A stretch of DNA of 64,000 bases from Niveibacterium sp. SC-1 (lineage in GTDB: Bacteria; Pseudomonadota; Gammaproteobacteria; Burkholderiales; Rhodocyclaceae): NCBI RefSeq assembly GCF_038235435.1, contig NZ_CP151275.1:3224001-3288000 (forward strand). Direction: 5' to 3'. Shown here piece after piece: positions 1 to 64,000 of this stretch. The notes beneath the pieces were generated by a model. It was not told where the DNA came from and did not search any database. It was given only the letters and a program-made list of their open reading frames with translations. How positions within the stretch are numbered: position 1 is the stretch's first letter; every line of letters begins with the position of its first letter. Both the position numbers and the translations under genes were made by a program.

Positions 1-90
1 CTGATGCAGCGTGCCGACGCCGCGATGTACCAGGCAAAGGCCATCGGCCACGACAGCTATCAGTTCTTTCGGTCAGACATGAACGCATAG
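1..90 (+). CDS. C-terminal end of a GGDEF-domain protein (partial)
   Basis: The window opens inside a reading frame that ends at the TAG at 88-90. The visible 29 residues contain ADAAMYQAKAIGHDSYQFF, the characteristic last helix and strand of a GGDEF (diguanylate cyclase) domain. In GGDEF-EAL tandem proteins the chain continues after the residues MNA into an EAL domain; here it stops at MNA, so no EAL domain follows. Whether the protein is an active cyclase cannot be judged, because the active-site loop lies outside the window. Confidence 0.75.
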   Translation: MMQRADAAMYQAKAIGHDSYQFFRSDMNA

Positions 91-472
91 ACGGTGCGTC
101 TCCGGGGACCTGCCGCGCAGGCCGTCCAGCCCGGACCCTTGCAGCGGGACGCGGAGCCTGTGCGGATTGCCGGGCGGATGCCTCGAAGCATTTCGCCCCC
201 CTGTGCTTGTGTGTGCTACCGCACCGACGACGGGACAGCACACCTTCATGCTGAAGTCATTCCCTCTCCGCGGCCCCGCCGGTCTCTACGCGGTCCGTCG
301 GCGCCAGCCAACGCGCAACCTCGCCACTGGCAGGCTGCGCAAGAGAGTCGCCACCGCGTGACCTGCGGCTTGCGGCGCGACCCGCGAAGCGTCGACGGGA
401 CGCACGCCGGACTGCACGCCAGAAAGATCCGGACAGCCTCCGGTCGCCCTCACGCCCCTGACAGGACTCACC
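91..472. other. Intergenic region without recognisable gene
   Basis: These 382 bases separate the GGDEF gene from the phasin gene. Short frames exist but have no recognisable domain or convincing start signal. I see no tRNA, no hairpin followed by a T-run, and no clear promoter. The phasin promoter should lie in the downstream part but cannot be placed. Confidence 0.5.
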
Positions 473-994
473 ATGACGACGAGCAATACCTGGACCGCCA
501 GCATGTTCCCGATGCTCCCCCTCTTCCCCGCTTTCCCCTTTGCGAGCTGGAACCGGCTGGCATGGAGGACGGCCGGGATCGCCTTCGATTCGGCACAGGT
601 CATCGGTCATCGCGTACACCGGATGGCCATTGCAGGCCCTGTTCCCAGCGCGCGTGATCAACACGAATTCGCGCTCATGGGCCAAGAGAAGGTGGAGGCC
701 GGCGTCGCTTCAGCCCAGGCCGCCGCGACGGGACTGGCGCTCCTCAACCCGGAGATCGGCGCCCTTCTGCTCAAACAGATGTTCGCGGCGTCGCAAACCT
801 TGCTGGCGATCTCGGCCAGCAACAATGCCGGCCAGGCAAGCGAGCGCAGCGCGCGGCTCATGCGCGACAGTGTGGAAGACGCGATGCTCACCGCCTCGGC
901 CTTGTCGCGGGCCTCCGTACGAATTGCCCACGTCGCCCTCACTCCGGTGCAGGCACGTGTGCGCAGCAACCTCGCGCGCCTGGGCCGGGCTTAG
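473..994 (+). CDS. Phasin family protein (PHA granule-associated)
   Basis: This 173-residue protein resembles small polyhydroxyalkanoate granule phasins of Betaproteobacteria. The diagnostic stretch is around residues 40-75: SAQVIGHRVHRMAIAGP, then SARDQHEFALMGQEKVEA. It is followed by Ala-rich amphipathic helices (AQAAATGLALLNPEIG, SARLMRDSVEDAM) that would coat the granule surface. The first 30 residues are hydrophobic and Pro/Phe-rich but do not look like a cleaved signal. The ATG at 473 lacks a strong Shine-Dalgarno. The gene stands alone, 90 bases before the giant glucan synthase gene. Family assignment rests on recalled motif similarity; no PHA synthase is in the window. Confidence 0.7.
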   Translation: MTTSNTWTASMFPMLPLFPAFPFASWNRLAWRTAGIAFDSAQVIGHRVHRMAIAGPVPSARDQHEFALMGQEKVEAGVASAQAAATGLALLNPEIGALLLKQMFAASQTLLAISASNNAGQASERSARLMRDSVEDAMLTASALSRASVRIAHVALTPVQARVRSNLARLGRA

Positions 995-1084
995 CCGGCC
1001 TCCGTTCGCCCGCTGCCGAAGGAGTACGCCCCCCCCCTGCCTCAGCCGACGTCGTTCTCCGGCGCTCCCGAAAGGACGTTCGAA

Positions 1085-4000
1085 TTGAGCTCCGGCATCC
1101 GTCTTTCCGGCCATCGCCTGTTTGCCCGCCTGCGCGAGGTCGCGCTTGCCGGTGGCCGCCAGCTGCACGACCTGCCCGAGGCCGAACCGCCACTGCGCGC
1201 GGAGCTCTACAGCGCCGACCAGATGGCGCAGCACGGCAAGACACTCGCAGCCGCGCATCGCCTGACCGAGCGTCACGCGCCGGATCTCCTGCTGCCCCGC
1301 CTCGCTGCCAACGAGCGCGCCCTGGTCGAGGTATGCGCGTTGCTGACGGACGCGGTGGCAGCCAAGCGCCGGGTCACGCCGGCGGCCGAATGGCTGCTCG
1401 ACAATTTCTATCTGATCGAAGAACAGATCCGCACCACGCGCCGGCACCTGCCTAAAGGCTACAGCCGCGAATTGCCGCGTCTGGCCGGCGTCGATGACAG
1501 CGCCACCTATCCGCGCGTCTACGACATCGCACTGGAGATCGTCTCGCACGGCGACGGCCGCGTGGACGAGGATGTCCTGCGTCGCTATCTGTCGGCCTAC
1601 CAGACCGTCTCGCCTCTCACGCTGGGCGAGCTGTGGGCGGTCCCCATCATGCTGCGCCTGGCGATCATCGAGAACTTGCGCCGCGTCGGTCTGCGCATCG
1701 CTTCGGGTTCGATCGAACGCAATCTGGCCGCCAGTTGGGCGGACCAGATGAGCGAGACGGCCGAGAACGATCCGAAGAGTCTCATCCTGGTCATTGCCGA
1801 CATGGCGCGCTCACTCCCGCCGATGATGAGCCCCTTCGTCGCCGAGTTGTCACGTCGTCTGCGCGGCCGCGGCCCCGCCCTGGCACTACCGCTGACGTGG
1901 ATCGAGCAACGCTTGTCGGAACTCGGGCTCACCATCGAGCAGCTGGTCCAGAACGAGGGCCAGCAACAGGCCGCAAGCCAGGTGTCCATCAGCAACAGCA
2001 TCAGCAGCCTGCGCGTCTTCGGCGCCATCGACTGGCGCGAATTCGTCGAGAGCATGAGTGCGGTCGAACGCGCCTTGCTGGAGGATCCCGAGGGCACTTA
2101 CGGGGCGATGGATTTCGCCACACGCGACCGTTACCGCCACGTCACCGAGCGCATGGCGCGTCGCAGCGCGCTCTCCGAAGTGGAGATCGCCCGCCTGGCT
2201 GTCGGCCTGGCCCGGCTCGCCCATGGAGCTGCACCGGGCACGCGGGCGGCCCATGTGGGCTACTACCTCATCGGCCGCGGAGTTGCCAAGCTGGAGAATG
2301 CCGCTTCTGTACGCCTGTCCGCATTCACCGCGTTCCGACGCAAGGCGGCCCGGACGCCGCTCGCGTGGTACCTGGGCGCGATCGCGCTGCTGACGCTGTG
2401 CTTCGGACTGGGAGCTTGGCTCTACGCCCATGCGTCGACGCCGGAACGCGTCTGGCAGCCCGGATTGATCGGCACGCTTGCGCTGCTCGCCGGCAGCCAG
2501 GCGGCAGTAAGCCTGGTGGACTGGCTCGCCAGTCTGCTGATTACGCCCCAGGTCATGCCTCGCATGGATTATTCCAAAGGCGTTCCCGAGTGTGCCCGCA
2601 CGATCGTGGTCGTGCCGACGCTCATCGCCCGGACGCAGGACGTCGAGAATCTCGTCGAGGCGCTGGAGGTCCGCTTTCTGGCCAATCGTGACGCCCAGCT
2701 TCGCTTCGCACTGCTGACCGACTTCCCGGATGCACCGACCCAATCGCTGAGCGGCGACGCGCCTCTGCTCGAGAAGGCCAGGGCCGGTATCGCGGCACTG
2801 AACCACAAGTACGCGGGCGCAGGCGCGGGGCCATTCTTCCTCTTCCACCGCCCGCGGCTATGGAATGCACGGGAACGCGTGTGGATGGGCCGCGAGCGCA
2901 AGCGCGGCAAGCTGGAGGATCTCAACGCGCTGCTGCGGGGCGCATCGGAGCGCGACCCGGCCGGGCGCTTCTCGCTCATCGTGGGCGACGACGCCATGCT
3001 TGGCGCGATCAGGTACGTCATCACCCTGGACACCGACACGCAGTTGCCCCGAGACGCGGCGCGCCAGTTCGTCGGCGCGATGATGCATCCGCTCAACCGG
3101 CCGCACCACGACCCCGTCACCGGATGCGTGGTGGACGGCCACGGCATCCTGCAGCCACGCGTCGGTATCAGCCTGCCGGGTACGCATCGCTCGCGATATG
3201 CGCGCCTCTTCGGTGGCGAACCGGGGATCGACCCCTACACGCGCGCCGTGTCGGACGTGTACCAGGACGTCTTCGGCGAGGGCTCCTTCATCGGCAAGGG
3301 CATCTACGACATCGAGGCCTTCGAGCGAGCCTTGCACGGACGCTTCCCCGACAACCGCATCCTCAGCCACGACCTGCTGGAAGGCTGCCATGCCCGTTCC
3401 GGCCTGCTGAGCGATGTGCAGCTCTACGAAGAGCATCCGGCCCGCTATGACGCGGACATCAACCGGCGCCACCGCTGGATTCGCGGAGACTGGCAGCTCC
3501 TGGGCTGGCTGCGGCACCGGGTGCGCGGCGCATACGGTGTCCAGTCCAATCCGCTCAGCCTGCTGTCGCAGTGGAAGCTCTTCGACAACCTGCGCCGCAG
3601 CCTCGTGCCGGCCGCCTTCACCAGCCTGCTGCTGGCCGGCTGGGCATGGTTGCCCGACACGCGCGTCTGGACGGCCATCGTGCTCGGCATGCTCGCCCTG
3701 CCCAGCGCCTGCGCGCTTGCTGTCGAGTTGCTCCGGCCTCCTGGCGAGATGCTGTTGCGCCAGCACCTGGCCGCCACCCTGCACGCCGCAGGTCGACGCC
3801 TGGCCCAGATCGCGCTGAGCCTGGCCTGTCTGCCCTATGAGGCCTGGCTCAACCTGGACGCCATCGTGCGCACCTTGTGGCGCATGGGCCTGTCGCACCG
3901 ACGCATGCTGGCATGGCAGACCTCGCAGGAGGTCGAGCGCAAAGTCGAGCGGACGCCGCACGGCTGGCGCGCCCTGCGCGCCAGTTTCGCCGCGATGTGG

Positions 4001-7000
4001 GCCGCACCCGCTATCTCAGCCGCAGCGCTCTGCTGGCTCTGGCACATCCATCCTCAGGCCTTGCCAGCGGCCGCACCGGTGCTATTGCTCTGGGGGCTCG
4101 CTCCCGCGATCACCTGGTGGCTCAGCCTGCCGCTCACGGCGCGCCCGGCCACGCTGACCTCGGCCCAACGGCAGCTGCTGCGGGCCCTCTCGCGCCGGAC
4201 ATGGGCCTTCTTCGAGCGGGTCGTCACCGCCGAGGATCACTGGCTGCCCCCGGACAATCTGCAGGAACAACCTGCGGAGACCATTGCACATCGCACCTCG
4301 CCCACCAATATCGGCCTCGCGCTGCTCGCCAATCTGTCGGCCTACGACTTCGGCTACCTGCCGCTCGGCCCGCTGCTGACCCGCACGGAGAACACCCTCC
4401 GCAGCCTGGCGGGCATGGGTCGGCATCACGGCCATTTCTACAACTGGTACGACACGCACACGCTGCAGCCTCTTCTGCCCATGTACGTGTCGACGGTCGA
4501 CAGCGGCAATCTGGCCGCCCACCTGCTGACCTTGCGCGCCGGCCTGCTGGCCTTGCCGGGTCACAGCATCCTTGCCGCCCGTTGCTTCACCGGACTGGGC
4601 GATGCACTCGCGGTACTCGACGAAATCCAGACCGACATCACGCTCCCCGAGAAGGCCGTGCTGCAGCAAACACTGGCCGCTTTGCAGGCAGCGCCGCCCT
4701 TGCGCCTCTCCCAGGCTCGCCGGGCCTTGCAGCAGTGCATTGGCAAGGCGGACGCCCTGGTGCAGGGGATCCAGCGCGCCCCCGCCGCCGACGAGACGCG
4801 GGAGTGGGTCCGTTCCCTGCGACGGCAATGCGGCGAAGCGCTCGACGAGCTCGATCTGCTGGCGCCCTGGTCGGCGCGTAGTCCCGAGATCGCTCCTTCC
4901 CGGCGACTTCAGTCCCACCTCGACGACTTCCCCGCGCTCGACAGTCTGCCCACCTTGCGACAGCTCGCCGGTCTGGAAGAAAGCCTGAAGGACGTCTGGG
5001 CGGAACGGCCGATGACCCTGCGCGCGACTTCGGCCAAAGCGCCCGGCGATGAGAGCGACGAGGGCGACCAGAGCGACGACGACTGGATCCACAAGCTGCA
5101 GCAAAACGTCGCACAGGGAAGTGCGCGCGCCCGCGCCGAGCTGCACCGTATCGAAGCCCTCGCAGAACAATGCGGCACGCTGGCAGAGATGGACTACGGC
5201 TTTCTCTTCGATGAAACGCGGCACTTGTTGAGCATCGGCTACAACGTGGCCGAGCACCGGGTCGATGCCGGCTACTACGACCTGCTCGCGTCCGAGGCGC
5301 GCCTGTGCAGCTTCGTGGCAATCGCGCAGGGGCGCCTGCCACAAGCCAGCTGGTTCTCCCTCGGACGCCTGCTGAGCAGCGCGGGCGGAGAGCCGGTGCT
5401 GCTGTCCTGGAGCGGCTCGATGTTCGAGTACCTCATGCCCATGCTGGTGATGCCCAGCTACGCCAACACCTTGCTCGACCAGACCTGCAAGGCCTCCGTC
5501 GCCCGGCAGATCGCCTACGGCCGCCAACGGGGCGTGCCCTGGGGCATCTCCGAATCCGCCTACAACGCCGTCGACGTGCATCTGAATTATCAGTACCGGG
5601 CCTTTGGCGTGCCCGGGCTGGGGCTCAAACGCGGCCTGGCAGACGACCTCGTCATCGCTCCTTACGCCAGCGTGCTGGCCTTGATGGTCGAGCCGGAGAA
5701 GGCCAGCCTCAACCTGCAGCGCATGGCCGGCGAGGGTTTCATGGGGCGCTACGGATTCTTCGAGGCGGTCGACTACACGCTGTCGCGCCTGCCACGCGGT
5801 CAGAGCCGCGTCGTGATGCGCAGCTTCATGGCGCACCACCAGGGCATGAGCCTGCTCGCCCTGGCCCACACGCTGCTCGGCAACCTCATGCAGCAGCGCT
5901 TCGCATCGGACCCCTTGTTCCAGGCGGTGTTGCTGTTGCTGCAAGAGCGCACCCCAAAGGCGACGGCGCTATTCGCGGATGCCGCGCAGGCAAGCGGCCA
6001 CGACATGAGCCTCGAAGCGGACGCCCCGCCGATCCGCGTCTACACCCGGGCCGACATGGCCGTCCCGGCCGTGCAGCTCCTCTCCAACGGCCGCTACCAC
6101 GTGATGCTGACCCACGCCGGCGGCGGCTACAGCCGCTGGAGAGAACTGGCCGTGACGCGCTGGCGGGAGGACATCAGCAGCGACCATTGGGGATCGTTCT
6201 GTTACCTGCGCGAACTGGACGCCGGCCACGCCGGGCCGTGCTGGTCCACGGCCTGGCAACCCACGCATGCAAAGCCATTGAGCTATGAGGCAATCTTCAG
6301 CGAGGGACGCGCGGAGTTCCGTCGTCGCGACGCCGCAATGCCCGAGGCCCCATCGCGCAGAACGGACGGCGAGAGGCGTCGCGAGTCGTTCGAGACGCAC
6401 ACCGAGATCGTCGTTTCTCCCGAGGACGACATCGAGTTGCGACGCCTTCGTATCACCAACCGTTCGCGGCGCTCACGTACCCTCGAATTGACCAGCTACG
6501 GCGAGGTGGTCATCGCGCCTGCGGACGCGGACGCGATGCATCCGGCTTTCAGCAATCTCTTCGTCCAGACCGAGATCCTCGCGCCCGGCGACGCGATCTT
6601 GTGCACGCGGCGGCCGCGCTCACGTGGGCAAGCGACGCCCTGGTTGCTGCACCTCATGGCGGCACGCGTTCCCACGCTGGGCGCGCAATCCTGCGAGACC
6701 GATCGCATGCGCTTCATTGGCCGTGGGCGCAGTGTCGCCGCACCGCAGGCGATGGACGAAAGCGGCCCCTTGTCGGGCACGGCAGGGCCGGTGCTCGACC
6801 CGGTGTTCGCCATCCGTTGCACCCTCACCCTGGCGCCGGAGGCGTCGGTCATCGTCGACCTCGTGACCGGGATGGCCGACACGCGCGAGGAGGCGCTGGG
6901 CCTGATCGAGAAATACCGGGATCGCCATCTCGCCGCACGCGTGTTCGATCTGGCGTGGTCGCACAGCCAGGTCGCGCTGCGCCAGCTCAATGCAAACGAG

Positions 7001-10000
7001 GCCGATACCCCGCTGTATGCGCGCCTGGCCGCTTCGATCCTGTACGCCAATGCGTCGCTGCGTGCCGATGCTTCGGTACTGGTGAGGAATCGCCGGAACC
7101 AGTCCGGCCTGTGGGGCTACGCGATTTCCGGCGACCTGCCCATCGTGTTGCTGCAGATCGGCGATGCCGACAACATCGATCTGGTACGCCAGCTGGTCCA
7201 GGCCCACGCCTATTGGCGCATGAAAGGCCTGGCCGTCGACCTGGTCATCTGGAACGAGGACCACGCCGGCTATCGCCAGCAGTTGCAGGACCAGATCCTG
7301 GCGCTTGTCGCCTCAGGCGTCGAAGCCAGCACCTCGGACCGCCCGGGCAACATCTTCGTTCGCGCTGCGGAGCAGATCTCCGGCGAAGACCGCATCCTGT
7401 TCCAGTCGGTCGCTCGCGCCATCATCAGTGACGCGGGGGGCAGTCTCGCCGATCAGCTGGAGACTCGCAGCAAGGTCGAGTCGCGCATTCCTCTCCTGCT
7501 GCCAAGCCGCCCCACAGGCGCTGTGACCAGGGCGGAGCCCGCGCAGACGCGTCCCCCTGCAGCGGCCAATGCAACACCGCATCAAGCGCTGCTGCTGTTC
7601 AATGGCACGGGCGGCTTCAGCCAGGACGGGCGCGAATACGTCATCGAGCTTGCTTCGGGACAAGCGACGCCGGCGCCCTGGGTGAACGTACTGGCGAACC
7701 GGCGATTCGGCAGCGTCGTGTCCGAGCGCGGCAGCGCCTACACCTGGGCCGAGAACGCACACGAATTCAGGCTCACCCCCTGGCATAACGACCCTGTCGG
7801 CGACCCCGGCGGCGAGGCCCTCTATCTGCGCGACGAAGAGCGCGGCCGCTTCTGGTCTCCCATGCCCTTCCCCGCCAGCGCGGACGCCTCCTACGTCGTG
7901 CGTCACGGTTTCGGCTACAGCGTTTTCGAGACCACCGTGGAGGGCATCCGTTCGGAGCTGTGGATCTACGTGGCGCGCGACGCCGCCGTGAAGTTCTCGG
8001 TGTTGAAGCTGTACAACGCGTCGGGGCATGCACGCCGGCTATCCGTCACCGGATATGTCGAATGGGTACTCGGCGACCTGCGTGCGAAATCGGCCATGCA
8101 TGTCAGTACCGAGCTCTCCCTCAAGAGCGGTGCGCTGCTCGCCCGCAACCCCTACAGCACGAGCTTCTCCGAGCGCGTGGCCTTCTTCGACACCGACGAC
8201 CTGGATCGAACGATCAGCGGCGACCGCACAGAATTCATTGGTCGAAACCGTTCGCTCAACGCCCCCGCCGCGATGGAAAACGCCCGCCTTTCCGGCAAGC
8301 TGGGCGCGGGTCTCGACCCCTGTGCTGCGATCCAGGTGAGCTTCGAACTTGGGAATGGCCAGGAACGCGAGATCGTGTTTCGCCTGGGCGTCGGCCAGAA
8401 CGTCGAGGACGCAAGCCGGCTGGTGCTCCAGTATCGCGGCGCGGCGGCGGCACGGGCCGAGCTGGCGTCCGTGCGCGAGCATTGGCGCGACACCCTGGGC
8501 GCCGTGCAGGTCGAAACGCCGGACCCGACGGTCGACGTCCTGGTCAACGGCTGGTTGGTCTACCAGACCCTTGCCTGCCGACTGTGGGCACGCAGCGGGT
8601 ACTACCAGTCCGGCGGCGCCTTCGGCTTCCGGGATCAGTTGCAGGACGCGATGGCGCTGACGCATACCCGGCCGGAGCTGCTGCGCACGCAACTGCTGCT
8701 GTGCGCCAGCCGCCAGTTCCTGGAAGGCGACGTGCAGCACTGGTGGCATCCACCTTCCGGGCGCGGCGTCCGCACCCATTGCTCCGATGACTACCTCTGG
8801 CTGCCGCTGGCGACCTGCCGCTACGTGCAGGCCAGCGGCGACCAGGGCGTCCTGGACGAGGAGGCAGGCTTTCTCGAAGGCCGGCCGGTCAATCCGGAGG
8901 ATGACTCCTACTATGACCTGCCGGGCCGCGCGACCGAGACGGCCAGCCTCTACGAACATTGCGTGCGCGCAATCCGCCACGGTCTGCGCCTGGGCGAGCA
9001 CGGCCTGCCATTGATGGGATCGGGCGACTGGAATGACGGCATGAACCTGGTCGGCATCTGCGGCAAGGGCGAAAGCGTCTGGCTCGCGTTCTTCCTCCAC
9101 GAGGTCCTCAAGGAGTTCGGTGCACTCGCCAATGCGCGGGGAGACGTCGGCTTCGCCGCCGAATGCTTGGACGAATCCCTGCGCCTGCGCGACAGCATTG
9201 CAGCGCATACCTGGGACGGTGACTGGTACCTGCGCGGCTATTTCGACGACGGCAGCCCGCTGGGCTCCGCCCAGAACACCGAATGCCGCATCGACTCGAT
9301 TTCGCAGAGCTGGTCCGTGCTGTCCGGCGCCGGCGATCCGGACCGTGCGCGACGCGCGATGCAGGCGGTGAATGAGCGACTGGTCCGGCGCGACGACGCG
9401 CTCGTCAAGTTGCTGGACCCGCCTTTTGACAGCTCCGACGCCGATCCGGGCTACATCCGCGGCTACGTGCCAGGCGTCCGCGAGAACGGGGGCCAGTACA
9501 CGCACGCGGCGATCTGGACGGCCATGGCCTTCGCCGAACTTGGCGAAGCCGATCGCGCATGGGAGGTGCAACGCCTGATCAATCCCATCCGCCATGCGCT
9601 CACGCCGGGAACGACGACCCGCTACAAAGTCGAGCCGTATGTTGTGTCCGCCGATGTATATGCGGCGGAGCCCCATACCGGCCGCGGCGGCTGGAGCTGG
9701 TACACGGGATCTGCCGGCTGGATGTACCGGTTGCTGCTCGAATCCCTTCTGGGCTTGCGTCGGCAAGGCAACGTGCTGCACATCGCCCCGTGCCTGCCTT
9801 CGGACTGGTCCCACTTCACGCTGCGTTACCGCTACGGCGCGGCCTCGTACCGGCTGGCGGTTGCGCGGGTCCCGGAGCCGGGGTCTGCCGCACCGGGAAC
9901 ACACGTCCGCGTGGATGGGGTCGCACAGCCGGGCGCCCAATTGACCCTGCTCGATGACGGCCGCGAACACATCGTCGAAGTGACTGTTGGCGCCTGGGTC

Positions 10001-10054
10001 GGCGGCGTGGCCAGGCAATCCATTCGAAGCGCGGAAGACGCGACGCGGACGTAA
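1085..10054 (+). CDS. ndvB: Cyclic beta-1,2-glucan synthase, NdvB/Cgs type (GT84 plus GH94)
   Basis: This 2989-residue inner-membrane enzyme should build periplasmic cyclic beta-1,2-glucan from UDP-glucose. The N-terminal region is followed by membrane segments near residues 424-450 and 456-486. The glycosyltransferase 84 domain comes next, with an acidic DTDTQ motif near residue 648 and RRHRWIRGDWQ near 794. More membrane segments lie near 838-885 and 970-1018. A glucoamylase-like region spans about 1130-1600 (GISESAYNAVD near 1484, FMAHHQGMSLL near 1578). The C-terminal half is glycoside-phosphorylase-like (GH94), with GSGDWNDGMN near 2645 holding the expected general-acid Asp. The frame starts with TTG, about nine bases after GAAAGGA; the first ATG is 46 codons in, after sequence that looks genuine. 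Length matches the family. It is probably monocistronic. Confidence 0.88.
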   Translation: MSSGIRLSGHRLFARLREVALAGGRQLHDLPEAEPPLRAELYSADQMAQHGKTLAAAHRLTERHAPDLLLPRLAANERALVEVCALLTDAVAAKRRVTPAAEWLLDNFYLIEEQIRTTRRHLPKGYSRELPRLAGVDDSATYPRVYDIALEIVSHGDGRVDEDVLRRYLSAYQTVSPLTLGELWAVPIMLRLAIIENLRRVGLRIASGSIERNLAASWADQMSETAENDPKSLILVIADMARSLPPMMSPFVAELSRRLRGRGPALALPLTWIEQRLSELGLTIEQLVQNEGQQQAASQVSISNSISSLRVFGAIDWREFVESMSAVERALLEDPEGTYGAMDFATRDRYRHVTERMARRSALSEVEIARLAVGLARLAHGAAPGTRAAHVGYYLIGRGVAKLENAASVRLSAFTAFRRKAARTPLAWYLGAIALLTLCFGLGAWLYAHASTPERVWQPGLIGTLALLAGSQAAVSLVDWLASLLITPQVMPRMDYSKGVPECARTIVVVPTLIARTQDVENLVEALEVRFLANRDAQLRFALLTDFPDAPTQSLSGDAPLLEKARAGIAALNHKYAGAGAGPFFLFHRPRLWNARERVWMGRERKRGKLEDLNALLRGASERDPAGRFSLIVGDDAMLGAIRYVITLDTDTQLPRDAARQFVGAMMHPLNRPHHDPVTGCVVDGHGILQPRVGISLPGTHRSRYARLFGGEPGIDPYTRAVSDVYQDVFGEGSFIGKGIYDIEAFERALHGRFPDNRILSHDLLEGCHARSGLLSDVQLYEEHPARYDADINRRHRWIRGDWQLLGWLRHRVRGAYGVQSNPLSLLSQWKLFDNLRRSLVPAAFTSLLLAGWAWLPDTRVWTAIVLGMLALPSACALAVELLRPPGEMLLRQHLAATLHAAGRRLAQIALSLACLPYEAWLNLDAIVRTLWRMGLSHRRMLAWQTSQEVERKVERTPHGWRALRASFAAMWAAPAISAAALCWLWHIHPQALPAAAPVLLLWGLAPAITWWLSLPLTARPATLTSAQRQLLRALSRRTWAFFERVVTAEDHWLPPDNLQEQPAETIAHRTSPTNIGLALLANLSAYDFGYLPLGPLLTRTENTLRSLAGMGRHHGHFYNWYDTHTLQPLLPMYVSTVDSGNLAAHLLTLRAGLLALPGHSILAARCFTGLGDALAVLDEIQTDITLPEKAVLQQTLAALQAAPPLRLSQARRALQQCIGKADALVQGIQRAPAADETREWVRSLRRQCGEALDELDLLAPWSARSPEIAPSRRLQSHLDDFPALDSLPTLRQLAGLEESLKDVWAERPMTLRATSAKAPGDESDEGDQSDDDWIHKLQQNVAQGSARARAELHRIEALAEQCGTLAEMDYGFLFDETRHLLSIGYNVAEHRVDAGYYDLLASEARLCSFVAIAQGRLPQASWFSLGRLLSSAGGEPVLLSWSGSMFEYLMPMLVMPSYANTLLDQTCKASVARQIAYGRQRGVPWGISESAYNAVDVHLNYQYRAFGVPGLGLKRGLADDLVIAPYASVLALMVEPEKASLNLQRMAGEGFMGRYGFFEAVDYTLSRLPRGQSRVVMRSFMAHHQGMSLLALAHTLLGNLMQQRFASDPLFQAVLLLLQERTPKATALFADAAQASGHDMSLEADAPPIRVYTRADMAVPAVQLLSNGRYHVMLTHAGGGYSRWRELAVTRWREDISSDHWGSFCYLRELDAGHAGPCWSTAWQPTHAKPLSYEAIFSEGRAEFRRRDAAMPEAPSRRTDGERRRESFETHTEIVVSPEDDIELRRLRITNRSRRSRTLELTSYGEVVIAPADADAMHPAFSNLFVQTEILAPGDAILCTRRPRSRGQATPWLLHLMAARVPTLGAQSCETDRMRFIGRGRSVAAPQAMDESGPLSGTAGPVLDPVFAIRCTLTLAPEASVIVDLVTGMADTREEALGLIEKYRDRHLAARVFDLAWSHSQVALRQLNANEADTPLYARLAASILYANASLRADASVLVRNRRNQSGLWGYAISGDLPIVLLQIGDADNIDLVRQLVQAHAYWRMKGLAVDLVIWNEDHAGYRQQLQDQILALVASGVEASTSDRPGNIFVRAAEQISGEDRILFQSVARAIISDAGGSLADQLETRSKVESRIPLLLPSRPTGAVTRAEPAQTRPPAAANATPHQALLLFNGTGGFSQDGREYVIELASGQATPAPWVNVLANRRFGSVVSERGSAYTWAENAHEFRLTPWHNDPVGDPGGEALYLRDEERGRFWSPMPFPASADASYVVRHGFGYSVFETTVEGIRSELWIYVARDAAVKFSVLKLYNASGHARRLSVTGYVEWVLGDLRAKSAMHVSTELSLKSGALLARNPYSTSFSERVAFFDTDDLDRTISGDRTEFIGRNRSLNAPAAMENARLSGKLGAGLDPCAAIQVSFELGNGQEREIVFRLGVGQNVEDASRLVLQYRGAAAARAELASVREHWRDTLGAVQVETPDPTVDVLVNGWLVYQTLACRLWARSGYYQSGGAFGFRDQLQDAMALTHTRPELLRTQLLLCASRQFLEGDVQHWWHPPSGRGVRTHCSDDYLWLPLATCRYVQASGDQGVLDEEAGFLEGRPVNPEDDSYYDLPGRATETASLYEHCVRAIRHGLRLGEHGLPLMGSGDWNDGMNLVGICGKGESVWLAFFLHEVLKEFGALANARGDVGFAAECLDESLRLRDSIAAHTWDGDWYLRGYFDDGSPLGSAQNTECRIDSISQSWSVLSGAGDPDRARRAMQAVNERLVRRDDALVKLLDPPFDSSDADPGYIRGYVPGVRENGGQYTHAAIWTAMAFAELGEADRAWEVQRLINPIRHALTPGTTTRYKVEPYVVSADVYAAEPHTGRGGWSWYTGSAGWMYRLLLESLLGLRRQGNVLHIAPCLPSDWSHFTLRYRYGAASYRLAVARVPEPGSAAPGTHVRVDGVAQPGAQLTLLDDGREHIVEVTVGAWVGGVARQSIRSAEDATRT

Positions 10055-10077
10055 AAAAGGCCCGCCAAAGGCGAGCC
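10053..10077 (-). terminator. Intrinsic terminator of fliE
   Basis: Read on the minus strand, GGCTCGCC-TTT-GGCGGGCC forms an eight-position stem with one mismatch, followed by six Ts. It lies about 60 bases beyond the fliE stop. The T-run overlaps the stop codon of the convergent glucan synthase gene. Confidence 0.7.
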
Positions 10078-10135
10078 CGGAACGGCGATTCGTGGATTGG
10101 CCAAGCGCAGGCGCTTGCCGGACTGATCCGCCGGA

Positions 10136-10453
10136 TCAGACCTGCATGTTCATCATGTCCTGGTAGGCCGTCACCAGCCGGTTGCGCACCTGGACCATCT
10201 GCTGGAAGGAGAGGCTGGCCTTTTCGAGGTCCACCATGACTTCCTGCAGGTTTACGCCGGAGTCGCCGGCGGAAAACTTGTCGGCCATTTCCTTCGCCTG
10301 GGCCTGGGCCTGGCTCACGTCCTTGAGCGCTCCCTGCAGGACCTGGGAGAAATCCGGGCCGTCAGTGGGCGCTGCAGACGCAGGTCTGCTCGCCGCCGCA
10401 TCTGCGGTGGCGCGCAACTGGCCGATCATCTGTTCGAGTCCGCGCGTATCCAT
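10136..10453 (-). CDS. fliE: Flagellar hook-basal body protein FliE
   Basis: FliE (105 residues) joins the MS ring to the proximal rod and is exported early. The conserved C-terminal half is clear: DFSQVLQGALKDVSQAQ and then VNLQEVMVDLEKASLSFQQMVQVRNRLVTAYQDMMNMQV. Length is normal. The gene is a single-gene unit with its own sigma-54 promoter at 10486-10501 and terminator at 10053-10077. It is separated from fliF by the fleSR pair and lies on the opposite strand from fliF, whereas in many genomes fliE and fliF are adjacent and co-directional. Confidence 0.96.
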   Translation of the reverse strand: MDTRGLEQMIGQLRATADAAASRPASAAPTDGPDFSQVLQGALKDVSQAQAQAKEMADKFSAGDSGVNLQEVMVDLEKASLSFQQMVQVRNRLVTAYQDMMNMQV

Positions 10454-10485
10454 TGAATATTCCTTTTCCTGCCGGCTACAAACTT

Positions 10486-10501
10486 AGCAACTCATGTGCC
10501 A
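10486..10501 (-). promoter_or_regulatory. Sigma-54 promoter of fliE
   Basis: On the minus strand the sequence TGGCACATGAGTTGCT matches the sigma-54 consensus at every key position (TGGCAC, five bases, TTGCT; GG and GC ten bases apart). It lies about 33 bases upstream of the fliE start. FleR, encoded next door, is the natural activator. Confidence 0.85.
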
Positions 10502-10526
10502 GCGCAGCTTGCCGCATGAAGGCTCC

Positions 10527-11912
10527 TCACACGTCGATGCCTTCCGAACGGTATTGCTGCAGCTTGTAGCGCAGCGTGCGCTCGGAGATGCCGAGCTTTT
10601 CCACAGCCAGTTTGCGCGAGCCGCCCACGGACTTCAAGGTTTCGAGGATGTGCTGGCGTTCCAGGTCCTTCATGTTGCTGGGCTTGCCGGCCTGATCCGG
10701 CGCGGTTTGCGGCGTGGAGGCGAAGAATTCGGAAGGTGCCGAAAGTGTTTCGGCGGCCGCGACGACGGCCACCGCGTTCCGGTCGAACTGCGGCAGGCAC
10801 AACTCCATGTCGGCGGCCTCCACCAGATCGCCACGCGCCAGAATCGCCGCCCGCTGCACCGTGTTCTCAAGCTCCCGGACGTTGCCGGGCCAGTGCCAGG
10901 CGGCAAGAATTGCCGCTGCACCGTCCGAGAGGCGGGAGTGTTTGCCAAGTCGCTCACCGTGGCGGGCGAGGAAGGAGCGCGCCAGGGGCAGCACGTCACC
11001 CGGCCGTTCGCGCAGGCTGGGAATCGGCAGCGGAAAAACATTGAGCCGGTAATAGAGGTCTTCGCGGAAGCGCCCGGCCCGCACTTCGGCCTGCATGTCG
11101 CGGTTGCTGGTGGCCAGCACGCGGATGTCGAGCGGAATTGGCTTCTTGCCACCCACGCGCTCGACTTCGCGTTCCTGCAGCACCCGCAGTAGTTTGGCCT
11201 GCAGCGCCAGCGGCATCTCGGAAATTTCGTCCAGCAGCAAGGTGCCGCCATCGGCCTGCTCGAACTTGCCGGCCTGCGCAGTCTGCGCACCCGTGAACGA
11301 ACCCTTCTCGAAGCCGAAGAGGGTGGCTTCCAGCAGATTCTCGGGAATCGCTGCGCAGTTGATCGCGATGAAGGGACCTTGAGCGCGCCGCGACTGACGA
11401 TGCAGATAGCGGGCGAAGACTTCCTTGCCGGTGCCCGACTCGCCCGTGAGCAGCACCGTGGCATCGGTGCCGGCAACCCGCGCGGCAAGCGCCATTGCTT
11501 CGCGGGTGCGCGGATCCTCGGCCACCATCTCGGCATCGTCGGGCTGCACGGCGGCGTAGCGGCGTACCTGTTCGAGCAGTACATGCGGCTCGAAGGGCTT
11601 GAGGAGGAAGTCACTGGCGCCGGAACGCATTGCCGACACCGCCGTGCCCACATCGCCGTAGGCTGTCATCAACATCACCGGCAGCTGCGAATGCTGGGCG
11701 CGGATTGCCTGCAGCAGGGTGAGCCCGTCCATAGGATCCATGCGCAGGTCCGTCAGGACCAGGTTGAAACGCTCCCGGCCCAGGCGTTCGAGCGCGCTCG
11801 GACCGTCACCGACGGCCACCACTTCATGGCCCGCTGTTTCCAGCGTAAAGCCCAGCGCGTCACGGATGTCCGGGTCATCCTCGACCACGAGGATGCGCAG
11901 GTTCTTGATCAT
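10527..11912 (-). CDS. fleR: Sigma-54-dependent flagellar response regulator FleR (FlrC)
   Basis: This 461-residue NtrC-family regulator activates middle-class flagellar promoters. The receiver domain (1-120) has acidic pocket residues E11, D12 and D13, phospho-acceptor D55 and a Lys in LLKPF. The AAA+ domain (about 135-370) has Walker A GESGTGKE, the sigma-54 contact loop as GSFTGA (Ser replacing the usual Ala) and Walker B GGTLLLDEI. A Fis-type helix-turn-helix ends the protein (SRKLAVEKLGISERTLRYKL). Its start overlaps the end of fleS by four bases (ATGA), so the pair is translationally coupled. Sigma-54 promoters at fliE, fliK, flgK and probably fliF, flgB and flhF are likely targets. FleQ is not in the window. 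Confidence 0.93.
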   Translation of the reverse strand: MIKNLRILVVEDDPDIRDALGFTLETAGHEVVAVGDGPSALERLGRERFNLVLTDLRMDPMDGLTLLQAIRAQHSQLPVMLMTAYGDVGTAVSAMRSGASDFLLKPFEPHVLLEQVRRYAAVQPDDAEMVAEDPRTREAMALAARVAGTDATVLLTGESGTGKEVFARYLHRQSRRAQGPFIAINCAAIPENLLEATLFGFEKGSFTGAQTAQAGKFEQADGGTLLLDEISEMPLALQAKLLRVLQEREVERVGGKKPIPLDIRVLATSNRDMQAEVRAGRFREDLYYRLNVFPLPIPSLRERPGDVLPLARSFLARHGERLGKHSRLSDGAAAILAAWHWPGNVRELENTVQRAAILARGDLVEAADMELCLPQFDRNAVAVVAAAETLSAPSEFFASTPQTAPDQAGKPSNMKDLERQHILETLKSVGGSRKLAVEKLGISERTLRYKLQQYRSEGIDV

Positions 11913-13033
11913 TTTGACTCCTGCTCGCGCGGGAGAGGCAGTTCCAGCGTGAACTCGCTGCCCTCGCCCAGCACCGATTGCAATGTGATTTCGCCACCAT
12001 GCGCGCGCGCCACGCCGCGCGCAATGGCCAGACCCAGGCCAGTACCGTCGGCGCGGGTGGTGAAGAATGGATCGAAGAGTCGCGCCTGGATCGTGGGATC
12101 GATGCCGCGGCCGGTATCCAGGACCCTGAAACGGACGCGGTCAGCCTGCACCTCGGCGCGAAAGCTCACCTTGCCGCCCTCCCCGGTCGCCTGCAGCGCG
12201 TTCTCCAGCAGATTGGTGAGCGCCCCGGCCAGTTCCTTGCGCTTGCCCGAAAGCGCCACCCCGGGACAGGCGCAGCACGAATCGAAGCGCACAGCACGAC
12301 GCGCGGCGACGGGTTCTATCGTGTGCTCCAGCTCGCTGACGAGATCGCAGATGTCGAAGGCCTCCTCGCCGGTGATTTCGCCCCGGGCAAAGGACAGCAT
12401 GTCGCGGATCAGGCGCTCCAGGTGGCGCAGCCGGTCCAGGGTCCGCTCAGCGCAACGGGCGCGGTCGGCCGGCGCCAGGCCCGGATCGGCGAGGTTGCCC
12501 GCGTAGAGCAAGGCCGCCGCGAGTGGGGTTCGCAGCTGGTGTGCGAGTCCGGCCACCATCTCGCCCATGGCGGCGAGCCGTTCGTTGCGGCTTGCCGCCA
12601 CGCGCATGCGGTGCGCCTCGGTAATGTCGTGCAGCAGCACGATGCGCGCGCCAGCCGAATCCGCGACGGTCTGCGAGAGGGAAAGCCGCATCGTTGCGCC
12701 CCCCTGGCCGCCGCTCTCCCCGCTGGCTTCCCATTCATCGGGCGACTCGGTCGCTCGCAGGCGCCGCGCGGAGACCGAGCGCCATTCCTGTCCGTCCAGC
12801 CCTTTGCCGAGCATCGCGTGCGCGGCCGCATTGGCCTTTTCCACCCGGCCGCCCGCATCGAGCAGGACCACGCCCGCGGGAACCGCGGCCATCAGGTCGG
12901 TCAGCCGCTCGTTGAGACGCTCGACCTGCCGTTCCACGCCGGCGTAGGCCTGCGTGAGCTGCGCGGAAGCCTCCGAGAACTGGCGGAAGGCTTCGGCAAG
13001 CTGGGCGGCATCAAGCGGCACTTGCTGGGTCAT
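11909..13033 (-). CDS. fleS: Flagellar sensor histidine kinase FleS (FlrB)
   Basis: This 374-residue kinase is the partner of FleR. There is no signal peptide or membrane segment, so it is cytoplasmic, as in the family. A coiled-coil-like N-terminus (residues 10-50) is followed by a PAS-like domain (PAGVVLLDAGGRVEKANAAA, about 52-140). The dimerisation/phosphoacceptor helix reads AGLAHQLRTPLAAAL with H165. The ATPase domain has an N box (LTNLLENALQAT), a G1 box (DTGRGI) and a G2 box (GTGLGLAIARG). It is transcribed divergently from fliF. The 142-base region between them holds a CGGCA-N5-TGCCG palindrome and a sigma-54 element facing fliF. Confidence 0.92.
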   Translation of the reverse strand: MTQQVPLDAAQLAEAFRQFSEASAQLTQAYAGVERQVERLNERLTDLMAAVPAGVVLLDAGGRVEKANAAAHAMLGKGLDGQEWRSVSARRLRATESPDEWEASGESGGQGGATMRLSLSQTVADSAGARIVLLHDITEAHRMRVAASRNERLAAMGEMVAGLAHQLRTPLAAALLYAGNLADPGLAPADRARCAERTLDRLRHLERLIRDMLSFARGEITGEEAFDICDLVSELEHTIEPVAARRAVRFDSCCACPGVALSGKRKELAGALTNLLENALQATGEGGKVSFRAEVQADRVRFRVLDTGRGIDPTIQARLFDPFFTTRADGTGLGLAIARGVARAHGGEITLQSVLGEGSEFTLELPLPREQESK

Positions 13034-13078
13034 ACCGGCAGCTTAGCGGGCCCGGTCAGGCGGCAGCCAGAGAAAAGG

Positions 13079-13093
13079 CGGCAAAAACTGCCG
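13079..13093. promoter_or_regulatory. Palindrome CGGCA-N5-TGCCG between fleS and fliF
   Basis: CGGCA-AAAAC-TGCCG is a perfect inverted repeat with a 5-base spacer, extended by one more G/C pair. It lies just upstream of the fliF sigma-54 element. The same motif recurs at 22234, 36636 and 38437, with near matches at 29197, 43718, 43794 and 43813. An activator (FleR) site is an inference. Confidence 0.5.
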
Positions 13094-13100
13094 CTTTCCC

Positions 13101-13116
13101 GGGCATGGGGCTTGCG
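13101..13116 (+). promoter_or_regulatory. Probable sigma-54 promoter of fliF operon
   Basis: GGGCATGGGGCTTGCG keeps the essential GG and GC ten bases apart and a TTGC -12 element, with the -24 reading GGGCATG instead of TGGCACG. It is about 60 bases upstream of the fliF start. Confidence 0.55.
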
Positions 13117-13175
13117 CTGGCGGCAGCAGAATCCGCCCCATCCGATAAAGGGCCCATCCGCCCCCGAGGTCCACC

Positions 13176-14891
13176 ATGGCCGATGCCGATCTGACCGCGC
13201 CACCGCCAGCCGCCTCGCCGCTGGAAGTGATACGCGAGAACTTCAACCGCCTCACGTCGCGACAAAAGATCGCTGGCGGGGCGGCGATCGCGCTTTCCAT
13301 CGCCGTGCTGGTCGCCGTGTGGATGTGGAGCAAGCAGCCCAATTACACCGTGCTGTTCTCGGGGCTTTCGGAAAAGGACGGCGGCGCCATCGTCGCAGTC
13401 CTGCAGGCGCAGAACATCCCTTACAAGGTTGCCGACAATGGCGCGATCCTCGTACCCGGCGAGCGCGTGGGCGAACTGCGCCTGTCCATGGCCACCCAGG
13501 GGCTGCCCAAGGGTGGCCACGTCGGTTTCGAACTGATGGAGAACGAGCGCCTGGGTCTGTCCCAGTTCGCCGAGCAGGTGAACTTCCAGCGTGCCCTGGA
13601 AGGCGAGCTGGGCCGCAGCATCAGCTCGCTGGACCAGGTCAAGAACGCCCGGGTGCACCTGGCGATCCCCAAGCAGACCTCCTTCCTGCGTGACGAGCAG
13701 AAACCCACCGCCTCGGTGGTATTGACCCTGCATCCGGGCCGCGTGCTGGATGGCGGGCAGATCGCCGGCATCGTGCACCTGGTGGCTTCCAGCGTGCCGC
13801 AGCTCGCCGCCGAGGCGGTCAGCATCATCGACCAGAACGGCAAGCTGCTGACGGCCAGTGTCTCGCCGCTCACCGCGGCCGGACTCGATCCCACCCAGCT
13901 CGAATACACGCATGAACTCGAGCGCCGTTACGTGCAACGGATCGAGGCGATCCTCGAACCCATCGTCGGCCCTGGCAACCTGCGTGCGCAGGTCAATGCG
14001 GACATCGATTTCGACCAGCAGGAACAGACGGCCGAGACCTATCGCCCCAACCCCAGCCCGGAACAGGCGATCCGCAGCCAGCAGCTCAACAGCAGCACCA
14101 CCAACCAGCCTGCGCCCATGGGCGTTCCGGGCGCACTGACCAACCAGCCGCCGGTGCCCGCCACCGCACCGCTCACCACCCCGGCCGTACCGGGCGCTGC
14201 GGCCAGCGCGTCCGCCGTACCGCTGTCGACCAGCAGCAACTCGACGACCAACTACGAGCTCGACAAGACCGTCCAGCACGTCAAGAAATCCCTCGGCCAG
14301 GTCAAGCGCCTGGCCGTGGCCGTGGTGGTCAATCACAAGAGCGAACGCGACAACCGCGGCAACATGAAAACGGCTGCACTCTCCGAGGCGGAGATGAAGC
14401 AGATCAACGATCTCGTGCGCGAGGCGGTGGGCTACGACCAGAAGCGCGGCGACACCATCAACGTCGCCAATAGTCCGTTCAACCTGCCCTCCACGACCGA
14501 GGAAGCCGGCCCGCTGTGGAAGGACCCCGACGTCCTCGCACTCGCCAAGGACATCGGCCGTTGGCTGCTCTTTGCCGCAATCGCTGCCTTCCTGTGGTTC
14601 TCGGTCCTGCGGCCGATGGTGCGCACGGTCCTGCCACCGCCGGAACCCGAGCCCGAAGCGGCTGCCGAAGAAGGAGAGTTCGACGAAGAAGGCGTGCGCG
14701 TCACACTCACCGAAACCGGCGAGATCGCCGACGAAGACCTGCTGCCGCGCGAAGTCCGCGAGGAAGAGATTGCGCGCATGAGCTTCGAGCGCAAACTCGC
14801 CAAGGCGCGCGAGATCGCGGTGAAGAATCCGAAGGTGATCGCGAACCTGCTGAAGGAATGGATGGGGACGACACAGAATGAGCGACGCTGA
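13176..14891 (+). CDS. fliF: Flagellar MS-ring protein FliF
   Basis: FliF (571 residues) forms the membrane-embedded MS ring on which the rest of the flagellum is built. The first membrane segment is near 34-52 (IAGGAAIALSIAVLVAVWMW). It is followed by the ring-building region (NYTVLFSGLSEKDGGAIV; ELGRSISSLDQVKNARVHLAIP). A Pro/Ala/Thr-rich loop lies near 300-350, the second membrane segment near 460-480, and a FliG-binding acidic tail closes the protein. The ATG at 13176 gives a standard N-terminus. It heads a plus-strand operon and overlaps fliG by 14 bases. Confidence 0.97.
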   Translation: MADADLTAPPPAASPLEVIRENFNRLTSRQKIAGGAAIALSIAVLVAVWMWSKQPNYTVLFSGLSEKDGGAIVAVLQAQNIPYKVADNGAILVPGERVGELRLSMATQGLPKGGHVGFELMENERLGLSQFAEQVNFQRALEGELGRSISSLDQVKNARVHLAIPKQTSFLRDEQKPTASVVLTLHPGRVLDGGQIAGIVHLVASSVPQLAAEAVSIIDQNGKLLTASVSPLTAAGLDPTQLEYTHELERRYVQRIEAILEPIVGPGNLRAQVNADIDFDQQEQTAETYRPNPSPEQAIRSQQLNSSTTNQPAPMGVPGALTNQPPVPATAPLTTPAVPGAAASASAVPLSTSSNSTTNYELDKTVQHVKKSLGQVKRLAVAVVVNHKSERDNRGNMKTAALSEAEMKQINDLVREAVGYDQKRGDTINVANSPFNLPSTTEEAGPLWKDPDVLALAKDIGRWLLFAAIAAFLWFSVLRPMVRTVLPPPEPEPEAAAEEGEFDEEGVRVTLTETGEIADEDLLPREVREEEIARMSFERKLAKAREIAVKNPKVIANLLKEWMGTTQNERR

Positions 14892-15876
14892 CGACGGCCT
14901 CAACAAGGCGGCCTTGCTGCTGCTCTCGCTTGGCGCCGATGAGGCGGCCGAAGTGCTCAAGCACATGTCGCCGCGCGAGGTGCAGAAGCTCGGGCTGGCC
15001 ATGACCCGCCTGCAGCCGCAGCCGCGGGTGGTGATCGAGAGCCTCATCAACGAAGTCGCGATCTACGCCGTGAAGGCCTCGCCGATACAGACCGACGACG
15101 AGATGATCCGCGTCATGCTGACCAAGGCGCTCGGCGACGAGCGTGCGGCCAACCTGCTCTCGCGGGTGCTGCAGGGCTCGGACACCGCGGGCATCGAGTC
15201 GCTCAAATGGATGGATGCGGGGACCGCGGCTGACCTGATCAAGAACGAGCACCCGCAGATCATCGCGACGATCCTGGTGCACCTGGAGTTCGACCACGCC
15301 GGCGAAATCCTCAAGCACTTCACCGAACGCCAGCGCAACGACATCCTGCTGCGGATCGCCACGCTGGACGGCGTACAGCCCGCCGCGCTCAGGGAACTCA
15401 ACGAAGCGCTCACGCGGGTGCTCTCGGGCTCCACCCAGCTCAAGAAGACTTCCATCGGCGGCGTGCGCCACGCGGCGGAAATCCTCAACTTCGTCGGCAG
15501 CGCCGCGGAGACGGCCATCCTCGACAACGTGCGCGAATACGATCCGGACCTCGCGCAGAAGATCCTCGACGAGATGTTCGTCTTCGAGAACCTCATGGGC
15601 ATCGACGACCGCGGCATCCAGACCATCCTGCGCGAGGTGCAGTCCGACCAGCTGGTCATCGCGCTCAAGGGCGCGAACCCCGACCTGCGCGAGAAGATCT
15701 TCCGCAACATGTCGCAACGCGCCGCCGAGATGCTGCGCGAAGACCTCGACTCCAAGGGACCGGTGCGGCTGTCCGAAGTGGAAGCCTCGCAGAAGGAGAT
15801 CCTCAAGGTCGCCCGCCGGCTCGCCGAAGAGGGCCAGGTGGTCATCGGCGGCAAGGGCGGCGACGACTTCGTCTGA
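14878..15876 (+). CDS. fliG: Flagellar motor switch protein FliG
   Basis: FliG (332 residues) is the rotor protein that receives torque from the stators and binds FliF through its N-terminus and FliM through its middle. Visible signatures are NKAALLLLSLGADEAAEVLKHMSPREVQ at the start, the EHPQ motif region (LIKNEHPQIIATILVHL) in the middle domain, and the charged torque helix LLREVQSDQLVIALKGANPDLREKIFRNMSQRAAEMLREDL. The length is typical. The start lies inside the end of fliF, so translation is probably coupled. Confidence 0.97.
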   Translation: MSDADDGLNKAALLLLSLGADEAAEVLKHMSPREVQKLGLAMTRLQPQPRVVIESLINEVAIYAVKASPIQTDDEMIRVMLTKALGDERAANLLSRVLQGSDTAGIESLKWMDAGTAADLIKNEHPQIIATILVHLEFDHAGEILKHFTERQRNDILLRIATLDGVQPAALRELNEALTRVLSGSTQLKKTSIGGVRHAAEILNFVGSAAETAILDNVREYDPDLAQKILDEMFVFENLMGIDDRGIQTILREVQSDQLVIALKGANPDLREKIFRNMSQRAAEMLREDLDSKGPVRLSEVEASQKEILKVARRLAEEGQVVIGGKGGDDFV

Positions 15877-15888
15877 TAAGGTCACACA

Positions 15889-16620
15889 ATGGCAAACGAA
15901 ACCGTCATTCGTGCGCACCAGGCCGCCGGTGCTTATCGCCGCCTGCGCTTCGAGAGCTTCGATGCGCCGGCCCAGGAAGCCCAGCAGCCCGCCCCGCCGG
16001 CTGCGCAGCCACAGGCGCAAGTCGTCCCCGAAGTCCCTGCCCCGCCCGCCAGCGAAGCCCAAGTGCCGCCCGCCGATCCACGGGAACTCGCTCCGGGCGT
16101 GCGCCTGCCGACCGCCGAGGAAATCGAGGCGATGCATGCGCAGGCGGCCAAGGATGGCTACGACGCCGGCTACGAAGACGGCAGCGCGCGCGGCCGCCGC
16201 GAAGCAGCTGAACTCCACCAGCTCCTGTCCGCCTTCCAGGAATCGCTCTCCGCGATGGATAGCGCAATTGCCGACGAGCTTCTGGCTGCCTCACTGGAGA
16301 TCGCGCGACTGGTCGTGCGCGAAGAAATCAAGGCACGCCCCGAGACCATCCTGACCGTGGTTCGCGAGGCACTGACCCAGATGCCGCAACAGCATGCGCA
16401 GGTCCACGTGCATCCGGAAGACGCACAGCTCGTGCGCCAGTATCTGGGCGAGCAGATCACCCATGCGGGCCAGCGCATCGTCGAGGACGAACACATCGAG
16501 CGCGGCGGTTGCCGCATCGACTCCGCCGGCACCCAGGTCGACGCCTCGGTGGCTACCCGCTGGCGCCGCGTGATCGAGAACCTCTCCCGCGAACATCGCT
16601 GGGACGACGAACCCGCCTGA
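15889..16620 (+). CDS. fliH: Flagellar export ATPase regulator FliH
   Basis: FliH (243 residues) is the cytoplasmic stalk that tethers the FliI ATPase to the C ring. The N-terminal third is low-complexity and Ala/Pro/Gln-rich (residues 25-70). A Gly-spaced helix follows (AAKDGYDAGYEDGSARGRREAAEL), typical of FliH GxxxG repeats. The V-ATPase-E-like C-terminus (LEIARLVVREEIKARPETIL ... ERGGCRIDSAGTQVDASVATRW) is well conserved. It sits 12 bases after fliG and 18 before fliI. Confidence 0.94.
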   Translation: MANETVIRAHQAAGAYRRLRFESFDAPAQEAQQPAPPAAQPQAQVVPEVPAPPASEAQVPPADPRELAPGVRLPTAEEIEAMHAQAAKDGYDAGYEDGSARGRREAAELHQLLSAFQESLSAMDSAIADELLAASLEIARLVVREEIKARPETILTVVREALTQMPQQHAQVHVHPEDAQLVRQYLGEQITHAGQRIVEDEHIERGGCRIDSAGTQVDASVATRWRRVIENLSREHRWDDEPA

Positions 16621-16638
16621 GGCGGCTTCGCACTCACC

Positions 16639-18042
16639 ATGGCCCATCTCGCGGAAAGCTGGCGCAACTACCTGACCGACGTGCGCAAGATGGCGCAGGT
16701 CGCCAATCCCTATCAGGTTGCCGGGCGACTGACCCGGATCAACGGCCTGGTGATGGAGGCGGCCGGCATCAAGCTGCCGCTCGGCTCGGGCTGCCGCATC
16801 CTGATTCCGGGGGGCGGCTCGGTCGAGGCCGAGGTCGTGGGCTTCACCGGCGACAAGCTCTTCATGATGCCGACCGACGACGTCTTCGGACTCGCGCCGG
16901 GCGCCATGGTGGTCCCCAACGAACCGGCTCAGCCGCGCCCCACGGCCGGCGAACGCGTCGAGCCGCGGCGCCGCGCTTCGGACCGCGCCAAGCACCTGCC
17001 GGTGGGCGACGAGCTGCTCGGCCGCGTGATCGATGGCGCCGGACGGCCTCTCGATGGCCTCGGGCCGCTCGACGTGGTGCACACCCGTTCGCTGCAGAGC
17101 CGCCCGTTCAACCCCTTGGGTCGTGCCCCGATCGCCAGCAGCATGGACGTCGGCGTGCGCGCGATCAACGCACTGCTGACCGTCGGCCGTGGCCAGCGGC
17201 TGGGCCTTTTTGCCGGTTCGGGCGTCGGCAAGTCGGTGCTCATCGGCATGATGACCCGCTTCACCGAGGCCGAGGTGATCGTGGTCGGCCTGATCGGCGA
17301 ACGGGGTCGCGAGGTGAAGGAATTCATCGAGCAGAACCTCGGCGAAGAGGGCCGCAAGCGCTCGGTCGTCGTGGCCTGCCCCGCCGACATGAGCCCGCTG
17401 ATGCGCCTGCAGGGCGCTGCCTATGCCACTAGCATCGCCGAGCATTTCCGCGACCAGGGGCGTCAGGTGCTCCTCATCATCGACTCGCTGACCCGCTACG
17501 CCATGGCCCAGCGCGAAATTGCGCTCGCCATCGGCGAACCGCCGGTGACTCGTGGCTATCCACCGTCGGTATTCGCGCGACTGCCGGCACTGGTGGAGCG
17601 GGCCGGCAACGGCCCCGAGGGCGGCGGCTCGATCACCGCCTTCTACACCGTGCTGGCCGAGGGCGACGACCAGCAGGATCCGATTGCCGACTCGGCACGC
17701 GCGATCCTCGACGGCCACTTCGTGCTCTCCCGCTCGCTCGCTGACCAGGGCCACTACCCGGCGATCGACATCGAGCAGTCAATCTCGCGCGCGATGCACA
17801 ACCTGATCAAGCCGACGCACTTCGACCTCGTGCGCCGCTTCAAGCAGCTGTTCTCGCGCTACCAGCGCTCACGCGACCTGATCGCGGTTGGCGCCTACCA
17901 GGCGGGTTCGGACCCACTTCTCGACGAGGCCGTGAGGGCTTACCCGGCCCTGGAGAAATTCCTGCAGCAGGGCATCAATGAACGCGCAGACTACGAGACG
18001 AGTCTACGCAGTCTCGGCGCCCTCTTCGGCACCGAGGTCTAG
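16639..18042 (+). CDS. fliI: Flagellum-specific ATPase FliI
   Basis: FliI (467 residues) is the F1-beta-like hexameric ATPase of flagellar type III export. The Walker A loop [13 protein letters not shown] lies near residue 192. Walker B is [26 protein letters not shown], followed by the family-specific [21 protein letters not shown]. The N-terminal beta-barrel region ([23 protein letters not shown]) is intact and the length is normal. It is directly followed by three tandem 11-base repeats and then fliJ. Confidence 0.97.
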
Positions 18043-18072
18043 GCTGGAGTTAGGCCGGAGGTAGGCCGAATA
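18040..18072. repeat. Three tandem 11-base repeats after fliI
   Basis: TAGGCTGGAGT, TAGGCCGGAGG and TAGGCCGAATA follow one another without a gap. The first copy begins inside the fliI stop codon. Copies share TAGGC(C/T)G at the left end. They may be a small slippage-generated array. Confidence 0.6.
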
Positions 18073-18163
18073 AGGCGGCCGTGGCAGAGCTTTACGAACG
18101 CCACGACCTCGCAGCGCGATAATGGCCTCAAGTGGCCCTCAGGGGCCCGGATAAATCAGCGCA

Positions 18164-18628
18164 ATGACCAAGGCACTAGAGACTCTCATCGAACTCGCCA
18201 AGGGCCGCATGGACGACGCGGCCAAGAAACTCGGCGGCCTGCTCGCCTCGGCCCGCGCGAGTGATGACAAGCTCAAGCTGCTCACCGAATACCGCAACGA
18301 ATACCGCGAGCGTTTCAAAAGCCTGGCCGCCAACGGCATCGGCCCCGAAGCCTGGCGCAATTACTCGACCTTCCTGGGCAAGCTGGAAGAAGCCATCGTC
18401 GAACAGCAGCGCCTGTGCGACCGTGACCGCGCCCAGGTCGCCATGGGCCAGCAAGCCTGGGTCGATGAGCGCAACCGCAAGATGGCCTTCGACACTCTCG
18501 TGGTCCGCCAGCAAAAGGCCGAGATCCAGCGCCAGAACCGCTCCGAACAGAAGATGACCGACGAGCATTCGGCCAAACTCTTCCGCCGTACCGAAGAAGA
18601 CAATCCGCCCCCGCCCTCCGACGAGTAG
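18164..18628 (+). CDS. fliJ: Flagellar export chaperone FliJ
   Basis: FliJ (154 residues) is the small coiled-coil protein that inserts into the FliI hexamer and recycles chaperones. The sequence is almost all charged helix with the family pattern (TLIELAKGRMDDAAKKLGGLLA; LLTEYRNEYRERF; NYSTFLGKLEEAI; ERNRKMAFDTLVVRQQKAEI), ending in an acidic Pro-rich tail. The Shine-Dalgarno is weak. A 121-base gap separates it from fliI, larger than other gaps in this operon. Confidence 0.9.
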   Translation: MTKALETLIELAKGRMDDAAKKLGGLLASARASDDKLKLLTEYRNEYRERFKSLAANGIGPEAWRNYSTFLGKLEEAIVEQQRLCDRDRAQVAMGQQAWVDERNRKMAFDTLVVRQQKAEIQRQNRSEQKMTDEHSAKLFRRTEEDNPPPPSDE

Positions 18629-18714
18629 CGGACCGCGTCGCCCCAGGGCCAAGCGGCCGCCCGGCCGCACGCCCAAGTGGTTGCAGGCCTTGCCACGACG
18701 AGCTGAAACGGCCG

Positions 18715-18730
18715 TGGCACACCCCTTGCT
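18715..18730 (+). promoter_or_regulatory. Sigma-54 promoter of fliK
   Basis: TGGCACACCCCTTGCT is a full match to the sigma-54 consensus with correct GG-to-GC spacing. It lies 35 bases upstream of the fliK start, so fliK can be transcribed independently of the fliF operon. A degenerate version of the flagellar palindrome (TTGCA-GGCCT-TGCCA) lies at 18681-18695. Confidence 0.85.
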
Positions 18731-18764
18731 GACAGACCTGCATCTTTGCTCCACGGAGCCTGTC

Positions 18765-19835
18765 ATGCCCACTGTAAATACCGCTCCCATCCTGCCGCCC
18801 GCCCCCCAGCCCACGCCCAGCCCCGCTGCGCCTGCGCCCACGGCCGACGCGGGCAACAGCTTTGCCAGCACGCTCGACAAGCAGCTCAAGCAAGGCACGC
18901 AGCAGGACGATCCGGCGGCACAAAACGCCGATCCGGCAACGGCAAGCCCTGCCGACGCAGCGGCAATTGCCGCCGCGCTGCTGGCCGGTCTTGCCGGCGC
19001 CCAGCAGCAGGCGCCGACGCCGCCCGAGGGAACCGCCGTTGACCCGGCCGAAGCCGCCGCACCGCCGCTCGAAGGCCTCACAGCCACGCCGGCCCTGCCG
19101 ACAGGACAGCAGAGCGTGGGCGCCGTGACCACGAACCCTGACGGCGAATCGGCCGATACCACGAATCCCGATGCCAGCCAGCCCGGCAAGAGCGCTGGCG
19201 CCTTGCCTGCCGCGACTGCCGCCGCAACCCCCGCCGAGGCTGCGAAGACCGCGAAGGCGGAGGTGCAGGGAGAGAAGGCCGGCACCCGCAGCTTCGAAAA
19301 CGTGCTGGACAGCGCGCAGAACGCGCTGCCGACGGCTCACGCCGCCAACGGCAAGACCGACGCGGCACAAGTCCTCACCGACGCGCCGCAATACACCGTG
19401 CGCACGCCGGTCAGCGAAACCCGCTGGGCTAATGAGGTGGGCGACCGCATGGTGTGGATGGCGGGCAAGAAACTCGATGAAGCCCAACTCGTGCTCACGC
19501 CCCCGCACCTGGGCCGGGTCGAGATCAAGCTTTCAATCAGCGGCGACCAGGCCACGGCGGCCTTCACCGCGGCCACGCCGGCCGCCCGCGAAGCGATCGA
19601 GCAGTCCCTGCCCCGCCTGCGCGAAGTGATGTCGGCAGCCGGCCTGGACCTCGGTCAGGTGAACGTCAGCACCAACAACGCCGGCCAGGAAGGCCAGCAG
19701 CGCTGGCAGGGCCTGCAGGCAGCCGGCACCCGCGGTGGCAACGGCGCCGATGACGAAGGGGATGCGATCGAGCTCGGTCGCGGCGTACCCGTCCGGGTGC
19801 AGTCTGGCCTGGGCATGGTCGACACCTTCGCCTGA
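18765..19835 (+). CDS. fliK: Flagellar hook-length control protein FliK
   Basis: FliK (356 residues) is the secreted ruler that sets hook length and switches export to late substrates. The first about 230 residues are low-complexity, rich in Ala, Pro, Thr and Gln, as usual for FliK rulers. The conserved C-terminal switch domain is clear (WANEVGDRMVWMAGKKLDEA, LTPPHLGRVEIKLSISGD, AFTAATPAAREAIEQSLPRLREVM). The start at 18765 follows an ACGGAG ribosome site and the sigma-54 promoter. The frame stays open upstream of it, but that would overlap the promoter. Confidence 0.92.
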   Translation: MPTVNTAPILPPAPQPTPSPAAPAPTADAGNSFASTLDKQLKQGTQQDDPAAQNADPATASPADAAAIAAALLAGLAGAQQQAPTPPEGTAVDPAEAAAPPLEGLTATPALPTGQQSVGAVTTNPDGESADTTNPDASQPGKSAGALPAATAAATPAEAAKTAKAEVQGEKAGTRSFENVLDSAQNALPTAHAANGKTDAAQVLTDAPQYTVRTPVSETRWANEVGDRMVWMAGKKLDEAQLVLTPPHLGRVEIKLSISGDQATAAFTAATPAAREAIEQSLPRLREVMSAAGLDLGQVNVSTNNAGQEGQQRWQGLQAAGTRGGNGADDEGDAIELGRGVPVRVQSGLGMVDTFA

Positions 19836-19886
19836 GCCCGTCACGCAGGAAGCCAGGCAGAAACTCGAATAGGCAGAAAGGAGCCC

Positions 19887-19914
19887 CTCAGTTCGCGGCT
19901 TTGCACGCCGATAA
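19887..19914 (+). promoter_or_regulatory. Possible FliA (sigma-28) promoter of fliLMN
   Basis: A perfect FliA -10 (GCCGATAA, 19907-19914) lies 70 bases before fliL. Upstream, CTCAGTTC (19887-19894) resembles the -35 TAAAGTTT weakly at 12-base spacing. The -10 is convincing; the -35 is not. Confidence 0.45.
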
Positions 19915-19983
19915 AGCAAAGATAATCCCTGCGAGGCGCTTCACGCCCTGCAGGACGAAGACACCGCGAACCGAGGACCCTCG

Positions 19984-20577
19984 ATGGCCACCAGCAAACC
20001 CGCCGCCGCTGCCGAAGCAGCACCGAAGAACAGCAAGAAGATGCTGTTCATCATCGTAGGAGTCGTACTCCTGCTGGTGATCGGTGCCGGCGGCGCCTTC
20101 GTCATGATGAAAAAGAACGCGCATGACGAAAACGCGGACGATCCGGATGCCGAGGCCGTGGAGCACGACGCCAAGCCGAAGAAGAAAACGAGCAAGGGCG
20201 AGAAGGGCAAGCCGCCCACTTTCGTCCCGATGGAAGCGTTCACCGTCAATCTGCAGCCCGGAGACGACGGTGCCGAGCAGTACCTGCAGGTGGTGGTCAA
20301 CTTCCGCGCCGAAGACGCGCAGGTGGGCGAGGAGATCAAGTCCTACACGCCCGAGATCCGCCATCGCATCCTGATGCTGCTCGCGGGCAAGAAGGCCGCA
20401 GACGTCGCCGGAGTGGCGAGCCGCGAGGCACTGGCCGGCGAGATCTGCGCCGAATCGAATGCAGCGCTGGGCTATGAGGCTTCCAAGCCCAAGCGCGGCG
20501 CCAAGACCGAAGAGCCGGCAGGCTGCGGCAACGGGCCCATCCAGGCCGTGCTCTTCACTTCTTTCATGGTCCAGTAG
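19984..20577 (+). CDS. fliL: Flagellar basal-body-associated protein FliL
   Basis: FliL (197 residues) is a single-pass inner-membrane protein that associates with the stators around the MS ring. A short Ala/Lys-rich cytoplasmic tail is followed by one membrane helix at about 21-40 (MLFIIVGVVLLLVIGAGGAFV). A charged linker and a periplasmic stomatin-like domain follow (FVPMEAFTVNLQPGDDGAEQYLQVVVNFRAED ... EIRHRILMLLAGKKAADV). The C-terminal part is somewhat longer than in E. coli FliL. It starts the fliLMNOPQR run. Confidence 0.95.
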   Translation: MATSKPAAAAEAAPKNSKKMLFIIVGVVLLLVIGAGGAFVMMKKNAHDENADDPDAEAVEHDAKPKKKTSKGEKGKPPTFVPMEAFTVNLQPGDDGAEQYLQVVVNFRAEDAQVGEEIKSYTPEIRHRILMLLAGKKAADVAGVASREALAGEICAESNAALGYEASKPKRGAKTEEPAGCGNGPIQAVLFTSFMVQ

Positions 20578-20604
20578 GACAAGGACAGGACGCCGGAGCG
20601 CCCC

Positions 20605-21624
20605 ATGGCTCAGGACTTTCTCTCGCAGGAAGAGGTCGACGCGCTACTGCGCGGCGTGACCGGCGATGTCGACGAACCCGATAGCGGCGAGGGCGAGGCG
20701 GGTGGCATACGCACCTACAACCTCGCCACGCAGGAACGCATCGTCCGTGGGCGCATGCCCACGATGGAGCTCATCAACGAGCGCTTCGCGCGCAACCTGC
20801 GGATCGGGCTCTTCAACTTCATGCATCGCAACGCCGAAGTCTCGGTGGGGCCGATCAAGGTGCAGAAGTACAGCGAGTTCGTCCGCAACCTGGTGGTGCC
20901 GACGAACCTCAACCTGATTCTCGCCAAACCGCTGCGCGGCACGGGCCTCGTGGTCTTCGACCCGAACCTCGTGTTCCTCGTGGTCGACAACATGTTCGGC
21001 GGCGACGGGCGTTTCCATACCCGGGTCGAGGGCCGTGACTTCACCGCCACCGAGCAACGCATCATCCAGGGCCTGCTCAAGGTCGTCTTCTCCGAGATGG
21101 AGAAGGCCTGGGCGCCGGTCTTCAACCTGCAGTTCGAGTACGTGCGCTCGGAGATGAATCCGCAGTTCGCGAACGTCGCCACGCCCTCGGAAATCGTGAT
21201 CGGTAATTCCTACCAGCTCGAATTCGGCGGGGCCTCGGCCGAGATGCACTTCTGCCTGCCCTACTCCACGGTGGAGCCGATCCGCGACCTGCTCTACAGC
21301 AGCATGCAGTCGGACCACCTCACGCACGACAAGCGCTGGGTCGGCCTGCTCTCCAAGCAGATCCACTCGATCGACCTGGACGTGGCGGTGGACCTGGGCA
21401 AGGCCACGCTGACCCTGCGTGACGTCTTGCAGTTCAAGCCGGGCGATGTGATCCCGATCGACATCCCCGAACTGGTGACCGGCCACGTCGACGGCGTGCC
21501 CGCCTTCGAAGGCCACCATGGCGTCAGCGGCGGCCGCTATGCGGTGCGCGTCGAACGCCTGGTGCCACCCGAAGACCGCGAAATCAACCTTATCTCGATG
21601 AAGCTGGGAGGCCATGATGGCTGA
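20605..21624 (+). CDS. fliM: Flagellar motor switch protein FliM
   Basis: FliM (339 residues) is the C-ring component that binds phospho-CheY and switches rotation. The N-terminal CheY-binding peptide is present (DFLSQEEVDALLRGV). The middle domain (MPTMELINERFARNLRIGLFNFMHRNAEVSVG ... LVFLVVDNMFGGDGRFHTRVEGRDFTATEQRI) and the C-terminal SpoA domain (DLGKATLTLRDVLQFKPGDVIPIDIPELVTGHVDGVPAF) are intact. Its last 11 bases overlap the start of fliN. Confidence 0.97.
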   Translation: MAQDFLSQEEVDALLRGVTGDVDEPDSGEGEAGGIRTYNLATQERIVRGRMPTMELINERFARNLRIGLFNFMHRNAEVSVGPIKVQKYSEFVRNLVVPTNLNLILAKPLRGTGLVVFDPNLVFLVVDNMFGGDGRFHTRVEGRDFTATEQRIIQGLLKVVFSEMEKAWAPVFNLQFEYVRSEMNPQFANVATPSEIVIGNSYQLEFGGASAEMHFCLPYSTVEPIRDLLYSSMQSDHLTHDKRWVGLLSKQIHSIDLDVAVDLGKATLTLRDVLQFKPGDVIPIDIPELVTGHVDGVPAFEGHHGVSGGRYAVRVERLVPPEDREINLISMKLGGHDG

Positions 21625-22030
21625 CACCACAGACACCGACGACCAGATCAGCGAAGACGACTGGGCTGCCGCGATGCAGGAACAAGCGGTCGTCGACGCG
21701 CAGCCCGCTGCGCCGAAGGCGGCCTTCCAGGACTTCGCCCAGTCCGGGGAGAAGGCGACCACGATGCAGGACTACGACATGATCCTGGACATCCCCGTCC
21801 AGATCACCGTCGAACTGGGTCGTACCAAGCTCACGATCCGCCACCTCCTGCAACTGGCCCACGGCTCGGTCGTCGAGCTCGATGCGCTGGCCGGCGAACC
21901 GATGGACGTACTGGTCAACGGCACCCTGATCGCGCAAGGCGAAGTCGTGGTGGTCAATGACAAGTTCGGTATCCGGCTCACCGACATCATCACGCCCTCC
22001 GAGCGCGTGCGTAAGGTACGCGGCCTGTAA
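21614..22030 (+). CDS. fliN: Flagellar motor switch protein FliN
   Basis: FliN (138 residues) forms the base of the C ring together with FliM. An acidic N-terminal extension (residues 1-50) precedes the SpoA domain: ILDIPVQITVELGRTKLTIRHLLQLAHGSVVELDALAGEPMDVLVNGTLIAQGEVVVVNDKFGIRLTDI. Two ATG codons (21614 and 21617) are possible starts. The gene overlaps fliM and is followed by a 253-base gap before fliO that carries repeats and a palindrome. Confidence 0.96.
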   Translation: MMADTTDTDDQISEDDWAAAMQEQAVVDAQPAAPKAAFQDFAQSGEKATTMQDYDMILDIPVQITVELGRTKLTIRHLLQLAHGSVVELDALAGEPMDVLVNGTLIAQGEVVVVNDKFGIRLTDIITPSERVRKVRGL

Positions 22031-22143
22031 GGGTCTCGCCGCCCGCAAGCACTTCGTCGCCCGCCGTGCGCGCTCCGGGAAAGCGGTGCGGAGCCGCTTG
22101 CGGGCGCAGCACTTTTCCATGCTGGCTGCGGCAGCATAGCGAT

Positions 22144-22210
22144 CGATAGCGGCGATCGAATAGCGGCGTCCGGATCGCGACGGCCGATAGCGGCCGCCGA
22201 ATAGAGGTCG
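22144..22210. repeat. Imperfect 26-base direct repeat, 41 bases apart, fliN-fliO gap
   Basis: A block starting at 22144 (CGATAGCGGC, three variable bases, CGAATAGCGG) recurs at 22185 (CGATAGCGGC, three variable bases, CGAATAGAGG). The two copies are 41 bases apart, about four helical turns. The rest of the gap (22031-22283) holds no gene. Confidence 0.6.
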
Positions 22211-22233
22211 AATTCCCACGCTTATCGGCGGGC

Positions 22234-22248
22234 GGCAGAATTTGCCGG
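22234..22248. promoter_or_regulatory. Palindrome CGGCA-N5-TGCCG upstream of fliO
   Basis: CGGCA-GAATT-TGCCG is a perfect inverted repeat 36 bases before the fliO start. It belongs to the set described at 13079. No clear sigma-54 element accompanies it here. Confidence 0.5.
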
Positions 22249-22283
22249 CCGCCACAATGGCATCGTGTTCCTGAGGTAACGCG

Positions 22284-22709
22284 ATGCGACTCCCTCCGGC
22301 CCTTGTGGCCCTCCCGATCTTCCTGTCTACCCCTGCGCTGGCTGCCGCCGAAACACCCGCGGGCGGCATCGCGTCGATGCTGCTCGGGCTTCTGGTCGTG
22401 CTCGCCCTCCTCTACGGGCTCATGTACGTCCTCAAGCGCGTGCAGAGCCACGGCGGCGCCCAGTCCGCGCTGCGCGTGATCGGCGGCGCGTCGGTGGGGC
22501 CGCGCGAACGCGTGGTGCTGGTGGAAGTGGCCGGCAAGGTCCTGGTGCTTGGTGTCGCGCCGGGCAGCGTGACGGCCCTCGACCAACTGCCCGCGGAGCA
22601 ATTTGCCCGCACGCCGGCAGACACTTCGTCACCCGCGGCAGGCAAGTCGGCGGCCACCGATTTCGCCAGTCGCCTTGCCGAGATGCTGAGGAAGCCGCGC
22701 AATGATTGA
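22284..22709 (+). CDS. fliO: Flagellar biosynthesis protein FliO
   Basis: FliO (141 residues) helps assemble the FliPQR export gate. It has a cleavable-looking N-terminal hydrophobic segment ([21 protein letters not shown]), a membrane helix at about 30-50 ([22 protein letters not shown]) and a cytoplasmic domain ([32 protein letters not shown]). This order is typical of the family. The stop overlaps the fliP start by eight bases. Confidence 0.92.
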
Positions 22710-23472
22710 ACGCCCGCAACGGTTCCTGCGCGCGGGCCCGGCGGCGCGCGCGGCGTGTCTGTCGATGCTCGCCGCGCTTGCGCCGGCCGCCCTGGCCCAG
22801 AGCCTGCCGGCGATCACCAGCACGGCCGGCCCTGGCGGCGCCCAGAACTACTCGATCACCATCCAGACCCTGGTGTTGATGACCTCGCTGGTCTTCATCC
22901 CGGCCGTGGTCCTGATGATGACGAGCTTCACCCGCATCATCATCGTCTTCAGCCTGCTGCGGCACGCGCTAGGCACCCAGACCTCGCCGCCCAACCAGGT
23001 GGTCGTGGGCCTGTCGCTCTTTCTCACCTTCTTCATCATGAGCCCGGTGGCGGACCAGGTGTACCGGGAGGCCTATCAGCCCCTGGCCGAGAACCGTATC
23101 GAATTTGACGTCGCGCTCGAACGCGCGGCCGTCCCGGTCAAGGCCTTCATGCTCAAGCAGGTGCGCGAGGCAGATCTCTCGCTCTTCTCCCAACTCGCCA
23201 AGACACCCAAGGTCGCCAAGGCCGCCGACCTGCCGATGCGCGTCGTGATCCCTGCCTTTGTCACCAGCGAACTCAAGACCGCCTTCCAGATCGGCTTCAT
23301 CATTTTCCTGCCCTTCCTGATCATCGACATGGTGGTCGCCTCGGTGCTGATGTCGATGGGGATGATGATGATGTCGCCGGTGATCGTTTCATTGCCTTTC
23401 AAACTCATGCTCTTCGTCCTGGTGGACGGCTGGAACCTGCTGGTCGGCACCCTGGTACGGAGTTTCGGATAG
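22702..23472 (+). CDS. fliP: Flagellar export gate protein FliP
   Basis: FliP (256 residues) forms the core of the type III export gate. A signal-like N-terminus (residues 10-35, ending ALAQS) is followed by the highly conserved [40 protein letters not shown] and [19 protein letters not shown]. The C-terminal half is equally conserved ([42 protein letters not shown]). The length is typical. Confidence 0.97.
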
Positions 23473-23485
23473 TGCGGAGCCTGCC

Positions 23486-23755
23486 ATGACCCCGACAACC
23501 ATCGTCGCCCTCGGGCGCGACGCCCTCGAAATCACCTTGATGCTCGCCGCACCCTTGCTGATCGCGGCACTCGCCACGGGTCTGCTGGTCAGCATCTTCC
23601 AGGCCGCCACGCAGATCAACGAGGCAACGCTCACCTTCGTGCCCAAGCTGATCGTCATGTTCGTGACCATGATCGTGGCCGGCCCCTGGATGCTCACGGT
23701 GATCACCGACTACATCAAGCGGCTCTACGGCGCGATTCCCAACCTGATCGGGTAG
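23486..23755 (+). CDS. fliQ: Flagellar export gate protein FliQ
   Basis: FliQ (89 residues) is a two-helix membrane protein packed around FliP in the export gate. The sequence has two hydrophobic hairpin segments (ITLMLAAPLLIAALATGLLVSIFQAAT and LIVMFVTMIVAGPWMLTVI) and the conserved QINEATLTFVPKL. The length matches the family exactly. It sits 13 bases after fliP and 6 before fliR. Confidence 0.97.
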   Translation: MTPTTIVALGRDALEITLMLAAPLLIAALATGLLVSIFQAATQINEATLTFVPKLIVMFVTMIVAGPWMLTVITDYIKRLYGAIPNLIG

Positions 23756-23761
23756 CTTCCC

Positions 23762-24553
23762 TTGCTCAGCATCAGCAGCGCGCAGTGGTCGACCTGGCTC
23801 GCGCTCTACATGTACCCGGCGGCGCGCGTGCTCTCGATGCTGGCGGCGGCACCGGTCTTCGACAACCAGGGGCTGCCGCGGCAGATGCGCCTGGTCGTCG
23901 GACTGGCCACCACCTTCGCGATCGCCTCTTCCCTGCCTCCCTCGCCAGACGCAGCCATGCCCGGCTCCTACCTGGTCGTTCCCGCGCTGATCCGCGAGAT
24001 GATCATCGGCTACGCGATGGGTTTCTCCGTGCGTCTGGTGTTCGCCGCGGTGGACCTCGCGGGCGACCTGATCGGGCTGCAGATGGGCCTGTCCTTCGCA
24101 CTCTTCTACGACCCGCAGTCCGCCGGCCAGACAACCGTGCTGGCGGAATTCCTGGGGCTCTTCACCGCCCTCACCTTTCTCTCGCTCAATGGCCATCTGG
24201 TACTGATCAACGCCGTGGCGCAAAGCTTCCAGTGGCTGCCGGCCGGCGTGCCTTCACTCTCGGGCGACGGCTTTCGCGCGATCGTGCGCAGTGCGGGGGT
24301 GATCTTCTCGGTCGGCCTGCTGATCTCGCTGCCGGCGGTGGCCGCGCTGCTGATCACCAACGTTGCGCTGGGCGTGCTCACGCGTGCAGCACCGGCGCTC
24401 AACATCTTCTCGCTCGGCTTTCCGATCACGCTGGCCGTAGGCATCGCGGCGATGATCTTCTCGCTCGAGCTCTTCACGACGAGCTTCCAGGGACTTTTCG
24501 ATCACGGCTTCGATACGGTCGGACTCTTCCTCAGGCTCGCGGCAGGCCAGTGA
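23762..24553 (+). CDS. fliR: Flagellar export gate protein FliR
   Basis: FliR (263 residues) completes the FliPQR gate. Several membrane helices are visible (VLSMLAAAPVF, LVVGLATTFAIASSL, FSVRLVFAAVDLAGDLIGLQMGLSFALFYDP, FLGLFTALTFLSLNGHLVLI, VGLLISLPAVAALLITNVALGVLTRAAPALNIFSLGFPI). The chosen start is TTG at 23762, which gives the usual N-terminus LSISSAQWSTWLALYMYP; no ATG is available nearby. It ends the plus-strand fli run. Confidence 0.95.
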   Translation: MLSISSAQWSTWLALYMYPAARVLSMLAAAPVFDNQGLPRQMRLVVGLATTFAIASSLPPSPDAAMPGSYLVVPALIREMIIGYAMGFSVRLVFAAVDLAGDLIGLQMGLSFALFYDPQSAGQTTVLAEFLGLFTALTFLSLNGHLVLINAVAQSFQWLPAGVPSLSGDGFRAIVRSAGVIFSVGLLISLPAVAALLITNVALGVLTRAAPALNIFSLGFPITLAVGIAAMIFSLELFTTSFQGLFDHGFDTVGLFLRLAAGQ

Positions 24554-24731
24554 AGCTGCGCCCGTGCGTCGCATCGCTGTAACCGCGGCTCGCTAAACTC
24601 ACACGACCACGTCGGGCAAGACTGCCTGCAACGCAACCGCGACGGTATAGGCCCGCGCCACGCGAAAGCCTTATCCTTCGCTTCCAATCGAAAAGAACGG
24701 CGCGCGTCGCGGCGCGCCAATGGAGATCGCC

Positions 24732-25487
24732 GTGCAAATTCTGGGTGTGGATGTTGGAGGCTCGGGCGTCAAGGGCGCGCTGGTCGAAACGCAAACGGGG
24801 GAACTCCTCACCGAGCGCATTCGCCTCGAAACGCCGCAACCTGCCACCCCGGACGCGATCGGCGCCACCATCGCCGAGCTGGTCCGCCTGCATGAATGGA
24901 AGGGCCCGGTCGGCATCGGCTTCCCCGCGGCGATCCAGCGTGGCGTCGCACGAACGGCGGCCAACGTGGACAAGAGCTTCATCGGCCTCGATGTGGTCGA
25001 GTGTTTCTCGCGCCACACGGGACTGCCCTGCTACGTGGCCAATGACGCCGACGTCGCGGGGCTGGCCGAGATCGGCTTCGGCGCGGGCAAGGACCGGCCC
25101 GGCGTGGTGATGATCATCACGATTGGCACGGGACTGGGCACCGCGCTCTTCGCGGACGGTCGCCTGTTGCCGAACACCGAACTGGGCCACATCTACCTGG
25201 ACAACGGGGAAGAAGCCGAAGCCTTCGCCTCAGGCGCGGTGCGCGACAACGAGAGTCTCAAATGGAACGCCTGGGGCAAGCGCTTCAACCGCTACCTCAC
25301 GCAGATGGAGTTTCTCTTCTGGCCCGACCTGATCGTGCTGGGCGGTGGCGCGAGCGCCAAGCTGGAGAAGTTCGCCGACCAGCTCACCGTGGCCGCTCCG
25401 GTGGTCGCGGCGAGTTTCCTCAACCAGGCTGGGATCGTGGGCGCGGCCCTCTTCGCCGAAACGCAGCTCAAGACGAGCAAGTCCTGA
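24732..25487 (+). CDS. ppgK: Polyphosphate glucokinase (ROK family)
   Basis: This 251-residue protein should phosphorylate glucose using polyphosphate (possibly also ATP). ROK signatures are present: the phosphate loop [24 protein letters not shown], the catalytic-loop [32 protein letters not shown] and [16 protein letters not shown] chose the GTG at 24732 because GGAG lies six bases before it; an ATG at 24720 would overlap that ribosome site. The gene is convergent with the lipoprotein gene behind flgL and is not obviously flagellar. Choice of PpgK over an ordinary glucokinase rests on overall resemblance. Confidence 0.8.
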
Positions 25488-25499
25488 GCGCCAACGCCA

Positions 25500-25862
25500 T
25501 CAGCGCTGCAGGATGACCTCACCCTGCGCGCTGCGCTGGACCAGCCAGTTCGAAGCAAGGCTCTCTTCGTAGCGGGCGATCACGTAGCGTGAGTAGCCGC
25601 CGGACTCGACCATTGCCTGGGCATGCCGGCGGAAGAGCAGTATCGCCTCGCCGTCGCCGCCGGTGTGCCAGCGCTTCTGGACCAGGGCGATCCGGTAGCG
25701 GTCCTCCGCCAGCCGGGTGTCGCTGACACTCCAGCTAAGCGAGGCCGGATTGAGTTCGTGGCCCAGCCCTGAGAAGTCGTCTTCCTGCTCGTTGCTGAGC
25801 CCGGCGCATGCACCGAGCACGCAGGGCAGCAGCAACAGAAGCGGGAGCGCGAGGCGCTTCAT
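25500..25862 (-). CDS. Small lipoprotein coupled to flgL, function unknown
   Basis: This 120-residue protein has a lipoprotein signal: MKR, a Leu-rich core ([16 protein letters not shown]) and a lipobox LGAC with the lipidated Cys at about 18. The mature part ([62 protein letters not shown]) contains a predicted alpha/beta fold I do not recognise. Its ATG overlaps the flgL stop as TGATG, so it is translationally coupled to the last hook-junction gene. An envelope role linked to the flagellum is only an inference from position. Confidence 0.75.
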
Positions 25863-27046
25863 CACGAGAGGTAATTGAAGAGCGACAGGCCCGTGGTCTT
25901 GACGAAGGCCTGTTGTGCGGCCTGCAGCGCCACGGTGCGTTGCGCCAGCGAGGACACCGCTTCCGCGTAGTCGAGGTCGCCCAGGCGCGAGAGCGTCGCG
26001 GCGTACTGGACGTCCGCCTGCGAGCCCACATTCTCGACCGCGTCGATCTCGTTCATGCGCGAACCGACCGAGGCGCGCACCTGAAGGACGTTGTCCAGCG
26101 TCTTGTCGAGTCGGTCCAGGCCCTGTGCGATGAAGGTCGGGAGCTCTGAACTCGATGCGATGTCGAGCGCGTCGATGACCTTCTTCATCGAGGTGAAAGC
26201 GTCGGTGTAGCCGCCCGGCGTGACGTCGAACTCATCACCACCAGCGGGGGAACCGGCCACCGTAACCTGGATGCCGTCGAAGGCAATCGGCTGGCCACTG
26301 GTGTAGGTGCCGGTGCTGATGGCCGGACCCGGGTTGGTCGTGTCGTAGACCTCGTAGTCAGTCGCCGTAGTAAAGCGCAGCGCATAGCTGTGGCCGGTAA
26401 AGCTGCCCGTGACCGTGCCGTCGTCGATGATCGCGCGGCCGGTGTTGGTCGAGGCAGCTGCCGTATTGAAGGCCCCGTTGGAGTTCGGGATCTTCATGAA
26501 AATCTTGTCGCCCGGATCGGAGACAGGGATCACGCGCGATTCGGAGATCTGCATCGAGCGCGACCCCTGGTCGCCCCGGTAGGCAACGCCGCTGGTCGCA
26601 TCGCCCACGAAAGGCTGGGTGTCGCTCTGGAAGCCCGCGAACATGTAGCCGCCCGAGGCGTCGCGCGAATTGGAAAGCCCCACCAGCGAATCGAAGCTGG
26701 CCTTCAGGTCGGTGCTGATCGCCTCGAGGTCGGCGCGCGAGAGCGCACCGTTGCCGGCCTGGACCACACGTTCCTTCACGTAGGTGACGAGATCGCCCAC
26801 GCCGCCGAGCACATTGTCTTCCGCAGCGAGCGAGGTCGAGGCATTGCCGCGATTCACGCCGTACTGGCTGTTGACACCCTTGGCCTGGCTCACGAGGAGC
26901 GAGGTCGCCGACGCGATCGGATCGTCCGAGGGGCTGACGATGCGCTTGCCAGTGGCCAACTGCTGCTGGATCTTGAGCAGCTCCGAGGCACGGTTCTGGA
27001 ACTGCTGCGTGCCATTGGCGTAAATCATGTTGGTCGAAATGCGCAT
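25862..27046 (-). CDS. flgL: Hook-filament junction protein FlgL (HAP3)
   Basis: FlgL (394 residues) is the second junction protein between hook and filament. The flagellin-like N-terminal D0 helix is clear (MRISTNMIYANGTQQFQNRASELLKIQQQLATGKRIVSPSDDPIAS). The C-terminal D0/D1 helices read LDNVLQVRASVGSRMNEID and YAEAVSSLAQRTVALQAAQQAFVKTTGLSLFNYL. A Thr/Gly-rich variable domain lies between. It lies 33 bases after flgK and shares its promoter. Confidence 0.95.
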   Translation of the reverse strand: MRISTNMIYANGTQQFQNRASELLKIQQQLATGKRIVSPSDDPIASATSLLVSQAKGVNSQYGVNRGNASTSLAAEDNVLGGVGDLVTYVKERVVQAGNGALSRADLEAISTDLKASFDSLVGLSNSRDASGGYMFAGFQSDTQPFVGDATSGVAYRGDQGSRSMQISESRVIPVSDPGDKIFMKIPNSNGAFNTAAASTNTGRAIIDDGTVTGSFTGHSYALRFTTATDYEVYDTTNPGPAISTGTYTSGQPIAFDGIQVTVAGSPAGGDEFDVTPGGYTDAFTSMKKVIDALDIASSSELPTFIAQGLDRLDKTLDNVLQVRASVGSRMNEIDAVENVGSQADVQYAATLSRLGDLDYAEAVSSLAQRTVALQAAQQAFVKTTGLSLFNYLS

Positions 27047-27079
27047 GTTCCGCTTCCTCAGTACTGGTGCTCAGACAAC

Positions 27080-29071
27080 TCAGCCACGCGCGACCGCAAG
27101 CACTTCGTCGAAGAGCTTGCTGGCGATGTCCATCACCCGCGCCGAGGCCTGGTAGGCCTGCTGGTAGCGGATGAGGTTGGAGGCTTCTTCATCCAGGTTC
27201 ACGCCGGAGTTCGACTCCTTGGCGTCGGTCACTTGCTGCAACACGACCTGCTGCGATTGCGAGGTGACCTGGAGTTCGCGGGTGCGCGAGCCGATCTCGC
27301 TCACCAGCTGGGCGTAGGCGCCTTCGTAGCTCGCACCGCCGCCGATCATGGTCTTGCCGGTCTGCAGCGCAGCCAGCGCCACTGCGTTGCGGCTGTCGGA
27401 TACCGAGCCCGGCGGGTTCGATTCGACGCTGAATTGGTCGTTGTCGGCGGGCTGCCCCGAGATCGTGATGCTGATCCCGCCGAAGCCGATCGCGTCGCCA
27501 CTCTTGTACGGAACGGAGCTTGCCGCCGCGTAGTTGGTGCTCGTGCCGTCGGCATGCGTCACCGTGATCGGGAAGCTGGCGGGGAAGCCGCTCAGGTTGC
27601 CACCCGAGTACGTCAGCGTCACCGGCAGCGTCAGGGCGGCCGGCGGCGTGAGATTGGTGATGTCGCTCACGACACCCTGGTTGATCGTGGCGTTGCCGGC
27701 ATTGGTCGCCGGCACCTGGGTGCGGATCGGCGAGCCGGCCGCGATCAGGCGCGGGTCTGTCACCGCGACCGAAATCTCGCTGGAGGCCAGGCGCGTCGGC
27801 TCGATCAGGAAGCTGTCGCCCACATTGGGCGTGCCCGTGAAATTGAGCGAGAAACCCTGGTCGGGCACGGCGGCCACCAGGTTGGTCAGCGCATCGTTCG
27901 GGTCGGTGCCGGTCGCGGTCCACACCTGGCCGTCGCTCTGGCGTACCAGCTGGTAGGTGTTCGCCGCGGTGTAGCTCAGGCGGTAGTCGCTGGTGGTCAG
28001 CGCACTGCTGTTGGTGATCGGCACGTTGAACTGGGCCGTGCCAGTGTTGGCCGGCCGGTTCGGATAAATGACGTTGCCATCCAGCGGCACGAAGAAGTTC
28101 GTACCCAGATTGCCGTTCAGGTCCTGGCCGAGTTTGTGTTGCGCATTGAAGGTCTCGGTCATCGAGATCGCGATGCGACCGAGCGTGTTCTGCACCTTGT
28201 CCAGGCTGTCGCGGCGGAAGGCGAGCAGGCCCGTGAGCTTGCCGCCGGTGAAGGCGGCTTCGGGCAGTTCAAGCGCGCTGCCACTGGGCAGCTTGATGCC
28301 GATCGCGGTACGCGAAAGATCGTCGCCCGCCGGCATGGTCTGCAGGGTCGAATACTGGTTGCCCACCACCAGCGGCTGCCCGTTGCCGATGAAGACGTTG
28401 ATCGAGCCGTCGGAGTTGCCGGACGTCGTGATGCCGACCTGCTGGTTGAGCTGGCTCAGCAGCTGGTCGCGCTGGTCGAGGATGTCGTTGGGCGGCTGGC
28501 CCTGACCGGTGAGCTGGACCACCCGCAGGTTGATCTCGGAGATCTGCTTGGCAATGCTGTTGATCTCGGTGACCGAGCCACCGATCTCGACACCCACCTG
28601 GTCGCGCAGCTCATTGACCCGCGCCGTAAGCGTCTGGAAACGGTTGATCAGGGCTCCGGCCTGGGACAGCATCGACTGACGCGCCGGAATGCTGGTGGCG
28701 TCCGCCGAGACGCCCTGCACGCCCGAAAAGAAGTCCTGCACCGCGGAAGAAAGACCAGTGGTCGCGTCGCCGAGCAGGTCGTCGACCTGTACGGTCTGCT
28801 CGTAGTTGGTGTTCAGTTCCTGGTAGCGCGCATCTGCTGTCAGCACCTGTTGGCTGAGGAAGTTGCTGTAGTTGCGCTTGATCGTCTCGACGTTGGTCCC
28901 GTTACCGAAGAACCCGACGCCGGTGTACTGGGGCACATTCGTGCCCTGGACGATCGATTGACGGTTGTAACCGAGGACCGAGGCATTGGCGATGTTGTGG
29001 CTGGTCGTCGCAAGGCCGGCTTGCGCCGCTTGTATCCCCGAAATGCCAATACTCAAAACACTGCTCGCCAT
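27080..29071 (-). CDS. flgK: Hook-filament junction protein FlgK (HAP1)
   Basis: FlgK (663 residues) caps the hook and begins the hook-filament junction. The N-terminus LSIGISGIQAAQAGLATTSHNIANASVLGYNRQ and the C-terminus SGVNLDEEASNLIRYQQAYQASARVMDIASKLFDEVLAVARG are typical of the rod/hook/HAP family. The middle carries two beta-rich inserts (around residues 335-410 and 495-555), making it longer than the E. coli protein (about 550). A clear sigma-54 promoter lies 36 bases upstream, so flgKL is a separate unit from flgB-J. Confidence 0.96.
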   Translation of the reverse strand: MASSVLSIGISGIQAAQAGLATTSHNIANASVLGYNRQSIVQGTNVPQYTGVGFFGNGTNVETIKRNYSNFLSQQVLTADARYQELNTNYEQTVQVDDLLGDATTGLSSAVQDFFSGVQGVSADATSIPARQSMLSQAGALINRFQTLTARVNELRDQVGVEIGGSVTEINSIAKQISEINLRVVQLTGQGQPPNDILDQRDQLLSQLNQQVGITTSGNSDGSINVFIGNGQPLVVGNQYSTLQTMPAGDDLSRTAIGIKLPSGSALELPEAAFTGGKLTGLLAFRRDSLDKVQNTLGRIAISMTETFNAQHKLGQDLNGNLGTNFFVPLDGNVIYPNRPANTGTAQFNVPITNSSALTTSDYRLSYTAANTYQLVRQSDGQVWTATGTDPNDALTNLVAAVPDQGFSLNFTGTPNVGDSFLIEPTRLASSEISVAVTDPRLIAAGSPIRTQVPATNAGNATINQGVVSDITNLTPPAALTLPVTLTYSGGNLSGFPASFPITVTHADGTSTNYAAASSVPYKSGDAIGFGGISITISGQPADNDQFSVESNPPGSVSDSRNAVALAALQTGKTMIGGGASYEGAYAQLVSEIGSRTRELQVTSQSQQVVLQQVTDAKESNSGVNLDEEASNLIRYQQAYQASARVMDIASKLFDEVLAVARG

Positions 29072-29106
29072 GACTTCTTCCTTTGAAGCTATCTACGGCT
29101 GCAGTT

Positions 29107-29122
29107 AGCAATTCCTTTGCCA
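29107..29122 (-). promoter_or_regulatory. Sigma-54 promoter of flgKL
   Basis: On the minus strand TGGCAAAGGAATTGCT gives TGGCA, correct ten-base GG-to-GC spacing and TTGCT. It is 36 bases from the flgK start codon. Confidence 0.8.
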
Positions 29123-29190
29123 GACTTTGTGATTTCCCGGAGATCCTTGCTGCGCAAGGCTTTGCGGGCATGGGAGAAAGCCGGGAAGAG

Positions 29191-29215
29191 CTTGCCGGCG
29201 GAATTTGCCGGCAAG
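29191..29215. promoter_or_regulatory. Perfect 9-bp inverted repeat upstream of flgK
   Basis: CTTGCCGGC and GCCGGCAAG flank a 7-base loop. Within it, CGGCG-GAATT-TGCCG (29197-29211) is a one-mismatch version of the flagellar palindrome. It lies about 100 bases upstream of the expected flgK transcription start, a normal distance for a sigma-54 enhancer. No T-run follows, so a flgJ terminator is less likely. Confidence 0.5.
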
Positions 29216-29259
29216 TGCGCCGCCAGATTGCCGGAACGAACGCCCGGCGGCGGCAAGGA

Positions 29260-30156
29260 TCAGCTGGCGAGCGCGGTGCGCAGGGTATTGCCACCGATCA
29301 CGCGGGCGAGCTTGCCGGCGTACATCGGATCGGTGGCGTAGCCGCCCTGCGCGAGCGCGCGGGCAAAGCCGTCGGCACTTTGCTGGCCGCTGACGGTGGC
29401 GTAGCGCGGGCTGTTCTGCAGCAGCCGCGCGTAGTCGGCAAAGGCCTCGTCGTAGTTGGCGTAGGCGCGGAAGCGCTCCACCTTGCGGACGGCAGTGCCG
29501 TTCTCGTACTCGACCGTGGAGGCTTCGGCCACCGCGCCCTTCCAGTCGGCGCCGGCCTTGATGTTGAAGAGGTTGTAGGACGGGCTGCCGTCCGCCTTGC
29601 GGATCTCGCCCTTGCCCCAGCCGGTCTCCAGCGCGGCGTGGCCGACCAGGAAATGCGCGGGCACGTCCAGATCCTGCGCGGCACGCGAGGCCGCGTCCCA
29701 GATCTTGTCCACGAAGCCGTTGGCGGATGCGGATGCCTGGGTGGGCGCAGCACTCGTCGTCGGAGTAGCCGCCTGCGGACTGCGCGTCGGCCAGAAGATC
29801 GGGTGCTTCGCGAGGTCGCCGGCGGTCGAGCCACTCTCCTCGCTCATGTCCACGCCCTGGGCTTTGGAGAGCTGGCGCTCGATCGACTTGGCAAGGCCAA
29901 AGCCACCGGCCTTGGAGAGATTGAGCGAGAGCTGCTGGTCAGAGAGGCCACGGAAGAAGCCGGCCTGCTCGCCATCGAAGCCGGGCGCGCCAAAGGACGT
30001 GCTCTGGCGCATCTGCTTGACCACCATCTGCACGAAGAGCGCCTCGAACTGCTGCGCGACGGCCTTGATCGCCTCCGGCGATTTCTGGTCCTGCAGCTGG
30101 CGCAGGCGGTTGAAACCGCCCATGTCGAAGATCGAGTCCTGCGCCGGTAGCTGCAT
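29260..30156 (-). CDS. flgJ: Flagellar rod assembly protein and muramidase FlgJ
   Basis: FlgJ (298 residues) caps the growing rod and opens the peptidoglycan for it. The N-terminal rod-cap domain (about 10-110) reads AVAQQFEALFVQMVVKQMRQST and FRGLSDQQLSLNLSKAGGFGLAKSI. After a Ser/Thr/Ala-rich linker, the C-terminal glucosaminidase-type domain begins near 150 (FVDKIWDAASRAAQDLDVPAHFLVGHAALETGWGKGEI ... YNLFNIKAG); the Glu in AALETGWG is the expected catalytic residue. The ATG at 30156 follows the flgI stop by eight bases. Confidence 0.95.
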   Translation of the reverse strand: MQLPAQDSIFDMGGFNRLRQLQDQKSPEAIKAVAQQFEALFVQMVVKQMRQSTSFGAPGFDGEQAGFFRGLSDQQLSLNLSKAGGFGLAKSIERQLSKAQGVDMSEESGSTAGDLAKHPIFWPTRSPQAATPTTSAAPTQASASANGFVDKIWDAASRAAQDLDVPAHFLVGHAALETGWGKGEIRKADGSPSYNLFNIKAGADWKGAVAEASTVEYENGTAVRKVERFRAYANYDEAFADYARLLQNSPRYATVSGQQSADGFARALAQGGYATDPMYAGKLARVIGGNTLRTALAS

Positions 30157-30164
30157 GGTGGCCT

Positions 30165-31274
30165 TCAGATCACTTCCAGGTCGGCGCGCAGCGCGCCGGC
30201 AGCCTTCATGGCCTGCAGGATGGCGATCATGTCCATCGGGTTCGCGCCAACGGCGTTGAGCGCGCGGACCACCTCCGCGAGATTGGTGCCCGGCTTCACG
30301 CGGATCAGGTTGCTCTGGTCCTGCTTGATGTCGACCTGGGCGTTGTTGACCACTGCGGTCCGGCCGTCGGCCAGCGGATTGGGCTGGCTCACCGACTGTT
30401 CGTTGCTCACCGACACGGCGAGGTTGCCATGCGCGACCGCGCATTCCTGCAGCCGCACGGCGCGGTTCATCACCACCGAGCCGGTACGCGAATTGACGAT
30501 CACCTTCGCGAGCCCCTGCTCGGGTGTCACGTCCAGACCTTCGATCTTGCCCAGGAAGGCCACGCGCTGGTCCGGTTCCGCCGGGGCGATGACCTGGATG
30601 CTGCGGGCATCGATCGGGCTCGCGACCGGACCGAAACTGCGATTGATCGCCTCGGCCAGGCGCTGCGCCGTCGCGAAGTCCGCCTCGCGCAGTTCCATGA
30701 TCACCGAATCCGCGCGCCCCACCGGCATCGGCACCGCACGCTCGACGATCGCGCCGCCGGGAATGCGGCCGGCCGACAGGTGGTTGATCTGCTTGCTGGT
30801 GCCGCCGCTGGACGCGCCGGCACCGGAGATCGCAAGGTTGCCCTGCGCCAGCGCATAGACGTTGCCATCACCGCCCTTGAGCGGTGTCATCAGCAGCGTA
30901 CCGCCCTTGAGACTCTTGGCGTTGCCCAGGGACGAGACGGTCACGTCCAGCTCCTGACCAGGCCGCGCGAAGGGCGGCAGGGTCGCAGTCACCATCACCG
31001 CGGCCACGTTCTTGAGTTGCAGGTTCACCCCTGGCGGCAACGCGATGCCCATGTTGGAGAGCATGTTGACGATCGACTGCACGGTGAAGGGCGTCTGTGT
31101 CGTCTGGTCGCCCGTGCCATCGAGCCCGACCACCAGGCCGTAGCCCACCACCGGGTTGCTGCGCACGCCGGCGATGCTCGCCAGGTCCTTGATGCGTTCG
31201 GCCTGGGCGACGCCAGCGCCCAGCATGAGCAGGCAAGTCAGGGCGCGAAGAAAAATACGGTTCACGGGGTTCAT
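30165..31274 (-). CDS. flgI: Flagellar P-ring protein FlgI
   Basis: FlgI (369 residues) forms the periplasmic P ring around the rod. A Sec signal (residues 1-24, ending GVAQAE) precedes the conserved RIKDLASIAGVRSNPVVGYGLVVGLDGTGDQT and MLSNMGIALPPGVNLQLKNVAAVMVTATLPPFARPGQELDVTVSSLGNAKSL. The end, DMIAILQAMKAAGALRADLEVI, is also standard. The start at 31274 has GAGGA eight bases upstream. Confidence 0.97.
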   Translation of the reverse strand: MNPVNRIFLRALTCLLMLGAGVAQAERIKDLASIAGVRSNPVVGYGLVVGLDGTGDQTTQTPFTVQSIVNMLSNMGIALPPGVNLQLKNVAAVMVTATLPPFARPGQELDVTVSSLGNAKSLKGGTLLMTPLKGGDGNVYALAQGNLAISGAGASSGGTSKQINHLSAGRIPGGAIVERAVPMPVGRADSVIMELREADFATAQRLAEAINRSFGPVASPIDARSIQVIAPAEPDQRVAFLGKIEGLDVTPEQGLAKVIVNSRTGSVVMNRAVRLQECAVAHGNLAVSVSNEQSVSQPNPLADGRTAVVNNAQVDIKQDQSNLIRVKPGTNLAEVVRALNAVGANPMDMIAILQAMKAAGALRADLEVI

Positions 31275-31285
31275 GGCGAGCATCC

Positions 31286-31963
31286 TCAGAAAGGCGTGAT
31301 CACCTGGAAGAAGCGCGCCAGCCAACCCATCTTCTGCGCTTCGTCGATGTAACCACTGCCGCGGTACTCGATGCGCGCATCGGCCACCTGGGTAGAGCTC
31401 ACCGCATTGGCCGCGGTCACGTACATGGGGTTGATCACGCCGGAGAAACGGATGAATTCGTCCCCCTGATTGATCGCTACTTGTTTCTCGCCCGAGACCA
31501 GCAGGTTGCCGTTGGGATACACGTCGATCACCGTCACCGTGATCGTGCCGGTGAAGTTGTTGTTGGCCGAGGAAGCGCCCTTGCCACTGAAGGTATTGCC
31601 CGTGGAGGCCGAAACGTCGATGCCCTGGAGCGCCTTGCCGAACGGCACCTTGGTCAGGGTCGGGACGCTGGCCGAGATATCGCTGCTGCGGTCGGCCGAG
31701 CTGCTGGCGTTCTTCTGCGCCTGGGTCTTCTCGACCAGGTTGATGGTCAGCGTGTCACCCACCAGGCGCGCACGGCGGTCTTCGAACATGCCGCGCTGCG
31801 CGATGTTCACGCTGTAGATCGAACCGTTCTGCGGCTCGGTGATCTCGCGCATCGGCGGCCGCATGCTGGTCGGCTGGTGCGTGGCAGTCGTCGGCGTGAT
31901 GCCGGCGCAGGCCGCGAGGCCCAGCAGGGAAAACGCGGCGGCGGATCGGGCGAGGAACTTCAT
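31286..31963 (-). CDS. flgH: Flagellar L-ring lipoprotein FlgH
   Basis: FlgH (225 residues) forms the outer-membrane L ring. The lipobox LAAC places the lipidated Cys near residue 19. The mature protein carries the family blocks [43 protein letters not shown] and [27 protein letters not shown], ending [23 protein letters not shown] chose the ATG at 31963 (GAGG ten bases upstream) over an in-frame TTG three codons earlier. It follows flgG closely. Confidence 0.96.
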
Positions 31964-31975
31964 GATGCGCAAGCC

Positions 31976-32761
31976 TCAGAGCTGGCTCAGACGGCCCAGC
32001 ATCTGATCCGCGGTCTGGACGACGCGGGAGTTGAACTCATAGGCGCGCTGGGTCTGGATCATGTCCACCAGCTCGTTGGCCACGTTCACGTTCGAGGCTT
32101 CGACGAAGAACTGGTTGAGCACGCCGGTGCCGTTGATACCGGGTGTCGAAGTCGTGGGCGTGCCGCTCGAGGCCGTTTCGAGGAACAGGTTGTCACCCAT
32201 CGACTGCAGGCCGGCCGGATTGATGAAGGTCGCCAGCTGGATCGTTCCGATCTGCGTGGCCGCGCCGTTGTTGCCGGGCTGCGCGACAGTCACCGTGCCG
32301 TCGGCGGCGATGGTGATCGAGGTTGCGTCCGTCGGAATCGTGATGGCCGGATCCAGGGTGAAGCCGCTGGAGGTCACGATCTGGCCCTGCGAATCCTTCT
32401 GGAAGGAACCGTCCCGGGTATAGGCCGTGGTGCCATCCGGCAGCAGTACCTGGAAGAAACCTTCGCCGTTGATGGCGAGGTCGAGCGGGCTCGCGGTGCT
32501 CTCCAGGTTGCCCTGGGTGTGCAGGCGTGCCGTGGCGACGGTACGCACGCCGGTGCCGAGCTGCAGGCCGGTAGGCAGTTGCGTCTGTTGCGAAGACTGT
32601 GCGCCAGGCTGGCGGACCGTCTGATAGAGCAGATCGGCGAACACCGCACGCGACTGCTTGAAGCCGTTCGTGCTGACGTTGGCCAGGTTGTTCGAGATGA
32701 CGTCGAGCTGCGTCTGCTGGGCGTCAAGCCCCGTGCGGGCGACCCAAAGTGCCGGAATCAT
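31976..32761 (-). CDS. flgG: Flagellar distal rod protein FlgG
   Basis: FlgG (261 residues) forms the distal rod. It shows the rod-family N-terminus ([52 protein letters not shown]), the central FlgG-type block ([47 protein letters not shown]) and the C-terminal helix [30 protein letters not shown]. Length is exactly as expected. Confidence 0.97.
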
Positions 32762-32852
32762 TGTGCTTCTCCTCTACGCACCATGCCCGCAATTCTGCGC
32801 GCCGGCTCTGGGCGGCCTAGCGCGGAACAGCGGCACGAATGCCCTCCAAATC

Positions 32853-33593
32853 TCAGGTCGTGCGCAGGATCTGGTCGGCGCTCTGCGAATTTGTCTCGGC
32901 CGTGGTGATGAGCTTGGTCTGGAACTCGAAGTGCCGGGCCAGAGCGATCATCTGGGTCATCTGTTCGACGACATTGACATTGCTCCCTTCGACAAAGCCA
33001 CTGGCAACCTGGACGGCGGGATCGGCCGCCACCGGTTGGTTGTTGCCGGTACGGAAGAGGCCATCGCCGCCACGCACCAGGCTTGCCGGATCGGGATTGA
33101 CGAGCTTGAGCTGCCCGATCACCTGCGCCGCGTTGCGGTCGCCGGTGCGCGGGATCGCGGTGATGGTGCCGTCGGTGCCGATCTCGTACTGGTTGTCGGG
33201 CGGCAGGGCCACGGGGCCACCGTCGCCAATCACGGCAAGGCCGGTCTCGGTGACGAGCTCGCCGTTGGGGCCGAGTTCGAAACGGCCGCCGCGGGTGTAG
33301 GCCTCGTTGCCGTCCGGCGTCTGCACGGCGAACCAGCCCTGGCCGCTGATCGCGGCATCCAGGCCGCGCCCGGTGTGCTGCAGCGGACCGGCCGTCATGT
33401 CATTGGCGACGCTGGCGTCGACCACGAAGGCACGCGAAGGTAGGGCCTGGCTGATGACGGGGACCGCGCGCAGGCGATGCAGCTCGGCGCGGAATCCGTC
33501 GGTGTTGGCATTGGCGAGGTTGTGACCGACCGAGGCTTGCTGCAGCAGCGTGCTCTTGGCGCCGGTCATCGCGGTGTAGATCGCACGGTCCAT
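32853..33593 (-). CDS. flgF: Flagellar proximal rod protein FlgF
   Basis: FlgF (246 residues) is a proximal rod protein. The N-terminus MDRAIYTAMTGAKSTLLQQASVGHNLANANTDGFRAELHRLRAVPV distinguishes it from FlgG. The centre reads ISGQGWFAVQTPDGNEAYTRGGRFELGPNGELVTETGLAVIGDGG, and the C-terminal helix is VVEQMTQMIALARHFEFQTKLITTAETNSQSADQILR. It lies 71 bases after flgE and 91 before flgG; neither gap shows a promoter. Confidence 0.96.
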   Translation of the reverse strand: MDRAIYTAMTGAKSTLLQQASVGHNLANANTDGFRAELHRLRAVPVISQALPSRAFVVDASVANDMTAGPLQHTGRGLDAAISGQGWFAVQTPDGNEAYTRGGRFELGPNGELVTETGLAVIGDGGPVALPPDNQYEIGTDGTITAIPRTGDRNAAQVIGQLKLVNPDPASLVRGGDGLFRTGNNQPVAADPAVQVASGFVEGSNVNVVEQMTQMIALARHFEFQTKLITTAETNSQSADQILRTT

Positions 33594-33664
33594 TTTGGTG
33601 TCGTCCGTTCCCGTTAGCGGGTATTTGCTGGGTCCCTACGGGTCACAACCTCGCCCTTGCCCGG

Positions 33665-34900
33665 TTAGCCCAGGTTCACCAGGGTGTTCAGGATGGTGTC
33701 CTGGGTCTTGATCGATTGCGAGTTCGCCTGGTAGTTGCGCTGCTGGGTGATGAGGTTCACCAGCGAGGAAGTCAGGTCGGTGTTCGACTCTTCCAGCGCG
33801 CCCGCCTGCAGCAAGCCCTGGCTGCCCGTACCGGGGCTACCGACCAGCGGCTGGCCTGACTCCGGCGCTTCGGCCCACAGGTTCTGGCCCAGCGACACCA
33901 GGCCGTTCGGGTTGGCGAAGTTCGCCAGCACGATCTGGCCGAGCACCTTGGACTGGCCGTTGCTGTAGCGGCCTTGCAGGGTGCCGTCGGAGCCGATGGT
34001 GATGCCCGAGAGGCGGCCCGAAGCGAAGCCGTCCTGCAGCTGCTTGTTCACTCCGAAGGCGCTGCCGTACTGGGTCGAGCCGGTGAAGTCGAGCTGGAAG
34101 CTGATCGGCGAGTTCGCACCGAAGGACGCGGCGATCGGGGCGCTCATGGTCAGCGGCATCGTCGAGGTCAGCACACCACCCGAGTCGAAACTCAGGGCGG
34201 TCGGCCCGGCGGTCTGGCCGCCGTCGACCGAGGTGTGCATGTCCCAGGTGCCGCCGCCGGTCTTCACGAAGTACATCGTGTAGATGTGCGAGTTGCCCAG
34301 CGAGTCGAACATCGTCACCGAGGTCGAGGAGTTGTACGAGAGCGGATCGGGGATCGGCTGCGCCGCGGTGCTGGTGAAAGGCACGGTCGGCACGGTGGCG
34401 CGCGAGTCGAGGTTGATGCCCAGGTCGACCGAGGCGGTCTCCTTCGGCTGCAGGTCCGAGGTGTCAAGCCGGATGTCGGTCGGCGAGGCCGGCAGGATTT
34501 GCCCCAGCGAATTCGCCGGGTAACCGGTCAGGCGGTAACCGGCCGAATTGGTCAGGAAGCCGTCCTTGTTGATCTCGTACTGGCCGTTGCGGGTGTAGCC
34601 GACAGAGCCGTCGGACTTCACCACGCGGAAGAAGCCGGCACCGTTGATCGCGATGTCCAGCGGATTGTCGGTCGGGGTGATGTTGCCCTGGTTGAAGCTC
34701 TGCGCCACGGCACCCACGGAAGTACCGATGCCCACCTGGACGCCCGCCGACGCGCCGTTGAGCGCGGCTGCGTAGATGTCACCGAACACCGTCTGCGCAC
34801 CCTTGAAGCCGATGGTGCTGGAGTTGGCGATGTTGTTGGAGATGACGTCGATCGCTTTGGATGCGCCGTTGAGTCCGCTCAGTGCTTGCTGGAAAGCCAT
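33665..34900 (-). CDS. flgE: Flagellar hook protein FlgE
   Basis: FlgE (411 residues) is the hook subunit. The ends are the standard axial-family helices (MAFQQALSGLNGASKAIDVISNNIANSSTIGFKGAQTVFGDIYAAAL and SNTDLTSSLVNLITQQRNYQANSQSIKTQDTILNTLVNLG). The middle carries the FlgE-specific region (YNSSTSVTMFDSLGNSHIYTMYFVKTGGGTWDMHTSVDG). Length is typical for Betaproteobacteria. Confidence 0.97.
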   Translation of the reverse strand: MAFQQALSGLNGASKAIDVISNNIANSSTIGFKGAQTVFGDIYAAALNGASAGVQVGIGTSVGAVAQSFNQGNITPTDNPLDIAINGAGFFRVVKSDGSVGYTRNGQYEINKDGFLTNSAGYRLTGYPANSLGQILPASPTDIRLDTSDLQPKETASVDLGINLDSRATVPTVPFTSTAAQPIPDPLSYNSSTSVTMFDSLGNSHIYTMYFVKTGGGTWDMHTSVDGGQTAGPTALSFDSGGVLTSTMPLTMSAPIAASFGANSPISFQLDFTGSTQYGSAFGVNKQLQDGFASGRLSGITIGSDGTLQGRYSNGQSKVLGQIVLANFANPNGLVSLGQNLWAEAPESGQPLVGSPGTGSQGLLQAGALEESNTDLTSSLVNLITQQRNYQANSQSIKTQDTILNTLVNLG

Positions 34901-34923
34901 TTTCTTGCTCCTGCCGGTCTGGC

Positions 34924-35610
34924 TCAGGAAAGGATTTGCTTGATATCGTCCATGGTGTGCAGACCAAGGCCTCCGACCTCGATCTTCACGCCATTTGCAG
35001 CACGAATCACGCCACTTACCGTGCCCAGCTGCAGGGCGGTTACATCAACTTTCGTGTCGCCGCGAACAGCGCTCACGCTTACTGAATAGGTACCGTCGGC
35101 CGCGGCCACGCCTTCATCGGTCTTGCCGTCCCAGCCGAAGGCCTGCGAGCCCGCATCCATGGCACCCAGGTCCAGGGTGCGGATCACGTTGCCGCCGTTG
35201 TCCTTGATCTGGACCTTCACGTTGTCAGCCGGCTGGCTCAGTTCCACGCCGCCCAGGGCTGCGCCCTGCGCCATCTGGAGCTGGCTGCCTTCGATCAGCA
35301 CCGCGCGGCCGACAAGATTTGCCGCCTGCATGGTCTCGGAGGACTGCGAAGCGGCAAGCATCGACTGCATCGTGGTGTTGAGCTGGGTGATGCCGTCCAC
35401 CGTGCTGATCTGCGCCAGTTGCGATGTCATCTGCGAGTTGTCCAGCGGATTCATCGGATCCTGGTTCTGCAGCTGCGTCGTGAGCATCGTAAGGAAGTTG
35501 CTCTGCGAGACCGCGCTGTTGTCGTCGGTCTTTGTCGTCGTCTTCTTCGTGCCGTTGAGCTGGTTGAGCAGATCATTTCCGATCGTGCCGGTGTTGCTGA
35601 CGGATGCCAT
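34924..35610 (-). CDS. flgD: Flagellar hook capping protein FlgD
   Basis: FlgD (228 residues) caps the growing hook. The N-terminal signature is present (VSQSNFLTMLTTQLQNQDPMNPLDNSQMTSQLAQISTVDGITQLNTTMQSML). It is followed by the FlgD Ig-like and Tudor-like domains (VKVQIKDNGGNVIRTLDLGAMDAGSQAFGWDGKTDEGVAAADGTYSVSVSAVRG). It lies 23 bases upstream of flgE. Confidence 0.96.
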   Translation of the reverse strand: MASVSNTGTIGNDLLNQLNGTKKTTTKTDDNSAVSQSNFLTMLTTQLQNQDPMNPLDNSQMTSQLAQISTVDGITQLNTTMQSMLAASQSSETMQAANLVGRAVLIEGSQLQMAQGAALGGVELSQPADNVKVQIKDNGGNVIRTLDLGAMDAGSQAFGWDGKTDEGVAAADGTYSVSVSAVRGDTKVDVTALQLGTVSGVIRAANGVKIEVGGLGLHTMDDIKQILS

Positions 35611-35621
35611 TTCGGTACTCC

Positions 35622-36032
35622 TTAGCCCTGGCCGATCGCCAGGGTTCTTTGCATGAGGGTCTTGGCGGTAGCCATGACCTCGGTATTGCTCTGATAGGAA
35701 CGCGATGCGGAGATCATGTTCACCATCTCTTCGACCACGTCGACGTTGGGCATCTGCACATAGCCGTCGGCGTTGGCCGCTGGATTCTTCGGGTCGTACA
35801 TCAGCTTGAGCGGCGCGGCCGACTCGACCACCTGGCGCACCCGCACGCCCTGCGACCCTGCCACATCGCCCATGGGCGTGGCCTCGAAGACCACCTGCTT
35901 GGCGCGATAGGGCTGGCCATCCGAACTCACCACGCTCTCCGCGTTGGCGAGGTTGCTGGCCACCGCGTTCAGGCGCACCGACTGGGCAGTGAGCGCCGAG
36001 CCGGCAACCTTGAAGACGTTCATCATGCTCAT
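35622..36032 (-). CDS. flgC: Flagellar proximal rod protein FlgC
   Basis: FlgC (136 residues) is a proximal rod protein. It shows [48 protein letters not shown] at the start and the C-terminal [44 protein letters not shown]. The length matches the family. It lies 13 bases after flgB and 11 before flgD. Confidence 0.96.
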
Positions 36033-36045
36033 GACCGCGCTCCGC

Positions 36046-36453
36046 TTACTGGCCGGACACCGCGGTCTTCATCGAAGACAGCAGCCGGTTGATGAACGTG
36101 AGGCTCGCTTCATACTGGATCGAGTTCTCGGCGAAGGAAGCACGCTCGACATCCATGTCGACCGTGTTGCCGTCGACCGCCGATTGCGTCTCGGTCCGGT
36201 ACTTGAGTGAGGAGTCCGCACCCGCGTTCGCAGAGCCTTCGATATGACGGGCCGAGGTCGTGCTCAGTGCCAGCGGTTGCCTCCTGCCTTCGAGTGCGCC
36301 CATCAGCTTCTCCCTGAAATCGAAGTCCCGAGCCTTGTAGTTCGGGGTATCTGCGTTCGCGATGTTCGACGCGATGACTTCCTGGCGTTGTGCCCGCAGG
36401 TTCAGTGCGGTCTGCTGGAATCCAAGGTGGCGGTCGAGTGCGGTCATGTTCAT
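36046..36453 (-). CDS. flgB: Flagellar proximal rod protein FlgB
   Basis: FlgB (135 residues) is the first gene of the rod-hook operon. The start at 36453 gives the expected N-terminus [46 protein letters not shown] and has AGGAGA upstream; the frame extends further but without similarity. The C-terminal helix is [35 protein letters not shown]. It is divergent from flgA, and the intergenic DNA carries two palindromes and a possible sigma-54 element. Confidence 0.96.
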
Positions 36454-36583
36454 CGCGGTTCTCCTGGGTGGGCTTCGCTGCCGGAGCTGCCTCGCTTCAC
36501 CCGCAGGGGCTATCGCAGCTTCCGTGCCAGCATTCTCGAACGCCCACCAGGGCCGCATTCGGCCGAATAGACAGGCTTTGGGG

Positions 36584-36650
36584 CGGCAATTCCCTGCCGC
36601 TGCGGGCCAAGGAAACGGCAATCAGATGGCCCGGCCGGCAAGCCTTGCCG
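36584..36650 (-). promoter_or_regulatory. flgB-flgA control region: two palindromes around a possible sigma-54 promoter
   Basis: Three elements are packed together. At 36636-36650 CGGCA-AGCCT-TGCCG is a perfect copy of the flagellar palindrome. At 36584-36599 CGGCA-ATTCCC-TGCCG is the same with a 6-base spacer. Between them, on the minus strand at 36617-36632, GGGCCATCTGATTGCC has correctly spaced GG and GC and a TTGC -12 element but a poor -24. It would drive flgB. Nothing comparable faces flgA. Confidence 0.4.
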
Positions 36651-36688
36651 CAACCGTGAGAACGGGGCTTCGTGGGAAAATCCGGCCC

Positions 36689-37378
36689 ATGGACTGCAAG
36701 ACCCTTGCCTCACTCTTCGCCTTCTGCGCGGGCGCGCTCGCAACTGCTCCCGCCTCCGCGCAGGCCCCGACGACGGATCTACGGGCACTGGCCCTGGATT
36801 TTCTCAAGCAGGAAGCATCAACCGGCGGCCGCACGGTGACGGTGGAGATCCCGGCACGGGCGCAACCGGCTCCGCGCACCTGCATCGCGCCGGAAGCTTT
36901 CCTGCCCCAAGGGCGCCGCGCCTGGGGCAAGACGACCGTAGGGGTGCGCTGCCGCGAACCGCGCTGGACCGTCTATATGCCCGCCCAGGTGAGGGTTCAG
37001 GGTCGCTACCTGGTGGCTGCCCGCCCGCTGGCCTCGGGACAGACGCTGGCGGCCGGCGACTGGAACCTTGCCGAAGGCGATGTCGCGGCCCTGCCTGCCG
37101 GCGTGCTCGAATCACCCATGCAAGCCGAGGGCCGGACACTGCGGCGGGCGGTGGCGGCTTCCAGCCCGCTTGTGGCCGATCAACTTCTGGCCACCCGAGC
37201 CGTTGAAAGAGGCCAGAAGGTGCAAGTGATCTCCCGCGGCGCGGGTTTCGAGGTCAGCAACCAGGGCGAGGCCCTGGCCCCCGCCGCCGATGGGCAGACC
37301 GTTACCGTGCGCCTGGAGGGTGGCCGCATCGTGCAGGGCGTGGCCCGACTCGGGGGTGTTGTGGAAATCCGGCCGTGA
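36689..37378 (+). CDS. flgA: Flagellar P-ring assembly chaperone FlgA
   Basis: FlgA (229 residues) is the periplasmic chaperone for FlgI. A Sec signal (residues 1-25, ending PASAQA) is followed by a region ending in WTVYMPAQVRVQGRYLVAARPLASGQTLAAGDW, the start of the SAF domain. The end, GQKVQVISRGAGFEVSNQGEALAPAADGQTVTVRLEGGRIVQGVARLGGVVEI, is typical. The start at 36689 was chosen because it begins the signal peptide. It is divergent from flgB and leads into flgM and flgN. Confidence 0.95.
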   Translation: MDCKTLASLFAFCAGALATAPASAQAPTTDLRALALDFLKQEASTGGRTVTVEIPARAQPAPRTCIAPEAFLPQGRRAWGKTTVGVRCREPRWTVYMPAQVRVQGRYLVAARPLASGQTLAAGDWNLAEGDVAALPAGVLESPMQAEGRTLRRAVAASSPLVADQLLATRAVERGQKVQVISRGAGFEVSNQGEALAPAADGQTVTVRLEGGRIVQGVARLGGVVEIRP

Positions 37379-37416
37379 CCGACGCCGAAGCTTGCAAAGT
37401 CATTGATAAATCGGGT

Positions 37417-37443
37417 TAAAGTTCTGCTGCGCCACGCCGATAA
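37417..37443 (+). promoter_or_regulatory. FliA (sigma-28) promoter of flgMN
   Basis: TAAAGTTC at 37417-37424, eleven bases, then GCCGATAA at 37436-37443: seven of eight and eight of eight matches to the flagellar sigma-28 consensus at the optimal spacing. The flgM start is 36 bases further. Confidence 0.9.
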
Positions 37444-37478
37444 GACTGACAACAACCAGAAATGCACGGAGCGACCCC

Positions 37479-37775
37479 ATGAAAATCGAAGGTTTCAAGT
37501 CTGCAGGCGTTGGTGGCGACGCCAAGACGCGCCCTGCGCGTGAAGGCGGCGCAAAGACCGAGGCGGCCGGCAACGGCGGCACGAACGTCGCGCTCAGCAA
37601 CATGCAGCAACTCGAAGGCACCCTGGCCGGCGTTTCCGAAGTGGATACGGTCAAGGTCGGCGAGATCAAGCAGGCGATCAGCGAAGGCCGTTTCCGGGTA
37701 GATCCGGAAAAAGTGGCCGATGGCCTGATCCAGAGCGTGCGCGACATGCTCCAGACCCAGGTGCGCAGCGCCTGA
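37479..37775 (+). CDS. flgM: Anti-sigma-28 factor FlgM
   Basis: FlgM (98 residues) binds FliA until the hook is finished and FlgM is exported. The N-terminal half is disordered-looking and rich in Gly, Ala and Lys. The FliA-binding C-terminal helices are clear (VDTVKVGEIKQAISEGRFRVDPEKVADGLIQSVRDML). It has its own excellent FliA promoter, giving the usual feedback loop with fliA at 40231-40983. Confidence 0.95.
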   Translation: MKIEGFKSAGVGGDAKTRPAREGGAKTEAAGNGGTNVALSNMQQLEGTLAGVSEVDTVKVGEIKQAISEGRFRVDPEKVADGLIQSVRDMLQTQVRSA

Positions 37776-37891
37776 GTCTCACCCGCGCCAGCCGGTAATG
37801 CCGCGCGCGCCGCTCGCGCGTGCGGCCTTCGACGGGTACAGTAGCCAGCATTCGCATCCACCCTATCGCGACTGAAACTGGCTGCCGCCTC

Positions 37892-38371
37892 ATGGCCGAT
37901 ATTCCCGCCGAAGCAATCAATTCCTTCCGAGCCCTGCTCGCCGACACTATCGGTCAGCTGGAGGAGTTCGTCCGTCTCCTCGACAAGGAACGCAAGCTGC
38001 TGGAGGCCGCCGATGCCGAAGCGCTGCTAAGCCTTGCCGCCGACAAGAGCGCCGCGATCCAGCGGCTGCAACGCTCCGAAAATGCGCGCGCGCTGGCATT
38101 GGCACGCCACGGCGTCGACAACTCGCGTACAGCCATCGATTCGTTGATCGCAGGCCCGGCCAAAGCCGCCGAGTCCGCCTGGCAGCATTACCTGCGACTG
38201 GTCGAACGAGTGCGCGACATGAATCGCGACAACGGCATCCTTGTTCGCGAGCAGATGAGCTTCAACCAGAAAGCCCTGGGTGCCCTTCTGGCGGCCAGTG
38301 AAACCGGCCTCTACGACGCCGGTGGTCTGGCGACTGGCCGGCCGGGCGGCCGTCATCTCGGCAGCGTCTGA
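37892..38371 (+). CDS. flgN: FlgK/FlgL export chaperone FlgN
   Basis: FlgN (159 residues) is the cytoplasmic chaperone for the junction proteins FlgK and FlgL. It is helical throughout, with the family pattern LLADTIGQLEEFVRLLDKERKLLEAADAEALLSLAADKSAAIQRLQ near the start and MNRDNGILVREQMSFNQKALGALLA near the end. The ATG at 37892 follows flgM by 116 bases. A coupled flgM-flgN unit is the usual arrangement. Confidence 0.92.
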   Translation: MADIPAEAINSFRALLADTIGQLEEFVRLLDKERKLLEAADAEALLSLAADKSAAIQRLQRSENARALALARHGVDNSRTAIDSLIAGPAKAAESAWQHYLRLVERVRDMNRDNGILVREQMSFNQKALGALLAASETGLYDAGGLATGRPGGRHLGSV

Positions 38372-38436
38372 CGCGCCGGGCCGCGATCCGGCCGCCTAAC
38401 CCGGCCGCCTTCGCGTAGTCGCCCTGAGTTGTGGAA

Positions 38437-38451
38437 CGGCAGCATCTGCCG
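38437..38451. repeat. Palindrome CGGCA-N5-TGCCG between convergent flgN and motD
   Basis: CGGCA-GCATC-TGCCG is a perfect copy of the motif seen in flagellar promoter regions, but here it sits between the 3' ends of two convergent genes. That position fits an extragenic palindrome at least as well as a regulatory site. The rest of the gap, 38372-38560, holds no gene. Confidence 0.5.
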
Positions 38452-38560
38452 GCGCGCCGCTTTGGCCTCAAACACCAGGGTGCGCGGCAAGTAGTGCCTT
38501 CCAGCGCCACATTCGTCCGCCCGGTAGCCGCCGTACCCATCAGCCGCCGGGCGCCGCCAC

Positions 38561-39397
38561 TCAAGGCATCGGCGCTCCAAGCACCGCGCCTTCGGCAGGC
38601 GCACTGCCTGTCACACTCGCCGGCGCAGCTTCGTTCGCCTCCGGCGGCAGCATGGACTCGATCAGGATCGCGACGCGGCGATTGCGTGCCCTCCCCTCCG
38701 GCGTGCTGTTGTCGGCCACCGGGCGCTGGTCGGCATAGCCTGCGGCCGTCAGGCGGCGCGGATCGACCCGGGCATCGATGAAAGTCCGCACCACCGTCGC
38801 GGCGCGCACGGCCGACAGCTCCCAATTGGAAGCGAAAAGCGAATTGGCGATCGGCGACGTATCGGTATGCCCTTCGACCTTGACGGGGAAATCGCCCTGC
38901 GAGAGCACTTCGCCGATGGCGCGCATCGCGCGCGCCGCTTCGTTCCCCAACACCGCCTCGCCCGGGTTGAACAGAACGCTCGCGTTGATTTCGATGCTGA
39001 TGCCGTATGGGCCGTCGTTGATCGTGACGCGGCCCTCGCGCACCAGGGGCGCGAGCACGCGACGAACCTGTTCGGCCATGTCCTGCATCTGGCGGCGCAG
39101 GCGCTTGCGCGCTTCTTCACGCGGATCGGCCTGCGTCTTGGGTTGCTTGACCGCAGGCACGGTGGCGGCCACCGCCGTGCGTGGCGCGACCTGCATGCCC
39201 TCGGCGTTGGTGTCGACGCTGCGAAAGGCATTGACCAGCGAATTCGAGAGCACGCGGTACTTGCCCTCATTGATCGAGCTGATCGCGTACATCACCACGA
39301 AGAAGGCGAACAACAGGGTGATGAAATCGGCGTACGAGACCAGCCAGCGCTCGTGGTTCTCGTGCTCTTCCTCGTGTTTGCGGCGGCGTCCGGCCAT
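38561..39397 (-). CDS. motD: Flagellar motor stator protein MotD (MotB family)
   Basis: This 278-residue protein is the peptidoglycan-anchored half of a stator. The plug/membrane region reads ENHERWLVSYADFITLLFAFFVVMYAISS, with proton-carrying Asp at residue 24. The C-terminal OmpA-like domain is complete (VEGHTDTSPIANSLFASNWELSAVRAATVVRTFIDARVDPRRLTAAGYADQRPV). The position after fliA and motC matches Pseudomonas motCD rather than enteric motAB. The start at 39397 was chosen because it gives the usual short cytoplasmic tail. Confidence 0.93.
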   Translation of the reverse strand: MAGRRRKHEEEHENHERWLVSYADFITLLFAFFVVMYAISSINEGKYRVLSNSLVNAFRSVDTNAEGMQVAPRTAVAATVPAVKQPKTQADPREEARKRLRRQMQDMAEQVRRVLAPLVREGRVTINDGPYGISIEINASVLFNPGEAVLGNEAARAMRAIGEVLSQGDFPVKVEGHTDTSPIANSLFASNWELSAVRAATVVRTFIDARVDPRRLTAAGYADQRPVADNSTPEGRARNRRVAILIESMLPPEANEAAPASVTGSAPAEGAVLGAPMP

Positions 39398-39423
39398 GCT
39401 TGCTGCGTTCTTTTCTGGAGTAC

Positions 39424-39466
39424 CTGCCAGAGAACGGCAGCAGATCGCCGGACTTGAATCCGGCGA
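39424..39466 (-). promoter_or_regulatory. Two adjacent hairpins between motC and motD
   Basis: On the minus strand a perfect 8-bp stem with a 6-base loop (TCGCCGGA / TCCGGCGA, 39445-39466) begins 12 bases after the motC stop. It is followed by a 5-bp stem (CTGCC / GGCAG, 39424-39440). No T-run follows. They could stabilise motC mRNA or tune motD translation. Confidence 0.4.
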
Positions 39467-39477
39467 CGCGAAAACCG

Positions 39478-40218
39478 CTAGACGATGTAGCCCTGCAGCC
39501 GGCTTTCGATGATGCGCGGGTTGTCGCCGTGGGCGATCCCGACGAGACCATCGACCAGCATCTCGCGCATCGCCACCATGCGCGCGATATGGGCCTGCAG
39601 CTTCTTGGCTACCGGCAGGAAGATCAGGTTGGCCGAGCCAACCCCGTAGATCGTCGCCACGAAGGCCACCGCGATCCCGGCCCCCAGCTTGGACGGGTCG
39701 GAGAGGTTCTCCATCACGTGGATGAGGCCCATGACAGCCCCCAGGATGCCCACGGTCGGCGCGTAGCCCCCCGCCGACTCCCATACCTTGGCGCCGGTCT
39801 TGAGCTGCTGCTCCCAGGCCCCGATCTCCACATCCAGGACGTCACGCAGGCGATCTGGCTCCACGCCATCGACCAGAAGCTGCAGGCCCTTGGCCGCAAA
39901 GGGGTCGCGCAGGGCCCCGGCCGGTCCTTCTAGCGCCAGCAGGCCTTCCTTGCGAGCGATGTTGCTCCAGTTGACGATCTGGTCGATCGCCTGACGAAAG
40001 GGCGGCACCGGCGGCCTGAAGATCCAGCCGAACATCGACAGGCCCAGGCGGAACACCGGAAAAGGGCTTTGCAGCATCACCGCCCCCAGCGTGCCGCCGA
40101 TAACGATGAGGAAAGCCGTGGGTTGCACCAGCGAGTTGATGTGCCCGCCTTCGAGCAACTGGCCCGCGATGATCGCGCCGATCCCGAGGAGCAGCCCCGC
40201 AATGCTGATCTTGTCCAT
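39478..40218 (-). CDS. motC: Flagellar motor stator protein MotC (MotA family)
   Basis: This 246-residue protein is the four-helix proton-channel half of a stator. It begins MDKISIAGLLLGIGAIIAGQLLEGGHINSLVQPTAFLIVIGGTLGAVML. The conserved cytoplasmic loop is present, followed by the last two helices (YAPTVGILGAVMGLIHVMENLSDPSKLGAGIAVAFVATIYGVGSANLIFLPVAKKL). It starts 12 bases after fliA. The chemotaxis genes usually found between fliA and motC in pseudomonads are absent. Confidence 0.93.
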   Translation of the reverse strand: MDKISIAGLLLGIGAIIAGQLLEGGHINSLVQPTAFLIVIGGTLGAVMLQSPFPVFRLGLSMFGWIFRPPVPPFRQAIDQIVNWSNIARKEGLLALEGPAGALRDPFAAKGLQLLVDGVEPDRLRDVLDVEIGAWEQQLKTGAKVWESAGGYAPTVGILGAVMGLIHVMENLSDPSKLGAGIAVAFVATIYGVGSANLIFLPVAKKLQAHIARMVAMREMLVDGLVGIAHGDNPRIIESRLQGYIV

Positions 40219-40230
40219 AGGCGCGGCCGC

Positions 40231-40983
40231 TTAGGTCTGCGCGCGTCGGCCGCGGGTGCTGGTCCCTTTGGCAGCGGCGCCCATGATGCGAGAGCGCAGA
40301 CGGGCGATCGCCTGGCTATGAAGCTGACAGACGCGCGATTCGGACACGCCCAGAACCTCGCCGATCTCGCGCAGGTTCAGGTCTTCCTCGTAGTAAAGGC
40401 CCATGACCATCTTTTCACGTTCCGGAAGGTCGTCGATCGCCTGGACGAGGCCCTCGCGCATGCTCTTGTCTTCGAGCAGCGCAAGCGGATCGCTTTCCGA
40501 ACCGACGATATGGCGGTCGAGGAAACTCTCTTCATCCTCGTCGCCGAAATCTTCGAAGTACACGAGCTGGTAGCCGCGTGCCTCCTGCAGCATCTTTTGA
40601 TAGTCCGCGAGGCTCATGCCCAGCGAATCGGCCAGCTCCTTTTCGGTCGGCTGGCGGCCAAAGCGTTGTTCGAGCTGATGGATCGCGGTCTCGATCCGGC
40701 GCATTTCCCGCCGCAGGCTGCGCGGCAACCAGTCGTTCTCGCGCAGGCCGTCGAGCATCGCACCGCGGATGCGCTGCACGGCGTAGGTCTCGAACTGCGC
40801 GCCCAGGCCTTCTTCATAGCGCCCGATGGCGTCGAGAAGGCCGAGCATGCCGTTCTGGATGATGTCCTCGACCTGCACGCTCGCGGGCAGCTTGGCCATC
40901 AGGTGATAGGCGATCCGCTTCACAAGCGGAACGTACTGCGTGACAAGCTGATTCTTGTCCAGTGTTCCCGACGCGGTGTACAT
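40231..40983 (-). CDS. fliA: RNA polymerase sigma-28 factor FliA
   Basis: FliA (250 residues) transcribes late flagellar genes. Regions are clear: sigma2 (LVTQYVPLVKRIAYHLMAKLPASVQVEDIIQNGMLGLLDAIGRYEEGLGAQFETYAVQRIRGAMLDGLRENDWLPRSLRR), sigma3, and sigma4 with its helix-turn-helix (LPEREKMVMGLYYEEDLNLREIGEVLGVSESRVCQLHSQAIARLR). I chose the ATG at 40983, which gives the usual N-terminus; upstream frame is unrelated. A 6-bp hairpin (41002-41018) lies in its leader. It is inhibited by FlgM encoded at 37479. Confidence 0.96.
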   Translation of the reverse strand: MYTASGTLDKNQLVTQYVPLVKRIAYHLMAKLPASVQVEDIIQNGMLGLLDAIGRYEEGLGAQFETYAVQRIRGAMLDGLRENDWLPRSLRREMRRIETAIHQLEQRFGRQPTEKELADSLGMSLADYQKMLQEARGYQLVYFEDFGDEDEESFLDRHIVGSESDPLALLEDKSMREGLVQAIDDLPEREKMVMGLYYEEDLNLREIGEVLGVSESRVCQLHSQAIARLRSRIMGAAAKGTSTRGRRAQT

Positions 40984-41001
40984 GGTGTGTGACTCGCTCT
41001 C

Positions 41002-41018
41002 AGAGGTTGAACACCTCT
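41002..41018 (-). promoter_or_regulatory. Hairpin in the fliA leader
   Basis: AGAGGT and ACCTCT form a perfect 6-bp stem around a 5-base loop, 19 bases before the fliA start. Purine-rich AGAGGT is the best Shine-Dalgarno-like sequence near by, so pairing could limit ribosome access. Confidence 0.35.
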
Positions 41019-41173
41019 TTACCTGCCTCGGCAGTATCGGCCCCCACAAAGGGGGTCGCCCCCGCATCATTCCACACTAACGGCCGCCCAGAAGGAAAAT
41101 TGAGCCCTGCCCCATCCTTTCGGCCCGGGTCGGGCCGCTCCAACCAACTTCGTCCGCACAAGACCGAATCGGT

Positions 41174-41953
41174 TCAAGTTCCGAGGGCCAGCGGCGCCCG
41201 ACTGGCGCGCTGCGCGAGACCCAGCACCCGATCCAGGAAGCGCTCACCGCCGCCTGCGCTCACGGCGGCCGCGGCGGCACTCGCCTCCAGACCGTGGATC
41301 CGCCGCAGCGCGAGTACGGTTTGTTGCTGCGCCACCCGCATCAGATTGTCGAGCAAGGCTTCGCCTTCGTCCGGGCGCCGACACCCCGCGAGGGCAAGGT
41401 CGAGCTGCGCCCACGGGCCGCCTTCCAGCCGCTTGATCAGGGTATAGGCCTCGGTGACCGAGCGCGGCGTGCCATCGACGGCGACGATCAGGCGCTGGGC
41501 CGCCAGCGCGAACGACGACAGCCGCATGGCCTCATCCGGCCGCGCATGAATCACCCACAAGTCGCTGCCGGCCTGCAGGCGCCTGCAGGTTTCGCGAAAG
41601 CGTGCCGCGTACAGACGGTCTGCTCGACCCAGTCCGCGCGCCAGCCGCGCCGCCGAATACAGCGAGCATCCCGGCAAGGCCTGGACCTGCGCGTGTTCCA
41701 GCGACACCTCGCCCTCGACCACCTGACCGAGGTCGAAGCGCGGACTCACGCCCATGACGTCCCCCAGGTTGCCGCAGGCTTCGGCTTCGTCGAAGAGCAG
41801 TACCTGGCGGCCGGCCTGGGCACGGGTCATGACCTGACCCGCCGTCCAGCGCAGCGCCCCGCTGCCGCAGGCAAGCACCGCCACCACCTGGGGTGGCGCC
41901 TTGGAGAGCAGCCGGCGCAGACCGGCGGCCTGGTCTTCGAATCCGCCTCTCAC
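41174..41953 (-). CDS. flhG: Degenerate FlhG/FleN (ParA/MinD-like) flagellar number regulator
   Basis: This 259-residue protein follows flhF with a 4-base overlap, the normal place for FlhG, which limits flagellar number with FlhF. The N-terminus matches FlhG (DQAAGLRRLLSKAPPQVVAVLACGSG). The fold markers persist (QVLLFDEAEACGNLGDVMGVSPRFDLGQVVEG; SLYSAARLARGL). However, the deviant Walker A (KGGxGKT) is replaced by ACGSGALRWT near residues 28-37, without either lysine, so classical ATP binding is unlikely. It may act as an ATP-independent partner of FlhF, or the gene may be decaying. Confidence 0.8.
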   Translation of the reverse strand: MRGGFEDQAAGLRRLLSKAPPQVVAVLACGSGALRWTAGQVMTRAQAGRQVLLFDEAEACGNLGDVMGVSPRFDLGQVVEGEVSLEHAQVQALPGCSLYSAARLARGLGRADRLYAARFRETCRRLQAGSDLWVIHARPDEAMRLSSFALAAQRLIVAVDGTPRSVTEAYTLIKRLEGGPWAQLDLALAGCRRPDEGEALLDNLMRVAQQQTVLALRRIHGLEASAAAAAVSAGGGERFLDRVLGLAQRASRAPLALGT

Positions 41954-43623
41954 TGGCGCCCTCCCCGTTGTGCCGCTTGCGCGCCCGGCCGACTGGCAGC
42001 CAGGAGGCCCGCGTCCTCGGCCGAGATACGGAAAGGTGACTCGGGCGAGAGTTCGCGCAATGCGCGATGCACCAGCCAGGCACGATTGGGCAGATGCAGA
42101 TCCTCGGGCACGCGTTGGCCGTTGGCGACGTAGAAGGCGCGCAATTCATGGCGGATCAGCACGTCGAGCACCGGTCCCAGCGAAGCCGCTTCATCGGTCT
42201 TGGAGAGGATACAGCCCGCGAGATCCGGCCCCTCGTAGGCACGCAGTACGTCTTCCAGCGTGTCGCCGCGAGCGGTGGCATTGAGCAGCAGCAGGCGACG
42301 CACACAGCCGGCGCCGGCGAGCATCGCGGCCTGGTCGGCCACCATTTTGTCGCGCTGGCTCATGCCGATGGTGTCGATGAGCACCATGTGCTTGCCCGAG
42401 AGATCCTGCAACGTGCGGCGCAGGTCGGCCGCATCGCGCACCGCATGAACCTGGACGCCGAGGATGCGGCCGTAGATGCGCAGCTGTTCGTGCGCGCCGA
42501 TCCGGTAGCCGTCGGTGGTGATCAGCGCGAGTTTGTCGGCGCCGTGGCGCACCACGCAACGCGCGGCAAGCTTGGCCGTGGTCGTGGTCTTGCCCACACC
42601 GGTCGGGCCCACCAGCGCGTAGACACCGCCACGCTCTATCAGGTCGGACTCGGACTCCAGCGTCAGCAGGCGTCGATTGATCTGCGCCCGCAGGAGGTTG
42701 CGCGCTTCGTCGTGCGGAGCCTCGGCGGGCACCGCTTCCACCAGTTCGCGCGCCAGCTGCGCCGAGAACCCGGCTTCCAGGAGATCGCTCATGGCCTGCG
42801 CGCGGATCGGAGCGCCTCGTGTGAGCTCGCCCCAGGCAAAGCCGGCGAGCTGGCGTTCGATCATGCCGCGGATGGCACCGAGTTCCCCCATCAGGTGGGC
42901 GTTAGCGGTTTCCAGGGCGCGGACCTTGTCTTCTTCGGCCGCGGCGCGGGCCTCCGAGGAAGACTGGCGCGGACGCTCGATTTCGCGGGCCGGTTCGGCG
43001 CGACGCGGCGGCTGTTCGCGCTCGCGCGGCATCAGGGGTTCCCGTTCGCGCGGCATTTCGCGGGCAGGTTCGCGGCGCGGCTCGATTTCGGCGCCGTCGT
43101 CGTAGGCGGCACGGATCGCGCGGTAGCCATCGTCCAACGGACGGGCGCGCTCGGCCTCCAGTTCGCGACGCGCGGCGAACAGCGGCTCCGGCTGTACCTG
43201 CGGACGGACGACGGAAGGCACCGGATTGCCCCAGTTGTCGACTCGCGGCGGAATGAAGGGACGCACCTGCGCGCGCTGGTCGCTCACCATGTGGGGAACG
43301 CCGGCGGGCAGGCCGGGGCCGCCGCTCGCTTCCATCGGTGCGCGCGCAACGCGGGTGGAGAGACTCACATGGAAGTCCTCGGCCTCGCCGTCTTCCTCCG
43401 CCAGCGCGGGAGAAACAGGCGACCGAACTGGTTCGGCCGCAGCATTGACGCGGCGCACTGCGCTCTGGACCGCGCCCACCTCTTCGGCGGGCAGCGCCAG
43501 GATCTCGACGCCATCGTTGACCGCGCGATTGGAGAGCACCACGGCGTCGGGGCCGAGCTCCTCCTTGACCATGCGCAGAGCCTCGCGGGCAGTGCGGCCG
43601 TAATAGCGCTTGACGTTGACCAT
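41950..43623 (-). CDS. flhF: Flagellar SRP-like GTPase FlhF
   Basis: FlhF (557 residues) directs the site of flagellar assembly. The N-terminus MVNVKRYYGRTAREALRMVKEELGPDAVVLSNRAV is typical. A long basic and acidic, Arg/Glu-rich B domain spans about 130-250. The NG GTPase domain follows, with P-loop GPTGVGKTTTTAKLA (G339-), the region ITTDGYRIGAHEQLRIYGRILGVQV, DTIGMSQRD and SKTDEAASLG. The B domain makes it longer than many FlhF proteins. Its upstream region carries three palindromes and a possible sigma-54 element. Confidence 0.94.
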   Translation of the reverse strand: MVNVKRYYGRTAREALRMVKEELGPDAVVLSNRAVNDGVEILALPAEEVGAVQSAVRRVNAAAEPVRSPVSPALAEEDGEAEDFHVSLSTRVARAPMEASGGPGLPAGVPHMVSDQRAQVRPFIPPRVDNWGNPVPSVVRPQVQPEPLFAARRELEAERARPLDDGYRAIRAAYDDGAEIEPRREPAREMPREREPLMPREREQPPRRAEPAREIERPRQSSSEARAAAEEDKVRALETANAHLMGELGAIRGMIERQLAGFAWGELTRGAPIRAQAMSDLLEAGFSAQLARELVEAVPAEAPHDEARNLLRAQINRRLLTLESESDLIERGGVYALVGPTGVGKTTTTAKLAARCVVRHGADKLALITTDGYRIGAHEQLRIYGRILGVQVHAVRDAADLRRTLQDLSGKHMVLIDTIGMSQRDKMVADQAAMLAGAGCVRRLLLLNATARGDTLEDVLRAYEGPDLAGCILSKTDEAASLGPVLDVLIRHELRAFYVANGQRVPEDLHLPNRAWLVHRALRELSPESPFRISAEDAGLLAASRPGAQAAQRGGRQ

Positions 43624-43682
43624 GGCATACCTCCGGTGCGGCGTGTTTCGTGCCGTCGCGCGGGTTTCGCTGGCGTCTGTTC

Positions 43683-43698
43683 AGCAAGACGCGTTCCC
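43683..43698 (-). promoter_or_regulatory. Possible sigma-54 promoter of flhF
   Basis: On the minus strand GGGAACGCGTCTTGCT has correctly spaced GG and GC, TTGCT at -12 and ACG in the -24 box, but lacks the first T and C of TGGC. It lies 60 bases before the flhF start. Confidence 0.4.
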
Positions 43699-43717
43699 GG
43701 CAAATCGGCTTCCTGGG

Positions 43718-43827
43718 AGGCATTATTTGCCGCCCGCCCTCGCTTCCAGCGCGCAAACAGCGCGGGAAAAACGGCCCTATTCGATCCGGGGGCCGACAGC
43801 TTTTGCCGCACGCGGCGAAGCTTGCCG
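43718..43827. promoter_or_regulatory. Three near-matches to the flagellar palindrome upstream of flhF
   Basis: AGGCA-TTATT-TGCCG (43718-43732), CGACA-GCTTT-TGCCG (43794-43808) and CGGCG-AAGCT-TGCCG (43813-43827) each have the 5-base spacer, a perfect right half and one mismatch in the left half. They lie 20-145 bases upstream of the candidate sigma-54 element, normal for activator sites. Confidence 0.4.
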
Positions 43828-43902
43828 TAGCGAGAACGGTGGCGGGGATGGTGGTAGCGACGCGGTACGCCGCCATGGGGCCGCCGGGCGGCGGCCCCGA
43901 AC

Positions 43903-45999
43903 TCAGTTGCCGCCGATGATGGCGGTAACGCGGATGTTGCGGTTCTCCGGCACTTCCGCGTTGGCGAGCACGCGCAGGTTGGGCACCGCGCGGCGCAGGA
44001 AACGGGAGAGCAGCCAGCGCAGCTGGTTGGGCACGAGCAACACGGCCGGCAGGCCAAGGTCTTCCTGGCGCTGCGCCGCGTTGGCGGTTTCGCGCAACAG
44101 GTTGTCGGCGAGACTCGGCTCGAGCACGCCTTCGCCACCGCCGCTCTGCACCGCCTGCATGAGCAGGCGCTCCAGGCTCGGATCGAGTGCCAGCACCTGC
44201 AGCTCCACGCTGCCGGGGAAGAGCTGCTGCACGATGGCCCGACCCAATGCGGTGCGCACCCGTGCGGCCAGCTCCAGCGGATCCTGGGTGCGGGCAGCGT
44301 GTTCGGAGAGCGTTTCGATGATGGTCCGCATGTCGCGGATGTTGACGCCTTCTTCCAGCAGGTACTGCAGCACGCGCTGGATGACATGCAGCGGCAGGAG
44401 CTTGGGCACCAGGTCTTCGACCAGCTTCGGCGCCTCTTTGGCGATGTGGTCGAGCAGTGCCTGGGTCTCCTGGCGACCGAGCAAATCCGACGAATGACTC
44501 AGAATGATGTGGTTCAGATGCGTGGCGACCACCGTGCTCGCGTCCACCACCGTGTAGCCCATGCCGTGTGCCTGCTCGCGCAGGCTTGCGTCGATCCAGG
44601 TCGCGGGCAGGCCAAAGGCCGGGTCGCGCGTGGTATTGCCGGGCAACTGGCCGGTGACCCGCCCCGGGTTGATCGCGAGGAACATGCCCGGATAGGCCTC
44701 GCCCGTGCCGACCTCCACCCCCTTGAGCGAGAGCCGATAGGCATTCGGACGCAGCTCCAGGTTGTCGCGAATGTGGACCGGCGCCGAGAGGAAACCGACC
44801 TCTTGCGCGAACTTCTTGCGCAGCCCGCGGATGCGGCGCAACAGCTCGCCGTCCTGCCCCTTGTCCACCATCGGAATCAGGCGGTAGCCGACTTCCAGGC
44901 CGAGCACGTCGACCGGGCTCACGTCCGACCAGCTCGCATCCGTGCTCTCAGGCGTAGGCAGCGGCGCGACCGGCGCGGCCTCCTCCGCCGCCACGGCTTC
45001 CTCGCCGCGCTTCTTGGCGAGCCACCAGGCGCCACCACCAAAAGCACTGGCGAGCAGCAGGAACACGAGGTTGGGCATGCCGGGGATCAGGCCCATGATG
45101 CCGAGGATCGCGGCGGTCAGGAGCAGCACCGTCGGGTTGGTGAAGAGCTGGCTGACGAACTGGGCGCCGACATCCTGATCGTCGCCCACCCGCGAAACCA
45201 CCATACCTGCCGCAACCGAAATCACCAGCGCCGGCAGCTGCGCCACCAGGCCGTCACCGATCGTCAGCAAGGTGTAGTTCTCGGCCGCCTGACCCGCGGC
45301 CATGTTGTGCTGGACGATGCCGACGATCAGGCCGCCGACGATGTTGATCACCAGGATCAGGATGCCGGCGACCGCGTCGCCGCGGACGAATTTCGACGCA
45401 CCGTCCATGGCACCGTAGAAGTCGGCTTCCTGCGCGACTTCGGCGCGGCGACGCTTGGCTTCCTTGTCGTCGATGAGGCCAGCATTGAGGTCGGCGTCGA
45501 TGGCCATCTGCTTGCCCGGCATCGCATCCAGGGTGAAGCGCGCGCCCACTTCGGCGATCCGGCCGGCGCCCTTGGTGATCACCACGAAGTTGATGACCGT
45601 AAGGATCACGAACACCACGATGCCGACCGCGGTGTTGCCGCCGACCAGGAAGTGGCCGAAAGCCTCGATCACCTTGCCCGCGGCGTCGGGCCCGGTATGG
45701 CCTTCGAGCAGCACCTTGCGGGTCGAAGCCACGTTGAGCGAGAGGCGCAGCAGCGTGGTCGTCAGCAACACCGTCGGGAAGGCGGAGAAATCCAGCGGCT
45801 TGCGGGTGTACATCGCCACCAGCAGAACCATGATCGCCATCGCCAGGTTAAACGTGAAGAACACGTCCAGCACGAAGGCGGGCAGCGGCAGCACCATCAT
45901 CGCGAGCACGATGATGATCAGCAACGGGGCGGCGAGCTGACGGATGTTGCTCGGCGAGAAGATCTGGCGCAGTTCTAGCGCGGCAGAAGGTTCGGCCAT
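43903..45999 (-). CDS. flhA: Flagellar export apparatus protein FlhA
   Basis: FlhA (698 residues) is the nonameric export-gate protein that binds substrate-chaperone complexes. The N-terminal half is membrane-embedded with conserved segments (PLLIIIVLAMMVLPLPAFVLDVFFTFNLAMAIMVLLVAMYTRKPLDFSAFPTVLLTTTLLRLSLNVASTRKVLLEGH) and the FHIPEP-type loop (RFTLDAMPGKQMAIDADLNAGLI). The cytoplasmic half includes GYTVVDASTVVATHLNHII and LPLHVIQRVLQYLLEEGVNIRDMRTIIETLSEHA. It follows flhB by 20 bases. Confidence 0.97.
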   Translation of the reverse strand: MAEPSAALELRQIFSPSNIRQLAAPLLIIIVLAMMVLPLPAFVLDVFFTFNLAMAIMVLLVAMYTRKPLDFSAFPTVLLTTTLLRLSLNVASTRKVLLEGHTGPDAAGKVIEAFGHFLVGGNTAVGIVVFVILTVINFVVITKGAGRIAEVGARFTLDAMPGKQMAIDADLNAGLIDDKEAKRRRAEVAQEADFYGAMDGASKFVRGDAVAGILILVINIVGGLIVGIVQHNMAAGQAAENYTLLTIGDGLVAQLPALVISVAAGMVVSRVGDDQDVGAQFVSQLFTNPTVLLLTAAILGIMGLIPGMPNLVFLLLASAFGGGAWWLAKKRGEEAVAAEEAAPVAPLPTPESTDASWSDVSPVDVLGLEVGYRLIPMVDKGQDGELLRRIRGLRKKFAQEVGFLSAPVHIRDNLELRPNAYRLSLKGVEVGTGEAYPGMFLAINPGRVTGQLPGNTTRDPAFGLPATWIDASLREQAHGMGYTVVDASTVVATHLNHIILSHSSDLLGRQETQALLDHIAKEAPKLVEDLVPKLLPLHVIQRVLQYLLEEGVNIRDMRTIIETLSEHAARTQDPLELAARVRTALGRAIVQQLFPGSVELQVLALDPSLERLLMQAVQSGGGEGVLEPSLADNLLRETANAAQRQEDLGLPAVLLVPNQLRWLLSRFLRRAVPNLRVLANAEVPENRNIRVTAIIGGN

Positions 46000-46019
46000 G
46001 AAGCGTCCTCTTTACGTCC

Positions 46020-47159
46020 TCAGACGGCGGGCCCCGGGTCCAGGCCCGGCGGCACCAGTACATGTTCGGGTTCGCGCGGCGGTACCACGCCCTGGGCGTG
46101 CGCCTGGCGCAGCGAGAAGACCCAGGCGAGCACCTCGGCCACCGCGGTGTAGAGCGCGGCCGGGACTTCCTGGTCGATGTCGGTATGGCGCCACAAGGCA
46201 CGCGCGAGCGGCGGCGCCTCCAGCAGCGGAATGCCGTTGCTGCGGGCGATCTCGCGGATCTGCCCGGCCACGATGTCGGTGCCCTTGGCGATCACGCGCG
46301 GCGCACGCATGGAGGTGTCGTCGTACTTGAGCGCCACCGCGTAGTGGGTCGGGTTGGTGACCACGACGTCGGCCTTGGGCACCTCCTGCATCATCCGGCG
46401 CCGCGCCATCTCGCGCTGCTTCTGGCGGATGCGGCCCTTGATCTGCGGATCGCCTTCCTGCTCCTTGTTCTCCTGGCGCACCTCTTCCTTGGTCATGCGC
46501 AACCGCGAGTAGTACTGCCAGAGCTGGAAAGGCACGTCGATCAAGGCGATCAAGGCGAGTCCCGAGACCATCAGGATGCTCGCCCGGAGCACCAGGTTCA
46601 CGAAGCCGGCAAGACCCGACTCCAGACCCATGCCGCCCAGCGCAACCGCCTCGCCGGCGCGCGACCAGATCACCCAGGCGCCTACGCCACCGATCAGCAA
46701 GGACTTCAGGACGGCCTTGACCAGTTCAGCCAGCCCGTTCCAGGACAGGATGCGCGTGATACCGGAGAGCGGGTTCAGACGCGAGGCATTGAAGCCCAGT
46801 GCCTTGGTGGAGAAGTTGAAGCCGCCCAGCGCCAGCGGTCCGGCCAGGGAGGCCAGCACCTGGGCGACGCACAGCGGCAGCAGCGCTACCAGCCCCATGG
46901 TGAAAAGGCTGCCCAAGGCGTCGAGCATGGCTTGCGGGTCCAGCGCCTGGCTGCGATCCAGGGAGAGCCCGGTCTCGGCAAGATGACGCATGCGCTGCGA
47001 CATCCAGCCCCCCATGGCCCAGAGCGTGCTCACGCCGGTGATCAGGACGAGAAAACTCCCCAGCTCGCGCGAGCTGGGGACGTTGCCCTCCTCGCGCGCC
47101 TGTTCCAGTCGTCGGTCTGACGCTGGTTCTGTTTTCTCGAGATCGCTTTCCTCGGCCAT
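46020..47159 (-). CDS. flhB: Flagellar export switch protein FlhB
   Basis: FlhB (379 residues) switches export specificity from hook to filament. It has the charged N-terminus (EKTEPASDRRLEQAREEGNVPSSRELGSF), four membrane segments, and the cytoplasmic domain with the autocleavage motif NPTH at 269-272 (VVTNPTHYAVALKYDD ... APRVIAKGTDIVAGQIREIARSNGIPLLEAPPLARALW). The C-terminal tail after LAWVFSLRQA is somewhat longer than in E. coli. It heads the minus-strand flhBAFG-fliA-motCD run; its leader contains a terminator hairpin. Confidence 0.97.
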   Translation of the reverse strand: MAEESDLEKTEPASDRRLEQAREEGNVPSSRELGSFLVLITGVSTLWAMGGWMSQRMRHLAETGLSLDRSQALDPQAMLDALGSLFTMGLVALLPLCVAQVLASLAGPLALGGFNFSTKALGFNASRLNPLSGITRILSWNGLAELVKAVLKSLLIGGVGAWVIWSRAGEAVALGGMGLESGLAGFVNLVLRASILMVSGLALIALIDVPFQLWQYYSRLRMTKEEVRQENKEQEGDPQIKGRIRQKQREMARRRMMQEVPKADVVVTNPTHYAVALKYDDTSMRAPRVIAKGTDIVAGQIREIARSNGIPLLEAPPLARALWRHTDIDQEVPAALYTAVAEVLAWVFSLRQAHAQGVVPPREPEHVLVPPGLDPGPAV

Positions 47160-47221
47160 GACACTCCCTCTTGCTGCCGATTATCGACAGGCGGGCGCTA
47201 GCCAAGGGCGGGAACAGGGCG

Positions 47222-47245
47222 AAAAAAACCCCGCAATTCGCGGGG
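47222..47245 (-). terminator. Intrinsic terminator in the flhB upstream region
   Basis: On the minus strand CCCCGC-GAATT-GCGGGG (6-bp perfect stem, 5-base loop) is followed by seven Ts. It lies 63 bases before the flhB start, on the flhB strand. Confidence 0.8.
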
Positions 47246-47333
47246 CTGAGGATGGAACAGGAGGAGACAGCTGCAACAAGTAGCTGCGGGGTATCTGAGT
47301 GTGAATACGGCCCGCAGTTCCGTGACTTTAGGA
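47222..47333 (-). ncRNA. Candidate terminated leader or small RNA upstream of flhB
   Basis: A minus-strand intrinsic terminator at 47222-47245 ends a stretch with no gene. Upstream of it, CTGCGGG and CCCGCAG (about 47285-47317) can form a stem. Two possible promoters exist: TATATT (47340-47345) as a lone -10, and TAAAGTCA, eleven bases, GCCGTATT (47304-47330), a partial FliA promoter. The product could be a small RNA of 75-110 bases, or a leader in which flhBA transcription is attenuated. Which one cannot be told from sequence. Confidence 0.35.
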
Positions 47334-47400
47334 CTATTGAATATATGGACGGAATAGCCGAACCCGCCGGCGGGCCGCTTGCCTGCTGAATTTTGACCGC

Positions 47401-47471
47401 TTCGGCCAGAAAAAGGCCGAACTTCGGTGACGATGGGTGGTAGTTCTTTCGTGACGGCCGTCACAAAGAAC
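47401..47471. repeat. Two inverted repeats between flhB leader and ppa terminator
   Basis: TTCGGCC and GGCCGAA flank a 7-base loop at 47401-47421. At 47443-47471 GTTCTTT-C-GTGAC-GGCC-GTCAC-AAAGAAC forms a 12-bp stem with one bulged base and a 4-base loop. Neither is followed by a T-run. The second is unusually long for an unannotated site and could be an operator or an RNA stem. Confidence 0.55.
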
Positions 47472-47494
47472 CGGCTCAAATACGGCGGAAAAAG

Positions 47495-47522
47495 AAAAAG
47501 CCGCCCAGCGGGCGGCTTTTTT
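47495..47522 (-). terminator. Bidirectional-looking terminator after ppa
   Basis: GCCGCCC-AGC-GGGCGGC with an A-run before and six Ts after can terminate on both strands. It lies 20 bases beyond the ppa stop on the minus strand. Confidence 0.85.
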
Positions 47523-47542
47523 GTACATCCGGCTGGCCTTGT

Positions 47543-48067
47543 TTACACGGCGGCGCGGATGCCGTTTTCGATCTCAAGACGGGCATCCTCGGTGGTGCCC
47601 CAGCCCAGGACCTTCACCCATTTGCCGGGTTCCAGATCCTTGTAGTGCTCGAAGAAATGCACGATCTGCTTGCGCAGCTGCTCGGGAAGATCCTCGATCG
47701 TCTTCACATTGGAATACAGCGGGGTCAGCTTGGTCACCGGCACGGCGATCAGCTTGGCGTCTTCACCGCCTTCGTCCTGCATCTTGAGCATGCCGACCGG
47801 GCGCGCGCGCACCACGGCGCCGGGAACCAACGGGAAAGGCGTCACCACGAGCACGTCGACCGGGTCGCCGTCGCCGGCCACGGTGCAGGGGATATAGCCG
47901 TAATTGCATGGGTAGTGCATGGCCGTACCCATGAAGCGGTCCACGAAGAGCGCGCCGGTTTCCTTGTCGACCTCGTACTTGATCGGGTCGGCGTGAGCCG
48001 GGATTTCGATGACGACGTTGAATTCGTCCGGAGCCTTGTTGCCCGGGGTGACGTTGTGAAGACTCAT
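47543..48067 (-). CDS. ppa: Soluble inorganic pyrophosphatase (family I)
   Basis: This 174-residue cytoplasmic enzyme hydrolyses pyrophosphate to phosphate. Family I active-site elements are present: [30 protein letters not shown], and the metal-binding signature [10 protein letters not shown], followed by [20 protein letters not shown]. The start at 48067 gives the normal N-terminus ([22 protein letters not shown]). It is divergent from the membrane pyrophosphatase gene across a 230-base region. Confidence 0.97.
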
Positions 48068-48297
48068 GTTGTCCGTCTCTGAAGGGTTATTTACATCTGG
48101 CGCGGATTTTACCACCGCGGGCCGCGCCATTGCTGCGGCGCAACCAGCGCGGCCGCCCTTGCGCTGGATCAGAAAAGCGCCCGCTGCCGCATTGCGCCCG
48201 GCGACGACTTCCCCTTAGGATGCCCTGCGCCCGGAAACGGACGCCGTTAGTAGTCGCAGCAGGTAGTTCCACCCTTATTACAAGAGGAGACCTCCTT

Positions 48298-50748
<2,451 letters not shown>

Positions 50749-50773
50749 AAAGCGCAGCTGTCGTTCGAAGTGC

Positions 50774-50807
50774 GAAGGGCGCCGTTCAGGCGCCCTTCTT
50801 CTTTCTG
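50774..50807 (+). terminator. Intrinsic terminator of hppA
   Basis: GAAGGGCGCC and GGCGCCCTTC form a perfect 10-bp stem around GTTCA, followed by a T-rich tract. Just upstream, the hppA stop codon lies in the loop of a second 6-bp hairpin (CTGCGC-TAAAAA-GCGCAG, 50740-50757). Confidence 0.85.
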
Positions 50808-50861
50808 CGTCCGTCACCAGCGCCAAGCGGCGCGCGACGCCTCGCAACCCAGGTCGGTGAC

Positions 50862-51068
50862 TCAGCGCGTTTCGAAACCCGCCGCCTCGATCGCCGAGCG
50901 CAAGGCCGCAAGGCTCTGCTGGGCGGCGTCAAAGCGCACTTTGGCCTCCTGCTTTTCCAGCGACACTTCGACCGCCGCGACACCCGGCAGGCGCGACAGA
51001 GCGCCCTGCACCGCATTCACGCAACCCTGGCAGCTCATGCCGCCGACTCCGATCGCGGTCTCATCCAT
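50862..51068 (-). CDS. copZ: Copper chaperone / heavy-metal-associated domain protein
   Basis: This 68-residue protein is a single HMA domain with the metal site GMSCQGCVNAVQ (C13 and C16) and the expected fold (GVAAVEVSLEKQEAKVRFDAA ... LRSAIEAAGFET). It probably carries Cu(I) in the cytoplasm. The start at 51068 gives the minimal domain. It is the last gene after hemN and the TauE/SafE gene, next to a cbb3 oxidase cluster with a copper ATPase (ccoI), so a role in copper delivery or detoxification for oxidase assembly is likely. Confidence 0.88.
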   Translation of the reverse strand: MDETAIGVGGMSCQGCVNAVQGALSRLPGVAAVEVSLEKQEAKVRFDAAQQSLAALRSAIEAAGFETR

Positions 51069-51091
51069 CTCAGCATTCCTCTCTTTGCACG

Positions 51092-51799
51092 TCACACATG
51101 GCAGATCACGCCCTGCCACAGCTTGCCCCCCAGCGTACCCGCATTGGCGAGGCCAAAGCTGCCGAAGGCGATCACCACAAGACCGGCACCCAGCCGCAAG
51201 GCCGGCCTCTGAACCCACTGCCGCAGTCGCGCGGCGAAGACGCCCGCGAGCAGCAGATTAGGCAGTGTGCCCAGGCCAAAGGCCAGCATCAGCGCCCCTC
51301 CCCGTCCGGCGGAACCGGAAACGAGTGCTGTCGCCAGAATGCTGTAGACCAGCCCGCAGGGCACGAAGCCCCACACCAGTCCCAAAGGGAAAGCCTGCAA
51401 GGGTGTGCGGGCGGGCATGAAACGCGAAGCGAAGGGCCTGATCTTCGCCCACAAGCGCGCCCCTCCCCGCTCCAGAGGTGCGAGGGTCGCGGCAAAGCCG
51501 GCGAGGTACAGCCCCAGCAGCACCAGCATCAGATTGGCCGCGATGTAGAGGACCATCTGGACGGGCAGCATCCGGTTCAGGAGGAAGCCCGCCGAACCCA
51601 GCGCGCCAAGCAGGAGCCCGAAGAGCGAATAGCTCGTGATGCGTCCGAGGTTGTAGGCGAGGTGGATCGGCCAGACGCGCCTCGCCTTGCCGGGCAGATT
51701 CACGCTGAGTGCCGCCACCAGGCCGCCGCACATGCCCACGCAGTGCACGCCGCCGAGCAGGCCGATCAGGGCCGCAGCGAAGTAGCCTGCTTCCGGCAT
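51092..51799 (-). CDS. TauE/SafE-type (DsbD_2) membrane protein, possible copper/cytochrome maturation factor
   Basis: This 235-residue protein has six or so membrane helices. It begins FAAALIGLLGGVHCVGMCGGLVAAL; the paired Cys in HCVGMCGG and the VPCGLVYSILATALVSGSAGRGGALMLAFGLGTLPNLLL block are hallmarks of the DsbD_2 / sulfite-exporter-like family. Such genes recur beside ccoGHIS and hemN. The conserved His and Cys could bind copper or take part in redox transfer. It starts six bases after hemN. Confidence 0.85.
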   Translation of the reverse strand: MPEAGYFAAALIGLLGGVHCVGMCGGLVAALSVNLPGKARRVWPIHLAYNLGRITSYSLFGLLLGALGSAGFLLNRMLPVQMVLYIAANLMLVLLGLYLAGFAATLAPLERGGARLWAKIRPFASRFMPARTPLQAFPLGLVWGFVPCGLVYSILATALVSGSAGRGGALMLAFGLGTLPNLLLAGVFAARLRQWVQRPALRLGAGLVVIAFGSFGLANAGTLGGKLWQGVICHV

Positions 51800-51805
51800 C
51801 GCGGC

Positions 51806-53191
51806 TCAGATCACCTTCGAATACTTGGCCGCCGTGCGGTGCTCATGCAGGTGACGGTCGAAGACCATGGCGATCACGCGAACCAGCAGGCGCCCGCGCT
51901 CCGTGACGCGGATCTCGTCGGGCGTGAGCTCGCACAGACCGGCGGCGGCCATGCCGCGCAACGCCTCCAGCTCGCGCGCGAAATACTCGCTGAAAGCGAG
52001 GCCCCATTGCTTCTCGACTTCAGTCAGCGAGAGCGCGAAATCGCACATCAGTGCCTGGATCACCGCGTAGCGCAGCCGGTCGTCCTGGTCCATCTGGTAG
52101 CCGCGCACCACCGGCAGCGTGTCGGTATCCAGGGCCGCGTAGTAGGCATCGAGCGTCTTCACGTTCTGCGTGTAGAGCCCGTCGGTCATGCCGATTGCCG
52201 AAACGCCGAAGGCCAGCAGATCGCAGCCCGCGTGGGTCGAATATCCCTGGAAGTTGCGGTGCAGGCGGCCTTCGCGCTGGGCGATGGCCATTTCGTCATC
52301 GGGCCGCGCGAAGTGGTCCATGCCGATGTAGACGTAGCCGGCCCGCTCGAGCCTGTCGATCGACATGCCCAGGATGCGCAGCTTGTCGTCGGCGCTGGGC
52401 AGTTCTTCTTCCTTGATCCGCCGTTGCGGCATGAAGCGCGTCGGCAGGTGCGCGTAGTTGTAAAGCGCGATGCGGTCGGGCGCGATATCGAGGACGGCGT
52501 CCAGCGTGGCCGACACACTGTCCAGAGTCTGCAAGGGCAGGCCATAGATCAGGTCCATGCTCACCGAACGAAACCCATGATCACGGGCCGCCTGGATGAC
52601 TGCCGCGGTCTCCTCCACCGACTGGATCCGGTTCACCGCTTTTTGCACTCGCGAATCGAAGTCCTGCACGCCGACGCTCATCCGGTTGAGCCCCAGCTCT
52701 GCCAGCAAGGCAATCGTCTCCCGCGAGACACGTCGCGGGTCCAGCTCCACCGAATATTCGCCGTCCTCAACGAGCGTGAAATGCTCGTTGATCTGCGCAA
52801 AGAGGCGACGTATCTGCGCATCGGTCAGGAAGGTCGGCGTGCCACCTCCCAGATGCAATTGCGCGACCGAGCGCGAGCCCGAAAGTTCGCGCGCGACGAG
52901 TGCCATTTCACGGGACAGGTAGTCGAGATAGCGATCTGCGCGACCCCGATCCTTGGTAATCACCTTGTTGCAAGCGCAGTAGTAGCAGACCGTGTCACAG
53001 AAAGGGATGTGGAAGTACAATGAAATCGGCCGTTCATTGCTCTTTCGGTCGCGTAGCGCGCGTACCAGCCCGGCAGGCTCGAAGGCTTCGTGAAACCTGT
53101 CCGCCGTGGGATACGAGGTGTATCGCGGACCGGAAACGTCGAAGCGTTTGATGAGTTCTGGATCAAAAATGCGGCTTTGAGAATCGTTCAT
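51806..53191 (-). CDS. hemN: Oxygen-independent coproporphyrinogen III oxidase HemN
   Basis: This 461-residue radical-SAM enzyme converts coproporphyrinogen III to protoporphyrinogen IX in anaerobic haem synthesis. The cluster motif is FCDTVCYYCACNK (C65, C69, C72), followed by HLGGGTPTFLTDAQI and SVELDPRRVSRETI. The start at 53191 gives the standard N-terminus (FDPELIKRFDVSGPRYTSYPTADRF); upstream frame is unrelated. An FNR-type site at 53250-53263 lies 60 bases upstream, shared with the divergent fnr gene. Confidence 0.96.
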   Translation of the reverse strand: MNDSQSRIFDPELIKRFDVSGPRYTSYPTADRFHEAFEPAGLVRALRDRKSNERPISLYFHIPFCDTVCYYCACNKVITKDRGRADRYLDYLSREMALVARELSGSRSVAQLHLGGGTPTFLTDAQIRRLFAQINEHFTLVEDGEYSVELDPRRVSRETIALLAELGLNRMSVGVQDFDSRVQKAVNRIQSVEETAAVIQAARDHGFRSVSMDLIYGLPLQTLDSVSATLDAVLDIAPDRIALYNYAHLPTRFMPQRRIKEEELPSADDKLRILGMSIDRLERAGYVYIGMDHFARPDDEMAIAQREGRLHRNFQGYSTHAGCDLLAFGVSAIGMTDGLYTQNVKTLDAYYAALDTDTLPVVRGYQMDQDDRLRYAVIQALMCDFALSLTEVEKQWGLAFSEYFARELEALRGMAAAGLCELTPDEIRVTERGRLLVRVIAMVFDRHLHEHRTAAKYSKVI

Positions 53192-53249
53192 TGCGAGCCT
53201 GTTTGAAGCGGGCAGTCTGGTCTTTTCACACGCGCGCGGCGCGCGGCGT

Positions 53250-53263
53250 TTGATGTAGGTCAA
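53250..53263. promoter_or_regulatory. FNR box between hemN and fnr
   Basis: TTGAT-GTAG-GTCAA differs from the TTGAT-N4-ATCAA consensus at one base. For hemN, only a weak -10 (TGAAAA, 53223-53228) stands at class II distance. For fnr, the site is too close to the start for class II activation and would fit autorepression. Confidence 0.7.
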
Positions 53264-53285
53264 TTGTTGTCTTTTGGAGCAAGCC

Positions 53286-54029
53286 TTGGAAAACCCCGCG
53301 ACAGTCATCCCCCTCACTGCAGCGAACCTCGCCACCGCCTGTGCGCAGTGCAACCTGAAGGAACTGTGCCTGCCTGTTGGTCTGGACGTCGACGCACTCG
53401 AACGGATGGACGGCCTGATCACCGCGCGCAAGAGGATCAAACGTTCCCAGCACCTGTACCGCGCGGGCGAACCTTTCGACGCAATCTACGCAATACGTAC
53501 CGGCTTCTTCAAGACCGACATCCTCACCGAGGATGGCCGTGATCAGGTCACCGGGTTCCAGATGGCTGGCGAAATCATCGGCCTGGACGGCATCTCCACT
53601 GATCGCCATGTCTGCAACGCGGTCGCGCTGGAGGACAGCGAAGTCTGCATGATTTCCTTCGACCGGCTCGAAGAACTCTCGCGCAAGGTCGAGTCGCTGC
53701 AACGCCAGTTCCACAAGTTCATGAGCCGCGAGATCGTGCGTGAGCAAGGCATCATGATGCTCCTCGGCTCGATGCGCGCCGAGGAAAGACTCGCGGCCTT
53801 CCTGCTCAACCTCTCGCAGCGCATGCGCGCGCGCGGCTATTCGGCTTCCGAGTTCAACCTGCGCATGACGCGCGAAGAGATCGGCTCCTATCTCGGCCTC
53901 AAGCTCGAAACGGTCAGCCGCGCCTTCTCGCGCTTCCAGGACGAAGGCTTCATCCTCGTCCATCAGAAACACATCCGCATTGTCGATGCCGAGGGCCTGC
54001 GCCGTCTCATCGGTCGCGCACCAATCTGA
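53286..54029 (+). CDS. fnr: FNR-family oxygen-sensing transcription factor
   Basis: This 247-residue Crp/Fnr regulator senses oxygen through a [4Fe-4S] cluster. The ligands are visible: CAQCNLKELC (C19, C22, C28) and C110. The cyclic-nucleotide-like fold, dimer helix and helix-turn-helix (TREEIGSYLGLKLETVSRAFSRFQDEG) are intact; the E..SR recognition residues match TTGAT half-sites. I chose the TTG at 53286 because GGAG lies six bases upstream; the frame also has a TTG four codons earlier that overlaps this ribosome site. Sites for it are seen before hemN, uspA, ccoN and the candidate small RNA. Confidence 0.95.
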   Translation: MENPATVIPLTAANLATACAQCNLKELCLPVGLDVDALERMDGLITARKRIKRSQHLYRAGEPFDAIYAIRTGFFKTDILTEDGRDQVTGFQMAGEIIGLDGISTDRHVCNAVALEDSEVCMISFDRLEELSRKVESLQRQFHKFMSREIVREQGIMMLLGSMRAEERLAAFLLNLSQRMRARGYSASEFNLRMTREEIGSYLGLKLETVSRAFSRFQDEGFILVHQKHIRIVDAEGLRRLIGRAPI

Positions 54030-54043
54030 TCTGATCGTCCCCA

Positions 54044-54096
54044 CAAGGTGTCCCGCGGGCACCTTGCAACCGTCGCGCGGTCCCACGCCACGTGGG
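54044..54096. repeat. Two hairpins between fnr and uspA
   Basis: CAAGGTG / CACCTTG (54044-54066, extendable by CCCG/CGGG with one bulged base) and CCCACG-CCA-CGTGGG (54082-54096) follow the fnr stop. Neither has a T-run. Confidence 0.45.
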
Positions 54097-54118
54097 GCCC
54101 GCGAAAGCGGCCGATGGA

Positions 54119-54159
54119 TTGAGCGCCGTCAACGGCTGCTGGCGTGGTCCTCCTAGACT
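54119..54159 (+). promoter_or_regulatory. FNR-type class II promoter of uspA
   Basis: TTGAG-CGCC-GTCAA (54119-54132) keeps the TTGA-N6-TCAA core. A -10-like TAGACT lies at 54154-54159. The site centre is about 40.5 bases before the predicted start, the normal class II distance. Confidence 0.55.
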
Positions 54160-54189
54160 GAGAGTCAAGACAAGACAGGAGGCAGCACC

Positions 54190-54633
54190 ATGTTCAAGCA
54201 CCTGCTCGTTCCCACCGACGGCTCCGGACTCTCGCGCCAGACCGTCACGCGGGCCGTTACCTTCGCTCGCGAAGCCGGCGCCCGCATCACCTTCTTCTTC
54301 GCCCAACAGGACTACCCGATGCCGCTCTACGGCGAAGGAGCCCTGCTGGTGCCGGTTGCTCCCGACCAGTTCGCAAATGCGACGATGGCCGAAGCCACGC
54401 GCATCCTCGCCGAAGCGCGCAAGGAAGCCGAGGACGCCGGCGTGCCGGCCGGAACCGACACTGCGGTGAGCGACCTTCCCTACGTGGCGATCATCGACGC
54501 CGCCAACCGCCACCAGTGCGATCTCATCTTCATGGCCTCGCACGGACGCAAAGGCGTGGTGGGTTTCCTGCTCGGCAGCGAAACGCAGAAGGTGCTCACC
54601 CACACCGACATCCCGGTGCTCGTCTATCGCTGA
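54190..54633 (+). CDS. Universal stress protein UspA family
   Basis: This 147-residue single-domain Usp begins FKHLLVPTDGSGLSRQTVTRAVTFAREAGARITFFFA and ends with the ATP-binding type loop (MASHGRKGVVGFLLGSETQKVLTHTDIPVLVY, G-2x-G-6x-GS). A strong AGGAGG precedes the ATG. The upstream FNR-type site suggests induction under low oxygen, as known for several Usp proteins of anaerobically growing proteobacteria. It is convergent with a small membrane-protein gene. Confidence 0.93.
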   Translation: MFKHLLVPTDGSGLSRQTVTRAVTFAREAGARITFFFAQQDYPMPLYGEGALLVPVAPDQFANATMAEATRILAEARKEAEDAGVPAGTDTAVSDLPYVAIIDAANRHQCDLIFMASHGRKGVVGFLLGSETQKVLTHTDIPVLVYR

Positions 54634-54664
54634 GCGCGCAGGCGGACCTGCCGGCCCGCTCAGC
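54629..54664. terminator. Shared hairpin spanning the stop codons of uspA and the small membrane gene
   Basis: GCTGAGCG and CGCTCAGC form an 8-bp outer stem enclosing GCAGG-CGGA-CCTGC. The uspA TGA (54631-54633) and the opposite-strand stop (54660-54662) both lie in the outer stem. No T-run follows on either strand, so efficiency as an intrinsic terminator is uncertain. Confidence 0.5.
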
Positions 54665-54905
54665 TCTCGCGCGGAAGGTGGTTGATCTCGCGCGAGCCGC
54701 GCTGATAGAAAAGTGTCGCCAGGCTGGAAGCGGCGCAGATCGCCCAGAAGGCAACGAAGCCGATCGAGTAGGTCGCCGTCGGCGAGAAATTGACCGGCTC
54801 GCCGAAGAAGAAAAGTTCGCGTGGATCGATCACGGCGAAGAACACCGCCTCTGCGACCGCGGCCACCCAGAAAGACGGCCACAACACCTGGATCAGTTTG
54901 TGCAC
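54660..54905 (-). CDS. Small membrane protein downstream of ccoH
   Basis: This 81-residue protein has two hydrophobic helices (IQVLWPSFWVAAVAEAVFFAVI, about 5-26, and TYSIGFVAFWAICAASSLATLFY, about 45-67) joined by DPRELFFFGEPVNFSPTA. I recall similar uncharacterised proteins beside cbb3 oxidase genes in Betaproteobacteria. The gene is separated from ccoH by 101 bases on the same strand. An accessory role in cbb3 assembly is an inference from position. Confidence 0.7.
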   Translation of the reverse strand: MHKLIQVLWPSFWVAAVAEAVFFAVIDPRELFFFGEPVNFSPTATYSIGFVAFWAICAASSLATLFYQRGSREINHLPRES

Positions 54906-55006
54906 GATTCACTCCTCTTGCGCCGGAGTACGCCCGACATCTCGCACTAACCGGCGGTCGCTGGCCGGTGGGCTATCTGCGTCCTAACGCAGCGACGCCC
55001 GCCGGA

Positions 55007-55540
55007 TCAAACGTCGCCAGCCGAATACGCCTTGGGGTCGAGCACCACGCCGTCGCGCGCGGGCAGAGTGGTCTCCGCATCCAGTCGCCACTGGCCGGCG
55101 GCATCCTCGAGATGAAAGCGCCAGCGTCCAGCCGGCAGCGGATGCAGCACGCCGACGTAGACATCTCCGGCGCGCGTCAGCGCGACCTCCTGGTCGGCGC
55201 CCGCGCGCGTCGGATGCGTCACTTTCAGGGTCAATCGCTCGGGCAGCGTGGCGCCCTTGGTGCTGGCGAGTGACACCCGCGCTGTGCCCTGCTCGACGAA
55301 CACCCGGCCCGTCAGCCCGCGCGCGACAGCCGCATCGACCCGCGCGAGCTGCTTGTTGATGCCCAGGCCCTCGCGATAGTAGTCCTGATCGACGACGCCA
55401 TCCTCCGAATACACCGCGATCAGCAAGGTGGCCACGCCTGCGATGACGACGATGCCCGGCAGGCCGAAGAGGATCCACGGCCAGGGCTCGCGGTACCAAG
55501 GGTTTCCGGCCTTCCGGGGCAGTGTCATGCTCATGCTCAT
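55007..55540 (-). CDS. ccoH: cbb3 oxidase assembly protein CcoH (FixH)
   Basis: CcoH (177 residues) is a single-pass membrane protein that stabilises the cbb3 complex. An N-terminal membrane helix at about 21-43 (PWPWILFGLPGIVVIAGVATLLIAVYS) is followed by the FixH signature DGVVDQDYYREGLGINKQLARVDAA and a beta-rich periplasmic domain. Its start overlaps the ccoG stop by four bases (ATGA). Confidence 0.92.
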   Translation of the reverse strand: MSMSMTLPRKAGNPWYREPWPWILFGLPGIVVIAGVATLLIAVYSEDGVVDQDYYREGLGINKQLARVDAAVARGLTGRVFVEQGTARVSLASTKGATLPERLTLKVTHPTRAGADQEVALTRAGDVYVGVLHPLPAGRWRFHLEDAAGQWRLDAETTLPARDGVVLDPKAYSAGDV

Positions 55541-57006
55541 TGCATTATGAAAGTGGACTTCTCGCGCAGGGCCATTTCGCCATCCGCGCTCTTGAGCTCG
55601 AAGAATATCTTGTGCGAGCCACGCGATAGATCGTCACCCGGAACGCGCACCTGCACCGGAACCTGCCGCGTCTCGGCCGGCGCCAGTTCGATGTCCTGGC
55701 CACGCGCCAGCCGGATACCCTCCAGCCCGCTCACCGACAGGTGCACCCGTTGCGGCCCTTCGGAGACGTTCATCAGTTGCAGCACATAGGCGTTCTCGAT
55801 GAGGCCATCCTCAACCTCGCGCGCCAGCGTGGCGCGGTCGCGGATCACGTCCATGCGCACGGGTTCGCGGCTGGCAATGCCCCAGATGAAACCGAAGATG
55901 ATCACCCACAGGATCGCGGTGTAGATGAGCGTGCGCGGCCGCAGCACATGCGCGAGGATCTCCTTGCGGCCCCAGTGCTTCCTCACCGCGTTCTCGGTGG
56001 AATAGCGGATGAGGCCACGCGGATAATTCATCTTGTCCATGACCTGGTCGCAAGCATCGATACAGGCGGCGCAGCCGATGCACTCGTACTGGAGCCCGTC
56101 GCGGATATCGATGCCCGTGGGGCACACCTGAACGCAGATGCCGCAATCCACGCAGTCGCCCAGGCCCTGGGCCTTGTAGTCGATACCTCTGCGACGCGAA
56201 CCGCGCGGGTCGCCGCGCTCCTGGTCGTAGCTGATGACCAGGGTATCAGGATCGAACATCACCGACTGGAAGCGCGCATAGGGGCACATGTACTTGCACA
56301 CCTGCTCGCGCATCACCCCGGCCATGAGGTAGGTGAAGCCGCCGTAGAAGAAGATCCAGAAAAGCTCCCAGCCGCCCGCCTCCCACTGCAGCAGCCCCGA
56401 CACCAGCTCCCGGATCGGCGTGAAGTAGCCGACGAAGGTGATACCGGTCCATAGCGAAACCAGGGTCCACGCGAGGTATTTGGTGCCCTTGATCGCCGCC
56501 TTGCGCGACGAGGCCGGCGCGGCATCGAGCTTCATCCGCTTGTTGCGGTCGCCTTCGATCTTCTCCTCGATCCAGAGGAACATCTGGGTATAGACCGTCT
56601 GCGGACAGGCGTAGCCACACCACAGGCGCCCCGCGACCGCGGTGAAGAGGAAGAGCGAGAGCGCGGAGATGATCAGCAGCACCGCCAGGTAGAGCACGTC
56701 CTGCGGCGAGAACACCAGCCCGAGGATGAAGAACTTACGGTGCGCGAGATCGAAGAGCACGGCCTGGCGCCCGTTCCAAGGCAACCAGCAGAATCCGTAG
56801 AAAACGATCTGGGTGAGCCACACCATGGCCCAGCGCCAGTTGGCAAAGACACCGCTCACCGCGCGCGGATAGACCTTGCGGCGGATCTCGTAGAGATCGT
56901 CGCTGTCGGCGGCAACGGAGGCGACCGGAATGACTTTGCGGGGCCGGACCTTGGGTTTGACGCTGGCTTGCGCGTCTTCCTTGGCTGGCGAGGACGGATC
57001 GCTCAT
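55537..57006 (-). CDS. ccoG: Cytochrome oxidase accessory protein CcoG (FixG, RdxA)
   Basis: CcoG (489 residues) is a membrane ferredoxin-like protein thought to reduce Cu(II) for cbb3 assembly. Five or so membrane helices flank the conserved GRLWCGYACPQTVYTQMFLWIEEKIEGDR and EQVCKYMCPYARFQSVMFDPDTLVISYD. Two cluster-binding motifs follow (CVDCGICVQVCPTGIDIRDGLQYECIGCAACIDACDQVM). The C-terminus is an Ig-like periplasmic domain. The start at 57006 gives a typical N-terminus, although no good Shine-Dalgarno is visible. Confidence 0.95.
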   Translation of the reverse strand: MSDPSSPAKEDAQASVKPKVRPRKVIPVASVAADSDDLYEIRRKVYPRAVSGVFANWRWAMVWLTQIVFYGFCWLPWNGRQAVLFDLAHRKFFILGLVFSPQDVLYLAVLLIISALSLFLFTAVAGRLWCGYACPQTVYTQMFLWIEEKIEGDRNKRMKLDAAPASSRKAAIKGTKYLAWTLVSLWTGITFVGYFTPIRELVSGLLQWEAGGWELFWIFFYGGFTYLMAGVMREQVCKYMCPYARFQSVMFDPDTLVISYDQERGDPRGSRRRGIDYKAQGLGDCVDCGICVQVCPTGIDIRDGLQYECIGCAACIDACDQVMDKMNYPRGLIRYSTENAVRKHWGRKEILAHVLRPRTLIYTAILWVIIFGFIWGIASREPVRMDVIRDRATLAREVEDGLIENAYVLQLMNVSEGPQRVHLSVSGLEGIRLARGQDIELAPAETRQVPVQVRVPGDDLSRGSHKIFFELKSADGEMALREKSTFIMQ

Positions 57007-57079
57007 GGCTGGGGAACCGGGATGGGGATGGCCGGGTACTGCTGCCGGCCGGTGCTGGAACACCGGCCGGTTGGATTCT

Positions 57080-58000
57080 TCACTGTGCGGCCGGAGCAGC
57101 TTCAGGCGTATTGCTCAGCCCGAAGACGTACGACGCAAGCAGTTTGATCTTCTTTTCGCCCAGCAGCGGACCAAAGGTCGGCATATGGCCGCCACGGCCC
57201 TTGGAAATCGTCTCGATCAGCGTCGTTTCGGAAGAACCGTACAACCACACCTTGTCGGTGAGATTGGGGGCGCCCAGGGCCGGGTTGCCCTTGCCTTCCG
57301 CGCCATGGCAAGCGACACAGTTCTGCTTGAAGACATCCTTGCCTCGTTGTGCGCGCAGGGAGTCGTGGCCGAGCCCTGAGAGCGAGCGCACATAGTTGGC
57401 CACGTCCTTGACGTTGTCGGCGCCCAGCTGCGCCCACGGCGGCATCCCACCGGTGCGGCCCTGCGTGACGGTCTCGACGATCCGCGCAGGCTCGCCGCCC
57501 CACAGCCAGTCGTGGTCAGTTAGGTTCGGGAAGCCCTTGGCGCCGTGCGCGTCCGAGCCATGGCATTGCGCGCAGTAGGTCAGAAAGAGGCGCTGCCCCA
57601 TCTCGCGCCCCTCGCGGTCCGCGGCGATGGCCGGCACATCCAGGTTGGCGAAGCGTTCGAAGCGAGCGTCGAAGGCCTTGTCGGCCTTGGCGCGTTCGGC
57701 CTCGTACTGACCCACGCCGCTCCAGCCGAACTTTCCGGCAAAGAGGCCCAGCCCCGGGAAGAGCAGCAGGTAGCCAACCGCGAAGATGATCGTCAGCCAG
57801 AACAGGTACAACCACCAGCGCGGCAGCGGGTTGTTCCACTCCTGCAGGTCGTCGTCCCACACATGCCCGTGCAGTTCGATCTTCTCAGTCGCAGGCTTGC
57901 GGGTCATGTTGCCCAGAAGCACCCACACCAGGAACAGCAGGCTGCCCACCACCAGCACTGCCACGTAATAGCCCCAGAACGGGGTCACGAAATCGCTCAT
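57080..58000 (-). CDS. ccoP: cbb3 oxidase dihaem subunit CcoP
   Basis: CcoP (306 residues) is the membrane-anchored dihaem cytochrome c of cbb3 oxidase. It has two N-terminal membrane helices (GYYVAVLVVGSLLFLVWVLL; WWLYLFWLTIIFAVGYLLLFP), the conserved HVWDDDLQEWNNPLPRWW, and two haem sites, CAQCH and CVACH. Axial Met ligands are likely in GGMPPW and GHMPTF. It starts four bases after ccoQ. Confidence 0.97.
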   Translation of the reverse strand: MSDFVTPFWGYYVAVLVVGSLLFLVWVLLGNMTRKPATEKIELHGHVWDDDLQEWNNPLPRWWLYLFWLTIIFAVGYLLLFPGLGLFAGKFGWSGVGQYEAERAKADKAFDARFERFANLDVPAIAADREGREMGQRLFLTYCAQCHGSDAHGAKGFPNLTDHDWLWGGEPARIVETVTQGRTGGMPPWAQLGADNVKDVANYVRSLSGLGHDSLRAQRGKDVFKQNCVACHGAEGKGNPALGAPNLTDKVWLYGSSETTLIETISKGRGGHMPTFGPLLGEKKIKLLASYVFGLSNTPEAAPAAQ

Positions 58001-58004
58001 CGCG

Positions 58005-58184
58005 TCATCCTTGTTTTTCGTCGGACGAGGCAGCCTCGTGCGGCTGGTCGTCTTCGTCGAAGGGGATGTGGGCCGCCTGTTCGAACTTCTTCTTCGCGCC
58101 CTTGCTGTAGGCCTGGATGCAGATCGCCACGAAGCAGATCAGCCCCAGCACGGTAGACGCGATATGTACGAAAGTGAAATCCAT
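58005..58184 (-). CDS. ccoQ: cbb3 oxidase small subunit CcoQ
   Basis: This 59-residue frame fits exactly between ccoO and ccoP. It encodes one membrane helix (FTFVHIASTVLGLICFVAICIQAYS, about 4-27) followed by KGAKKKFEQAAHIPFDEDD and an acidic tail, the standard CcoQ pattern. CcoQ stabilises the assembled oxidase. The stop is five bases before the ccoP start. Confidence 0.92.
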   Translation of the reverse strand: MDFTFVHIASTVLGLICFVAICIQAYSKGAKKKFEQAAHIPFDEDDQPHEAASSDEKQG

Positions 58185-58201
58185 GCGACCCGGCTCCGTC
58201 C

Positions 58202-58813
58202 TTACTTGACGCCCTTGAGCGCCGTACCCAGTCCCTGCAGGTAGGCGACCAGTGCATCCATCTCGGTCTTGCCCTCCAGCGCCTTGGGCGCCGCGGCAAT
58301 CTCGGCATCGGTGTAGGGCACGCCCACGACACGCAGCGCCTTCATCTTGGCCTGGATGTCATCGGAACGGGCCGGACGTTCGAGCCAGGTGAAGGCCGGC
58401 ATGTTCGACTCCGGCACCACGTCGCGCGGGTTGTTCAGGTGGATGCGATGCCACTCGTCCGAGTAGCGGCCGCCCACGCGTGCGAGGTCCGGGCCGGTGC
58501 GCTTGGAGCCCCACTGGAACGGGTGGTCGTAGACGAACTCGCCCGCGACCGAATAGTGGCCATAGCGCTCGGTCTCCGCGCGGAAGGGCCGGATCATCTG
58601 CGAGTGGCAGTTGTAGCAGCCCTCACGCAGGTAGATGTCACGGCCCACGAGACGCACCGGATCGTAAGGCTTCACGCCTTCGACCGGCTGCGTGGTGGAT
58701 TTCTGGAAGAAGAGCGGCACGATCTCGACGAGACCGCCGACGCTCACGGTGAGGATGGTCAGGATGATCAGCCAGCTGACGTTCTTCTCGACCAGTTCGT
58801 TGTTCATTGCCAT
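58202..58813 (-). CDS. ccoO: cbb3 oxidase monohaem subunit CcoO
   Basis: CcoO (203 residues) is the membrane-anchored monohaem cytochrome c. The N-terminal helix ([23 protein letters not shown]) precedes [66 protein letters not shown], with haem motif CYNCH and the typical family block. It follows ccoN by 19 bases. Confidence 0.97.
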
Positions 58814-58832
58814 GTTTATCGGTCTCCCTCGC

Positions 58833-60254
58833 TCAGTGGGCAGCGGCCGGCAGGATCACCGGTGCGTTGTAGGCCTTGCCCGCGGCGATGGTGCGCACCA
58901 TGTTGTAGGCCATGATGAACATGCCGGAGAGGAAGAGCACGCCGCCGAGCAGGCGGATCTGCCAGAAGGGATAGCTCGCCTTCACGCTCTCTGCAAAGGC
59001 GTAGGTCAGGGTGCCGTCCGGGTTCGTGGCACGCCACATCAGCCCCTGCATCACACCGGCGATCCACATCGAGGCGATGTAGAGCACGACGCCGATCGTG
59101 GCGATCCAGAAGTGCATGGTGATGAGCTTGATCGAGTACATCTCGGCGCGGCCCCAGAGGCGCGGGATCAGGTAGTAGATCGAGCCGATGGAGATCATCG
59201 CCACCCAGCCCAGCGCACCGGCATGCACATGGCCAATGGTCCAGTCCGTGTAGTGCGAGAGCGCGTTGACCGTCTTGATGGACATCATCGGGCCTTCGAA
59301 GGTCGACATGCCGTAGAAGGACAGCGAGGTGATCAGGAACTTGAGGATGGGGTCGTCACGCAGTTTGTGCCAGGCACCCGAGAGGGTCATGATCCCGTTG
59401 ATCATGCCGCCCCAGGACGGCGCCAGCAGGATCAGCGAGAACACCATGCCGAGCGACTGGGTCCAGTCAGGCAAGGCCGTGTAGTGCAGGTGGTGCGGGC
59501 CCGCCCACATGTAGGTGAAGATCAGCGCCCAGAAGTGCACCACCGAGAGGCGGTACGAATAGACCGGGCGGCCGGCCTGCTTGGGCACAAAGTAATACAT
59601 CATCCCCAGGAAGCCTGCGGTGAGGAAGAAGCCCACCGCATTGTGGCCGTACCACCACTGCACCATCGCATCCTGCACGCCGGCGTAGGCGGAGTAGGAC
59701 TTCCAGAAGGTGACCGGAATCTCGGCACTATTGACGATGTGCAGCAGGGCCACGGCCAGGATGAAGCCGCCGTAGAACCAGTTCGCCACGTAGATGTGCG
59801 AGGTCTTGCGCTTGGCGATGGTGCCGAAGAAGACCACCGCGTAGCTCACCCACACCACCGCGATCAGGATGTCGATCGGCCATTCGAGCTCCGCGTACTC
59901 TTTGCCCGAGGTGTAGCCCAGCGGCAGCGTGATCGCAGCGAGCACGATGACCAGTTGCCAGCCCCAGAACGTGAAGCTCGCGAGCCAAGGCGCAAACAGC
60001 CCCGTGTGGCTCGTCCGTTGCACCACGTAGTAAGAGGTGGCGAACAAGGCGCAGCCGCCAAAGGCAAAAATCACCGCATTCGTATGCAGCGGTCGCAGCC
60101 GACCAAAGTGGAACCACTCCGCAAAGTTCAGCTCCGGCCATACCAGCTGGGCGGCCACGATGACCCCCACCAGCATGCCTACGATTCCCCACACTACGGT
60201 CATGACGGCGAACTGCCGTACGACTCCGTAGTCGTAAGTCGCTTGCGATTGCAT
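58833..60254 (-). CDS. ccoN: cbb3 oxidase catalytic subunit CcoN
   Basis: CcoN (473 residues) is the haem-copper catalytic subunit with twelve membrane helices. Characteristic blocks include [111 protein letters not shown] and [24 protein letters not shown], which hold the metal-ligand histidines and active-site Tyr. A perfect FNR box with correctly spaced -10 lies upstream, so expression should rise at low oxygen. Confidence 0.98.
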
Positions 60255-60336
60255 GTCGGATTTTCCTTGAACGGCGGACCTGTTTTGACGCGCAGCGCTT
60301 CCCCCACTGATGGCTCAGTAGCGCTACACCTAATGG

Positions 60337-60377
60337 ATCATAGGAGGAGTTCCCGCAATTCTCTTGATCGATATCAA
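60337..60377 (-). promoter_or_regulatory. FNR-dependent class II promoter of ccoNOQP
   Basis: TTGAT-CGAT-ATCAA (60364-60377) is a perfect FNR box. On the minus strand TATGAT (60337-60342) is a good -10, putting the site centre about 40.5 bases upstream of the predicted start near 60330. The leader to ccoN would be about 75 bases. Confidence 0.88.
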
Positions 60378-60460
60378 GAAGGGAATATTGCGCCGCGGTA
60401 TCCGTGGCGGCCGCACAACAGAAAATGCGGAAAAGGACGCGCAAGCGGGGGGTGTGGACG

Positions 60461-60489
60461 AAAAAAAGGGTGCGTCGCTAGACGCACCC
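60461..60489 (-). terminator. Strong intrinsic terminator between ccoS and ccoN
   Basis: On the minus strand GGGTGCGTC-TAGC-GACGCACCC is a perfect 9-bp stem with a 4-base loop followed by seven Ts. It ends either the candidate small RNA or the ccoIS transcript. Confidence 0.92.
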
Positions 60490-60570
60490 CCAACCCCAAC
60501 AGAGAGACGAAACCAAGCGTTAGCCGCTTGCACGGAGGAGATCGCTTGCGCGATCAGACCCGCTCGGTTG
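60461..60570 (-). ncRNA. Candidate FNR-activated small RNA between ccoS and ccoN
   Basis: A transcript starting near 60570 and ending in the T-run at 60461 would be about 110 bases. From its 5' end it has a 6-bp hairpin GATCGC-GCAA-GCGATC (60540-60555) with a GNRA loop, then a single-stranded CTCCTCC (60534-60540) complementary to Shine-Dalgarno sequences. A second 6-bp hairpin CAAGCG-GCTAA-CGCTTG (60514-60530), a pyrimidine- then G-rich stretch, and a 9-bp terminator follow. No reading frame is credible. The layout resembles FNR-induced small RNAs such as FnrS and AniS in concept, not in sequence. It could instead be the 3' end of the ccoIS mRNA. Confidence 0.6.
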
Positions 60571-60576
60571 AGATTG

Positions 60577-60618
60577 AGTATCCGCCCGCCAAGCCTTGCC
60601 CGCATTGACTCACGTCAA
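60577..60618 (-). promoter_or_regulatory. FNR-type class II promoter of the candidate small RNA
   Basis: TTGAC-TCAC-GTCAA (60605-60618) keeps the TTGA-N6-TCAA core and overlaps the ccoS stop. On the minus strand GATACT (60577-60582) is a fair -10, giving a site centre about 41.5 bases before a start near 60570. Confidence 0.6.
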
Positions 60619-60821
60619 TCGCGGCGCCCTTCCCCGCCGGGGCCATTTCCGGGAGGCGACTCCGCAGCTTCTTCGGGTGCGCGGTCGTCGTCCATCAAGA
60701 CCCGGTAGGCCGGACCCTCAAGGTCGTCGAACTGGCCGCTGCGCACGAACCACCACAAGGCGATCCCGATCAGGAAGACCAGCACCACCGAGAGTGGAAT
60801 CAGCAGATAGAGGATTTCCAT
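60615..60821 (-). CDS. ccoS: cbb3 oxidase maturation protein CcoS
   Basis: CcoS (68 residues) is a small membrane protein needed for cofactor insertion in cbb3 oxidase. One helix (ILYLLIPLSVVLVFLIGIALWWFV, about 3-26) is followed by the family signature RSGQFDDLEGPAYRVLMDDD. The tail is rich in Pro, Gly and Glu. It begins directly after the ccoI stop. Confidence 0.95.
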   Translation of the reverse strand: MEILYLLIPLSVVLVFLIGIALWWFVRSGQFDDLEGPAYRVLMDDDRAPEEAAESPPGNGPGGEGRRD

Positions 60822-63311
60822 TCAGCGCGCCTTGGCCGGAATCGGGACTGCCTTGCCCGGCGCCTCTGCCCGCAGGAGGCGCAAGGCGTTGAGCACGACC
60901 AGGAGCGAGCTGGCCGACATCCCGATGCCGGCCATCCAGGGCGTGACCCATCCGGCCATCGCCAGGGGAATCGCCAACACGTTGTAGCCAAAGGACCAGG
61001 CCAGGTTCTGCCGCACCACCCGCATCGTCCGCCGCGCCAGTCTGCGCCCCGCGGGCAAGGGCGCGAGGCGCTCGCCCAGCAGCACCACGTCAGCATGCGT
61101 GCGCGCAAGCTCGGTTCCGCCGCCGATGGCGATCGAGACCTGCGCCTGCGCCAGTACCGGCGCGTCGTTCACGCCATCGCCGAGCATTGCGACCGTGTGC
61201 CCGCGCGATTGCCACGCCCGCACGGCCTCATGTTTGTCCTGCGGCAGGAGACCGCCGCGCGCGTCCGCTATGCCGAGTTGCGCAGCGACATCGCGCACCA
61301 CCTCTGGCGCATCGCCAGAGAGCATCGCGATCCGCGCACCCTCGCCCTCAAGAGTGCGCAGGCTCTCGGCTGCATCCGCGCGCAGGGCGTCTTCAAAGAA
61401 AAGGATGCCCAGGCCCTGCCCGTCGCGCGCGAGCCACACGCGGCTGCGCCCGCCGAAGTCGTCCGAGGGCAAGGGCGCGATCTCGGCGACGAAGCCAGGG
61501 TTGCCGATACGCAGACGCCCCTCGGCGCCCAGGCCTTCCACGCCGCGCCCCGTGACGGCCACGCACTCGCGCACTGCGGGTAGCCTGAGGCCTCGCGCCT
61601 CGGCCGCCTCCACCACGGCGCGCGCGATCGCGTGCTCTGCGCCGCGCTCCAGCGTCGCCGCCAGGGCGAGGACATCGTCCTGCGAGGCACCACCCAGACT
61701 CCGGATCTCGACGAGTCGCAGACGCCCTTCGGTCAGGGTCCCGGTCTTGTCGAAGGCGAAAAGGTCGGCACGCGCGAGTGCCTCGATCGCATGGCCGCGG
61801 GTAACCAGCAGACCCAGCCGCCCCATCCGCTCGGTCGCCACGGTCAGTGCCACCGGCGTCGCCAGCGAGAGTGCGCAGGGGCAGCTGACCACCAGCACCG
61901 AGGTGAAGATCCAGACCGCGCGTGCCGGATCGTGCAGGCCCCAGAAGATGGCGGTGAAGATCGCGAGCACCAGCAGCGCCACCACAAAGTGTGACGCCAC
62001 CCGATCAGCCTGTTCGACGATGCGCGGCCGCTCGGCCTGCGCCCGCGCCACCAACTGGCGGACCGACGCGATGCGCGTGCCCTCGCCCACTGCGCTGGCG
62101 CGGATCACCAGCGGGCTGCCGCCATTGACGCTGCCGGCCGCGACCTCGTCGCCCACGCTGCGGGCCCGCGGCCGGCTCTCCCCGGTCAGCCAGGACTCAT
62201 CCAGTTCGCTGCGACCGTCGAGGATCTCGCCGTCAGCAGGAACCGCCTCTCCGGGACGGATGCGCAGTACGTCGCCAGGCTGGAGCAGGCTCGCCGGCAC
62301 CCGCTCGCCCGTTTCGTCGGGCCAATGGGGCAGGTGTTCGGCGAAGGCCGGCACGATCCTGCCCAGCTCCTCCGTTCCACGCACCGCGCGCTGGCGTGCC
62401 AGCATCTCGAGGTAGCGGCCGCAGAGCAGCAGGAAGACGAACATCGTCACCGAGTCGTAGTACACCTCGGGCCCACCCGTGAGCGTCGCCCACAGGCTCG
62501 CGAGGAAGGCCGCGCCCACGCCCAGCGCTACCGGTACGTCCATGCCCAGGTGGCGCAGGCGCACGTCGCGCCACGCGCGACGGAAGAAGGGAGCGGCCGA
62601 ATAGAGCACCACCGGCAACGTGAGCGCCAGGCTGGCCCAGCGCATCAGGTATTCGACGTCGGCCGTCATCTCGCCGGGTTTGGCGATGTACACCGGATAG
62701 GCGTACATCATCACCTGCATCATGCCGAAGCCCGCGACCAGCAGGCGCCACAAAGCCGATCGTCGCTCGCTCTGGGCTACGAGCTCGGTCTTGTGCGGAT
62801 CGAAGGGGTGGGCGCGATAGCCGATTGCGGCCACCGCCGCGAGGATCTTCGACAGCGCAATCTCGGCCTCGCGCCAGCGCACCCGCGCACGTCGCGTCGC
62901 GTAGTTCACCTGCACCGCGGTGACGCCCGGCAGCTTTGCCAGATGCTGCTCGTTGAGCCACACGCAGGCCGCGCAGGTGATGCCTTCGAGGATCAGATCG
63001 GCTTCGCGCTCGCCTTCGCCCACGGGCCGCACGAAGCTCTTCTGGAACTCGGGATGATCGAAGAGACCCAGTTCTTCAAGGTCAGGCGGCATCGCCTCGC
63101 GGCGCGAATCCGGCAGCGCATCGCGATGGCGGTAGTAGTCCCCCAGGCCGGCATCGGCAATCGCCTGCGCCACGGCGGCACAACCCGCGCAGCACATCCG
63201 TTGCGACACCCCACCGAGCCTGACCACATGGTGGACGCCGGCTGCAATCGGCAGACCGCAGTGGTAACACGCCTGCGCGGTATCGGCAGGAGGGGCGAGG
63301 ACTTCGGACAC
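60822..63311 (-). CDS. ccoI: Copper-exporting P-type ATPase for cbb3 assembly CcoI
   Basis: CcoI (829 residues) moves Cu(I) to the periplasm for CcoN. An N-terminal Cys-rich region (CYHCGLPI; RMCCAGCAAVAQAI) is followed by an HMA domain (GITCAACVWLNEQHL). Eight membrane helices hold the copper motif SCPCALSLATP. The P-type core is complete: TGES, DKTGTLTEG, GDGVNDAPVLAQAQVSIA. I chose the GTG at 63311 because GGAG lies five bases upstream; the frame is open for eleven more codons but without a ribosome site. Confidence 0.95.
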   Translation of the reverse strand: MSEVLAPPADTAQACYHCGLPIAAGVHHVVRLGGVSQRMCCAGCAAVAQAIADAGLGDYYRHRDALPDSRREAMPPDLEELGLFDHPEFQKSFVRPVGEGEREADLILEGITCAACVWLNEQHLAKLPGVTAVQVNYATRRARVRWREAEIALSKILAAVAAIGYRAHPFDPHKTELVAQSERRSALWRLLVAGFGMMQVMMYAYPVYIAKPGEMTADVEYLMRWASLALTLPVVLYSAAPFFRRAWRDVRLRHLGMDVPVALGVGAAFLASLWATLTGGPEVYYDSVTMFVFLLLCGRYLEMLARQRAVRGTEELGRIVPAFAEHLPHWPDETGERVPASLLQPGDVLRIRPGEAVPADGEILDGRSELDESWLTGESRPRARSVGDEVAAGSVNGGSPLVIRASAVGEGTRIASVRQLVARAQAERPRIVEQADRVASHFVVALLVLAIFTAIFWGLHDPARAVWIFTSVLVVSCPCALSLATPVALTVATERMGRLGLLVTRGHAIEALARADLFAFDKTGTLTEGRLRLVEIRSLGGASQDDVLALAATLERGAEHAIARAVVEAAEARGLRLPAVRECVAVTGRGVEGLGAEGRLRIGNPGFVAEIAPLPSDDFGGRSRVWLARDGQGLGILFFEDALRADAAESLRTLEGEGARIAMLSGDAPEVVRDVAAQLGIADARGGLLPQDKHEAVRAWQSRGHTVAMLGDGVNDAPVLAQAQVSIAIGGGTELARTHADVVLLGERLAPLPAGRRLARRTMRVVRQNLAWSFGYNVLAIPLAMAGWVTPWMAGIGMSASSLLVVLNALRLLRAEAPGKAVPIPAKAR

Positions 63312-63423
63312 AAATGCTCCAGGGCGGGCGCCTGCGGCGCGCACGCGTCAGGCGAAGCCCGCAAGCCTAGCAGACGCCGCTTGAGGCCCTTTGCGTTACC
63401 ACAGCCGCGAGCGCCCGCCTGCG

Positions 63424-64000
63424 TCAGCGCGGTGGCATGCGCAGGCCGCCATCAAGTCGGATCACTTCGCCGTTGAGATAGTGATTCTCGATCGCGTGCT
63501 GGGCTAGCCGTGCGAACTCCTCGCCCGTACCCAGGCGCCGCGGATAGGGCACGTTGGCGGCGAGCCCGTCGCGCAGCGTCTGCGGCATGCGCGCCATGAT
63601 GGGCGTGTCCATGATGCCCGGAGCAATGCCGACCACGCGGACCGCATGGCGCGCGAGTTCGCGTGCGGCGGGCAGCACCAGGCCGGCAACGCCCGCCTTG
63701 GCGGCGGCGTACGCGGCCTGACCCACCTGGCCTTCATAGGCGGCGATCGACGAGGTCAGCACCACCACGCCGCGCTCCTCTCCGCGCAGCGGCGTGTCTG
63801 CCATCAGCGCGCTGGCAAGCCGCAGCAGGTTGAAGCTACCGACAAGATTCACCTCGACCACCCGCCGGAAGTCTTCCAGAGGGGCCGGGCCTTCCTGGCC
63901 GAGGATTTTTGCCGATGCGACGATGCCGGCGCAGTGCACCGCCGCGCGCAGCGGTCCCATCGCGCTGGCCTCTTTCAGCGCGGCCAGCAAGGCCACCTCG
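63424..64000 (-). CDS. Short-chain dehydrogenase, 3-hydroxyacyl-CoA dehydrogenase type (N-terminus outside window)
   Basis: The frame is open to the window edge, so the NAD-binding N-terminus is missing. The visible part has the SDR active site: VNLVGSFNLLRLASALM (Asn), TSSIAAYEGQVGQAAYAAAKAGVAGL (Ser, Tyr, Lys) and the C-terminal APGIMDTPIMARMPQTLRDGLAANVPYPRRLGTGEEFARLAQHAIENHYLNGEVIRLDGGLRM. The block resembles the type II 3-hydroxyacyl-CoA dehydrogenase (HSD10-like) group, which oxidises short or branched hydroxyacyl-CoA. The substrate cannot be fixed from this fragment. Confidence 0.88.
   Translation of the reverse strand, partial: EVALLAALKEASAMGPLRAAVHCAGIVASAKILGQEGPAPLEDFRRVVEVNLVGSFNLLRLASALMADTPLRGEERGVVVLTSSIAAYEGQVGQAAYAAAKAGVAGLVLPAARELARHAVRVVGIAPGIMDTPIMARMPQTLRDGLAANVPYPRRLGTGEEFARLAQHAIENHYLNGEVIRLDGGLRMPPR

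Follow-up and report, generated by a model that had tools for sequence, protein, structure and literature searches.

The locus lies in the cbb3 oxidase gene cluster of the window, i.e. the whole stretch of 64,000 nt that was analysed. The gap between ccoS (low end at 60615) and ccoN (high end at 60254) comprises 360 bases, and the following features were found in it and around it:

58833-60254, minus strand: ccoN, cbb3 oxidase subunit I, downstream of the small RNA (TIGR00780, 790 bits)
60364-60377, minus strand: second FNR site (TTGATATCGATCAA), taken to belong to the ccoN promoter
60461-60489, minus strand: intrinsic terminator GGGUGCGUC-UAGC-GACGCACCC-UUUUUUU with a 9-bp stem
60461-60569, minus strand: predicted small RNA of about 109 nt, its start placed from the -10 hexamer
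60488-60508, minus strand: pairing element GUCUCUCUGUUGGGGUUGGGG, the last 18 bases of which are nearly invariant
60509-60569, minus strand: variable 5′ part, including a GCAA hairpin and CUCCUCC
60577-60582, minus strand: -10 hexamer GATACT, located 22 nt downstream of the FNR site
60605-60618, minus strand: FNR-type site TTGAC-GTGA-GTCAA, centred near -41.5 in the promoter of the small RNA
60615-60821, minus strand: ccoS, upstream of the small RNA (TIGR00847, over the cut-off)
53274-54029, plus strand: fnr, located about 6.4 kb away and presumed to encode the activator (NF008365, over the cut-off)

The original prediction held that this gap contains more than the ccoN promoter, namely a separate FNR-type promoter with the site TTGAC-TCAC-GTCAA and a short transcript with its own terminator. 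The site is present; the letters given for it were those of the plus strand (TTGACTCACGTCAA), and the minus strand reads TTGACGTGAGTCAA. If transcription starts at about 60570, as the -10 hexamer suggests, the centre of the site is near -41.5, i.e. the FNR site stands at class II distance from the -10 as in FNR-activated small RNAs. The pattern TTGAYN4RTCAA occurs three times in the window, compared to 0.07 expected occurrences. The second of these sites is followed by TATGAT at 60342-60337, which we read as its -10, and it suits ccoN; the predicted transcript ends at 60461, ahead of this site.

The terminator of the window consists of the 9-bp stem, a TAGC loop, and a run of seven T, i.e. seven U in the tail of the RNA, a feature relevant to Hfq-dependent small RNAs. 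Two hairpins named in the original prediction, GAUCGC-GCAA-GCGAUC and CAAGCG-GCUAA-CGCUUG, are present in the letters, and both formed when the 158-nt stretch was folded. The minimum-energy fold of the 109-nt transcript kept the first and not the second. The predicted transcript has a folding z of -3.2 compared with 200 shuffles. Within the pairing element, a weak hairpin, UCUC-UGUU-GGGG, is possible. The core of this element, UCUCUGUUGGGGUUGGGG, is found at 60505-60488, on the 3′ side of CUCCUCC. The elements described in the original prediction were confirmed as real; the number of FNR sites, the fold of the transcript, and the recurrence of the spacing between site and -10 in relatives (see below) exceed chance.

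We searched 199 genomes of the same family with a 171-nt region by blastn. It matched 147 of them, and the match was nearly always confined to the final 50-65 bases of the region or to a part of these; the other 52 had no blastn match for the region. Among the 30 best blastn loci, ccoN lay beside the match in all 30 and ccoS in 29 (tblastn). A DNA pattern of 22 fixed core bases was scanned over the genome collection and found in at least 119 stretches, of which 80 loci were taken. The named organisms include Azoarcus, Thauera, Zoogloea, Dechloromonas, Azonexus, Aromatoleum, Uliginosibacterium, and Accumulibacter, and other loci belong to bins labelled e.g. Rhodocyclaceae, Zoogloeaceae, Burkholderiales, Betaproteobacteria, Gammaproteobacteria, or Proteobacteria. 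These 80 pattern loci had ccoN downstream in 73 cases (three at 0.8 to 2.4 kb) and ccoS upstream in 73. At the seven loci lacking a ccoN match downstream, the stretch ends 80-290 nt further on in four, and other genes follow in three.

The estimate of core conservation is biased, as the 30 core loci were the best blastn matches and the 80 others were chosen by the core itself; the FNR site and the -10 played no role in the pattern choice of the resulting list of 110 loci. TTGAYN4RTCAA was found upstream in 107 of these 110 distinct related loci; it is absent at L117, L134, and L141, and the sequence of L134 ends 48 nt upstream. In 90 of the 107 loci, the FNR site is followed at an offset of 21 or 22 nt by a -10 with at least four of six matches; each of the other offsets between 8 and 43 accounts for only 0 to 4 loci. 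Over the 107 loci, the length of the predicted transcript ranges from 63 to 146 nt, with a median of 98. A compact form of about 68 nt was observed at L078, L085, L126, L129, and similar loci, mostly of Dechloromonas/Azonexus; the two that were folded, L085 and L126, consist of a single hairpin at the 5′ end, the element, and the terminator.

The conserved part consists of UCUCUGUUGGGGUUGGGG and the terminator. Across the 30 best loci, 37 of the 51 columns of the 3′ part are invariant, and two loci are one G shorter; GUC directly precedes UCUCUGUUGGGG in 69 of the 110 loci. The cells of the terminator stem are paired to 98.6% in the 30 loci (alignments with the T run trimmed to seven), and seven of the eight terminator pairs never vary, so that covariation says little here: one pair changed on both sides, which was equalled in 464 of 500 shuffles, while the covariation score was equalled in just 4 of 500.

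The 5′ half behaves differently. It hardly aligns across the relatives, shrinks to 18 nt in some of them, and received zero pairs from RNAalifold, so that a consensus fold of the whole transcript was discarded. CUCCUCC, which the original prediction regarded as an active anti-Shine-Dalgarno element, occurs in one of the 110 loci, i.e. in the window's own copy alone, and the conserved pairing element lies further 3′. The FNR promoter, the core, and the terminator are kept in the related loci, but the two particular hairpins and CUCCUCC, whose conservation in related ccoS-ccoN gaps the original prediction had called for, find no support there. The original prediction had recognized a real and widely conserved FNR-type small RNA gene and named the wrong part of it as active.

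A small RNA that binds proteins (a sponge of the Csr/Rsm type or another), with the 5′ hairpins as binding sites, would agree with the observation that, in 105 loci, the 5′ parts fold better than mononucleotide shuffles (median z -2.7) in spite of their variable sequence. Seventeen of the 107 loci share CATGGTT close to the start; no 5′ motif common to all was seen, and together with 5′ parts of only 18 nt and the position of the conserved part in the pairing element this makes such a sponge very improbable. Even less credible is a short protein-coding gene. A 91-aa frame on the minus strand crosses the region, but frames with ATG or GTG starts run through the core in all three reading frames (52, 31, and 50), and 36 of the 107 loci have no ATG- or GTG-start frame through the core at all.

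The position between ccoS and ccoN, on the same strand, at most loci could also point to an element acting only in cis, i.e. a terminator of the ccoIS mRNA or a leader or attenuator of ccoNOQP devoid of trans action, and the terminator does make up about half of the conserved part. We regard this as unlikely, for several reasons. The RNA has its own FNR promoter at a fixed spacing, and in the window another FNR site, that of ccoN, follows past the terminator. Termination does not require the roughly 18 nearly invariant bases that lie ahead of the stem or at its foot. At L132, L149, and L096, the small RNA, the FNR site, and the -10 are retained after ccoS with no ccoN downstream; the following frame is, judged from its sequence, ndk-like or oxidoreductase-like. 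Retention at these three loci indicates that the RNA is not simply a ccoN leader. Lastly, pairing was predicted with the starts of TusE-like genes (see below) and not with those of ccoN or ccoS. Self-regulation of these two genes through pairing was rejected, as no signal was obtained with 103 ccoN and 98 ccoS starts: the mean z was +0.40 for ccoN (1 of 103 below -2.5) and -0.16 for ccoS (0 of 98). For comparison, the ORF starts of the window, spurious ORFs included, had a mean z of +0.79, with 0 of 75 below -2.5.

To predict targets, part of the complement of the 21-nt element (CCCCAACCCCAACAGAGAGAC) was sought before ATG codons, in 61 genomes and then in 150. Start-region sites with up to nearly the full complement were found at TusE-like DsrC paralogs in G008, G010, G073, and G117. 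Predicted pairing with the core was strong for 12 of 13 TusE-like DsrC starts, with z values of -2.0 to -8.8 (300 element shuffles) and a value of 0.1 for the 13th; 19 other DsrC-family genes ranged from -3.3 to +1.3. The set comprised 30 of the 66 Pfam DsrC matches plus two pattern hits (L338 and L342). A one-sided rank test of the 12 TusE-like genes versus 20 other DsrC-family genes gave p = 5e-6, where “TusE-like” denotes at least 67% identity to the TusE query, a line that was drawn after the scores were known, and L294 is among the 20. L294 (G025) has 66% identity to the TusE query, a TDAEG motif, a genome with a blastn match for the small RNA, and a pairing z of 0.1. When it was moved to the TusE-like group, p was 4e-5, and 7e-4 if only the nine genes that no seed pattern had picked were used. 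Among the 12, pairing was energetically weakest for G017 (-21.0 kcal/mol); blastn matched the small RNA in the genomes of all the others but not in this one.

In the TusE-like set, the element is thus complementary to orthologous starts beyond chance in 12 of 13 cases. A DsrC-family gene is present in just 17 of 61 family genomes, and the TusE-like pairing is limited to genomes with that gene; the genome of the window (G000) is not one of them. With the RNA also kept at three loci that have no ccoN downstream, the trans-acting role suggested originally appears likely.

We consider it probable that the locus encodes an FNR-activated, trans-acting, base-pairing repressor RNA that works like FnrS or AniS. 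The sequence evidence for a small RNA gene is strong, and that for base pairing is good in part of the family; repression as the direction of regulation, and the involvement of a chaperone, are proposed only by analogy with FnrS. Under low oxygen, FNR would bind at -41.5 and induce a transcript of about 109 nt, which would end at its own terminator, ahead of the ccoN promoter. Then UCUCUGUUGGGGUUGGGG would pair with sequences of the type CCCCAAC-AGAGAG that overlap or precede Shine-Dalgarno sequences, whereby translation would be blocked, probably with the assistance of Hfq. The TusE-like DsrC paralog would be the best-conserved target in the relatives, and sodC, 4-hydroxyphenylpyruvate dioxygenase (HPPD), and sucA would be lineage-specific ones. 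Our confidence is slightly lowered because L294 fails to pair and because the fully kept element has 18 and not 21 bases. An FNR-activated RNA could instead mainly activate or stabilize its targets by base pairing, like SicX of Pseudomonas, which is reported to be Anr-controlled and to raise ubiUVT expression after transcription (PMC10247376). This seems very improbable for the window RNA, since the sites predicted for it coincide in part with Shine-Dalgarno sequences or lie directly before them.

Further start-region sites for the RNA were predicted at sodC in G073 and G121, at HPPD in three genomes belonging to the same genus as the window, at sucA in G132, and at an A-type Fe-S assembly protein gene in G048. 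No motility target was noticed among the hits. G010, of the genus with the two strong sodC sites, has no strong sodC site itself. As general targets, sodC and HPPD were rejected and kept as lineage-specific only, since the whole ortholog sets are near null: the median z was -0.39 for sodC (n = 29) and -0.81 for HPPD (n = 21), with four values below -2.5 in each. These sets were drawn from 30 of the 50 listed sodC matches and from 24 for HPPD, and one of the 30 and three of the 24 were dropped, having no usable start or stretch. The repression of aerobic genes proposed originally is therefore upheld in part: the sodC, HPPD, and sucA targets predicted in relatives agree with it, but sodC and HPPD are each found mainly in one genus, and sucA in one genome. 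L328 (G132) and its ortholog L242 (G041) encode 151-aa proteins with MSxLIxxFSxDGVVTVNRxLLRP, and their starts carry part of the seed complement; a Pfam scan found no domain in the L328 protein.

The seed pattern before ATG is not in excess in the 150 genomes, with 45 matches (14 at the small RNA gene itself) versus 70 for a reordered pattern. Its sites do, however, occupy start-like positions more often. Counting distinct sites outside the small RNA gene, 11 of 29 seed sites are at start-like positions, compared to 5 of 66 for the reordered pattern (p = 6e-4), a test that includes related genomes. The 11 are not independent, as HPPD of a single genus accounts for three of them and TusE of a single genus for two. 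One site that recurred, AACAGAGAGCAGACCGCCGATG with close variants, was set aside as a target, as it looks like RNase P RNA.

In the window's own genome, the seed pattern showed no clear excess (seven matches versus five for the backward control), and the 17-nt complement with up to three mismatches was found three times, once at the small RNA gene itself, versus six times for the backward control. DsrC-family genes and HPPD were not found in this genome. Its best candidate is L249, a tssH-like start with CCCCAACGACCAGAACAGAGAGACC near 2932511 (-32.5 kcal/mol, z -4.2, 0 of 300 shuffles), picked from pattern hits that have no overall excess; the gene matched TIGR03345 with 338 bits on the 300 residues scanned, which is below the full-length cut-off. 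The tssH-like start is the sole target candidate in the window's own genome, and a weak one.

Small RNAs under FNR control have been described in a few model bacteria, and Rfam holds an FnrS family. This family was not listed by Rfam for the window or for the relatives' loci scanned. FnrS of Escherichia coli is reported to be FNR-activated with an FNR site at -41.5, i.e. the same class II geometry as in the window (PMC3032703). Two other sources state that it represses mRNAs for functions dispensable without oxygen, with sodB among the named targets (PMC8139620, PMC10993149). The window RNA differs in its location and in its pairing element, being set apart by description, and in its predicted targets, although a superoxide dismutase gene (sodC) is a strong predicted target in one genus here. 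AniS and the anaerobically induced fnrS of Neisseria are the same RNA. It is betaproteobacterial, like the window RNA, and the two have in common a class II FNR site, a 5′ stem-loop, an unstructured stretch, and a terminator (PMC3032703). The whole-length Rfam alignment of AniS (RF02274) with the window scored 22.6 bits against a gathering threshold of 50, and for 20 of the 30 best loci Rfam did not list this family with E up to 1.

SorY of Rhodobacter has a promoter of another type. Its family (RF02651) aligned weakly, with 19.6 bits in the window and up to 32.4 in relatives against a gathering threshold of 111, and the alignment spans the hairpin, CUGUUGG, and the terminator. The weak SorY-like match sits at the small RNA each time (L126, 6152-6225; L008, L016, L024, L029, L112, and L124). 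S17 of Bordetella pertussis and its betaproteobacterial homologs are likened to the window RNA by description alone. S17 is reported to be a short RNA in which 27 nt are fully conserved among Betaproteobacteria, Aromatoleum included, and which pairs near ribosome-binding sites (PMC11722255). In contrast to the window RNA, it adjoins coq7, is produced by processing, and requires BvgA~P, and the text does not contain the word “fnr” (PMC11722255). RF02278 (toxic small RNAs, related to S17) was not listed for the window at E up to 10, nor at E up to 1 in the four of the 80 named loci that were scanned. The HRC-8-4 motif of Rhodobacterales, which is alphaproteobacterial and has been likened to riboswitches, is set apart by description; it is usually located between ccoP and ccoG, whereas the window RNA follows ccoS and those of relatives mostly precede ccoN. 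SicX and PaiI of Pseudomonas and PcrZ of Rhodobacter, compared by description, have loci and modes of action unlike those of the window RNA. They are reported to be, too, under low-oxygen control via Anr/FNR-type regulators, PaiI and PcrZ perhaps indirectly. The window RNA reaches the threshold of no Rfam family, and no account of it was met in the openly licensed literature searched.

To estimate the spread beyond the family, model R1 was run over 349 genomes of the order. It matched 162 with E up to 0.1, many of the low matches comprising the terminator half alone; the 167 genomes that had no match are excluded from these data, and therefore no presence rate was derived. Among the matches listed, strong ones (at least 55 bits) came from 11 family genomes and two genomes of other families (G369 and G388), the sequence around the latter reading as ccoS-like or ccoN-like. 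The next match, at 36.8 bits, was read as a terminator after an unrelated gene and rejected. In 274 genomes of the class, R1 found nothing above 29.2 bits except in the window's own genome.

A broader proposal is more tentative, and we consider it possible at best. The RNA may be a family-wide anaerobic repressor of the Azoarcus-Thauera-Zoogloea-Dechloromonas group, encoded at the cbb3 locus with an almost invariant 18-nt element and with targets that turn over, the TusE-like one being the most stable where present; FNR would thereby act post-transcriptionally on sulfur transfer, be it for tRNA thiolation or for sulfur oxidation. The group includes denitrifiers, aromatic degraders, and phosphorus accumulators. 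If the proposal is true, an environmentally important group has its own post-transcriptional arm of the oxygen response, with a fixed place and testable targets, and, with a seed that hardly varies and targets that shift, the turnover of targets in a small RNA regulon can be tested directly.

The third FNR site of the window, at 53250-53263, lies between the divergent genes hemN (51806-53191, minus strand) and fnr (53274-54029, plus strand), where it is likely to serve fnr autoregulation as well as the control of hemN.
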